This document shows, piece by piece, positions 1 through 36,024 of a DNA stretch of 36,024 bases (the stretch's first letter is position 1; each line of letters begins with the position of its first letter). A program made the translations under genes and the position numbers. The stretch comes from Alphaproteobacteria bacterium (GTDB lineage Bacteria > Pseudomonadota > Alphaproteobacteria > Sphingomonadales > Sphingomonadaceae): assembly GCA_030431875.1 (NCBI GenBank), contig JAUIIG010000028.1, positions 1 to 36,024 of the forward strand. The letters run 5' to 3'. A model generated the notes under the pieces. The model was given only the letters and a program-made list of their open reading frames with translations, was not told the DNA's origin and made no database searches.

Positions 1-476
1 CCGATCCGGAACGCTCGCACCTCGGCAAGTCGCTGTGGCTCGACGTGGTGCATGGCCGTGACGAAGGCCGCGCCCCGCCGGTGGACCTGACGCTGGAAAA
101 ATACGCCGGCGAAACAGTGCGCGAACTGATCGCGGCGGGCCTTGTCAGCGCGGTGCATGATGTCTCCGACGGCGGCATCGCCGTTGCGCTTGCCGAGATG
201 GCCATGGTCAGCGGCATTGGCGCCGATGTCGAGGCCAATCCGCAATACACCGCCGCCGCATGGTGGTTCGGCGAAGACCAGGGCCGCTACCTGATCACCG
301 TGCCCGACGTGGAAGCTTTCAACCGCCAGCTGGCCGAAGGCACCCGCGACGAGGACACCGCCCGCGTCGGCTTCCGCCGTCTGGGCACCACCGGCGGCGA
401 CAGCCTGTTGGGCGTATCGATTGCGGACCTGCGTAACGCCCACCAGGGCTTCTTCAAGGACTGGATGGAGGGCTAA
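1..476 (+). CDS. purL: phosphoribosylformylglycinamidine synthase subunit PurL, C-terminal part (5' end outside the window)
   Basis: PurL converts FGAR to FGAM with ATP and glutamine-derived ammonia in cytosolic purine synthesis. Only the last 157 codons are present, read in frame from base 3. The reading opens with a HLGKSLW stretch and contains HDVSDGGIAVALAEMA, a hallmark of the C-terminal AIRS-C-like ATP-binding half of PurL. The frame is open to the left edge, so the ATG at 48 is internal and not a start. The TAA at 474-476 shares its last A with the ATG of the next gene, suggesting translational coupling. Identification is firm; the missing N-terminal part lies upstream. Confidence 0.93.
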   Translation, partial: DPERSHLGKSLWLDVVHGRDEGRAPPVDLTLEKYAGETVRELIAAGLVSAVHDVSDGGIAVALAEMAMVSGIGADVEANPQYTAAAWWFGEDQGRYLITVPDVEAFNRQLAEGTRDEDTARVGFRRLGTTGGDSLLGVSIADLRNAHQGFFKDWMEG

Positions 477-886
477 TGCCCTCCGGCGCCTACTCCGGCA
501 CTCCACTCGCCAAGAAGCTCAACCTGAGGGACGGGCAGCGCGTCTGGTTCAGCCAGATGCCCGAAGAGGTATTCGAGGAGATCGCCGAGTATGCGCTCGA
601 CCTGACCCTGCTCGGCGCGCCCGAGCCGGGGATGGACGTCGCGCACATATTTGTAACCGAACGTGCGCGGCTGGCGGATTTGCTCACCATGCTGCGCGAA
701 ACGATTGCTCCCGATGGCCAGGTCTGGGTCAGCTGGCCCAAGAAGGCCGCCAAGGTCGAAACCGACATCACCGAAGACACGATCCGCGAACTCTGCCTCC
801 CCATGGGGCTGGTCGATACCAAGGTCTGCTCAGTGGATGACACGTGGTCCGGCCTGAAACTGGTGATCCGCAAGGAACTGCGATGA
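476..886 (+). CDS. DUF3052-like small protein downstream of purL
   Basis: A 136-residue protein with no signal peptide or membrane segment, so probably cytosolic. It opens with a GTPLAKKL motif and carries a conserved-looking block WVSWPKKAAKVETDITED followed by GLVDTKVC and WSGLKLVIR. This pattern recalls the DUF3052 family, whose biochemical role is unknown to me. The start is fixed by the 1-base overlap with the purL stop (TAATG), and its TGA overlaps the ATG of the following nitroreductase gene by four bases. Tight coupling on both sides suggests one transcript, but it does not prove a purine function. The family call is from recognition of motifs only. Confidence 0.75.
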   Translation: MPSGAYSGTPLAKKLNLRDGQRVWFSQMPEEVFEEIAEYALDLTLLGAPEPGMDVAHIFVTERARLADLLTMLRETIAPDGQVWVSWPKKAAKVETDITEDTIRELCLPMGLVDTKVCSVDDTWSGLKLVIRKELR

Positions 887-1569
887 GCGAGGCGCACCAG
901 CCCTTCCCGCCGCTACCACAGTACTCGGACGATGAACGCGTGGAACGCGCCCGTGCCGCTTTCGAGCGCCTCTGCACCCGCCATTCGTGCCGCATGTTTA
1001 CGGACGCCCCGGTGCCGCGCGAAGTGATCGAATATGCTATTCGCGCCGCCGGATCGGCCCCGAACGGCGCGAACCACCAGCCGTGGCATTTCGCCGTCAT
1101 CGGCTCTGCCGACAAGAAGCGCGCAATCCGCGAAGCTGCCGAGGCCGAAGAGCGCCGCTTCTATGGTGAGGACGGCGACAAGCCCAAGGCCAGCGAAGAA
1201 TGGCTGGGTGCCCTCGCCCCTATCGGCACCGATGCCTCCAAACCCTTCCTCGAAACCGCGCCGTGGCTGATCGCCTGCTTCGCCCAGCGGACTGGTGGGA
1301 TCGAAGAAGACGGGCAGACGCAGAACTACTACGTCAACGAAAGCGTCGGCATCGCCTGCGGCATGCTGATCGCGACGCTGCACGAGGCTGGCCTCGCCAC
1401 GCTGACCCACACACCCAGCCCCATGGGTTTCCTACGCGACCTGTGCGGCAGGCCCAGCAATGAGAAGCCGCTGATGATCGTGGTCGTCGGCCATCCCGCG
1501 CCCGACGCAACCGTGCCGGACCACGCACTGAAAAAGAAACCGCTGGAGCAGATTTCCAGCTGGCTCTAG
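883..1569 (+). CDS. nitroreductase family FMN oxidoreductase
   Basis: A 228-residue protein of the nitroreductase fold, which binds FMN as a dimer and uses NAD(P)H to reduce nitro, quinone or related substrates. The FMN-binding N-terminal arginine motif is seen as RHSCRMF (residues 33-39), followed by the typical APNGANHQPWHF (59-70). A conserved SVGIACGMLIATLHEAGLAT helix lies near residue 155, and the C-terminus carries VVVGHPAPDA. The ATG at 883 overlaps the upstream TGA (ATGA), so I chose it over a GTG 39 bases upstream. The substrate cannot be read from the sequence. It is probably co-transcribed with purL and the DUF3052-like gene. Confidence 0.88.
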   Translation: MSEAHQPFPPLPQYSDDERVERARAAFERLCTRHSCRMFTDAPVPREVIEYAIRAAGSAPNGANHQPWHFAVIGSADKKRAIREAAEAEERRFYGEDGDKPKASEEWLGALAPIGTDASKPFLETAPWLIACFAQRTGGIEEDGQTQNYYVNESVGIACGMLIATLHEAGLATLTHTPSPMGFLRDLCGRPSNEKPLMIVVVGHPAPDATVPDHALKKKPLEQISSWL

Positions 1570-1596
1570 GTATGTCCCCGGGGAAAGGGGCATTTC

Positions 1597-2187
1597 ATGG
1601 GCAGGGCCTGGCCAATATCGCTTGGTTTGCTGGTAGGCGTAGCGGCCATGACCGCAGGCCTGCTCAGCGGCGCTGACACGCTGGAGCAATGGCAGCTCGC
1701 CGCACGCTGGACGGCGCGTGCCTCCTTCCCGCTGTTCCTGCTCCCCTTCACCGCTTCTGCACTGGTACGCCTCTATCCGGCGCGCTGGACCAAGGCACTG
1801 CTGCGCGATCGGCGTTGGTGGGGTCTGGGCTTTGCGACAGCATTCGCCCTGCACCTGGTCTGCCTGCTGTTAAACCAGTGGCTCCGCGACAACTTTCCGC
1901 CAACCGGCCCCACTGATCCGGGTTTCTACCTCTACCTGCTGCTGCTGGCGATGGTGCTGACCTCCAGCGATGCTGCACGAAAGCGCATGGGCCGCTGGTG
2001 GAAGGTGCTCCATCGCACCGGCATGTGGGGCTTCTGGGTGGTCTTCGCGATCAGCCCATACCTGGCAGTGATCCACGGCCAGTTTCCGGAACAAAGCCCG
2101 CTGCAGGATCCCTACTTTGTCATCGGCGTGATTGCGGCGCTGCTGAAGTTGGCGGCCTGGCTAAAGGGCCGCGCCAGGCGGCGCTAG
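1597..2187 (+). CDS. ferric-reductase-like transmembrane (MsrQ-like) heme membrane protein
   Basis: A 196-residue protein with about six hydrophobic segments (near residues 6-23, 44-58, 75-93, 108-121, 143-160 and 173-188). Histidines 86 (FALHLVC), 139 (VLHRTGMW) and 160 (LAVIHGQF) lie in or next to membrane segments, as in the ferric-reductase-like transmembrane domain, where such residues ligate b-type heme. MsrQ, the membrane partner of periplasmic methionine sulfoxide reductase MsrP, has this layout, but no msrP is visible here, so electron acceptor and role are open. The ATG follows an AAAGGGG ribosome site at 1584-1590. The gene converges on serB, and the two stop codons overlap in the palindrome CTAG. 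Confidence 0.7.
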   Translation: MGRAWPISLGLLVGVAAMTAGLLSGADTLEQWQLAARWTARASFPLFLLPFTASALVRLYPARWTKALLRDRRWWGLGFATAFALHLVCLLLNQWLRDNFPPTGPTDPGFYLYLLLLAMVLTSSDAARKRMGRWWKVLHRTGMWGFWVVFAISPYLAVIHGQFPEQSPLQDPYFVIGVIAALLKLAAWLKGRARRR

Positions 2188-3068
2188 GCGTCTACCCAGT
2201 CGCTTTCGGGCACTTCCAGCAGCTTGAGCAACGCAGTCAGGTCACCGCGTTCGACCCAGCCATTGGCGGCTTCGCGCGCCTTGGGCTTGGCACGATAGGC
2301 GATGCCGTAGTTGGCGGCCTCGAGCATCGGAATATCGTTGGCCCCGTCGCCCGCACCCATGCTCACGGCTTCCTCGCCCAGTCTGGCCATCTCTTCTTGC
2401 AGGACGGCGAGCTTGGTGGAGCTGTCGGCAATTGGCCCGTCCAGCCCGCCCGTGAGCTTGCCGCCGACCACTTCCAGCCGGTTGCCCACCACGCGGTCGA
2501 AGCCGAGCATGGTGGCTACCACGTCAGCGAAGTGGTGGAACCCGCCGGTGACGAGGACGGAGCGGCAGCCTTTGGAACGAAGCGTCTCGACCAGCACCTT
2601 GGCACCCTCGGTCGGGCGGATACGCTCGTCGAGGCAGCGGTAGATCGCCTCCTCGTCCAGCCCTTCGAGCAGGCCAACGCGTTCGCGCAGCGCAGATTCG
2701 AAGTCGAGCTCACCCTGCATGGCCCGTTCGGTGATCGCAGCGACCTTCTCTTTCAGGCCCGCAAAGTCCGCCAGTTCGTCGATGCATTCCTGCCCGATCA
2801 TGGTCGAATCCATGTCCGACACGAACAGTTGCGGCACGGTGATCACATCGCGCGCGATGATCGCGTCGCAGCTGTCGAAGTGCTGGCGGATCGCCGACTG
2901 GAAGCCGGCCAGGTTATCGCCCGGGCTTTCCAGCTGAAGCACGTCGCCGCAGAAATCGAGCATGGCGGCATGGGCGACAGGCGTGGCGCTGTCCGTCAGC
3001 GCCGCCATCAATGCCTCCACGCGGCTTTCCAGCGTGTCCGGGTCTGCTATCAGCCGGGCGATGAGCAA
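2184..3068 (-). CDS. serB: phosphoserine phosphatase SerB
   Basis: Catalyses the last step of serine synthesis, hydrolysing O-phosphoserine. The 294-residue reading has the HAD-superfamily motif DMDSTMIG (nucleophile D85, acid D87), motif II VLVTGG (about 172-176), a lysine near 219 and motif [15 protein letters not shown] (239-249), all in expected order. An N-terminal regulatory-like segment (about 1-75) precedes the HAD domain. I chose the TTG at 3068 because an AGGAG sits eight bases upstream and yields [10 protein letters not shown]; an ATG at 3104 would add 12 residues but lacks a ribosome site. With the TTG start the gene overlaps divergent miaA by eight bases at their 5' ends. Confidence 0.93.
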
Positions 3069-4008
3069 GTCTGCAACTCCTGTCCTGAAACCGGTGGCGC
3101 TCATTGCAGGGCCGACCGCCAGCGGCAAGAGCGATCTCGCGGTGCGGCTCGCTTTGGCGCTGAAAGAGGCCGGACGCGGTGGCATCGTCATTAATGCCGA
3201 CAGCGCACAGGTCTATGCCGACCTGCAGGTGCTCAGCGCGCGCCCTACAGAGGAAGAGATGGCTGGCGTACCCCACCGGCTGTTCGGCACATGGGACGGC
3301 GCGCAGGCCTGCTCGGCGGTCGACTGGGCTAACGCGGCCAAGCGCGAGATTGCTGCGGCCCATGCAGCCGGAAAGGTGCCGATCCTTGTTGGCGGGACGG
3401 GCCTCTATATCCGCACGCTGCTCGACGGCATTGCCCCGGTGCCGGAGATCGACGCCAAGGTGCGCGAGGCCGTGCGCGCCATGCCAGTCGAACAAGCTTA
3501 TGCAGCGCTGCAGGCCGAAGACCCCGAGCGTGCGGCCGTGCTTAAGCCCGCCGACAGTCAGCGGATCGCGCGCGCGCTGGAAGTGATCCGGTCAACCGGA
3601 CGCACCCTGGGCGACTGGCAGCAAAACCTCGAAGGCGGCATTGGTGGCAGCATCACCCTCGCCCCGCTGGTGATCCTACCGGACCGCGACTGGCTCAACG
3701 CCCGCTGCGACAAGCGTTTCGCGTTGATGATGGACAATGGGGCTGTGGCAGAGGTCGAGGCGCTGCTCGCCCGCAACCTACCGGACAGCCTGCCCGTGAT
3801 GCGCGCCATCGGCGTGCCGCAGGTCGGTGCCATGTTGCGCGGTGAACTCTCGCGCGAGCAAGCAATAGAGGCCGGACAACTCGCCACGCGGCAATATGCC
3901 AAGCGGCAATATACCTGGTTGCGGAACCAGCTTCCGGAACAATGGCCGCGCTTGCAGCCTGAAAATATCCAAATCAGAGCACAATTTGATATTTTATTCT
4001 CAAATTAG
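3061..4008 (+). CDS. miaA: tRNA dimethylallyltransferase MiaA
   Basis: Transfers a dimethylallyl group to N6 of A37 in tRNAs that read U-starting codons. The 315-residue protein has the P-loop GPTASGKS (17-24), the DSAQVYADL motif and [18 protein letters not shown], all typical of MiaA, and a [13 protein letters not shown] segment near the C-terminus. The ATG at 3061 fits the family N-terminus, although no strong ribosome site precedes it; open frame upstream is antisense to serB. The last 15 codons ([15 protein letters not shown]) are much more AT-rich than the rest, perhaps because they overlap control DNA for the following ilv genes. Confidence 0.95.
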
Positions 4009-4011
4009 CGG

Positions 4012-4040
4012 TTGACAGGATATAATCTGTCTCATATTGG
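4012..4040 (+). promoter_or_regulatory. candidate sigma-70 promoter for the ilvB leader
   Basis: A perfect TTGACA lies at 4012-4017. A possible -10 is TATTGG at 4035-4040 (17-base spacer) or CATATT at 4033-4038 (15-base spacer). The DNA just upstream (about 3961-4008) is unusually AT-rich for this window, as in an UP element. The TATAAT at 4021 is too close to this -35 to be its partner. The call rests on pattern only. Confidence 0.4.
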
Positions 4041-4065
4041 ACGCCCGGTGAGTGAGGAGATGGGA

Positions 4066-4100
4066 GCCCGGCGCAAGCGATTGCGTCGGGCTGTCTTTTT
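4066..4100 (+). terminator. intrinsic terminator or attenuator between miaA and ilvB
   Basis: GCCCGGCGCAA (4066-4076) pairs with TTGCGTCGGGC (4081-4091) through 11 base pairs including one G-U, around a GCGA loop. It is followed by TGTCTTTTT. It sits 50 bases before the ilvB start and just after the TTGACA candidate. It could simply end miaA transcription, or act as an attenuator of the ilv genes. No Ile/Val/Leu-rich leader peptide precedes it. Confidence 0.7.
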
Positions 4101-4150
4101 CACCAAAGGCCCACGGGAATTTCGTGCGCAGGTAATGTTAGGAGGACGAA

Positions 4151-5893
4151 GTGTCGGAAGAACGCAGCGGTGCTGCGATACTGGTCGAAAGCCTGGTGCG
4201 GCAGGGTGTCGAATTCGTGTTCGGCTATCCCGGCGGCGCAGTGCTGCCCATTTACGACGAACTCTTCTCCGACGAGCGTATCCGCCACATCCTCGTCCGG
4301 CACGAGGCTGGTGCGGCGCACGCGGCGGAGGGCTATGCCCGCTCCACCGGCAAGCCCGGCGTGGTGCTGGTCACCTCCGGCCCCGGCGCGACCAATGCCA
4401 TCACCGGCATTGCCGACGCCTTCCTCGATTCGATCCCCATGGTGGTCATTACCGGCCAGGTGCCGACCAACCTGATCGGCACCGACGCCTTCCAGGAAGC
4501 TGACACAGTGGGCCTGACGCGCCACTGTTCGAAGCACAATTACCTGGTGAAGGACCCGGAAGAGCTTGCCGCGACCATTGAAGAGGCGTTCGAGATCGCC
4601 TCCTCCGGTCGTCCCGGCCCTGTCGTGGTCGACATTCCCAAGAACGTGCAGATCGCAACGGCTTCGCTGCCCGAAGGCGCAGCTGACCGGCGCAAGCGCT
4701 ACCATCCGCGCATGGTAGGCGCGGCTGACGAGATCGCCGAAGCCATCGACATGATCGCCAAGGCCCAACGCCCGATCTTCTACACCGGCGGCGGCGTCAT
4801 CAATGCCGGCCCCAAGGCCAGCGAACTGCTCCGCCAGTTCCAGCAGCTGACCGGCGCACCGCTGACCTCGACGCTGATGGGCCTGGGGGCCTTCCCCTCC
4901 GACCATCCGGACTGGCTCGGCATGCTCGGCATGCACGGCACCTACGAAGCCAACATGGCGATGAATCAGTGCGACGTGATGGTCTGCATCGGCGCACGCT
5001 TCGACGACCGGGTGACCGGTCGCCTCGACGCGTTCGCCCCGGATTCGAAGAAGATCCACATCGATATCGACCGCTCTTCGATCAACAAGATCGTACCGGT
5101 GGAACTGGGCATCGTCGGCGACTGCGCCAGCGTGCTGGAGCAGCTGATCGCCGGCTGGGGCAGCCGCAAGGGCGTGGACCTTGGCGAGTGGAAGGCACGC
5201 ATCGCTGGTTGGCGCGCGCGGGACAGCCTTGCCTATCCCGATCGCACCGAAGCGCTGATGCCGCAGAAGGCGGTAGAAACGCTGTTCGCCATGACCCGCG
5301 AGCGCAATCCGATCATCACCACCGAAGTTGGCCAGCACCAGATGTGGGCAGCGCAGTACTTCGGCTTCATGTCGCCCAACCGCTGGCTGACCTCGGGCGG
5401 CCTCGGCACCATGGGCTACGGCTTGCCCGCCGCCATCGGCGCGCAGCTGGGCAATCCGGACGACCTGGTGATCGACATTGCTGGAGAGGCTTCGATCCAG
5501 ATGAACATCCAGGAGCTTGGCACGGCGAGCCAGTATCGCCTGCCGGTGAAGGTGTTCATCCTCAACAACGAATACATGGGCATGGTTCGCCAGTGGCAGG
5601 AACTGACCTACGAGAGCCGCTATTCGAATAGCTATTCGGACAGCCTGCCTGACTTCGTGGCGCTCGCTGAAGCCTATGGCTGGAAGGGCATCCGCATCCA
5701 CGACGAGAGCGAGCTGGAAGACGGCATCCGCGCCATGCTGGAACATGACGGGCCGGTGATGGTCGATTGCCTGGTGTCGAAGGAAGCCAACTGCTTCCCG
5801 ATGATCCCCTCGGGCGCGGCGCATACGGAAATGCTGCTCTATGGCGACATGGTGGCCGGCACCATGGAAGACGAAGCAAAGGCCCTGGTGTGA
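4151..5893 (+). CDS. ilvB: acetolactate synthase large (catalytic) subunit
   Basis: Acetohydroxyacid synthase catalytic subunit, joining pyruvate with pyruvate or 2-oxobutyrate in valine, leucine and isoleucine synthesis; uses thiamine diphosphate, Mg2+ and FAD. The 580-residue protein shows [14 protein letters not shown] near residue 25, the catalytic glutamate in [14 protein letters not shown] (E52), [11 protein letters not shown], and the diphosphate/Mg-binding stretch GEASIQMN (from residue 445) through [12 protein letters not shown]. The usual GDG is GEA here, a variant I associate with alphaproteobacterial enzymes. Translation starts at GTG 4151, five bases after a strong AGGAGG. The TGA overlaps the ilvN ATG, so the two subunits are probably coupled. 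Confidence 0.96.
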
Positions 5894-6408
5894 TGAAAAT
5901 CCAGCATCGCCAGCACGAGCGTCACGTGCTCACCGTGATCGTCGACAACGAGCCGGGCATCCTTGCCAAGATCACCGGCTTGTTCACCGCGCGCGGGTAC
6001 AACATCGACAGCCTGACCGTGGCCGATATCTCGGAAGACCACGCCGTCAGCCGTATCACCATCGTCACCAACGGCCCGCCGCCAGTGATCGACCAGATCA
6101 TGGCCCAACTGGACCGGCTGGTGCCCGTCCACCGCGTGGTCGACCTGTCCGAGGAAGGCCCGCACGTCGAACGCGAACTGGCGCTGGTGAAGGTGAAAGG
6201 CACGGGTGAGAACCGCGTCGAGGCCCTGCGGATCGCCGAAGTGTTCCGCGCCAGCGTCATCGACACAACAACCGAAAGCTTCGTCTTCGAACTGACCGGC
6301 GCCAGCGACAAGATCGACAACTTCGTCGCCCTGATGCGCGGCCTTGGCCTAGTCGAAGTCGGCCGCTCCGGCGTTGTCGGCATGATGCGCGGCAGCGAGG
6401 GGTCTTGA
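5893..6408 (+). CDS. ilvN: acetolactate synthase small (regulatory) subunit
   Basis: Regulatory subunit that binds IlvB and usually confers feedback inhibition by branched-chain amino acids. The 171-residue protein has an N-terminal ACT domain (about 10-85; HVLTVIVDNEPGILAKITGLFTARGYNIDSLTV) and a second ACT-like half beginning with LALVKVKG, the normal IlvN/IlvH arrangement. The ATG at 5893 overlaps the ilvB TGA and gives the family N-terminus; upstream open frame is antisense or internal to ilvB. ilvC follows after 113 bases. Confidence 0.95.
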   Translation: MKIQHRQHERHVLTVIVDNEPGILAKITGLFTARGYNIDSLTVADISEDHAVSRITIVTNGPPPVIDQIMAQLDRLVPVHRVVDLSEEGPHVERELALVKVKGTGENRVEALRIAEVFRASVIDTTTESFVFELTGASDKIDNFVALMRGLGLVEVGRSGVVGMMRGSEGS

Positions 6409-6419
6409 CCACCGGATAG

Positions 6420-7541
<1,122 letters not shown>

Positions 7542-7560
7542 GGCGAAACAGGCGGCCATC

Positions 7561-8160
7561 ATGACCGGTGGCCGCTCGACCCTTATCCTGTTCATCATCT
7601 GCGGCCTCGCCTGGGGCGGCATCGTCCTCCACCGCGTATCGGACACGCTGGGCAGTGTCGTGACCGAGGCCACAGTCCCGCAAGCCGAGGTGCAGGAATT
7701 TGCCCGCGCCCGGCTGGCGGAGATGCAGCGGCAATCGTTCGATCACGATATCGAGCTCTGCGGCCTTGTCGCGGAGAACAGTGATGGCGAGCTGGTGGCG
7801 CGCACCACGCGGGTGGGTGACGAGGCCAGCTGCGATGCCGCCTACTTCGACGTGCACAGCCTGCTGCCGCGTGCGACCATGCACACACATGCCGCCTTCA
7901 ACCGCGACTACGACAGCGAAGTGCCCTCCACCATCGACGTCCAGGGTGACATGGCGAGCGGTATCGACGGCTATGTCGCCACCCCCGGCGGACGGTTCTG
8001 GCACGTCGGCAGCCGTACCGGCATCGCCCGGCAGGTGTGCGGCGAAGGCTGCCTGCCGCAAGACAGCAATTACGATCCATGTGACGCTCCGCCGCCGCGG
8101 AGCGAATATACCCTGCAGGACTTGCGGGAACGCGAGCGGTCCGTCTGGACCGGTTGCTAG
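7561..8160 (+). CDS. DUF4329-like exported or membrane-anchored protein with a JAMM-like motif
   Basis: A 199-residue protein with one N-terminal hydrophobic segment (about residues 6-24), suggesting export or an inner-membrane anchor. The soluble part resembles DUF4329: MHTHAAFNRDYDSEVPS and GYVATPGGRFWHVG, followed by cysteines C160, C164 and C174. The arrangement of a glutamate (E65 or E72), H108-x-H110 and S123-x-x-D126 recalls the JAMM/MPN+ zinc protease signature, although the spacing from HxH to SxxD is longer than usual. Protease activity is therefore a guess. It starts 19 bases after ilvC and may be read from the same transcript; no link to amino acid synthesis is evident. Confidence 0.7.
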   Translation: MTGGRSTLILFIICGLAWGGIVLHRVSDTLGSVVTEATVPQAEVQEFARARLAEMQRQSFDHDIELCGLVAENSDGELVARTTRVGDEASCDAAYFDVHSLLPRATMHTHAAFNRDYDSEVPSTIDVQGDMASGIDGYVATPGGRFWHVGSRTGIARQVCGEGCLPQDSNYDPCDAPPPRSEYTLQDLRERERSVWTGC

Positions 8161-8196
8161 CCGCTCGCCCTGCACCGCCTTTTGGGCGGGTAGCGC

Positions 8197-8215
8197 GACA
8201 ATGGTGGACATTGTC
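8197..8215. promoter_or_regulatory. perfect inverted repeat upstream of the YceI gene
   Basis: GACAATG (8197-8203) and CATTGTC (8209-8215) are exact inverted repeats separated by GTGGA, ending 49 bases before the YceI start codon. The size and position suit a dimeric repressor or activator site. No regulator is identifiable. Confidence 0.4.
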
Positions 8216-8264
8216 AACCTTCCCCGCCATTCTGCAATGCAACCAATCCACTGGGAGACTTTAC

Positions 8265-8912
8265 ATGCGTAAGACGATTCTGGCCGTCGCTGCCGCTTCT
8301 GCCATTGCCACCGTCGGTGTCAGCGGGCTCAATGCCCAGGCTGGCCCCGAAGCCGAAGGCATGGACGCAAGCGCCGTTGCCTCGGGCACCTATTCCACCG
8401 ATCCGGGCCACTCGCTGGTCGGCTGGCGCCTCGATCACCTCGGTTTCAACGACTACTTCGGCATTTTCGGCGACGTCACCGGCACGCTGGTGCTGGATAC
8501 GGACAACCTCTCCAATTCCACCGTCGACGTAATGATCCCGATGAACAACCCCACGGTTGCCAGCGCCGGCCTGCGTGACCACCTGCTGCGCCCCGGTGCG
8601 GAAGGCGCCGATCCCGACTTCTTCGGTCCGGAACCGGAAGCTGCGCATTTCGTGTCGACGTCCGTCCACCAGACCGGTGACACGACCGCGCACATCATGG
8701 GCGACCTCACCTTTAACGGCGTCACCAAGCCGGTGACGATCCAGGCCGAACTGTCGGGCATGGGTACCAACATGATGAGCCAGAAGCCCACCGTTGGCTT
8801 CCACGGCACCACGACGATCAACCGTTCGGAATGGGATTTCGGTTGGGGCATCCCATTCGGCATCGGTGACGAAGTCGAACTCGACATCACCGTCGCTTTC
8901 GAACTGCAATAA
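8265..8912 (+). CDS. YceI family periplasmic lipid-binding protein
   Basis: A 215-residue secreted protein. It has a signal peptide of about 26 residues (MRKTILAV... ending near LNAQA) and a YceI beta-barrel domain starting near residue 43 with YSTDPGHSLVGWRLDHLGFNDYFGIFGDVTGTL. Internal GDLTFNGVTKPVTI and the ending GDEVELDITVAFELQ are typical. Members of this lipocalin-like family bind isoprenoids or other amphiphiles in the periplasm, and some respond to acid or osmotic stress. The ATG at 8265 is preceded by GGGAG. It stands alone, flanked by an inverted repeat upstream and a strong terminator downstream, so it is probably monocistronic. Confidence 0.92.
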   Translation: MRKTILAVAAASAIATVGVSGLNAQAGPEAEGMDASAVASGTYSTDPGHSLVGWRLDHLGFNDYFGIFGDVTGTLVLDTDNLSNSTVDVMIPMNNPTVASAGLRDHLLRPGAEGADPDFFGPEPEAAHFVSTSVHQTGDTTAHIMGDLTFNGVTKPVTIQAELSGMGTNMMSQKPTVGFHGTTTINRSEWDFGWGIPFGIGDEVELDITVAFELQ

Positions 8913-8931
8913 CAGCCTCCGAGCACGAAAC

Positions 8932-8967
8932 ACGGGCGCAGCGCCAAAATGGCCTGCGCCCGTTTTC
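8932..8967 (+). terminator. rho-independent terminator after the YceI gene
   Basis: ACGGGCGCAG (8932-8941) pairs perfectly with CTGCGCCCGT (8954-8963), and the stem runs into TTTTC. It isolates the YceI gene from the leuA leader that follows. Confidence 0.85.
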
Positions 8968-9008
8968 ATGTCTGGACCTGTTAACCAATCGTCCCTAAGT
9001 ACTTTTGC

Positions 9009-9056
9009 ATGACGCAGGCCTACAGCCTAATCCTGCTGCGACTTACACGCCCTTAG
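9009..9056 (+). CDS. leuA leader peptide (attenuator peptide, 15 residues)
   Basis: A short frame, ATG 9009 to TAG 9056, encodes MTQAYSLILLRLTRP. Four of its 15 residues are leucine, encoded CTA, CTG, CTG and CTT, with one isoleucine among them. It lies 122 bases before leuA, the leucine-pathway entry gene, and its stop codon falls inside the arm of a stem. This is the layout of amino-acid attenuators, where ribosome stalling at Leu codons under leucine shortage alters folding of the leader RNA. No clear ribosome site precedes the ATG (only CTAAGTACTTTTGC), so translation may be weak or leaderless. It is inferred from sequence; expression is untested. Confidence 0.75.
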   Translation: MTQAYSLILLRLTRP

Positions 9057-9173
9057 GCGTGCCATTTGCCCTGCGCGTCTGGCAGGGAACACTCCTAAGG
9101 GCTGATCCACCACAAGGTTGATAAATCCGCGCCGGGCCTTGCCGTGCGCGTCGAAGTTGCAAAAGGCTGTTTT
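9046..9173 (+). promoter_or_regulatory. leucine attenuator: competing hairpins ahead of leuA
   Basis: Several pairings share bases. Hairpin A is CACGCC (9046-9051), loop CTTA, GGCGTG (9056-9061). Hairpin B is GCCCTTAGG (9049-9057) with CCTAAGGGC (9094-9102), a perfect nine-pair stem that excludes A. CCCTG/CAGGG lies inside B. Downstream, GCCTTGC (9136-9142) can pair with GCAAAAGGC (9159-9167) with two bulged As, followed by TGTTTT: a possible terminator covering the leuA ribosome site. CAAGG (9113-9117) can pair with CCTTG (9137-9141) and would disrupt it. The leader peptide ends inside A and B. Pairings are read by eye; the terminator stem is the weakest part. Confidence 0.65.
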
Positions 9174-9177
9174 CGAA

Positions 9178-10875
9178 ATGCCCATGTTGTCCGATCCCTC
9201 GGCCAAGTACCGCCCCTTCCCGCAGGTCCCCTTGCCGGACCGGCAGTGGCCTTCGCGCACCATCACCGCCCCGCCCCGCTGGCTCAGCACCGATCTGCGT
9301 GATGGTAACCAGTCGATCATCGATCCGATGGACCGCGCCAAGAAGACGCGCTTCTTCGACCTGCTGGTGGAAGTGGGCGTGAAGGAAATCGAGGTCGGCT
9401 TCCCCGCAGCGGGCCAGACCGAATTCGATTTCATATCGTGGCTGGTGCAGTCCGAACGCGTGCCCGAAGACGTGGTGATCCAGGTCCTCACCCAGTCGCG
9501 CGAAGACCTGATCAAGCGCAGCTTTGAAAGCCTTGAAGGCGCGCACTCGGCCATCGTCCACCTCTACAACGCGGTCAGCCCGGCATGGCGCGATATCGTC
9601 TTCCGCATGAGCAAGGACGAGGTAAAGCAGATCGCCATCAATGGCGCACAATTGCTGGTGGACGAGGCTGCCAAGCGTCCCGACACCAAGTGGCAGTTCG
9701 AATATTCGCCCGAAACCTTCTCTACCGCCGAGCTCGATTTCAGCCTGGAAGTGTGTGAAGCGGTGATGAAGGTCGTCGGCCCTACCAAGGACTGGCCGAT
9801 CATCCTCAACCTGCCGGCGACGGTTGAGGCAGCAACGCCCAACATCTACGCCGACCAGATCGAATATTTCTGCCGCAACCTGCCCAATCGCGATGCGGCC
9901 GTCATCTCGCTTCACACCCATAACGACCGCGGCACCGGTGTTGCTGCTGCCGAACTCGGCCTGATGGCGGGTGCAGACCGCGTTGAAGGCTGCCTGTTCG
10001 GCAATGGCGAGCGGACCGGCAACTGCTGCCTCGTGACCGTGGCGCTGAACATGTACACGCAAGGTGTCGATCCGGGCCTCGACTTCTCCGACATCGACAA
10101 GGTGATCGAGACGGTGGAATACTGCAACGAACTGCCCGTCCACCAGCGCCACCCCTACGGCGGCGAGCTGGTGTTCACGGCCTTTTCCGGCAGCCACCAG
10201 GACGCCATCAAGAAGGGTTTCGAAGCCCACGAAAAGCAGAACGACCAGAACTGGAAGGTCCCCTACCTGCCCATCGACCCGGCAGACCTTGGCCGCGATT
10301 ACGAAGCGGTCATCCGCGTCAACTCGCAGTCCGGCAAGGGCGGCTTTGCCTGGGTGCTGCAGCAGGACCAGGGCCTGAAGCTGCCCAAGAAGTTGCAGGC
10401 ACACTTCTCCAAGCACGTCCAGTACATGGCCGACAGCCAGGGTCGTGAACTCAACGCTGCCGACATCTGGGACTGCTTCAAGCAGACCTACTACCTCAAG
10501 GTCGAGAAACGCCGCTTCCGCCTGGTCGACTACGACGAACGCCGCGCCAACGACGGCTCGCGCGTCTTCGCCGGCACTATCGAGGTGGACGGCGTGCCGC
10601 AGCAGGTATCCGGCCGCGGCAAGGGCCTGATCTCGTCGGTGCTGGCGACAATCCGCGAGACCTACGGCCTCGATTTCGAAGTGCTCGACTATTCGGAACA
10701 CGCCCTTGGTGGCGGCGTCGATGCTCGCGCGGCAGCCTATATCGAATGGTCGCTGCCCGATGGTCGCTCCGGCTGGGGTGTTGGGATTGACGAGGACGTG
10801 GCAACGGCCAGTGTCCGCGCCATCCTCTCTGCCGCCAACGGTGCGTCGCACGGTCCCGGCACGCCGCGGTTCTAG
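9178..10875 (+). CDS. leuA: 2-isopropylmalate synthase
   Basis: Condenses acetyl-CoA with 2-oxoisovalerate, the first committed step of leucine synthesis. The 565-residue protein has the DRE-TIM/HMGL-like domain with the metal-binding STDLRDGNQS (about residues 38-47), HTHNDRGTG and GNGERTGNCCLVTVALNM. A C-terminal LeuA allosteric dimer domain follows (about 430-560), where leucine normally binds. I chose the ATG at 9178 (MPMLSDPSAKYRPF); an ATG six bases later is also possible, and a TTG at 9118 would run through the attenuator. Control is probably double: feedback inhibition of the enzyme and attenuation in the leader. The TAG overlaps the stop of the converging AHH gene in CTAG. Confidence 0.96.
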   Translation: MPMLSDPSAKYRPFPQVPLPDRQWPSRTITAPPRWLSTDLRDGNQSIIDPMDRAKKTRFFDLLVEVGVKEIEVGFPAAGQTEFDFISWLVQSERVPEDVVIQVLTQSREDLIKRSFESLEGAHSAIVHLYNAVSPAWRDIVFRMSKDEVKQIAINGAQLLVDEAAKRPDTKWQFEYSPETFSTAELDFSLEVCEAVMKVVGPTKDWPIILNLPATVEAATPNIYADQIEYFCRNLPNRDAAVISLHTHNDRGTGVAAAELGLMAGADRVEGCLFGNGERTGNCCLVTVALNMYTQGVDPGLDFSDIDKVIETVEYCNELPVHQRHPYGGELVFTAFSGSHQDAIKKGFEAHEKQNDQNWKVPYLPIDPADLGRDYEAVIRVNSQSGKGGFAWVLQQDQGLKLPKKLQAHFSKHVQYMADSQGRELNAADIWDCFKQTYYLKVEKRRFRLVDYDERRANDGSRVFAGTIEVDGVPQQVSGRGKGLISSVLATIRETYGLDFEVLDYSEHALGGGVDARAAAYIEWSLPDGRSGWGVGIDEDVATASVRAILSAANGASHGPGTPRF

Positions 10876-11369
10876 AATGTCAGCGCGGTGGCGGCCCAGA
10901 TCTGGTCTGCCATTGCATCGAGTTCGGCAAAGTCCTGCCCGGCACGGAACGGGTCCCTGGTATTGAGCCGCAGGCGATTGCGCCCGGCGTCGAGCAGGCG
11001 TCGGCGCAAGGCTCCCTGCAACAGGGACAGGCGCATCATCGCATTGCGGTTGGCCTTGCGCGGGTGACGGCGCTGTTCGCTCGCCCAGTCGCCTTCGATC
11101 TGCCCGACCCGCTCTGCGACCAGCCCGTTGTACTGCGGGTGAGGCCCGCGATGCATGGGCAATCCGATGCGCAAGGCGGCCGCGACACTCGCGGGCAACA
11201 GTAGGCCGTTGCGGCGGAAATCGTCGAAACCCAGCCGATCCGTGCCGAGGGTCGAAAGCATGCGACTGAGGCCATCGCTGTTCAGCAGCTGGCACGGCAA
11301 CAGGTGGTGCCGCTGCATGTCGCTCTGGTGGCCCGGCTTGTCAGGCCGGTTTACGGACCGGAAAGACAA
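10872..11369 (-). CDS. AHH-type HNH/endonuclease VII-fold protein
   Basis: A 165-residue cytosolic-looking protein. Residues 19-95 match the AHH nuclease-fold pattern as I know it: MQRHHLLPCQLL (H21, H22), a middle NGLLLPAS, and MHRGPHPQYN (H73, H77, N81). AHH domains occur as toxin nucleases in polymorphic toxin systems but also as stand-alone proteins of unknown role, and no secretion signal or toxin delivery domain is present here. The TTG at 11369 is the best available start; an ATG 17 codons later would leave the motif almost at the N-terminus. It lies 53 bases after the minus-strand acidic-protein gene and converges on leuA with overlapping stops. Confidence 0.7.
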   Translation of the reverse strand: MSFRSVNRPDKPGHQSDMQRHHLLPCQLLNSDGLSRMLSTLGTDRLGFDDFRRNGLLLPASVAAALRIGLPMHRGPHPQYNGLVAERVGQIEGDWASEQRRHPRKANRNAMMRLSLLQGALRRRLLDAGRNRLRLNTRDPFRAGQDFAELDAMADQIWAATALTF

Positions 11370-11422
11370 TCGCCTGCGCTGCTCCTGCGCGCAAACCGAG
11401 CTTGCCCAAGTCGCGGCGACTG

Positions 11423-12181
11423 TCAGCGCGCAACCCTTCGCACGTCGACGATTGCCCCGTTGCCGCTCGCTTCGAGCCGCAAGGTCTCGCCGGACGGCCC
11501 GGTGAATTCAAGCGGATCGGTAACCCGGCCGTTCTCCACCAACCAGTTGAGCAGCCGAAGGGCAATCTTGGCCCCCTCTGCGCGGTCGGCAACGATATCT
11601 GGCGCAAGTCGCAGCTCCTGCCCGGTAAACAGGCTCAAGCCTTCGCTCGCCAGCCCTCCTTCGGGCGTGGAAGCCAGTGCGGAAAGGCCAAGCCCGGGAA
11701 AGGCCCCGCCCTCGATCCAGCGCGAGACCCCGCGCCGGAAATAGTCTGCGTCGCTTACCGCCCGGGCGGGGTGCCAGGCCACGGCGTCGACCCCCTCCAG
11801 TTCGGCCAGTTGTGCGGCGATCATTGCCAGGGTGCGCACCACGGGGAACATGGCGCCACCGGCGGCAAGGTGCGGACCCGGCATGATCAGCACTGCCTGG
11901 TGCCCGCCGATGTCGATGGCCGGTGACAGACCAAAGGAATGGACCGTGGCGGGAACGTCGATAGGCGGTTGCGGTGCCAGGCCGGAAAGGTCGAAGGTCA
12001 GGCCATTGGCGAGCAGTTCCAGCCAACCTTCTTCCTGGCCACCATCGGCAGCAGGATCGAGACTTATGGAAAACTGCCCTGCATTGCTGGCCTGCGCGCA
12101 AATATCCGCCGCGCGGGGGCGCTTCCCCGGCGCGAACAGCAGCGAAACTGCTGAAGCAAAGTCCTGGTCTTCAAGGCGCAA
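11423..12181 (-). CDS. acidic protein of unknown function, possibly DUF4261-like
   Basis: A 252-residue protein, rich in Asp and Glu with few lysines, with no signal peptide or membrane segment. The middle (about 90-190) contains VLIMPGPHLAAGGAMFPVVRTLAMIAA, VDAVAWHPARAVSDADYF and WIEGGAFPGLGLSAL, which weakly resembles DUF4261-type domains; I am not certain of this. The start is a TTG at 12181; an in-frame TAG lies eight codons upstream and there is no better start in between. It is followed on the same strand by the AHH gene, so the two probably form one transcript. An acidic partner next to a nuclease-fold protein suggests, but does not show, an inhibitor role. Confidence 0.6.
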   Translation of the reverse strand: MRLEDQDFASAVSLLFAPGKRPRAADICAQASNAGQFSISLDPAADGGQEEGWLELLANGLTFDLSGLAPQPPIDVPATVHSFGLSPAIDIGGHQAVLIMPGPHLAAGGAMFPVVRTLAMIAAQLAELEGVDAVAWHPARAVSDADYFRRGVSRWIEGGAFPGLGLSALASTPEGGLASEGLSLFTGQELRLAPDIVADRAEGAKIALRLLNWLVENGRVTDPLEFTGPSGETLRLEASGNGAIVDVRRVAR

Positions 12182-12265
12182 TGCACTGGCGATAGGCCTT
12201 GTCCCCTAATTTGCGTTCGAAGCTTTTTCTGACGGCAAAGACACTTAAGGTCGAGTCCTAGCAGA

Positions 12266-12277
12266 AATATGCATATT
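12266..12277. promoter_or_regulatory. 12-base perfect palindrome between divergent genes
   Basis: AATATGCATATT is a perfect palindrome in the 198-base gap between the minus-strand acidic-protein gene and recJ. This gap is AT-richer than its neighbours and must hold both promoters. An operator role is possible. I find no confident -35/-10 pair here. Confidence 0.3.
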
Positions 12278-12379
12278 CGTTGCCCCTCATGTTCGCCCGA
12301 TTACTTGCAAGCCTCCACACCTGTCGAGAGCCTTGTCACACCAGTTGGAGGTGGTGCCCAAAAAGGCTAGGTCAGGCAG

Positions 12380-14161
12380 ATGGCAACACGATCAAAGGTC
12401 CTGGGGGTTGAACAGTCGCTGAGCGGCAAGGCCTGGGAATGGCGCGGCGGCAACATGCAGCTTGAAGGCGGCGTGCATTCGCTGGCCGAGGACATTACCA
12501 CCCAGCTGCTGTTGTCGCGCGGTGTCGAGCCGGACGACCTGGATCGTCATCGCCAGCCGAGCCTGCGCGGCTTCTTGCCCGATCCATCGCAGTTCAACGA
12601 CATGGACCGCGCCGCCGAACGCATTGCCGAGGCCGTACTGACGCGCGAGTCCATCACGATCTACGGCGACTACGATGTCGACGGGGCGACCAGCTCGGCG
12701 CTGATGATTCGTCTGATCCGCATGCTGGGACATGACGCACGGCACTACATCCCCGATCGCCTGCTGGAAGGCTACGGCCCCAGCGGGGAGGCCCTGCTGA
12801 AGATCGGCGAGGAAGGCTCCAGCCTGATCGTCACGGTCGATTGCGGCGCCATGGCGCACGAAGCGCTGGGTATGGCGCACGATGCGGGCATCGACGTGAT
12901 CGTCGTCGATCACCACAAGTGCGCGCCCGATCTGCCACGCACCTACGCCCTGGTGAACCCCAACCGCCTCGACGAGAACGATCTCGCCGCTTCTCACGGG
13001 CACCTTGCGGCTGTCGGCGTGGCCTTCCTGCTGGCTGTTGCCGTGGTGCGCACCCTGCGCGATCGCGGATACTTTGCCGGTCGCAAGGAACCGGATCTCC
13101 TTTCCCTTCTCGATCTCGTAGCGCTGGGCACCGTGGCCGACGTGGCGGCCATCCGCGGGCTCAACCGGGCGTTCGTGGCGCAGGGCCTCAAGGTCATGGC
13201 CAAGCGCGAGAATACCGGCATGGCCGCGCTGATCGACGCCAGCCGCCTGAAAGCCGCGCCCAAGTGCAGCGATTGCGGTTTTGCCCTTGGCCCCCGCATC
13301 AACGCCGGTGGTCGCGTGGGCGAAGCGACGCTGGGCGTACGCCTGCTGACGACAGAGGACCCCGACGAAGCGCGCGCAATCGCCGCGCAGCTATCCGCCC
13401 TCAACGAGGATCGCCGCGCCATCGAGGCTGCCGTGCAGGCGGAGGCGGAGGAGCAACTGGCCGCCCAGCACAACCGGTCGGTCATCTGCCTGTCCGGCAA
13501 GGGCTGGCATCCCGGCGTGATCGGCATCGTCGCCGGACGCATCAAGGAGAAGTCCGGCAAGCCGAGCCTGGTCATCGCGCTCGACTCGGAGAATGGACAA
13601 GGCAAAGGCTCGGGGCGCTCGATCGCGGGTGTGGACCTTGGCGCAGCCATTATCGCCGCGCGCGAGGCGGGGCTGCTGGTGGCGGGCGGTGGCCATGCCA
13701 TGGCAGCAGGCCTCACGGTGGAAGCCGACAAGCTCGATGCCCTGGCAGAATGGCTCGACGACAGGCTGGCGAGCGCGGTCGCCAAGGCCAGCGCATCGCA
13801 GACCATGTTGCTCGATCTTGCGGTCGCTCCCGGCGGGCTGACACCCGACCTTGTCGAAACGCTCGAAGCCGCCGGACCCTACGGCGTCGGCTGGCCGGGA
13901 CCACGAATCGCCGTGGGGCCGGTTCACATCGTGAAGACCGACATTGTCGGCACCGACCACTTGCGGCTGATCGCTGCCGGGCAGGACGGGCGCAGCCTCA
14001 AGGCCATCGCCTTTCGCGCTGCCGACAGCGAAATGGGCCAGTCGATTCTCCACGGCGCCAAGGGGCGCCGCCTGTGGCTGGCAGGGCGCGCGAAAATCGA
14101 CGATTGGGGCGCTCGTCCCGCCGCCGAATTGCATCTGGAAGACGCGGCCTGGGCCGACTGA
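12380..14161 (+). CDS. recJ: single-stranded-DNA-specific exonuclease RecJ
   Basis: 5'-3' single-strand exonuclease acting in recombination, mismatch repair and replication restart. The 593-residue protein has the DHH phosphoesterase motifs in order: YGDYDVDGATS (95-105), VTVDCG (D154) and VVDHHKC (D177, H178, H179), then DHHA1 motifs with GPRINAGGRVGEATLGV and the GGGHAMAAG loop. A C-terminal OB-like region ends in LHLEDAAW. The N-terminus is typical. The ATG at 12380 is preceded only by a weak purine stretch (AGGTCAGGCAG). It is the sole gene between the divergent minus-strand pair and the tRNA-Glu genes. Confidence 0.96.
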   Translation: MATRSKVLGVEQSLSGKAWEWRGGNMQLEGGVHSLAEDITTQLLLSRGVEPDDLDRHRQPSLRGFLPDPSQFNDMDRAAERIAEAVLTRESITIYGDYDVDGATSSALMIRLIRMLGHDARHYIPDRLLEGYGPSGEALLKIGEEGSSLIVTVDCGAMAHEALGMAHDAGIDVIVVDHHKCAPDLPRTYALVNPNRLDENDLAASHGHLAAVGVAFLLAVAVVRTLRDRGYFAGRKEPDLLSLLDLVALGTVADVAAIRGLNRAFVAQGLKVMAKRENTGMAALIDASRLKAAPKCSDCGFALGPRINAGGRVGEATLGVRLLTTEDPDEARAIAAQLSALNEDRRAIEAAVQAEAEEQLAAQHNRSVICLSGKGWHPGVIGIVAGRIKEKSGKPSLVIALDSENGQGKGSGRSIAGVDLGAAIIAAREAGLLVAGGGHAMAAGLTVEADKLDALAEWLDDRLASAVAKASASQTMLLDLAVAPGGLTPDLVETLEAAGPYGVGWPGPRIAVGPVHIVKTDIVGTDHLRLIAAGQDGRSLKAIAFRAADSEMGQSILHGAKGRRLWLAGRAKIDDWGARPAAELHLEDAAWAD

Positions 14162-14194
14162 CTGCGGCCAGCGTGAAATATCCCAAAAGTGGGC

Positions 14195-14223
14195 TTGACC
14201 GATTGCACGCACACCCCTAATTG
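14195..14223 (+). promoter_or_regulatory. sigma-70-type promoter of the tRNA-Glu pair
   Basis: TTGACC (14195-14200) and TAATTG (14218-14223) are separated by exactly 17 bases, and the first tRNA begins 19 bases after the -10. The spacing is ideal for a short 5' leader removed by RNase P. Confidence 0.65.
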
Positions 14224-14241
14224 CGCCGCTCCATCGCGCGT

Positions 14242-14316
14242 GGCCCCTTCGTCTAGCGGTTAGGACGCGGCCCTTTCACGGCTGAAACACGGGTTCGATT
14301 CCCGTAGGGGTCACCA
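14242..14316 (+). tRNA. tRNA-Glu (anticodon TTC), CCA encoded
   Basis: The 75-base gene folds with acceptor arms GGCCCCT/AGGGGTC, anticodon loop CTTTCAC giving anticodon TTC, the T-arm CGGGTTCGATTCCCG, and an encoded CCA at 14314-14316. It reads GAA (and, with a modified wobble base, GAG). A promoter lies just upstream. Confidence 0.97.
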
Positions 14317-14373
14317 GCGATGGATTTGCCTTCCGACATGAATGGCATGTTGCCCGACCGGGCGACCGGTAAC

Positions 14374-14448
14374 GGCCCCTTCGTCTAGCGGTCAGGACGC
14401 GGCCCTCTCACGGCTGAAACACGGGTTCGATTCCCGTAGGGGTCACCA
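14374..14448 (+). tRNA. tRNA-Glu (anticodon CTC), CCA encoded
   Basis: Nearly identical to the first tRNA-Glu 57 bases upstream. I find only two differences: a T-to-C in the D loop and a T-to-C in the first anticodon base, making CTC, which reads GAG. CCA is encoded at 14446-14448. It probably arose by tandem duplication and shares the upstream promoter. Confidence 0.97.
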
Positions 14449-14499
14449 AACCAGCCAATTCCGAAACGAGCGTGGATGTTTCTGCCGACAAGGTGGAAA

Positions 14500-14517
14500 C
14501 CGTCACAATTCTGGCGC
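14500..14517 (+). promoter_or_regulatory. weak Pho-box-like repeat at the start of phoR
   Basis: CCGTCAC (14500-14506), spacer AATT, CTGGCGC (14511-14517) resembles the PhoB direct repeat CTGTCAT-N4-CTGTCAT in spacing but only partly in sequence. It abuts the chosen phoR ATG, leaving no room for a normal leader, so it may be fortuitous. Confidence 0.3.
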
Positions 14518-15711
14518 ATGAGCGTGCGCATGAAGGGCATCAAGGCTCCCGTCGCCGCTATCGTGCTGGCCATTGTTTGCGGCGTTGTCCTGCTGCTTTC
14601 GGGTTCCACCGTCGGGCCGGTCGTGGCCATGGTGGTCGTGTGGATCCTGTCGTTCTGGCTGGTCGAGCCTGCTCCCCCGGAACGACGCCCCGATACCAGC
14701 GAAGGCGTCCAGCTGACGCGCAGCGGCATGCGCGACCTGATCGAACATTCTGGCCTGCCCATGCTGATGCTGGATCACAACCGTATCATCGTGGCCAATG
14801 CCAATGCCCGCGAAGCCATCGGCGGCCATATCCTTGGACAGGACGCCCGTGTCGCCTTGCGCCACCCGGCCGCGGTCGACCTGCTCTCGCGCCCCGGCGG
14901 CGGCAGCGTGACCGTGCAGGGCCTCACCGGGCCGCGCAGTAACTGGCAGCTGACCTGCCAGCCGATCGACGAACGCTACTCGCTGATCGAACTGATCAAC
15001 CGCACCTCCGAAGCCGACGTCAGCCGGGCGCACACGGATTTCGTCGCCAATGCCAGCCACGAGCTGCGCACTCCACTCGCCTCGATCATCGGCTATATGG
15101 AAACGCTCGAAGACGAAGGCGAAGACGTCGATCCCAAGCAGGCCAGCAAGTTCTACGCCACCGTGCTGCGCGAAGCGCGCCGGTTGCAGGGCCTGGTTGA
15201 TGACCTGATGTCGCTGAGCCGCGTCGAAGCCGAGAAGCACGACCAGCCGCGCGAACCGGTGGAGCTTGAGCCATTGGTGAGACAGGCCGCACGCGACGGG
15301 GCCGGACACGAACGCTTTGACCGCGTGACCTTCGCCTTCGATGAAGGCCCGCTGGTGGTGCGCGGCGATCACAAGCAGCTGGAACAGCTGGTTCGCAACC
15401 TCGTCGACAATGCGCTGAAATACGGCAGCGATGGCCCTGTCGAGGTATCGCTGCACAAGGGCCAGCGCGACATGGTGGTATTCACCGTGCGCGACCATGG
15501 CGAGGGTATCGCCCCCGAGCACCTGCCGCACCTGACGCGGCGCTTCTACCGCACGGACCCGGGTCGCAGTCGCGCCCAGGGAGGCACCGGCCTTGGCCTC
15601 GCAATCGTGAAGCACATCGTCGAACGGCATCGCGGGCGGCTGGATATCGACAGCAAGCTGGGTGACGGCACGACCGTCACCGTGCGCATCCCGCTCCTGA
15701 TCGAAAACTGA
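14518..15711 (+). CDS. phoR: phosphate regulon sensor histidine kinase PhoR
   Basis: Membrane sensor kinase that phosphorylates PhoB under phosphate shortage. From ATG 14518 it has 397 residues: two membrane segments (about 11-28 and 33-48), a PAS domain (about 70-165; LIEHSGLPMLMLDHNRIIVAN), the dimerisation/phosphoacceptor motif NASHELRTPLASI (H181), and the ATPase domain with QLVRNLVDNALKYG, VRDHGEGI and GGTGLGLAIVKHIVERHRG. Starts at 14476 and 14530 are also in frame; none has a convincing ribosome site. It is the first gene of the phosphate locus, far from its partner phoB, which is the last. PAS-containing PhoR without a large periplasmic domain fits sensing through PstSCAB-PhoU. Confidence 0.93.
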   Translation: MSVRMKGIKAPVAAIVLAIVCGVVLLLSGSTVGPVVAMVVVWILSFWLVEPAPPERRPDTSEGVQLTRSGMRDLIEHSGLPMLMLDHNRIIVANANAREAIGGHILGQDARVALRHPAAVDLLSRPGGGSVTVQGLTGPRSNWQLTCQPIDERYSLIELINRTSEADVSRAHTDFVANASHELRTPLASIIGYMETLEDEGEDVDPKQASKFYATVLREARRLQGLVDDLMSLSRVEAEKHDQPREPVELEPLVRQAARDGAGHERFDRVTFAFDEGPLVVRGDHKQLEQLVRNLVDNALKYGSDGPVEVSLHKGQRDMVVFTVRDHGEGIAPEHLPHLTRRFYRTDPGRSRAQGGTGLGLAIVKHIVERHRGRLDIDSKLGDGTTVTVRIPLLIEN

Positions 15712-15719
15712 CGCTTCTC

Positions 15720-15738
15720 CACAAGTTGTCCACTTGTG
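15720..15738. promoter_or_regulatory. perfect inverted repeat upstream of the porin gene
   Basis: CACAAGT (15720-15726) and ACTTGTG (15732-15738) are exact inverted repeats around TGTCC, directly after phoR and 20 bases before a Pho box. There is no T tract, so a terminator is unlikely; an additional operator is possible. Confidence 0.35.
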
Positions 15739-15757
15739 ACAGGCTTGTGTCCGTCGA

Positions 15758-15786
15758 CTGTAACAATAGCGTCACATTGTGGTCAT
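15758..15786 (+). promoter_or_regulatory. Pho box upstream of the phosphate porin
   Basis: Three half-sites recur every 11 bases: CTGTAAC (15758), GCGTCAC (15769) and TGGTCAT (15780). Each resembles the PhoB half-site CTGTCAT, with four-base spacers. The last ends 42 bases before the porin ATG, leaving room for a -10 and leader. Among the candidates here it is one of the best. Confidence 0.65.
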
Positions 15787-15828
15787 AGCGGGCGCACATC
15801 GCAGCCACAAAAGTGAAACAGAATTGTC

Positions 15829-17235
15829 ATGAAGAAACTTCTCGCGCCCGCCCTCCTGGCCGCCACGGCCCTTACGCCCGGCGCTGTTTTTGCGCAGGAA
15901 TCCGCGCAGGATTCCATGTCTGGCGTGATGGAAGAACTCGCCGCAATGCGCGCCGAGATCGCCCGCCTGAACCAGCGAGTCGCGGAACTGGAAGCCGACC
16001 AGGCGCAGAGCGCAGCCGACATGGTTGCCCTCGAAGCGCAGGCCGCTGCAGCTCAGGCCCAGACTGAAGCCGCCATCGCCGCGATCCCCGCACCGATGGT
16101 CACGGCGCCCAGCGGAACCGAGATCTCGTGGGCCGGCGCCCCCGAGATCGAAGGCCCCGGTGGCTGGTCGTTCAAGCCGCGCGGTCGCCTCAACATCGAC
16201 GCGGGGTTCATCAACGCGCCCGAATCGACCGGCCGCGAAGACGGCTTCAACAGCGAAATGCGCCGCGCCCGCCTGGGCGTCGAAGGCGATATCCCGGGCG
16301 GCTTCGGCTACAAGTTCGAAATCGACTTCGCTGGCAACAGCGTGGACGTGACCGACGCCCTGCTCAGCTACGAACATGGCGCGCTCACCGTTAACGTCGG
16401 CCAGCGCAACAACTTCCAGTCGCTGGAAGAGCTGACCTCCAGCCGCTTCTCCTCCTTCATCGAGCGCGCCGCCTTCACCGATGCCTTCGGGTTCGAACGC
16501 CGCCTGGGCGTTGCCGTTGAACTGGAGCCGACCGATTCGGTGCTGATCCAGGCCGGTTTCTTCACCGACAACATCGGCGACCTGCCGAGCAAGTCGACCA
16601 GCGTCGACGGCCGCGTCGTGTTCATGCCCGAACTTGGCGATACCCAGCTGCACTTCGGTGCCTCGGTGCACTTCACCAACGTGGCAGATGGTGACACCGT
16701 GCGTTACCGCCAGCGCCCGCTGGTCCACTTCACCGGCGAACGCTTCATCAACACCGGCAACCTGCCCGCCACCAGCGAGTTCGGTGCCGGCGTGGAAGCT
16801 GCCGCCATATCTGGTCCGTTCCACGTGGTTGCCGAAGGTTTCTGGCAGAACCCCAGCCTGGACGGCCCGATGCCCGACCCGACCTTTTTCGGCGGCTACG
16901 TCGAAGCGGGCGTGTTCCTGACCGAAGGCGACAGCCGCGGTTATCGTGGCGGCACCTTCAACCGCACCCGCCCGGCGCACCCGGTCGGCGAAGGCGGCAT
17001 GGGCGCAGTGCAGGTCAACGTACGTTACGACTACCTCGACCTGAGCGACGCCGGTGTCATCGGCGGGACGCAGAACGGCTATATGGCCAGCCTCGTCTGG
17101 GTACCCACCGACTACACCCGCTTCCTCGTCAACTATGCCCGCCTCGAATACGACGATGCGGTGCATGCGGCAGCAGGCGGAGACCTGGATTACTCGGTCG
17201 ACGTCATCGGCATCCGCGCCCAGGTCGATTTCTGA
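15829..17235 (+). CDS. OprP/OprO-type phosphate-selective outer-membrane porin
   Basis: A 468-residue outer-membrane protein. A signal peptide (MKKLLAPALL... ending VFAQE, about 23 residues) is followed by a coiled coil with heptad character (MEELAAMRAEIARLNQRVAELEAD, about 31-60) and an Ala/Gln-rich linker, then a beta-barrel region with alternating hydrophobic strands from about residue 108 (GWSFKPRGRLNIDAGFI) to the terminal YSVDVIGIRAQVDF, ending in aromatic Phe. OprP/OprO porins are trimeric channels for phosphate or polyphosphate. Location between phoR and pstS, with a Pho box, supports induction under phosphate starvation. The coiled coil may trimerise the protein in the periplasm. Confidence 0.88.
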   Translation: MKKLLAPALLAATALTPGAVFAQESAQDSMSGVMEELAAMRAEIARLNQRVAELEADQAQSAADMVALEAQAAAAQAQTEAAIAAIPAPMVTAPSGTEISWAGAPEIEGPGGWSFKPRGRLNIDAGFINAPESTGREDGFNSEMRRARLGVEGDIPGGFGYKFEIDFAGNSVDVTDALLSYEHGALTVNVGQRNNFQSLEELTSSRFSSFIERAAFTDAFGFERRLGVAVELEPTDSVLIQAGFFTDNIGDLPSKSTSVDGRVVFMPELGDTQLHFGASVHFTNVADGDTVRYRQRPLVHFTGERFINTGNLPATSEFGAGVEAAAISGPFHVVAEGFWQNPSLDGPMPDPTFFGGYVEAGVFLTEGDSRGYRGGTFNRTRPAHPVGEGGMGAVQVNVRYDYLDLSDAGVIGGTQNGYMASLVWVPTDYTRFLVNYARLEYDDAVHAAAGGDLDYSVDVIGIRAQVDF

Positions 17236-17295
17236 TCACGCCATCCGGCGGCCTTCCGGGGTTATCTGACACCGGGACACGCTTTGGACCCTAGC

Positions 17296-17324
17296 TTGTC
17301 GCAAAGCCGTCACACAGTTTACCT
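17296..17324 (+). promoter_or_regulatory. Pho box upstream of pstS
   Basis: TTGTCGC (17296), CCGTCAC (17307) and TTTACCT (17318) recur every 11 bases with four-base spacers; the second is the best match to CTGTCAT and the third is poor. The block ends 34 bases before the chosen pstS ATG, a suitable distance for PhoB-activated transcription. Confidence 0.6.
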
Positions 17325-17358
17325 AGCGGTCTGGCATCCGAACCAAATGAGGATCATC

Positions 17359-18399
17359 ATGAAAAAGACTTTCTGTACCGCCGTTGCGACGATCAGTGTC
17401 GCCATGCTCGCTGCTTGCGATGACGGCAGCAGCTCCGCCACGCCCGATGCCATCAGCGTGGTCGGCTCCTCCACCGTCTTCCCCTTCGCCACCCGCGTCG
17501 CGGAGAGCTTTGCCCGCAACACCGGCATGCCTTCGCCGATTATCGAATCGACCGGCACCGGCGGCGGCATGCAGCTGTTCTGCGCTGGCGACGGCGCTGA
17601 TACGCCTTCGGTGGCCAACGCCTCGCGCCGCATGAAGGCCAGCGAGTTCGAAACCTGCCAGGCCAACGGCGTGGCCGAAGTCACCGAAATCCAGGTCGGC
17701 ATGGACGGCATCGCCTTCGCCAGCGCCAACGGCGGCATCGACTTCGATATCACCCCGGAAATCATGTACCGCGCCATCGCCGCCAATCCCTATGGCGAAG
17801 AGCAGACTGCAGCCAACTGGAGCGACCTCGATCCGTCGCTGCCCAACAAGCCGATCCTGGTCTACGGCCCGCCGGCCACCTCGGGTACGCGTGACGCGCT
17901 GGTCGAACTGGTGCTGATGCCGGGCTGTGAAGCAGGCGAAGGCATGGCTGCCATCGAGGAAGAGAACGAAGAGCGCTTCGAAGCCATCTGCACCGAAGTC
18001 CGCACCGACGGCGCCTATGTCGAACAAGGCGAGCAGGACAACCTGATCGTGCAGAAGATCGAAGGCAACGCCGACGCCATCGGCATCTTCGGCTACTCCT
18101 ACCTCGAAGAAAACCTCGACCGAATCCACGGCATGACCGTGAACGGTGTCGAGCCGACCTACGAGAACATCTCCAGCTTCAACTACATCGGCGCACGTCC
18201 GCTGTTCATCTACGTGAAGAACGCGCACCTCGACGCCATCCCGGGCCTGCGTGAATTCGTGGCTGAATGGGCAGCAAACTGGGGATCAGGCGGTCCGCTG
18301 ACCGAAGTCGGTCTTGTGCCGAACCCTGAAGACGTTATGGCCCGAAGCAATTCCGCTGCCAGCGACTTCACGCCGCTGACCGCCGCCGACTTCGAATAG
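17359..18399 (+). CDS. pstS: phosphate ABC transporter substrate-binding lipoprotein PstS
   Basis: Periplasmic phosphate receptor that feeds PstCAB. The 346-residue protein has a lipoprotein signal with lipobox LAAC (C20), then the family motif ISVVGSSTVFPFATRVAESF and the phosphate-binding ESTGTGGGMQLFC and VANASRRM, and later GPPATSGTRDALVEL. I chose ATG 17359, preceded by GAGG at 17349-17352; an ATG at 17347 would add four residues. Lipid anchoring keeps it at the membrane in a Gram-negative cell, an arrangement seen in some alphaproteobacteria. It heads the pst genes and is separated by only 18 bases from pstC. Confidence 0.95.
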   Translation: MKKTFCTAVATISVAMLAACDDGSSSATPDAISVVGSSTVFPFATRVAESFARNTGMPSPIIESTGTGGGMQLFCAGDGADTPSVANASRRMKASEFETCQANGVAEVTEIQVGMDGIAFASANGGIDFDITPEIMYRAIAANPYGEEQTAANWSDLDPSLPNKPILVYGPPATSGTRDALVELVLMPGCEAGEGMAAIEEENEERFEAICTEVRTDGAYVEQGEQDNLIVQKIEGNADAIGIFGYSYLEENLDRIHGMTVNGVEPTYENISSFNYIGARPLFIYVKNAHLDAIPGLREFVAEWAANWGSGGPLTEVGLVPNPEDVMARSNSAASDFTPLTAADFE

Positions 18400-18417
18400 G
18401 AGCCGTAAACCGCCGTC

Positions 18418-19803
18418 ATGTCTGCCAGCACCCTGCTCCTTGTTGTCCTCGGATTGGGGCTGGCCGGCTGGCTGGTCGCCAGGTCGCGCGCTGCCATGTT
18501 TCGGCGCGCGGCCAGCGACAACCGCATTGCCTCGCTGCCCAATTACCACGGCTGGTATGCCGCGCTGTGGATCGCAGTTCCGGCGCTGCTGTTCGCACTT
18601 GTCTGGGCCTCGATCTCCGGTTCGCTGGTCATGCAGAGCGTGCTGGCGGATCCTGCCGCCGCTGACCTGCCGCCTTTTGGCCTGCAACGCGAAACCATCC
18701 TGTCGCAGGCACAAGCCGTTGCCAGCGGCGCTGCCCAGACGGTGACCAACCCGGCTGCCAATGCCCTGGTCGAGCCGTTCCGCCGGGCGAGCAATTTCTA
18801 CGGCATCATCGGCATCGTCGTTACCCTGCTGCTGGCAGGCACGGGAGCGGCCTTTGCCTTCCTCCGGCTGAAGCCCGATTTCCGCGCCCGCAACCGGGTG
18901 GAAAAGGCCGTCCTCGGCACCCTGCTGGTAGCTTCGCTGGTCGCCATCCTGACCACGGTCGGCATTATCGCCAGCCTGGTGTTCGAGACCATCCGCTTCT
19001 TCGGCATGGTCAGTCCCATCGATTTCCTGACCGGCACCCATTGGGCACCCAACCCGATGACCGACGACGTCAACCCGGACCCGGCGCGCTACGGTGCCGT
19101 GCCGCTGTTCTGGGGCACCTTCTTCATCGGCGTGGTTATCGCCATGATCGTCGCCATCCCGCTGGGGATGATGAGCGCGATCTACCTCAACCAATATGCC
19201 GCGCCGCGCGTACGCACCTGGCTGAAGCCTGCGCTGGAGATCCTCGCCGGTGTCCCCACCGTGGTCTACGGCTACTTCGCCGCCCTCACCATTGCTCCTG
19301 CCATCCGCGACATCGCCATGACGCTGGGCGTAGAGAACCCGTCGAGTGAGAGCGCATTGGCCGCAGGTCTCGTCATGGGCGTGATGATCATTCCCTTCGT
19401 CTCCTCGATGGCGGACGATTCGATTGCGGCTGTCCCGCAAGCCATGAAGGACGGTTCGCTGGCGCTGGGCGCGACTCAGAACGAGACGATCAAGAAGGTG
19501 CTGGTGCCTGCCGCCCTGCCCGGCATCGTCGCCGGAATCATGCTTGCCATCAGCCGTGCCATTGGCGAGACCATGATCGTTGTCATGGCCGCCAGTGCCA
19601 CCGCGCGGCTATCTGCCAATCCGTTGGAGGCGATGACCACGGTCACCTACCAGATCGTCGCCAACCTCACCGGCGAGGCAAGCACCGATTCGGCTGCCAC
19701 GCTGGCGGCCTTTGCGCTGGGCTTTGTCCTGTTCCTCGTCACGCTGGCGCTGAATGTCGTCGCCCTGCGCGTCGTAAAGAGGTTCCGTGAAGCTTATGAG
19801 TGA
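18418..19803 (+). CDS. pstC: phosphate ABC transporter permease PstC
   Basis: Inner-membrane channel subunit. The 461-residue protein is much longer than the enterobacterial form (about 320) because of an N-terminal extension with two or three extra membrane segments and a periplasmic loop (about 1-175), as is common in alphaproteobacteria. The core permease has LGMMSAIYLNQYAAPRVRTWLKPALEILAGVPTVVYG and the cytoplasmic EAA-like loop VPQAMKDGSLALGATQNETIKKVLVPAALPG that contacts PstB. TAGGAG in the pstS stop region serves as ribosome site. The end overlaps the start of pstA. Confidence 0.94.
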   Translation: MSASTLLLVVLGLGLAGWLVARSRAAMFRRAASDNRIASLPNYHGWYAALWIAVPALLFALVWASISGSLVMQSVLADPAAADLPPFGLQRETILSQAQAVASGAAQTVTNPAANALVEPFRRASNFYGIIGIVVTLLLAGTGAAFAFLRLKPDFRARNRVEKAVLGTLLVASLVAILTTVGIIASLVFETIRFFGMVSPIDFLTGTHWAPNPMTDDVNPDPARYGAVPLFWGTFFIGVVIAMIVAIPLGMMSAIYLNQYAAPRVRTWLKPALEILAGVPTVVYGYFAALTIAPAIRDIAMTLGVENPSSESALAAGLVMGVMIIPFVSSMADDSIAAVPQAMKDGSLALGATQNETIKKVLVPAALPGIVAGIMLAISRAIGETMIVVMAASATARLSANPLEAMTTVTYQIVANLTGEASTDSAATLAAFALGFVLFLVTLALNVVALRVVKRFREAYE

Positions 19804-21055
19804 TCAGGCTGAAACCCTGCGCCCGACGCGCACGCCCGCGTTCGAGGCCCGGCTGAAGAAGCGCTACGCATCCGAGCGGCGTTTCAAGGTGCTGGGCCTT
19901 GGCGCCATCCTGTTCTCGGTGGCCGTGCTGGTCTTCCTGCTCATCAACATGACGCTGAGCGGTCTTGGCGGCTTCCAGCGCACCGAACTGGCCGTACCGG
20001 TGGATTTCACCCAGGCCGGCCTGACGATTCCCGCCAACGCCGCAGACCAGCGCGAAGTGGTGCAGGCGCTGCAGCGGCAGGGCCTGCCCGAAGTCATCTC
20101 CTTCAGTGCCGAACAGGCGCTGGGTGAAGAAGGCGCGGATCACGTAAACAACGAGGCCTGGCGCCTGGTCGGAGAACAGATCGCCGCCGATCCGACCTTG
20201 CTCGGCCAGCGCGTGGACCTGTGGCTGCCCACGTCCGAAGACCTCGCCAGCGCCTATGCCGGCGATGGCAACGCCGACCTGCAGCCGCTGGCACGGCAAC
20301 TGGCAGACCAGGGCTTGTTGGAAGACCGGCTGGACTTCGGCTTCATGACCCGCGCCGATGCCACGGACCCGCAGCTGGTGGGTATCTGGGGCGCACTGAA
20401 GGGATCGATCCTGACCATGATCGTCACCCTCGCCCTCGCCTTCCCGATCGGCGTGCTGGCGGCGCTGTACCTTGAGGAATATGCCCCGAAGAACCGCTGG
20501 ACCGACCTGATCGAGGTCTCGATCAACAACCTTGCGGCGGTGCCTTCGATCATCTTCGGCCTGCTCGGTCTCGCCGTCTTCCTGACCATATTCCCCGGCT
20601 ACCGGTCTGCGCCGCTGATCGGCGGCATGACGCTGGCACTGATGACCATGCCGGTGATCGTCATCGCCGGGCGCAACGCCATCAAGGCCGTGCCGCCGTC
20701 GATCCGCGACGGTGCGCTGGCTATCGGTGCCTCGCCGGTGCAGGTGGTGTTCCACCATGTCCTGCCCTTGGCCCTGCCCGGCATCCTCACCGGCACGATC
20801 ATCGGCATGGCCCGCGCGCTGGGCGAGACGGCCCCGCTGCTGCTGATCGGCATGCGTGCCTTCGTGGCGACCCCGCCGGAGAGCTTTACGTCGAACGCCA
20901 CGGTGCTGCCGATGCAGATCTTCCTGTGGTCCGACGAAATCGACCGCGGCTTCGTCGAACGCACCAGCGCCGCGATTATCGTGCTATTGGTATTCCTGCT
21001 GCTGATGAATGGCCTCGCCATTTACCTGCGCAACCGCTTTGAAAAGAGATGGTAA
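19787..21055 (+). CDS. pstA: phosphate ABC transporter permease PstA with DUF3333 N-terminal domain
   Basis: Second channel subunit of the phosphate importer. With GTG 19787 (AAGAGG four bases upstream) it has 422 residues; an ATG at 19796 would remove three. Residues 20-180 form a DUF3333-type extension with one membrane segment (about 35-55) and a large periplasmic loop. The permease core (about 200-420) has [37 protein letters not shown] and the EAA-like loop [31 protein letters not shown]. It overlaps pstC by 17 bases and its TAA overlaps the pstB ATG, so translation is probably coupled through the operon. Confidence 0.95.
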
Positions 21056-21903
21056 TGAGCGATTCCGAAACCCAGGCCGCTGACGCGGAACTCGGGCTGT
21101 CGAACCCGTCGGGCAAGTCGCTCGAGCACGAGAACGTCGAGGTCGGCGAGCCGAAGATGCGCGCCCGCGATGTCGACGTGTTCTATGGCGACAAGAAGGC
21201 CATCGACAGCGTTTCGATCGACATCCACACCGAATTCGTGACCGCCTTCATCGGTCCCTCGGGCTGCGGCAAGTCGACCTTCCTGCGGGCACTCAACCGC
21301 ATGAACGACACCATCCCCTCGGCCAAGGTGACCGGCTGCATCGAGCTGGACGGCGAGGATATCTACGCCAGCGGCATGGACGTGGTGCAGCTGCGCGCCC
21401 GCGTGGGCATGGTGTTCCAGAAACCCAACCCCTTCCCCAAGTCGATCTACGAAAACATTGCCTACGGCCCCAAGATCCACGGCCTGGTGGAAAGCAAGAC
21501 CGATCTCGACGAGATCGTCGAAAAGAGCCTGCGCCGCGCCGGCCTGTGGGAAGAAGTGAAGGATCGCCTCGAAGATTCGGGCACGGCCCTGTCGGGCGGC
21601 CAGCAGCAGCGGCTGTGCATTGCCCGCGCCATCGCGGTCGAGCCGGAAGTGATCCTGATGGACGAACCGTGTTCGGCACTGGACCCCATCGCCACCGCCA
21701 AGATCGAGGAACTGATCGACGAACTGCGCGGCCGTTATGGTATCGTCATCGTCACCCACTCGATGCAGCAGGCCGCCCGCGTGTCGCAGCGCACGGCCTT
21801 TTTCCACCTAGGAAACATGGTGGAATACGGACATACGTCGGACATATTCACCAATCCGCGTGAGAAGCGCACGCAGGATTACATCACCGGAAGGTACGGC
21901 TAA
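21055..21903 (+). CDS. pstB: phosphate ABC transporter ATP-binding protein PstB
   Basis: Cytoplasmic ATPase that powers PstCA. The 282-residue protein has Walker A GPSGCGKS (67-74), Q-loop [15 protein letters not shown], signature [14 protein letters not shown], Walker [14 protein letters not shown] and H-loop [12 protein letters not shown], the standard PstB set. An N-terminal extension of about 35 acidic residues precedes the ABC domain. The ATG at 21055 follows AAAAGAG at good spacing and shares its A with the pstA TAA. An ATG six bases upstream is also possible. It is coupled to phoU by a one-base overlap. Confidence 0.97.
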
Positions 21904-22571
21904 TGGCCGAACATACAGTCAAAGCCTTTGATGAAGACATCACCCGCCTGCGCGGCCTGATCGCCGAGATGGGCGGCCTTGCCGAGGTCGCGATCCAGCA
22001 ATCGCTCGACGCCCTGGTGCGCGGCGACAAGGAACTGGCAGCCGAGGTCGTCGAACGCGACGCCAAGCTCGATGCGCTGGAGACCGAGGTGGACGCCATG
22101 GCCGTGCGCGTCCTCGCCCTGCGCGCGCCGATGGCAGACGACCTGCGCGAAATCGTCGCGGCGCTGAAGATCGGCGGCGTGGTCGAGCGCATCGGTGACT
22201 ATGCCAAGAACATCGCCAAGCGCGTCGGCCGCATCGAGGGCCGCAGCCGCTTCGAACCGCTGACCCTGCTGCCCGCCATGGGTGAACTGGCAGCGGAAAT
22301 GGTGCACGACGTGCTCACCGCCTATGCCGCGCGCGATCCCATTGTCGCGCGCGAAGTGATCGAGCGGGACGACAAGGTCGACGCCTTCTACGACAGCATT
22401 TTCCGCAACCTTGTGAGTCACATGGTGGAGAATCCTTCCACCATTTCGAGCGCGGCCCAGCTGCTGTTCGTGGCCCGCAACCTGGAACGGATCGGTGACC
22501 ATGCGACCAATGTCGCGGAGATGGTCCACTACGCGGCGACCGGAACCTACCCGAGCGATATCGAGCGTTGA
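21903..22571 (+). CDS. phoU: phosphate signalling protein PhoU
   Basis: Cytoplasmic regulator linking PstSCAB activity to PhoR, keeping the regulon off when phosphate is plentiful. The 222-residue protein is all helical with the two PhoU repeats: LRGLIAEMGGLAEVAIQQSLDALVRGDKELAAEVVERDAKLDALE (about 15-60) and a second half from MVHDVLTAYAARDPIVAREVIERDDKVDAFY. The second repeat ends with LERIGDHATNVAEMVHY, the metal-binding-like helix of the family. The ATG overlaps the pstB TAA. A Pho-box-like array separates it from phoB. Confidence 0.96.
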   Translation: MAEHTVKAFDEDITRLRGLIAEMGGLAEVAIQQSLDALVRGDKELAAEVVERDAKLDALETEVDAMAVRVLALRAPMADDLREIVAALKIGGVVERIGDYAKNIAKRVGRIEGRSRFEPLTLLPAMGELAAEMVHDVLTAYAARDPIVAREVIERDDKVDAFYDSIFRNLVSHMVENPSTISSAAQLLFVARNLERIGDHATNVAEMVHYAATGTYPSDIER

Positions 22572-22598
22572 TCGGAATGGGCGATCCCGCAGGCGGGG

Positions 22599-22627
22599 TT
22601 GCAACAATTCTGACACATGAGTGAAAT
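22599..22627 (+). promoter_or_regulatory. Pho-box-like array upstream of phoB
   Basis: TTGCAAC (22599), CTGACAC (22610) and GTGAAAT (22621) recur every 11 bases with four-base spacers; the middle one is a good match to CTGTCAT, the outer ones are poor. It ends 53 bases before the phoB ATG, consistent with autoregulation apart from pst read-through. Confidence 0.5.
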
Positions 22628-22680
22628 ATTGGCTGGGTCACGGCGCGGATTCGCGTGCCACTGACAAAGGTACCAATTTC

Positions 22681-23370
22681 ATGTCGACGCCCAAGTTGCT
22701 CCTTGTGGAAGACGATATCGCGCTGGCCGAGCTGCTCGAATACCGGTTCGAGAACGAAGGCTACGACGTACGCATCACGGCTGACGGGGACGAGGCGCTG
22801 GTCATGGCGGCCGAAGACGCGCCGGACCTGGTGATTCTCGACTGGATGATCGAAGGTACCAGCGGCATCGAGGTCTGCCGCCGCCTGCGCCGCGACAAGG
22901 CGACGGCGCACGTACCGATCATCATGCTGACCGCGCGAGAAGCCGAAGACGACCGCGTGCGCGGCCTTGAGACCGGTGCCGACGACTATCTCACCAAGCC
23001 GTTCTCACCGCGCGAGCTGCTCGCCCGCGTGGCGGCCGTTCTGCGCCGCGTGCGCCCTGCCCTGGCCGGCGAAACGATCGAGGCAGGCGACATGAAGCTG
23101 GACCCGGTGGCCCACCGAGTGGAGCGGCGCGGTCGCCAGTTGCAGATCGGCCCGACCGAGTACCGGCTTATCAAGTTCTTCATGGAGCACCCTCGCCGAG
23201 TGTTCTCGCGCGGGCAGCTGCTCGACGCCGTCTGGGGCACCGGCAGCGAGATCGAGGAGCGCACGGTAGACGTGCATATCCGCCGCCTGCGCAAGGCCAT
23301 TGCCATCGAAAACGCGCGCGATCCCATCCGCACGGTACGCTCTGCGGGCTATGCGCTGGAGCCGGTCTAG
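22681..23370 (+). CDS. phoB: phosphate regulon response regulator PhoB
   Basis: OmpR-family transcription factor activated by PhoR. The 229-residue protein has a receiver domain (about 3-120) with acidic pocket E10-D11-D12, phosphoacceptor D54 (VILDWM) and K106 (DDYLTKPF), then a winged-helix DNA-binding domain (about 130-227) with PTEYRLIKFFMEHPRRVFSRGQLLDAVWG and VDVHIRRLRKAI. The ATG at 22681 gives the family N-terminus, with AAAGG about 10 bases upstream; the in-frame GTG at 22621 lies in the Pho box and is unlikely. It closes the phosphate locus, seven genes after its cognate kinase. Confidence 0.96.
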   Translation: MSTPKLLLVEDDIALAELLEYRFENEGYDVRITADGDEALVMAAEDAPDLVILDWMIEGTSGIEVCRRLRRDKATAHVPIIMLTAREAEDDRVRGLETGADDYLTKPFSPRELLARVAAVLRRVRPALAGETIEAGDMKLDPVAHRVERRGRQLQIGPTEYRLIKFFMEHPRRVFSRGQLLDAVWGTGSEIEERTVDVHIRRLRKAIAIENARDPIRTVRSAGYALEPV

Positions 23371-23590
23371 GACGGACAGCACTTTTGCGCTGCACTGCAA
23401 CACATTTTCGTTTGCCACCTGTTTACGGCGAAAATGGCGGAAATTCAGTGTTTTTGCGTGATCGAAATGCAACGGTTCGTCGCAAAGACCGCTCGGTTTG
23501 GAACAAATTTACCCTTTTCCGCTTCACTTAATGACGCACCTGCGTTAGAGCCGCCTCAAGAAATTAAGCCTCCGAAATTCGAGGGATGAA

Positions 23591-23833
23591 ATGAAAAAGA
23601 TTATTGCAAGTACCATCGCCGCTGCCCTGGTGGCCGGCACGACCATTTCTGCCGCTGCCGACACGTCGCTTGAACGTGCCGCTGCTCCGGCTGCTCAGGG
23701 TGAGCAGATGGGCAACGATGAAGACGGTGGCGCTGGCACGATCCTGGTTGTGCTGCTCGGCGCTGCAGCGGCCGCTGCAGCCGTGATCCTGATCGAAAGC
23801 GACCAGGACGAAGATTTCCCGACCAGCCCGTAA
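23591..23833 (+). CDS. small secreted or membrane protein of unknown function
   Basis: An 80-residue protein with a signal peptide (MKKIIASTIAAALVAGTTISAAAD, about 24 residues), a short polar segment with acidic GNDEDGG, and a membrane-spanning Ala-rich helix (about 49-68: TILVVLLGAAAAAAAVILI), then an acidic C-terminus SDQDEDFPTSP. I do not recognise a family. A good ribosome site (GAGGG, spacer ATGAA) and a strong terminator show that it is a real gene. The 220 bases before it are AT-richer than the surroundings and carry no coding evidence; its promoter is presumably there, but I find no confident -35/-10. The cleaved form would be a small membrane peptide with an acidic tail. Confidence 0.8.
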   Translation: MKKIIASTIAAALVAGTTISAAADTSLERAAAPAAQGEQMGNDEDGGAGTILVVLLGAAAAAAAVILIESDQDEDFPTSP

Positions 23834-23858
23834 TTCGGACTGCAAGGTTGAAAAGTTG

Positions 23859-23887
23859 AACCCCCGCTTCGGCGGGGGTTTTTCTTT
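23859..23887 (+). terminator. strong rho-independent terminator after the small-protein gene
   Basis: AACCCCCGC, loop TTCG, GCGGGGGTT makes a nine-pair stem with a stable UUCG tetraloop, followed by TTTCTTT. It separates the small-protein gene from the convergent dnaE2. Confidence 0.95.
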
Positions 23888-23927
23888 GCCTGGCGCATTT
23901 CCCGGGCTCAGGCGTGTTCGGTATGCG

Positions 23928-26900
23928 TCAGTGAAAGTCGCGTGACTTGGGAATGATCCGGACATTGCGCGGATGGCCACGCATGTTGGACATGTCGTCA
24001 ATCATATCGCGCGGGCGGATTGCCTTCGCTTGGCGTTCCGCACTGGTCAGGCTGGTCAGATGACGCCCCGGTGGGAGCGGGTGCTTGACGTGGTCGGCCC
24101 GTGCAACCGGCGCATGGAGCAAGTCGTCAGACAGGCGGTGCAATTCATCCGTGGCATCGCGCATGTGGTGGGCGATGACGTGGATCACCTCGTCATCGTA
24201 TTCCACCCGTCCGCGCACCTCGACCAGTCGTGATCCCATGATCACGCGGCGCTGCCGCTCCATCAGGTCCGGCCAGACGACCACGTTGGCCACGCCCGTC
24301 TCGTCCTCCAGCGTGATAAAGCAGACGCCCTTGGCACTGCCGGGCCGCTGGCGGATCAGCACCACGCCTGACACCTGCACCATGGAGCGGAATTTGCGGT
24401 CGCGCAGGTCGGCCGCGCGCACGAAACCGCGCTCGGCCAGGCTGGCGCGCAGGAAGGCCATGGGGTGCGCCTTCAGGCTGAGCCGCGTGGTCTGGTAATC
24501 CGCCACCACCTCCTCGCTCAGCGGCATCTTCGGCAGCACGGCCCGGCCCTGCTCCGCCCCCTCGTCGCGCTCCTCGGCATGGGCGAACAGCGGCAGGTCG
24601 GGCGCGCCGACCAGGCTGCGCGCATCCCACAGGGCCTGCCGCCGCGACAGGCCGAGCGAGATGCAGGCATCGGCGCTGGCGAGCCGCTCTACGTGGCTAA
24701 CCGGGATGCGCGCCCGCTCGCGCAGTTCGGCAACGTCGGCAAACGGCCCCTCCGCCTGTCGTGCCGCCACTAGCGACGCCGCGACGTGTTCGGGCAAGCC
24801 ATCCACCTGCCTGAGGCCAAGGCGCAGGGCGACGTGACGATCGAGGCGGCCCTGCTGCCGGTCATCCGCCCTGCCGATCGTCTCCAGCGTGCAGTCCCAG
24901 TCCGAATGGTTCACGTCCACCGGCAGTACCTCGACCCCGTGCTCACGCGCATCGCGGACGATCTGCGCCGGGGCGTAGAAACCCATCGGTTGCGAATTGA
25001 GCAGGCCGCAGGCGAAGGCGGCGGGGAAATGGCATTTCAGCCAGCTACTGACGTAGACGAGGTGCGCGAAGCTGGCGGCGTGACTTTCGGGAAAGCCGTA
25101 TTCGCCAAAGCCCTTGATCTGGTTGAAGCAGCGTTCAGCGAAATCAGGGTCATAGCCGCGCGAAATCATCCGCCCGACCATCAGCTCCTGCAATTCGTGT
25201 ACCATGCCGCGACTGCGGAAAGTTGCCATGGCCTTACGCAGGCGATTGGCCTCTGCCCCGCTGAACTTCGCCGCGTCGAGCGCGATCTTCATCGCCTGCT
25301 CTTGGAAAATCGGCACGCCCAGCGTGCGTTCGAGGATGGAGGACAGCTCGTCCGGCGGGCCGTGTTCGGGTGATGGCGCGGGCAGCACGACCTGTTCCGC
25401 CCCGCGGCGGCGCTTGAGGTAGGGGTGCACCATGTCGCCCTGGATCGGCCCCGGCCGCACGATGGCGACCTGGATCACGAGGTCGTAGAACTCGCGCGGA
25501 CGCAGGCGCGGGAGCATGTTCATCTGCGCCCGGCTTTCCACCTGGAAAACGCCGAGCGAATCGCCCTTGCGCAGCATCTCGTAGGTCTCGGGGTCCTCGC
25601 GCGGCACGGTGGCCAGTGTCAGCTTGCGGTCGTGGTGATCCTCCAGCAGGTCGAGGCACTTGCGGATGCAGGTGAGCATGCCCAGAGCCAGCACGTCGAC
25701 CTTGAGGATGCCGAGCGCGTCGATGTCGTCCTTGTCCCATTCGATGAAAGTGCGATCGGGCATGGCCCCGTTGCCCACGGGTACGGTCTCGGTCAGCGCG
25801 CCCTGTGTCAGGATGAAGCCACCGACATGCTGGCCAAGATGGCGCGGCATGCCGATCATCTGCTCGGTCAGCTTGAGCACGCGTTTCAGGTGCGGATCGG
25901 TCAGGTCCATGCCGATCTCGCTGACGTGCTTTTCCCCGATCTCGCGGCCCATGGAGCCCCAGACGGTGCGCGCCAGAGCGCTGGTCACGTCCTCCGACAG
26001 GCCCATCACCTTGCCCACCTCGCGCACGGCCATGCGCGGGCGGTAATGGATCACCGTGGCGCAGAGCCCGGCACGGTGGCGGCCGTACTTGCGGTAGAGG
26101 TACTGGATCACCTCCTCGCGCCGCTCGTGCTCGAAATCGACGTCGATATCGGGCGGTTCGTTACGGTCTTCGGAGATGAAGCGGTCGAACAGCAGCTGGT
26201 GCTTGGCCGGGTCGACGCTGGTGATCTCGAGGCAGTAGCAGACTGCCGAATTGGCCGCGGAGCCGCGCCCCTGGCACAGGATCGGCGGATCACACCCGCG
26301 CGCGAAATCGACCACGTCCTTGATGGTGAGGAAATAGCGCGCCAGCCCCAGCTTGCCGATCAGGTCCAGCTCGCGCCGCAGCGTGACGCGCACCGAATCG
26401 GGCACGCCGGACGGATACCGCCGCGCCGCGCCCTTCCACGTCTCGGCCTCGAGGTATTCCTGCGGCCCCATCCCTTCGGGATAGATCTCCTCCGGATATT
26501 CGTAGCGCAGCTCGTCGAGGCTGAATGTGCACGTATCGGCCAGCGCGCGCGCCGCGGTGATCGCGTGCGGCCAGCGCTCGAACAACCTGACCATCGCCTC
26601 GGGGCTCTTGAGGTGTCGTTCGGCATTGGCATGCAGCAGGTGCCCCGCCCGCGCCACCGTGGTCTTGTGGCGGATGGCCGTCATGACGTCTTGCAGCGGG
26701 CGGCGGTCCGGCGCGTGGTAATGCACATCGTTAGTCGCGAGCAGTTTCAGCCCATTGGCCCGCGCCAGGGCATCGAGCCGGTCGATCCGCGCAATGTCAT
26801 CGCCCGCGTAGAGATAGCTGGCGGCGAGATGGTGCAGCCCCGTCAGCCCGGCGACGAGGTGTGGCAGCAGGTCGGACAGGTCGCCGCTGGCCAGCCCTTC

Positions 26901-27440
26901 CCGCGTACCGCCATCCAGCGCCACCACGTTGCTCGCCCAACCCGGCACGGTGAAGCGCGCGGTAAGGTCGCACGGCGGCAGCAGCACCAGCTCCACGCCT
27001 TCTCCATGCGCGGCAAGCATCTCCAGCGAGATCTCGCACACGCCCTTGTCCTGCCACCCGCCGTCGAGCGTGCCCATCCGCCCGGCGGAGACCAGCTGGC
27101 ACAGCCGCCCGTAGGCCGCCCGGTCCACCGGGTAAGCTAGGAAAGCCAGCCCCTCCACCGTCTCGATCCGGCAGCCGATCACCGGACGCAGTTTCAGGGT
27201 CTTCGCCTCGCTGTGGATGCGCACCACGCCCGCCATCGAATTGGCATCGGCAATCCCGATAGCATCGTAACCCAGTTGCCGCGCGGTCATCACCAGGTCC
27301 ACCGCATCGGAAGCGCCGCGCAGGAAGCTGAAACAGCTCAGCAGTCCCAGCTCGACGAAAGGCGCGCGTGCAGGCGGCTCGACCGAGTCGGGGTCGAGAC
27401 GGATCGTGCGCTTGTCGGGAGTGAGCGGCGCGTCTGGCAT
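23928..27440 (-). CDS. dnaE2: error-prone DNA polymerase III alpha-type subunit DnaE2 (ImuC)
   Basis: SOS-induced translesion polymerase that works with ImuA and ImuB. From ATG 27440 it has 1170 residues: a PHP-like N-terminal domain (about 30-250), the polymerase core with catalytic PPDIDVDFEHERR (D431, D433), the LRKAMATFRSRG fingers region, and a C-terminal OB fold (VQVSGVVLIRQRPGSAKG). In the PHP region, the usual metal-binding HxH is absent (ELGLLSCFSFLRGAS), so proofreading-like activity is unlikely. The ATG is three bases from a LexA box. It converges on the small-protein gene and diverges from pilZ. Confidence 0.95.
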   Translation of the reverse strand: MPDAPLTPDKRTIRLDPDSVEPPARAPFVELGLLSCFSFLRGASDAVDLVMTARQLGYDAIGIADANSMAGVVRIHSEAKTLKLRPVIGCRIETVEGLAFLAYPVDRAAYGRLCQLVSAGRMGTLDGGWQDKGVCEISLEMLAAHGEGVELVLLPPCDLTARFTVPGWASNVVALDGGTREGLASGDLSDLLPHLVAGLTGLHHLAASYLYAGDDIARIDRLDALARANGLKLLATNDVHYHAPDRRPLQDVMTAIRHKTTVARAGHLLHANAERHLKSPEAMVRLFERWPHAITAARALADTCTFSLDELRYEYPEEIYPEGMGPQEYLEAETWKGAARRYPSGVPDSVRVTLRRELDLIGKLGLARYFLTIKDVVDFARGCDPPILCQGRGSAANSAVCYCLEITSVDPAKHQLLFDRFISEDRNEPPDIDVDFEHERREEVIQYLYRKYGRHRAGLCATVIHYRPRMAVREVGKVMGLSEDVTSALARTVWGSMGREIGEKHVSEIGMDLTDPHLKRVLKLTEQMIGMPRHLGQHVGGFILTQGALTETVPVGNGAMPDRTFIEWDKDDIDALGILKVDVLALGMLTCIRKCLDLLEDHHDRKLTLATVPREDPETYEMLRKGDSLGVFQVESRAQMNMLPRLRPREFYDLVIQVAIVRPGPIQGDMVHPYLKRRRGAEQVVLPAPSPEHGPPDELSSILERTLGVPIFQEQAMKIALDAAKFSGAEANRLRKAMATFRSRGMVHELQELMVGRMISRGYDPDFAERCFNQIKGFGEYGFPESHAASFAHLVYVSSWLKCHFPAAFACGLLNSQPMGFYAPAQIVRDAREHGVEVLPVDVNHSDWDCTLETIGRADDRQQGRLDRHVALRLGLRQVDGLPEHVAASLVAARQAEGPFADVAELRERARIPVSHVERLASADACISLGLSRRQALWDARSLVGAPDLPLFAHAEERDEGAEQGRAVLPKMPLSEEVVADYQTTRLSLKAHPMAFLRASLAERGFVRAADLRDRKFRSMVQVSGVVLIRQRPGSAKGVCFITLEDETGVANVVVWPDLMERQRRVIMGSRLVEVRGRVEYDDEVIHVIAHHMRDATDELHRLSDDLLHAPVARADHVKHPLPPGRHLTSLTSAERQAKAIRPRDMIDDMSNMRGHPRNVRIIPKSRDFH

Positions 27441-27442
27441 TT

Positions 27443-27457
27443 GTTCTTTATATGTTC
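27443..27457 (-). promoter_or_regulatory. LexA (SOS) box at the start of dnaE2
   Basis: GTTCTTTATATGTTC on the plus strand is the alphaproteobacterial LexA direct repeat GTTC-N7-GTTC (GAAC-N7-GAAC on the dnaE2 strand), with no mismatch. It lies two to sixteen bases before the dnaE2 ATG, so LexA would block transcription; dnaE2 mRNA is probably nearly leaderless, or the start lies slightly downstream. Confidence 0.85.
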
Positions 27458-27510
27458 TTATACAGGATTCGCCAAGGTGCCGAAGGTCCACCCCGGCATG
27501 GCAAACGCGC

Positions 27511-27540
27511 GTTAACCCATCTCGTTACAGCGAGTTTAAC
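27511..27540. promoter_or_regulatory. imperfect inverted repeat with TTAACC half-sites before pilZ
   Basis: TTAACC occurs at 27512 and again at 27536, as in CtrA half-sites of alphaproteobacteria (TTAACCAT). The first is followed by CAT, the second by AAC. CTCG (27521) and CGAG (27531) form a small hairpin between them. The half-site spacing does not match the normal TTAA-N7-TTAA CtrA box. Confidence 0.25.
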
Positions 27541-27585
27541 CAACCGGAAGGCAGGCATGCAGGATAACAAAAAGGGGGCTTCGCG

Positions 27586-27975
27586 ATGAAACTGTTCGGC
27601 AACGCAAAACCGGTATCGGCAGCCGAACAACGCAGCAAACCCCGCACCCGCGTGGACTGCTTCGCCACCCTGGCCATGCCCAGCGGCGACCGCACGGGAC
27701 ACCTCTACGACATCTCCACCGACGGTGCCCGCTTCGTCACCGATCACCCGCCTGCCAAGGGCGTCAGCGCCATCCTCGACTGGAACCTGCACGAAGCCTA
27801 CTGCCACGTGATCTGGACCAAGCCGGGCATGTGCGGCGTACAGTTCGACAGGCCCATTCCGGCCAAGGCCGTACAGGACCTGGCCGAGGCAGCGCCCGCC
27901 GGTCCGCGGCTGGTGCATTCGACTGGCGGGAACTCCACTGGCGGCAATGCCCCACCCACCCGCTTCGTCGGCTGA
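27586..27975 (+). CDS. PilZ domain protein (likely c-di-GMP binding)
   Basis: A 129-residue soluble protein consisting mostly of one PilZ domain (about 15-105). The c-di-GMP-binding signature is complete: RSKPRTRVDC gives the RxxxR box (R16-R20), and DISTDGARF gives the D/NxSxxG box (about residue 44). Strand FATLAMPSG and the end VIWTKPGMCGVQFDRPI fit the beta barrel. The C-terminal tail (about 108-129) is Gly/Thr-rich and disordered-looking. PilZ proteins relay c-di-GMP to motility, biofilm or other outputs; the target here is unknown. The ATG follows AAAGGGGG with a seven-base spacer. It is divergent from dnaE2. Confidence 0.88.
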   Translation: MKLFGNAKPVSAAEQRSKPRTRVDCFATLAMPSGDRTGHLYDISTDGARFVTDHPPAKGVSAILDWNLHEAYCHVIWTKPGMCGVQFDRPIPAKAVQDLAEAAPAGPRLVHSTGGNSTGGNAPPTRFVG

Positions 27976-28069
27976 CCTCCTCCCGCGAAACCGAGTAGAC
28001 GTGCGCCGCTGCAAGTGACAAACTCCCCTCCAAGCCGGGCACAGAACCGGCATGAGAGGACGTGTTCAG

Positions 28070-29428
28070 GTGACCCAGAAGACATTCAGTGCCGCAATGG
28101 CAGATGTGCCGCTGCGTCCGTTCCAGATGCTGGTGATCGCCTTCGGCCTCGCGCTGCTGGTGATCGACGGGATTGACCTGCAATCGCTGTCGCTCGTCAC
28201 GCCCGTTATCCTCGAGGAATGGGGCATCGACCGCGCCGAGTTCGGACCTGCCCTCGCGGCATCGCTGTTCGGCATGGGCTTCGGATCATTCTTCGGCGGC
28301 ATGCTGGGCGACCGGCTGGGCCGGCTGAAATCGCTGTTCATTGCCTGCCTGATCTTCAGCGCTTCCACTGCGGCTGCTGCCTATACCAACAGCGTCTGGG
28401 AAATGGCCGCCGTGCGCGCACTGGGCGGCCTCGGCTTCGGCGCGGCCTACCCGAATGCGCTGGCGCTGGTGAGCGACTGGGTGAACGAGAAGTGGCGTCC
28501 GCACTCGATCTCGCTGCTGTCGATTGGCATCCCCGTGGGCATTTCGATCAGCGCGGCGGTGATCCCCTACCTGCTGCCCGAATATGGCTGGCGCGGCGCC
28601 TTCCTGATCTTCGCGGGCGGATCGGTCGCACTCGCCGTGATCGTCGTGCTCGTGCTGCGCGAGCCGCCGGGCTTCCTGCTGGCGCGCGGCAACAGGGAAA
28701 AGGCACAGAAGAACGCTGCGCTGGTGATAGACCCCGCCATCGAACTGCTGCCCGAAACCGAGAGCAACGACGCCAAGGCACCCGGCGAGAGGATCGGCAC
28801 CTTCCACCGCAGCAACCTGCGGCTCAACATTGCCATGGTGATCAGCTTTTCGGCCGCCACAACGCTGGTCTACGGCCTGCTCAACTGGACGCCGGAACTG
28901 CTGACGACGGCAGGCTTCACGCTGGAACAGGCCGTGCGGGCAAGCTTCTGGCAGGGCAACCTGTCGATCGTCGGCGGACTGATCGCGGGCCTGCTGGCGC
29001 GGTCTTTCGGATCGAAGGCCGTCATCATTGGCGGTGCGACAGCTATCCTCGCCAATATCGTGGTGCTGGGCGTGGTGGTCGAGGGGCTCGACGGCCCTCC
29101 GACACCCAATGAAGTCACCGCCATTGTCCTGCTCGAAGGCCTCGCCGTGGGGCTGGTCAGCATGATGATAACCCTGTTCTACGTGGTCATGGCGCACGGC
29201 TATCCGGCCAGTTGCCGCTCTGGCGGGATCGGCTTCATCCTTGCCGCCGGCCGCATCTTCGCCATCGCCATGGTCTTCTACGGCGGCACGCTGATCAGCA
29301 TGGGCGGCGAGGACAGCTTCGTCTGGTACTTCGGCACCCTGTCAGCCATCGCCGTGATGGTGTTCGCCGCCGCCTTCATCATTGACCGCCATGTCGGACC
29401 CGCTCGCAAGGAGGAGCAAAGCGCATGA
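28070..29428 (+). CDS. MFS transporter, aromatic acid:H+ symporter-like
   Basis: An inner-membrane transporter of 452 residues with about 12 membrane segments. Residues 33-36 (DGID) in the first helix and MFS motif A GMLGDRLGRLK (about 78-88) match the aromatic acid:H+ symporter (AAHS) subfamily, in which the DGxD in TM1 is important. These proteins take up benzoates, hydroxybenzoates and related acids. I chose GTG 28070, preceded by GAGAGGA at nine bases; an ATG at 28052 is in frame but has no ribosome site. The TGA overlaps the ATG of the dioxygenase gene, so both are probably one operon, and the transporter probably imports the dioxygenase substrate. Confidence 0.85.
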   Translation: MTQKTFSAAMADVPLRPFQMLVIAFGLALLVIDGIDLQSLSLVTPVILEEWGIDRAEFGPALAASLFGMGFGSFFGGMLGDRLGRLKSLFIACLIFSASTAAAAYTNSVWEMAAVRALGGLGFGAAYPNALALVSDWVNEKWRPHSISLLSIGIPVGISISAAVIPYLLPEYGWRGAFLIFAGGSVALAVIVVLVLREPPGFLLARGNREKAQKNAALVIDPAIELLPETESNDAKAPGERIGTFHRSNLRLNIAMVISFSAATTLVYGLLNWTPELLTTAGFTLEQAVRASFWQGNLSIVGGLIAGLLARSFGSKAVIIGGATAILANIVVLGVVVEGLDGPPTPNEVTAIVLLEGLAVGLVSMMITLFYVVMAHGYPASCRSGGIGFILAAGRIFAIAMVFYGGTLISMGGEDSFVWYFGTLSAIAVMVFAAAFIIDRHVGPARKEEQSA

Positions 29429-30327
29429 CCGTTATCGCCGGACGCCGGATCAGCCCGCAGGTTGCTGCAGGCGAGTATTCCCACTTCACCGCCACGCCCT
29501 ATTCGGGTGCGCTGGGCGCCGTGATCGAAGGCGTGGACCTGTCGCAGGACCTTGATGACGAGACCATTGCCGAGATCCGCCAGGCGCTGATCGACTACCA
29601 GGTGATCTTCTTCCGCGGACAGGAGCTGACGCCCGAACAGCACCTGGCCTTCGCCAAGCGCTTTGGCACGCTAAACCAGCACGACCAGGTGAAGGGGATG
29701 GAGGAATACCCCGACATCATCGAGGTGCGGCAGGAAGCCACCGACACGCGCAATTTCGGCGGGGCCTGGCACGGCGATGTGACCTACCTGCCCGAACCGC
29801 CGCTGGGCTCGATCCTCTATGCCAAGGAAGTCCCGCCCGTCGGCGGCGATACGCTGTGGTCGAACCTCTACATCGCCTATGAAGACCTGTCGCCGGGCAT
29901 GCGCGCCATGCTCGATCCGCTGACCGTGGTGCACACGCCGGCGCTGATCTACGGCACCAGGTCGATGGACTGGAGCAAGGACTCCTCGATGAACTCGTCC
30001 CCGACAGAGGCGGCGCATTACGAAGTCGAGCACCCGCTGGTGCGCGTGCACCCGGAAAGCGGGCGCAAGCTGTTCTACGTCAGCGGTGCCTACACCCCGC
30101 GTTTCAAGGACATGACCGAAGAGGAAAGCACGCCGCTGATCGACTACCTGATGTACCAGGCGACGCGTGAGCCCTTCACCTGCCGCTGGCGCTGGCGGGC
30201 CGGCGACGTGGCCTTCTGGGACAACCGCGCGACGCTGCACTACGCGCTCAACGACTATCACGGACATCGGCGGGTGATGCACCGGGTGACGATCAACGGT
30301 GAAAGGCCGGTGGGGATTGGGGGTTAG
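29425..30327 (+). CDS. TauD/TfdA family Fe(II)/2-oxoglutarate-dependent dioxygenase
   Basis: A 300-residue enzyme. The Fe(II) facial triad is visible as H116-x-D118 (AWHGDVTY) and the distal His in WDNRATLHYA (H272), with a 2-oxoglutarate-binding arginine in HRRVMHR. These enzymes hydroxylate taurine, alkyl sulfates, or aryloxyalkanoates such as 2,4-D, releasing sulfite, an aldehyde or a phenol. An internal VVHTPALIYG and the GAYTPRFKDM loop are typical. The overlap with the AAHS-type transporter gene (ATGA) favours an organic acid, possibly an aryloxyacid or related aromatic, over taurine; this is inference. No ring-cleavage genes are nearby. Confidence 0.9.
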   Translation: MTVIAGRRISPQVAAGEYSHFTATPYSGALGAVIEGVDLSQDLDDETIAEIRQALIDYQVIFFRGQELTPEQHLAFAKRFGTLNQHDQVKGMEEYPDIIEVRQEATDTRNFGGAWHGDVTYLPEPPLGSILYAKEVPPVGGDTLWSNLYIAYEDLSPGMRAMLDPLTVVHTPALIYGTRSMDWSKDSSMNSSPTEAAHYEVEHPLVRVHPESGRKLFYVSGAYTPRFKDMTEEESTPLIDYLMYQATREPFTCRWRWRAGDVAFWDNRATLHYALNDYHGHRRVMHRVTINGERPVGIGG

Positions 30328-30342
30328 GCACTAGGCCCCGCC

Positions 30343-30858
30343 GTGGCCAGCCTCGTTTTCTCGCGTATCATCGCCTCGTTACGGCGGGTTCCTGACCGAA
30401 GCGACTGGCAACAAACAGCATTGACGGTGACCGTGCTCACGCCGCTGTTGGCGGTGTGCGTCCTGGGTAGCGCAACGATGCATTGGCAACCGACGTTCGA
30501 CGCTGGCACACTTCGGCTGGCACTAGTGGCTCTGTTCGCTCCGGCATTCGGCGAAGAATTGCTGTTTCGTGCCGCACTGATTCCGCGACGCGGTGCCGAT
30601 CAAGATGCGATGCCGACTATGCCAGTGTTGGCGCAAACCGTGGCTTTCGTCCTTTGGCATCCATTGCAGGTGTTGCTGTTCGGCGGAGCGAGAGCCGTGA
30701 TGTTCCTTGATCCGTTTTTCCTGCTCGCCACGGCCTTGCTCGGCTTGGCCTGCGGGAGGCTTTACTGGGTGACACAGTCGGTATGGCCTCCTGTAGCGGT
30801 GCACTGGCTGGTCGTCGTCGGCTGGAAGGCACTGGCAGGCGGTCCTGCACTCGTCTGA
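30343..30858 (+). CDS. CPBP (Abi/CAAX-protease-like) intramembrane protein
   Basis: A 171-residue membrane protein with about five hydrophobic segments. The CPBP motifs are present: EELLFR (E71, E72, R76) and two later histidines in FVLWHPLQ (H106) and VAVHWLVV (H154), which together form the proposed glutamate/histidine active site of this metal-independent protease family. Substrate is unknown; relatives act in protein maturation, bacteriocin immunity or prenylated peptide processing. The start is taken as GTG 30343, without a clear ribosome site. It begins 15 bases after the dioxygenase stop but uses less GC-rich codons, so it may be a separate acquisition. Confidence 0.75.
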   Translation: MASLVFSRIIASLRRVPDRSDWQQTALTVTVLTPLLAVCVLGSATMHWQPTFDAGTLRLALVALFAPAFGEELLFRAALIPRRGADQDAMPTMPVLAQTVAFVLWHPLQVLLFGGARAVMFLDPFFLLATALLGLACGRLYWVTQSVWPPVAVHWLVVVGWKALAGGPALV

Positions 30859-31217
30859 GTTCAGACAAATGGTCGGTGGGAGTTGCGGGGCCTTAATCCC
30901 TGTCCGTCACCCCGGTCTTGATCCGGGGTCTGGCTGTCTTTGAAGGGACGAAAGAAGCCCTATCCCGACTCGGAGGCCGCGATGACGTTGGGGGTGATTT
31001 GCCTGCCGTCATCTGACCTTTCCTACAGCCTGCACACGCGCCCAATGTCCCTGCGGTTCTTTGCAATTGTCGGTTCGGGGGTGTCGGGATGCGCGGCTTC
31101 CGCGCACAAGCGTCAACTTTGCATCTCGGTCAATAGGCGCGGTTTTCTGCGGATTTGCGGGTGCTCGGGGCGATCGTCACGATGTCAACTTCGTCGTGCT
31201 CGCGCGGGTGTGCAGCT
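30859..31217. other. 359-base gap between CPBP and imuB genes
   Basis: The convergent genes on both sides end here. It contains a dispersed-type repeat (30905-30987). The rest (30988-31217) has no good coding frame. GTCAACTT occurs at about 31111 and 31183. I see no terminator with a T tract; the rest of the region holds nothing I can name. Confidence 0.5.
30905..30987. repeat. dispersed palindromic repeat of alphaproteobacterial type
   Basis: ACCCCGG (30909-30915), TCTTGAT, CCGGGGT (30923-30929) is a perfect hairpin. The unit starts CGTCA and ends TGACG (30983-30987), a terminal inverted pair, a layout familiar from short intergenic repeats of Sphingomonadales and other alphaproteobacteria. 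Only one copy is in this window, so the repeat nature is inferred from the pattern. Confidence 0.55.
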
Positions 31218-32768
31218 TCACCCGAACAGCCCCTGCAAATACCAGTCCGGCATCCCCCCGCGCCCGTCGTCGGGCAAGCCGTTGCGGTAGATCCAGTAGC
31301 GGCGGCCGTTCTCGTCCTCGATGCGGTAGTAGTCGCGCAGGCGGGTGGAGCCGCGTTCGCGCCACCATTCGGGGGCGATGCGTTCGGGGCCTTCGACGCG
31401 AGTGACTTCGCAAACCTCTCCCCGCCAGCGGAAGCGGCGCGGATAGCCTTCGGGTGCGGCGTAGAGCACGGATATGCGTTCGGGCCGGTCGAGCAGCTTG
31501 AGCGGCCGCGTGTGGAAGGCCAATTCGCCTTGCGAGACGGGTTCGGGCTCCAGCGGCGGTTGCCAGCCCTGCGCACGTTCGGGGATGTGGCTGGCGCGCG
31601 GCACAGGACGCTGCACCGCATGCTTGCCCAGCCGCGCGGTGAGCCGGTCGATGCAGGCGGCAAGCGAGGTGCCGTGGCTTTCGGCTGCGCCTTCAAGGTC
31701 GGCTTGCCCGAGCTTCAGCGGTTCCGACCAGCTCGCGCGCAGCCGCAGCATCTCGATCCCGAAGCCCGCCTCCACATCGTCGAGCCGGTCGGCGAACAGG
31801 CGGCAGATATGCGCCGCGTCACGGGTAGCGGCGGCGAGTTCGAGGTCGCGCAGCAACACTTCGCCATCGACCCGCCACATGCCAAGTTGCAGGCGGCGGG
31901 CGCCCTCGCCCCTCGCCTCCAGCGCGCGGGCCATGTCGGCAGCAAGGTCCTGCACCACCTGGTCGAGCAGCTGGCGATGGCGGATCGGCTCCATCAAGCG
32001 GCGCTGCACCATGGGCATGGTGACGGGAACCACGGGCAGCAGCGGTTCGGGCACGCGGCCCAGCAACTGGTCCAGCCGGATCAGCGGATTGGCCGAGGGC
32101 GAGCGGCGGGTGCGGAAGCGGCGTTGCAGCTTGTCCCGCCCGGCCCGGCCTTCCTCGATATCGGCGAGGTCGTGCATGCGTTTCAGGCCGAGGCGGCGCA
32201 GCACCAGCAACACGTCGTTGTCGAGCCGCAGGGCTGCCACCGGCAAGTCGGCCAGCCGCGACACCGCATCGTCGTCGCTGGCAAGGATCGTCCTGTCCAC
32301 AGCGAAATGGGCCAGCGCCCAGGCGGCCCCGGCAGTCGGCGCAATGGCGCTGCGCACGCCGAGGCCGCGCGCGGCGCAGCGGGTGGCAACGTCGGCCAGG
32401 AGCCGCGCCTCACCGCCGAACAGGTGGGCGACCGCAGTCACGTCCACCAGCACGCCATCGGGCGGGTCGATCGCGCTCCACGGCCCCCAACGCTGCGCCC
32501 AGATCGCCAGCCGTTCGAGGAAGGCGAGGTCACCCGCCGGGTCTGCCGGACGCACGTCGAGCGCGGGGCAGAGCGTGCGCGCATCGGCCAGCATCATCCC
32601 CTTGGTCACACCTTCCGCCCGCGCGGCATGATTGGGCGCTTCCACCCGCGGGCCGTGCGCGGTCTCGACGATCAGCGCCAGCGGAGCGGCGTCAGCCCCT
32701 TCCCCGGGCGCGCAGTTTTCGGAATGGCGCCAGCGATCAAGCGCCAGTTGCGCGCACCAGATCGCCAT
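31218..32768 (-). CDS. imuB: ImuB, DinB-like (Y-family) mutasome subunit
   Basis: Non-catalytic Y-family protein that tethers DnaE2 (ImuC) to the sliding clamp in SOS mutagenesis. From ATG 32768 it has 516 residues; an ATG at 32822 would include the preceding PPRRI strand, a plausible alternative, but overlaps imuA further. The N-terminal RRIMAIWCAQLALDRW lacks the catalytic aspartates of true Y polymerases, as in known ImuB. PADPAGDLAFLERLAIWAQRWGP and DVTAVAHLFGG match the family. QGELAF (residues 413-418) fits the beta-clamp-binding motif QxxLxF. It overlaps the end of imuA by 32 bases and is probably expressed with it from one SOS promoter. Confidence 0.9.
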   Translation of the reverse strand: MAIWCAQLALDRWRHSENCAPGEGADAAPLALIVETAHGPRVEAPNHAARAEGVTKGMMLADARTLCPALDVRPADPAGDLAFLERLAIWAQRWGPWSAIDPPDGVLVDVTAVAHLFGGEARLLADVATRCAARGLGVRSAIAPTAGAAWALAHFAVDRTILASDDDAVSRLADLPVAALRLDNDVLLVLRRLGLKRMHDLADIEEGRAGRDKLQRRFRTRRSPSANPLIRLDQLLGRVPEPLLPVVPVTMPMVQRRLMEPIRHRQLLDQVVQDLAADMARALEARGEGARRLQLGMWRVDGEVLLRDLELAAATRDAAHICRLFADRLDDVEAGFGIEMLRLRASWSEPLKLGQADLEGAAESHGTSLAACIDRLTARLGKHAVQRPVPRASHIPERAQGWQPPLEPEPVSQGELAFHTRPLKLLDRPERISVLYAAPEGYPRRFRWRGEVCEVTRVEGPERIAPEWWRERGSTRLRDYYRIEDENGRRYWIYRNGLPDDGRGGMPDWYLQGLFG

Positions 32769-33468
32769 GATCCGGCGCGGCGGGGCTGGCGATGCGCTGG
32801 GCGCTGAGGCGGTCAGGCTCATCGCGCAGGATCCATTCTCCGGGCAGGTGGGAGCGGGCGCGGAACAGTTCGGCCTGCCAGGCGGCGCGGCCGGGCGCGG
32901 CGACGTTCCAGCGCGGCGGGGAGCTGGGGGCAGAGGCCAGCTGCCAGCGCATGCGCGCCGAGCTGAGGTCTGCCGCGGCATCGAGCCGCACCAGCAGCAA
33001 GGGTACGCCGTGTTTCTCCGCCGTCAGGCTGAGGCGGCGCGAAGCGGTGAAGTCGAGCGCCCTGGGATTGCCCGCAAGCTCTCCCACCACGGCGGCAAGG
33101 TCACGGCAGCGCAGCCCCTCCTCCATGGCGAACAGCGCATCCTCCGGCGTCTTGGTAGCGACATGGACCACGCGGTGGCGCAGCCCTTCCGGCAGTCCTG
33201 CACGGTATGGTCGTCCGCCCAGCCGGATCGCGCGGGCATCCTGCACCCACAGCACACTGCGCTCCTCCAGCGAGGCGCTGTTCGCCCCCTCCAGCACCTG
33301 GCGGGCGAAGGCCAGCGCCGCCCCGGCTCCGCTCGCCTCTGCGGCGGGGGCAAATATCTCGCTGTGCAGCGGCAGCGGCAGGCCCGGCTGCCAACGGGGG
33401 TTGCTGGCAGCACGACCGGCCAGCTCCGCCGCCCGCGACAAGGCCTGGGGCAGTGTGCTGGTATCCAT
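32737..33468 (-). CDS. imuA: ImuA, RecA-like mutasome accessory protein
   Basis: Small RecA/SulA-like protein required for ImuB/DnaE2-dependent SOS mutagenesis; its exact role is not settled. The 243-residue protein has LPLHSEIFAP near residue 31, a central block VLWVQDARAIRLGGRPYRAGL and later VVHVATKTPEDALFAMEEGLRC, which fit ImuA. The P-loop of RecA is not obvious here. The ATG at 33468 lies 18 bases from a perfect LexA box. The order imuA-imuB is the usual one, while dnaE2 is 3.8 kb away on the same strand. Confidence 0.88.
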   Translation of the reverse strand: MDTSTLPQALSRAAELAGRAASNPRWQPGLPLPLHSEIFAPAAEASGAGAALAFARQVLEGANSASLEERSVLWVQDARAIRLGGRPYRAGLPEGLRHRVVHVATKTPEDALFAMEEGLRCRDLAAVVGELAGNPRALDFTASRRLSLTAEKHGVPLLLVRLDAAADLSSARMRWQLASAPSSPPRWNVAAPGRAAWQAELFRARSHLPGEWILRDEPDRLSAQRIASPAAPDHGDLVRATGA

Positions 33469-33485
33469 ACCGAATCGACTCCTGT

Positions 33486-33500
33486 GTTCCCTTTATGTTC
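33486..33500 (-). promoter_or_regulatory. LexA (SOS) box upstream of imuA
   Basis: GTTCCCTTTATGTTC is a perfect GTTC-N7-GTTC direct repeat, and its spacer (CCTTTAT) resembles that of the dnaE2 box (TTTATAT). It ends 17 bases upstream of the imuA ATG on the plus-strand map and 73 bases before the divergent flavoprotein gene. Confidence 0.85.
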
Positions 33501-33572
33501 CGATATGGCATTCAGGGCAAGTCCGGAACTTCACCCCTCCCCAATCCATTGGTTAGGCAAAGGAGACTTGCA

Positions 33573-34040
33573 ATGAGCACCCCCGACGAACTCAAGACCC
33601 GCTTCTGGAACGCCCTGGCTAACAGCCCCTTCCTGTTCCTGCAGCTGGACAGTGCACCCGAAAAGGCCGTGCCGATGACCGCGCAGCTGGACAAGGACGC
33701 CGACAGCGCGATCTGGTTCTTTACCACGCGCGACCATGGCCTTGCCCGCATGGGGCGCGCCACCGCGACCTTCGCGGGCAAGGACCATGAGATGTTCGCC
33801 CGCTTCTCCGGCGTGCTGACCGAGGAAACCAGCCGCGAACGGCTGGACCAGCACTGGAGCTCGCCGATCGCGGCGTGGTTCGACGGCAAGGACGACCCGA
33901 ACCTGCTGCTGCTGCGCATGGACCTGGGCCAGGCCGAAATCTGGAACAGCGACATGGGCTTTATCGACAATGCCAAGATGCTGCTGGGCTTCGACAGCCG
34001 CGAAGAAGCCAGGGAGGAGCACGCCGAAGTCATGCTCTGA
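33573..34040 (+). CDS. PNPOx-fold flavoprotein, general stress protein 26-like
   Basis: A 155-residue soluble protein with the split-barrel FMN-binding fold of the pyridoxamine phosphate oxidase-like family: FWNALANSPFLFLQLD, VPMTAQLDKDADSAIWFFTTRDHGLARM, and HEMFARFSGVLTEE, followed by AAWFDGKDDPNLLLLRMDLGQAEIWN. This layout matches the general stress protein 26 subgroup; such proteins bind FMN or F420 but the reaction is often unknown. The ATG is preceded by AAAGGAG with a seven-base spacer, so it is probably well translated. It is divergent from imuA with a 104-base gap holding the LexA box, and ends at a bidirectional-looking terminator. Confidence 0.85.
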   Translation: MSTPDELKTRFWNALANSPFLFLQLDSAPEKAVPMTAQLDKDADSAIWFFTTRDHGLARMGRATATFAGKDHEMFARFSGVLTEETSRERLDQHWSSPIAAWFDGKDDPNLLLLRMDLGQAEIWNSDMGFIDNAKMLLGFDSREEAREEHAEVML

Positions 34041-34060
34041 CGCACAACTCATCTACAAAA

Positions 34061-34096
34061 GGAAAGGCCGCCACCCGCGAGGGCAGCGGCCTTTTC
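34061..34096. terminator. bidirectional terminator between the flavoprotein and NSS transporter genes
   Basis: AAAGGCCGC (34063-34071) pairs with GCGGCCTTT (34086-34094), with TTTTC after it on the plus strand and TTTCCTTTT on the minus strand. It can stop transcription from both converging genes. Confidence 0.88.
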
Positions 34097-34112
34097 TCAT
34101 GGTCAGACCAGA

Positions 34113-35531
34113 TCAGGCGAAGAGATCGGGGAAGATACCCACCACCAGGATCGCCAGCAGAGCGAGCGGACAGATGAAACGCACCAGCGCCAGCCAGGTC
34201 AGGTGCAGCGCCCCGCCGAGGCCGTTCTCGATATCCACCAACTTGCGATCGGCCACCCAGCCGATGAACACTGCGGTGAGGATCGCGCCGATGGGCATGA
34301 AGAACTTGGCCGTCAGCCCGTCCAGCACGTCGAAGAAGCCCTGCCCTTCGAAAATCGGGATGAAGTCCAGCGGGTGCCAGTCGGAAAGCGCATTGAACGA
34401 CAGGGCCGCCAGCGCACCGAGCACGAGAGCACCGAAACCAACGATGATCGCGCTGAACACGCGCACCACCCGGAACTTGTCGATCATCCAGGCCACCGGC
34501 ACTTCCAGCAGGGCCACCGAACTGGTGAGCGCCGCGAAGGCGACCATGATGAAGAACGCCAGGCCTACGACGGAACCGAAAGGCATTTCCTGGAAAGCAT
34601 GCGGCAGGGTCTGGAACATCAGGCCCGGCCCCGCGCTGACGGAAAGGCCAGCCGAGAACACGATGGGGAAGATGCACAACCCGGCGATCAGGGCCACCGC
34701 GGTATCCGCCCCGCCGATCAGCGCCGAGGTGCTAGCCAGGTTGACGTTGCGCCCGACATAGCTGCCGTAGGTAATCATGCCCGCCACGCCCAGCGAAAGC
34801 GAGAAGAAGGCCTGCCCCAGGGCGGCCAGCATTACCGGTCCGGTAAGCTTCTCAGGTTCGAAGGTGAACAGGTATTGCACCGTCTGGTTGAATGCACCGC
34901 CAAAAGCACCGTAAACCGTGATGAGGATCAGCAGGACGAAGAAAGCCGGCATCAGCCACTTGGCCACGAACTCGATCCCGCCGCTTACGCCGCGGGCCAC
35001 GAAGTACAGCGTAATGCCAAGGAACAGGGCATCCATCCCCACGGTCCATCCAGCGCTGCCGATCATCTCCGGAAACAGGCTTTCGATCTGCTCGGCCGAC
35101 TGGCCGGCAAAAGCGCCGCCGGTCACCCCGCTATTGAAAATGTCGACCGCAAAAACACCGATGTAATAGAGCACCCAACCGCCCACGACGCAGTAGAAGC
35201 TGAGGATCAGGAAAGCGGCCAGCACTCCCATACTGGCGAGGATATCCCAGTGCTGACTGGCGCGGCTGGCACTGGCAACGCGGCGCACGCTTTCAGGTGC
35301 AGAAGCCTGGCCGTGACGGCCGATCAGGGTTTCGGACAGCAGGATCGGCAGGCCGATCAGCACCACGCAGCCGATATAGAACAGGACGAAGGCACCGCCG
35401 CCATTGGCTCCAGCTTCTGCCGGGAAGCGCCACAAGTTGCCCAGGCCGACAGCGGAACCGATTGCTGCAAGGATAAATGCGCTGCGCGACGACCAGTGGT
35501 CCCTGGTCGATCCCGATTGCGAAAGTGCCAT
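34113..35531 (-). CDS. neurotransmitter:sodium symporter (NSS/SNF) family transporter
   Basis: A 472-residue inner-membrane protein with about 11-12 membrane segments. The N-terminal signature GSAVGLGNLWRFPAEAGANGGGAF is that of LeuT-fold NSS carriers (sodium and substrate sites in TM1). Bacterial members import amino acids with Na+, and some have only 11 helices. Which amino acid is carried cannot be read here. The ATG at 35531 is preceded by AGAGGGAAG. It is divergent from the caspase-like gene with a 129-base gap and ends at a shared terminator. Confidence 0.93.
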   Translation of the reverse strand: MALSQSGSTRDHWSSRSAFILAAIGSAVGLGNLWRFPAEAGANGGGAFVLFYIGCVVLIGLPILLSETLIGRHGQASAPESVRRVASASRASQHWDILASMGVLAAFLILSFYCVVGGWVLYYIGVFAVDIFNSGVTGGAFAGQSAEQIESLFPEMIGSAGWTVGMDALFLGITLYFVARGVSGGIEFVAKWLMPAFFVLLILITVYGAFGGAFNQTVQYLFTFEPEKLTGPVMLAALGQAFFSLSLGVAGMITYGSYVGRNVNLASTSALIGGADTAVALIAGLCIFPIVFSAGLSVSAGPGLMFQTLPHAFQEMPFGSVVGLAFFIMVAFAALTSSVALLEVPVAWMIDKFRVVRVFSAIIVGFGALVLGALAALSFNALSDWHPLDFIPIFEGQGFFDVLDGLTAKFFMPIGAILTAVFIGWVADRKLVDIENGLGGALHLTWLALVRFICPLALLAILVVGIFPDLFA

Positions 35532-35587
35532 TACGTCTTCCCTCTGCGTCCCGAAGTCGTGGCGTCATGCAAGAAAACTGCGCGCAC

Positions 35588-35604
35588 GTCGAGGGGGCCT
35601 CGAC
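35588..35604. other. small inverted repeat between NSS and caspase-like genes
   Basis: GTCGAGG (35588-35594), GGG, CCTCGAC (35598-35604) is an exact seven-base inverted repeat in the divergent 129-base gap. It may be an operator; there is no T tract. Confidence 0.3.
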
Positions 35605-35660
35605 CAACGTCCACGTTCCATCCGTTGCCATCACCCGAACCGAGGGTCTATCCAGACAGC

Positions 35661-36024
35661 ATGATCCGATTGATTCTAGCCATGATCGCCTTCGTCGCAG
35701 CCTGTGCCCAACCGGCATTGGCAGAGTGCGCCCCCGGTTCGGAACCACAAGGCAGCGGGGAGCGCGGAGTCGGCTTGCTGATCGGGGTATCCGAATATGC
35801 TTCTGCAGAGGACGGCGGCTGGTCTCCGCTCGACAACGCGGTGAACGATGTCGAGCTGGTATGTTCGATGCTGAAGCAGGCGGGCTACCGGGTAACCGTG
35901 CTGCGCGATCCGGAATGGTCGGAAATCGACGCCAGCGTCGCCGATTTCCACGTGGCCGCGGTTGGTGCTCACTCGGCGATCGCATATTTTGCCGGTCACG
36001 GTTTCCAGTATGGCGGCGAGCAAT
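35661..36024 (+). CDS. secreted caspase-like (peptidase C14) protein, N-terminal part (cut by window end)
   Basis: The frame is open to the end of the window, giving 121 residues. A signal peptide (MIRLILAMIAFVAACAQPALAEC, about 21 residues) is followed by GVGLLIGVSEY and LDNAVNDVELVCSMLKQAGYRVTVL, then AIAYFAGHGFQYGG. The YFAGHG motif holds the catalytic histidine of the caspase/metacaspase p20 domain; the catalytic cysteine should lie beyond the window. Bacterial members are often called orthocaspases or metacaspases. A VAAC before the signal cleavage might be a lipobox, but PALAEC suits signal peptidase I. Function and partner domains cannot be judged from this fragment. Confidence 0.8.
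   Translation, partial: MIRLILAMIAFVAACAQPALAECAPGSEPQGSGERGVGLLIGVSEYASAEDGGWSPLDNAVNDVELVCSMLKQAGYRVTVLRDPEWSEIDASVADFHVAAVGAHSAIAYFAGHGFQYGGEQ

Follow-up and report, generated by a model that had tools for sequence, protein, structure and literature searches.

In enterobacteria, the attenuator of the leu operon (leuL) combines a short Leu-rich peptide, rare Leu codons, and alternative stems. In Alphaproteobacteria, the trpL (rnTrpL) attenuator also places a leader peptide before an amino-acid gene and is leaderless in S. meliloti; it differs from the leader considered here in being devoted to tryptophan and in having a transcription terminator, and the accessible text of the papers describing it mentions no leuA leader (PMC7298713, PMC10117765). 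The closest known system is the actinobacterial LEU element, which precedes leuA (Seliverstov et al. 2005, PMC1262725) and is described as having a leader peptide with Leu codons, a base stem that joins the run of Leu codons to the Shine-Dalgarno region of leuA, and, inside this stem, a conserved pseudoknot. Since published mutations misfit classical attenuation, that paper favoured a protein-binding site (PMC1262725). In S. lividans, the corresponding leader leuL1 (MRFGLLLLSCRGEGL) is described as leaderless and lacking a typical Rho-independent terminator (PMC8079986). A search of the accessible open-licence literature turned up no description of such a leader for leuA in Alphaproteobacteria.

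Here, we address a candidate of this kind in a member of Sphingomonadaceae (assembly GCA_030431875.1, contig JAUIIG010000028.1). The window, i.e., the whole analysed stretch of 36,024 nucleotides, contains the following features.

8973..9001, + strand: promoter-like site TGGACC-17 nt-TAAGTA, a pattern match ending 7 nt before the leader ATG
9009..9056, + strand: leader peptide gene MTQAYSLILLRLTRP, ATG at 9009, stop TAG at 9054-9056
9022..9044, + strand: 5' strand of the base stem, the Leu-codon stretch, composed of 9022-9028 (ACAGCCT) and 9037-9044 (TGCGACTT); from the fold and coevolution with the region before leuA
9046..9061, + strand: stop-codon hairpin P0, CACGCC/GGCGTG, arms 9046-9051/9056-9061; alternative to P1, with covariation of 9047/9060
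9049..9057, + strand: 5' arm of hairpin P1, containing the leader stop codon in the window; from the fold, conservation, and compensatory changes
9069..9087, + strand: inner hairpin in the P1 loop, arms 9069-9074/9082-9087, predicted from the window fold alone
9094..9102, + strand: 3' arm of P1, from the fold, conservation, and compensatory changes; extended by 9090-9092 with 9059-9061
9154..9170, + strand: 3' strand of the base stem, 9154-9161 with 9037-9044 and 9164-9170 with 9022-9028; from the fold and coevolution
9162..9167, + strand: likely leuA Shine-Dalgarno site AAAGGC, predicted, partly within the base stem
9178..10875, + strand: leuA, 2-isopropylmalate synthase of "type 2" (TIGR00970, 818.6 bits vs. 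cut-off 697.4)

The leader frame of 15 codons includes CTA at 9027, CTG at 9033 and 9036, and CTT at 9042, and its stop is separated from the leuA start by 121 nt. The minimum-energy fold of 9009-9186 contains P1 with its extension, the inner hairpin, and the long-range base stem including part of AAAGGC. The 178-nt segment 9005-9182 is more stable than its shuffled versions (z = -2.77; 2 of 200 shuffles equally stable), and conservation of the leader in relatives is the stronger evidence that the arrangement exceeds chance. Screening the window with Rfam 15 (4227 models) at gathering scores returned only two tRNAs and nothing at the leader, while 30 leuA loci searched at E up to 1 gave three matches, none of them at the leader. 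Two closely spaced tRNA genes occupy positions 14242-14313 and 14374-14445 of the window. In L082, from a genome of the same genus, a terC RNA (RF03067, 57.7 bits) lies at 417-477 of the minus strand, about 0.9 kb upstream of the leader.

The sample of type-2 relatives was composed of the best 80 of at least 594 named genome loci plus 30 more taken from a set of 149 genomes belonging to the family; in 137 of these 149 genomes, the LeuA search gave a match, type-1 genes included. After removal of three duplicates from these 110 loci, 107 distinct ones were retained, and one of them (L008, having a run of N and no P1) was left out of structure counts (n = 106). An earlier note, made from the sequence of the window, had proposed that leuA is preceded by a leader peptide with four Leu codons, among them CTA, which was expected to be rare. 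This proposal is borne out, as the leader frame is found in every one of the 107 loci, encoding 13-21 residues with 2-6 Leu per peptide, and its nearest in-frame start is ATG in 106 cases and TTG in one. The motif LRLxRP occurs near the leader end in 104 loci (variants are L008, L022, and L110); 31 leaders end with Arg-Pro immediately followed by the stop (RP-stop, the group of the window), and the remaining 76 run on, mostly to RPWA-stop. Within five window genes, CTA and CTT account for 3 and 21 of 221 Leu codons and CGA for 3 of 152 Arg codons. Leaders keep CGA in 106/106 and CTT in 99/106 cases, and with these fixed CGA CTT codons set aside, 127 of their 357 Leu codons are CTT and 56 are CTA, Leu constituting 36% of all leader codons. 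Third codon positions are the most variable ones in all three groups of leaders, which together with the enrichment of rare Leu codons argues for a coding leader; such a strong codon bias would fit the selective charging theory (PMC1183508).

This coding character also bears on the idea that the conserved segment is primarily a binding site for a regulatory protein, as was proposed for the actinobacterial LEU element, with the peptide frame being secondary. Very strong conservation of CGACTTA..CGCCC at the nucleotide level speaks in its favour, as does the fact that several type-1 loci across the class have no evident nearby ATG for the leader frame. In Sphingomonadales, however, the frame, the stop, Leu richness, and third-position variability are kept as in a coding gene, and the stop shifts by two or three codons among leaders with the frame unchanged, so that we consider a protein site unlikely.

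Hairpin P1 is present in 106 of the 107 type-2 loci, the exception being L008, where a run of N breaks it. The leader stop begins within the P1 5' arm in 31 of 106 loci, namely those with RP-stop ends, and at least one base past the arm in the other 75. Over 101 model-aligned rows, 99.5% of 808 P1 cells are standard pairs and 42 cells have double-sided changes against 13.3 in shuffles, in an alignment that was fitted to the structure and where three of eight pairs never vary. Alignment A3, drawn from 100 chosen sources and fitted to the P1 structure, contains one spurious antisense row (L021). At the P1 position of the A in TAG, 31 of the 106 loci have A, always with T as its partner, and 75 have G, with C as partner in 74; placed on the LeuA tree, the two positions underwent 4 and 5 changes, concordant in three of three independent pairs, which are too few for significance alone. 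For P0 in the RP-stop group, base 9047, a synonymous third position, and base 9060 form a Watson-Crick pair in 26/31 and a G-T pair in 4/31 loci. These bases changed 9 and 8 times on the tree, and among 6 independent pairs 3.8 on average were concordant, none opposite, and 2.2 without change (median p 0.125, no significance alone). The P0 pair also holds in 14/14 type-1 loci with the same core. As P0 and P1 share 9049-9051, they are mutually exclusive, and compensatory changes occur in both, in agreement with the alternative stems that the earlier note had placed around the stop. That note had staked its reading on conservation of the Leu-rich frame and of the stems in relatives, and both were found to be conserved. 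Speculatively, P0 in competition with P1 might pace the ribosome or the polymerase.

Another supposition of the earlier note was that the pairing at 9136-9167 with TGTTTT could end transcription and cover the leuA ribosome site. The 5-bp outer stem GCCTT/AAGGC preceding TGTTTT does exist, but scanning of 8900-9200 reported neither a terminator-like site nor a promoter, and at least five T in the 8 nt after P1 were encountered in only one of 106 relatives, with a run of four T before leuA in 15/106. Intrinsic termination is therefore unlikely, and the site was rejected as an intrinsic terminator. Two hallmarks of trp/leu-type attenuators were found at this locus, i.e., the leader ORF with regulatory codons and mutually exclusive RNA stems, and an intrinsic terminator before the gene was not. 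Classical transcription attenuation, where the ribosome on the leader chooses between P1 and the terminator at 9136-9167 with TGTTTT, would make use of its usual parts (leader peptide, Leu codons, and exclusive stems), and the 5-bp stem before TGTTTT may be counted for it, but scarcity of T-runs and the outcome of the scan make it improbable. A leader devoid of a terminator is compatible with Rho-dependent attenuation, in which, as in the tna operon, Rho would be kept from loading between the leader and leuA by a ribosome that has stalled or is terminating there, and the Pro-stop end of RP-stop leaders, which resembles the end of TnaC, may be counted for it as well. Nevertheless, the 76 type-2 leaders that run on have no Pro-stop end, and coevolution of the leader strand with the region before leuA (see below) would be left unexplained, so that involvement of Rho looks rather unlikely.

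As for the transcript start, the top-scoring TTGACA/TATAAT-like pair in a 50-nt range stops 6-8 nt short of the leader ATG in all 26 Novosphingobium-type loci and 6-9 nt short of it in 29/31 RP-stop loci, being scattered in the other 49, with this spacing scored without a null model. In the window, the same scoring prefers a site whose end is 16 nt upstream of the ATG, and TGGACC-17-TAAGTA with its distance of 7 nt was chosen by the spacing in neighbours L043 and L002. If this promoter-like site is used, the transcript would start approximately at the leader ATG rather than downstream of 9056, and a leaderless leader mRNA is plausible.

The relation between the Leu codons and the leuA ribosome site was evaluated by pairing the 36-nt Leu-codon stretch with 35 nt before leuA and comparing the own pairing of each locus with that to sites of other species, after collapsing similar loci (31 to 17, 75 to 62, 74 to 56, and 18 to 17). 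In the RPWA type, the own base stem reaches -17.09 vs. -13.45 kcal/mol for swapped sites (10.0 SD, n = 62), and own pairing is better by 6.1 SD in type-1 loci of other orders (n = 56), by 2.9 SD in type-1 Sphingomonadales (n = 17), and by 2.1 SD (p = 0.019, n = 17) in the RP-stop group of the window, the weakest of all. Controls taken from the stretch upstream of the leader stay within 1.1 SD, save one (-2.2 SD, p = 0.016) in type-1 loci of other orders. Against dinucleotide shuffles, z values of the base stem are -1.40 for RPWA, -0.63 for type 1 of other orders, and -0.91 for type 1 of Sphingomonadales; in the window's RP-stop group, the base stem is not significant by this measure (z -0.42, p = 0.11), and the reversed-sequence control scores better (-0.90). 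An earlier test, pairing the CGACTT region with the whole spacer, was weak, giving p < 0.05 in 24/106 type-2 and 2/19 type-1 loci. In column covariation (MI with APC), a P1 pair came out on top for RPWA loci and base-stem pairs were not ranked high, perhaps because spacer length drifts. Taken as a set, the groups support a base stem that joins the run of Leu codons to the Shine-Dalgarno region of leuA.

Consequences of a ribosome halted on the leader were assessed by partition-function folds, with access to the leuA site expressed as mean unpaired probability with or without a blocked codon. Blocking the Leu codon before CGA raises access from 0.32 to 0.53 (n = 31) and from 0.36 to 0.48 (n = 75); access becomes 0.48 and 0.41 when the last Leu codon is blocked, 0.33 and 0.34 when the stop codon is, and 0.33 and 0.37 under a control mask, respectively. 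The window itself, with 0.36 when free and 0.74, 0.77, and 0.74 upon blocking the Leu codon before CGA, the last Leu codon, and the stop, deviates from the average in that a ribosome at the stop codon is predicted to open the leuA site much as one at a Leu codon does. In L082 of the same genus, the corresponding values are 0.0 for the free state, 0.42, 0.0, and 0.01.

The leader, its hairpins, compensatory changes, base pairing, and coevolution are results of computation. Given that the region of Leu codons pairs and apparently coevolves with the Shine-Dalgarno region of leuA, translational attenuation is favoured, and we lean towards a leucine-responsive leader controlling leuA mainly at the level of translation as the probable, though by no means assured, reading of these sequences; ribosome stalling, the direction of the response, and the translational level of control are what we infer. 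According to the proposed scheme, transcription would start at about the leader ATG, as promoter spacing implies, so that ribosomes would load at the 5' end and read the 15-codon peptide rich in rare Leu codons. With plentiful leucine, the ribosome would finish and leave, P1 would close, the stretch of Leu codons would thereby come close to the ribosome site of leuA, and pairing of the two would render leuA poorly translated. Upon shortage of leucyl-tRNA, the ribosome would stall on Leu codons and occupy this strand, so that the leuA ribosome site would remain open. Sensor codons would thereby serve as the anti-Shine-Dalgarno strand themselves, making a terminator unnecessary. In comparison with leuL, the Leu-rich peptide with rare Leu codons and alternative stems are shared. 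The leader considered here differs in having no recognizable intrinsic terminator, in the location of its stop within or next to an arm of the main hairpin, and in the pairing of its Leu codons with the region of the ribosome site. A leader that merely raises leuA translation by reinitiation, with no sensing of leucine, was also weighed. The leader stop and the leuA start are on one strand, and reinitiation at leader peptides has been proposed (PMC4833913); the leuA start, however, lies 121 nt after the stop, and neither rare Leu codon enrichment nor coevolution of the base stem would find an explanation, so that this variant is very improbable.

The earlier note spoke of a specific case in this lineage, which turned out to be too narrow, as the leader extends across the order and a related version of it occurs in further orders of the same class. 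Model R1, built from 29 type-2 leaders (alignment A1, with 17 further minus-strand loci left out when choosing rows), found one match per genome in 179 of the 296 genomes searched within the order, and all 50 of the listed matches that were compared precede leuA by 35-96 nt. That R1 has a single match in the window genome fits the supposed independence of this leader from that of ilvB. In genus g77, G077 and G145 have no LeuA match and the 14 listed genomes no leader match, which may reflect a possible loss of leucine synthesis. One locus titled as actinobacterial (L072) has LeuA 75% identical to that of the window and a Novosphingobium-like leader, and perhaps represents a mislabelled bin.

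The leader is not restricted to type-2 genes. Type-1 LeuA proteins are only 25-28% identical to the window LeuA, and the four type-1 genes checked all score above the TIGR00973 cut-off; the leader precedes 19 of 20 type-1 loci fetched from Sphingomonadales. The sole fetched type-1-like locus without it (L180), in which the gene closely follows another, may by eye be a paralogue. Among 12 leader-bearing type-1 loci inspected over 7 kb, six have ilvC and yceI upstream in the order and on the strand of the window, yceI being so placed in seven, ilvC in eight, and neither in two. Finding both leuA types at a shared address, each preceded by this leader, points to in-place replacement of leuA with retention of the sensor, the alternative being that the leader was copied.

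Outside the order, 25 of 30 loci with type-1 leuA contain CTTA..(G/A)CCCCTGA together with a matching 3' arm, and 24 of these 25 related frames end with Pro-stop (LxxP-stop, 11 of them xRP-stop), usually after LR or LL. Model R2 was derived from these loci (25 found, 24 aligned in A2, with L221 dropped) and includes no row from Sphingomonadales. It found matches in 127 of the 385 genomes searched in the class, among them G103 (7.0e-7) and G014 (5.3e-5) of the window genus, and gave no match in the window's own genome. Of 69 genomes with type-1 leuA, 44 have an R2 match (24 supplied the R2 rows and 20 are new) and 25 have none. As to position, 44 of 47 compared matches precede leuA by 66-427 nt on its own strand and the other three are weak; leuA coordinates came mainly from R2-matched genomes, so that this comparison describes where matches are located and not the rate of leader absence. 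Five further matches comprise four before leuA and one (G538) not at the known type-2 copy of its genome. Across the phylum, 57 of 299 genomes were matched, 54 of them within the class and three outside it at E 0.002-0.005. Since the leader accompanies type 1 in many orders, type-1 leuA may be suggested as its older partner. For type-2 leuA outside the order (L184-L210, 420 nt upstream), CGACTT is present in 23 of 27 loci and occurs twice or more in 14, with 0.16 expected per shuffled sequence; these tandem sites mostly correspond to two successive, soon stopping putative frames, LRLTxP-like and LRLIGGRxA-like.

A separate set of 14 plasmid-borne leuA loci (L148-L161) contains Leu-rich leader-like frames in ten, some recognized by eye: L148-L151 of Actinobacteria, L153, L154, and L156 of Rhizobiales, L155 of Cupriavidus, L157 of Tistrella, and L158 of Sphingomonas. 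No leader-like frame was seen in L152, L159, L160, and L161. The six actinobacterial plasmid loci thus have the frame in four (L148-L150 by script and L151 by eye) and not in L152 and L160.

Resemblance to the actinobacterial LEU element includes the position before leuA, several Leu codons, and the base stem, which is observed across the groups and is not significant by shuffles in the RP-stop group of the window. The two differ in phylum and in the peptide end, which is LLLLSCRGEGL in S. lividans and LRLxRP here. Inside its base stem, the LEU element has a pseudoknot, and the hairpins seen here in that place are the alternatives P0 and P1. Mutated Leu codons in the actinobacterial leader would, by analogy, break the base stem too. 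We therefore put forward, as a tentative proposal that may well turn out otherwise, that a leucine sensor which is ancestral, undescribed, and free of a terminator is common to Alphaproteobacteria, with Leu codons acting as the anti-Shine-Dalgarno strand, and that this sensor was kept through in-place replacement of leuA, was doubled in some orders, and shares its architecture with the LEU element of Actinobacteria. An Rfam family could be seeded with models R1 and R2. If the proposal is true, puzzling results on actinobacterial leuA leaders would gain a possible explanation, the locus would exemplify a regulatory leader retained while the gene behind it changed its type, and leucine synthesis would have a widespread and uncatalogued regulator with the simple rule that sensor codons are the strand opposing the ribosome site.
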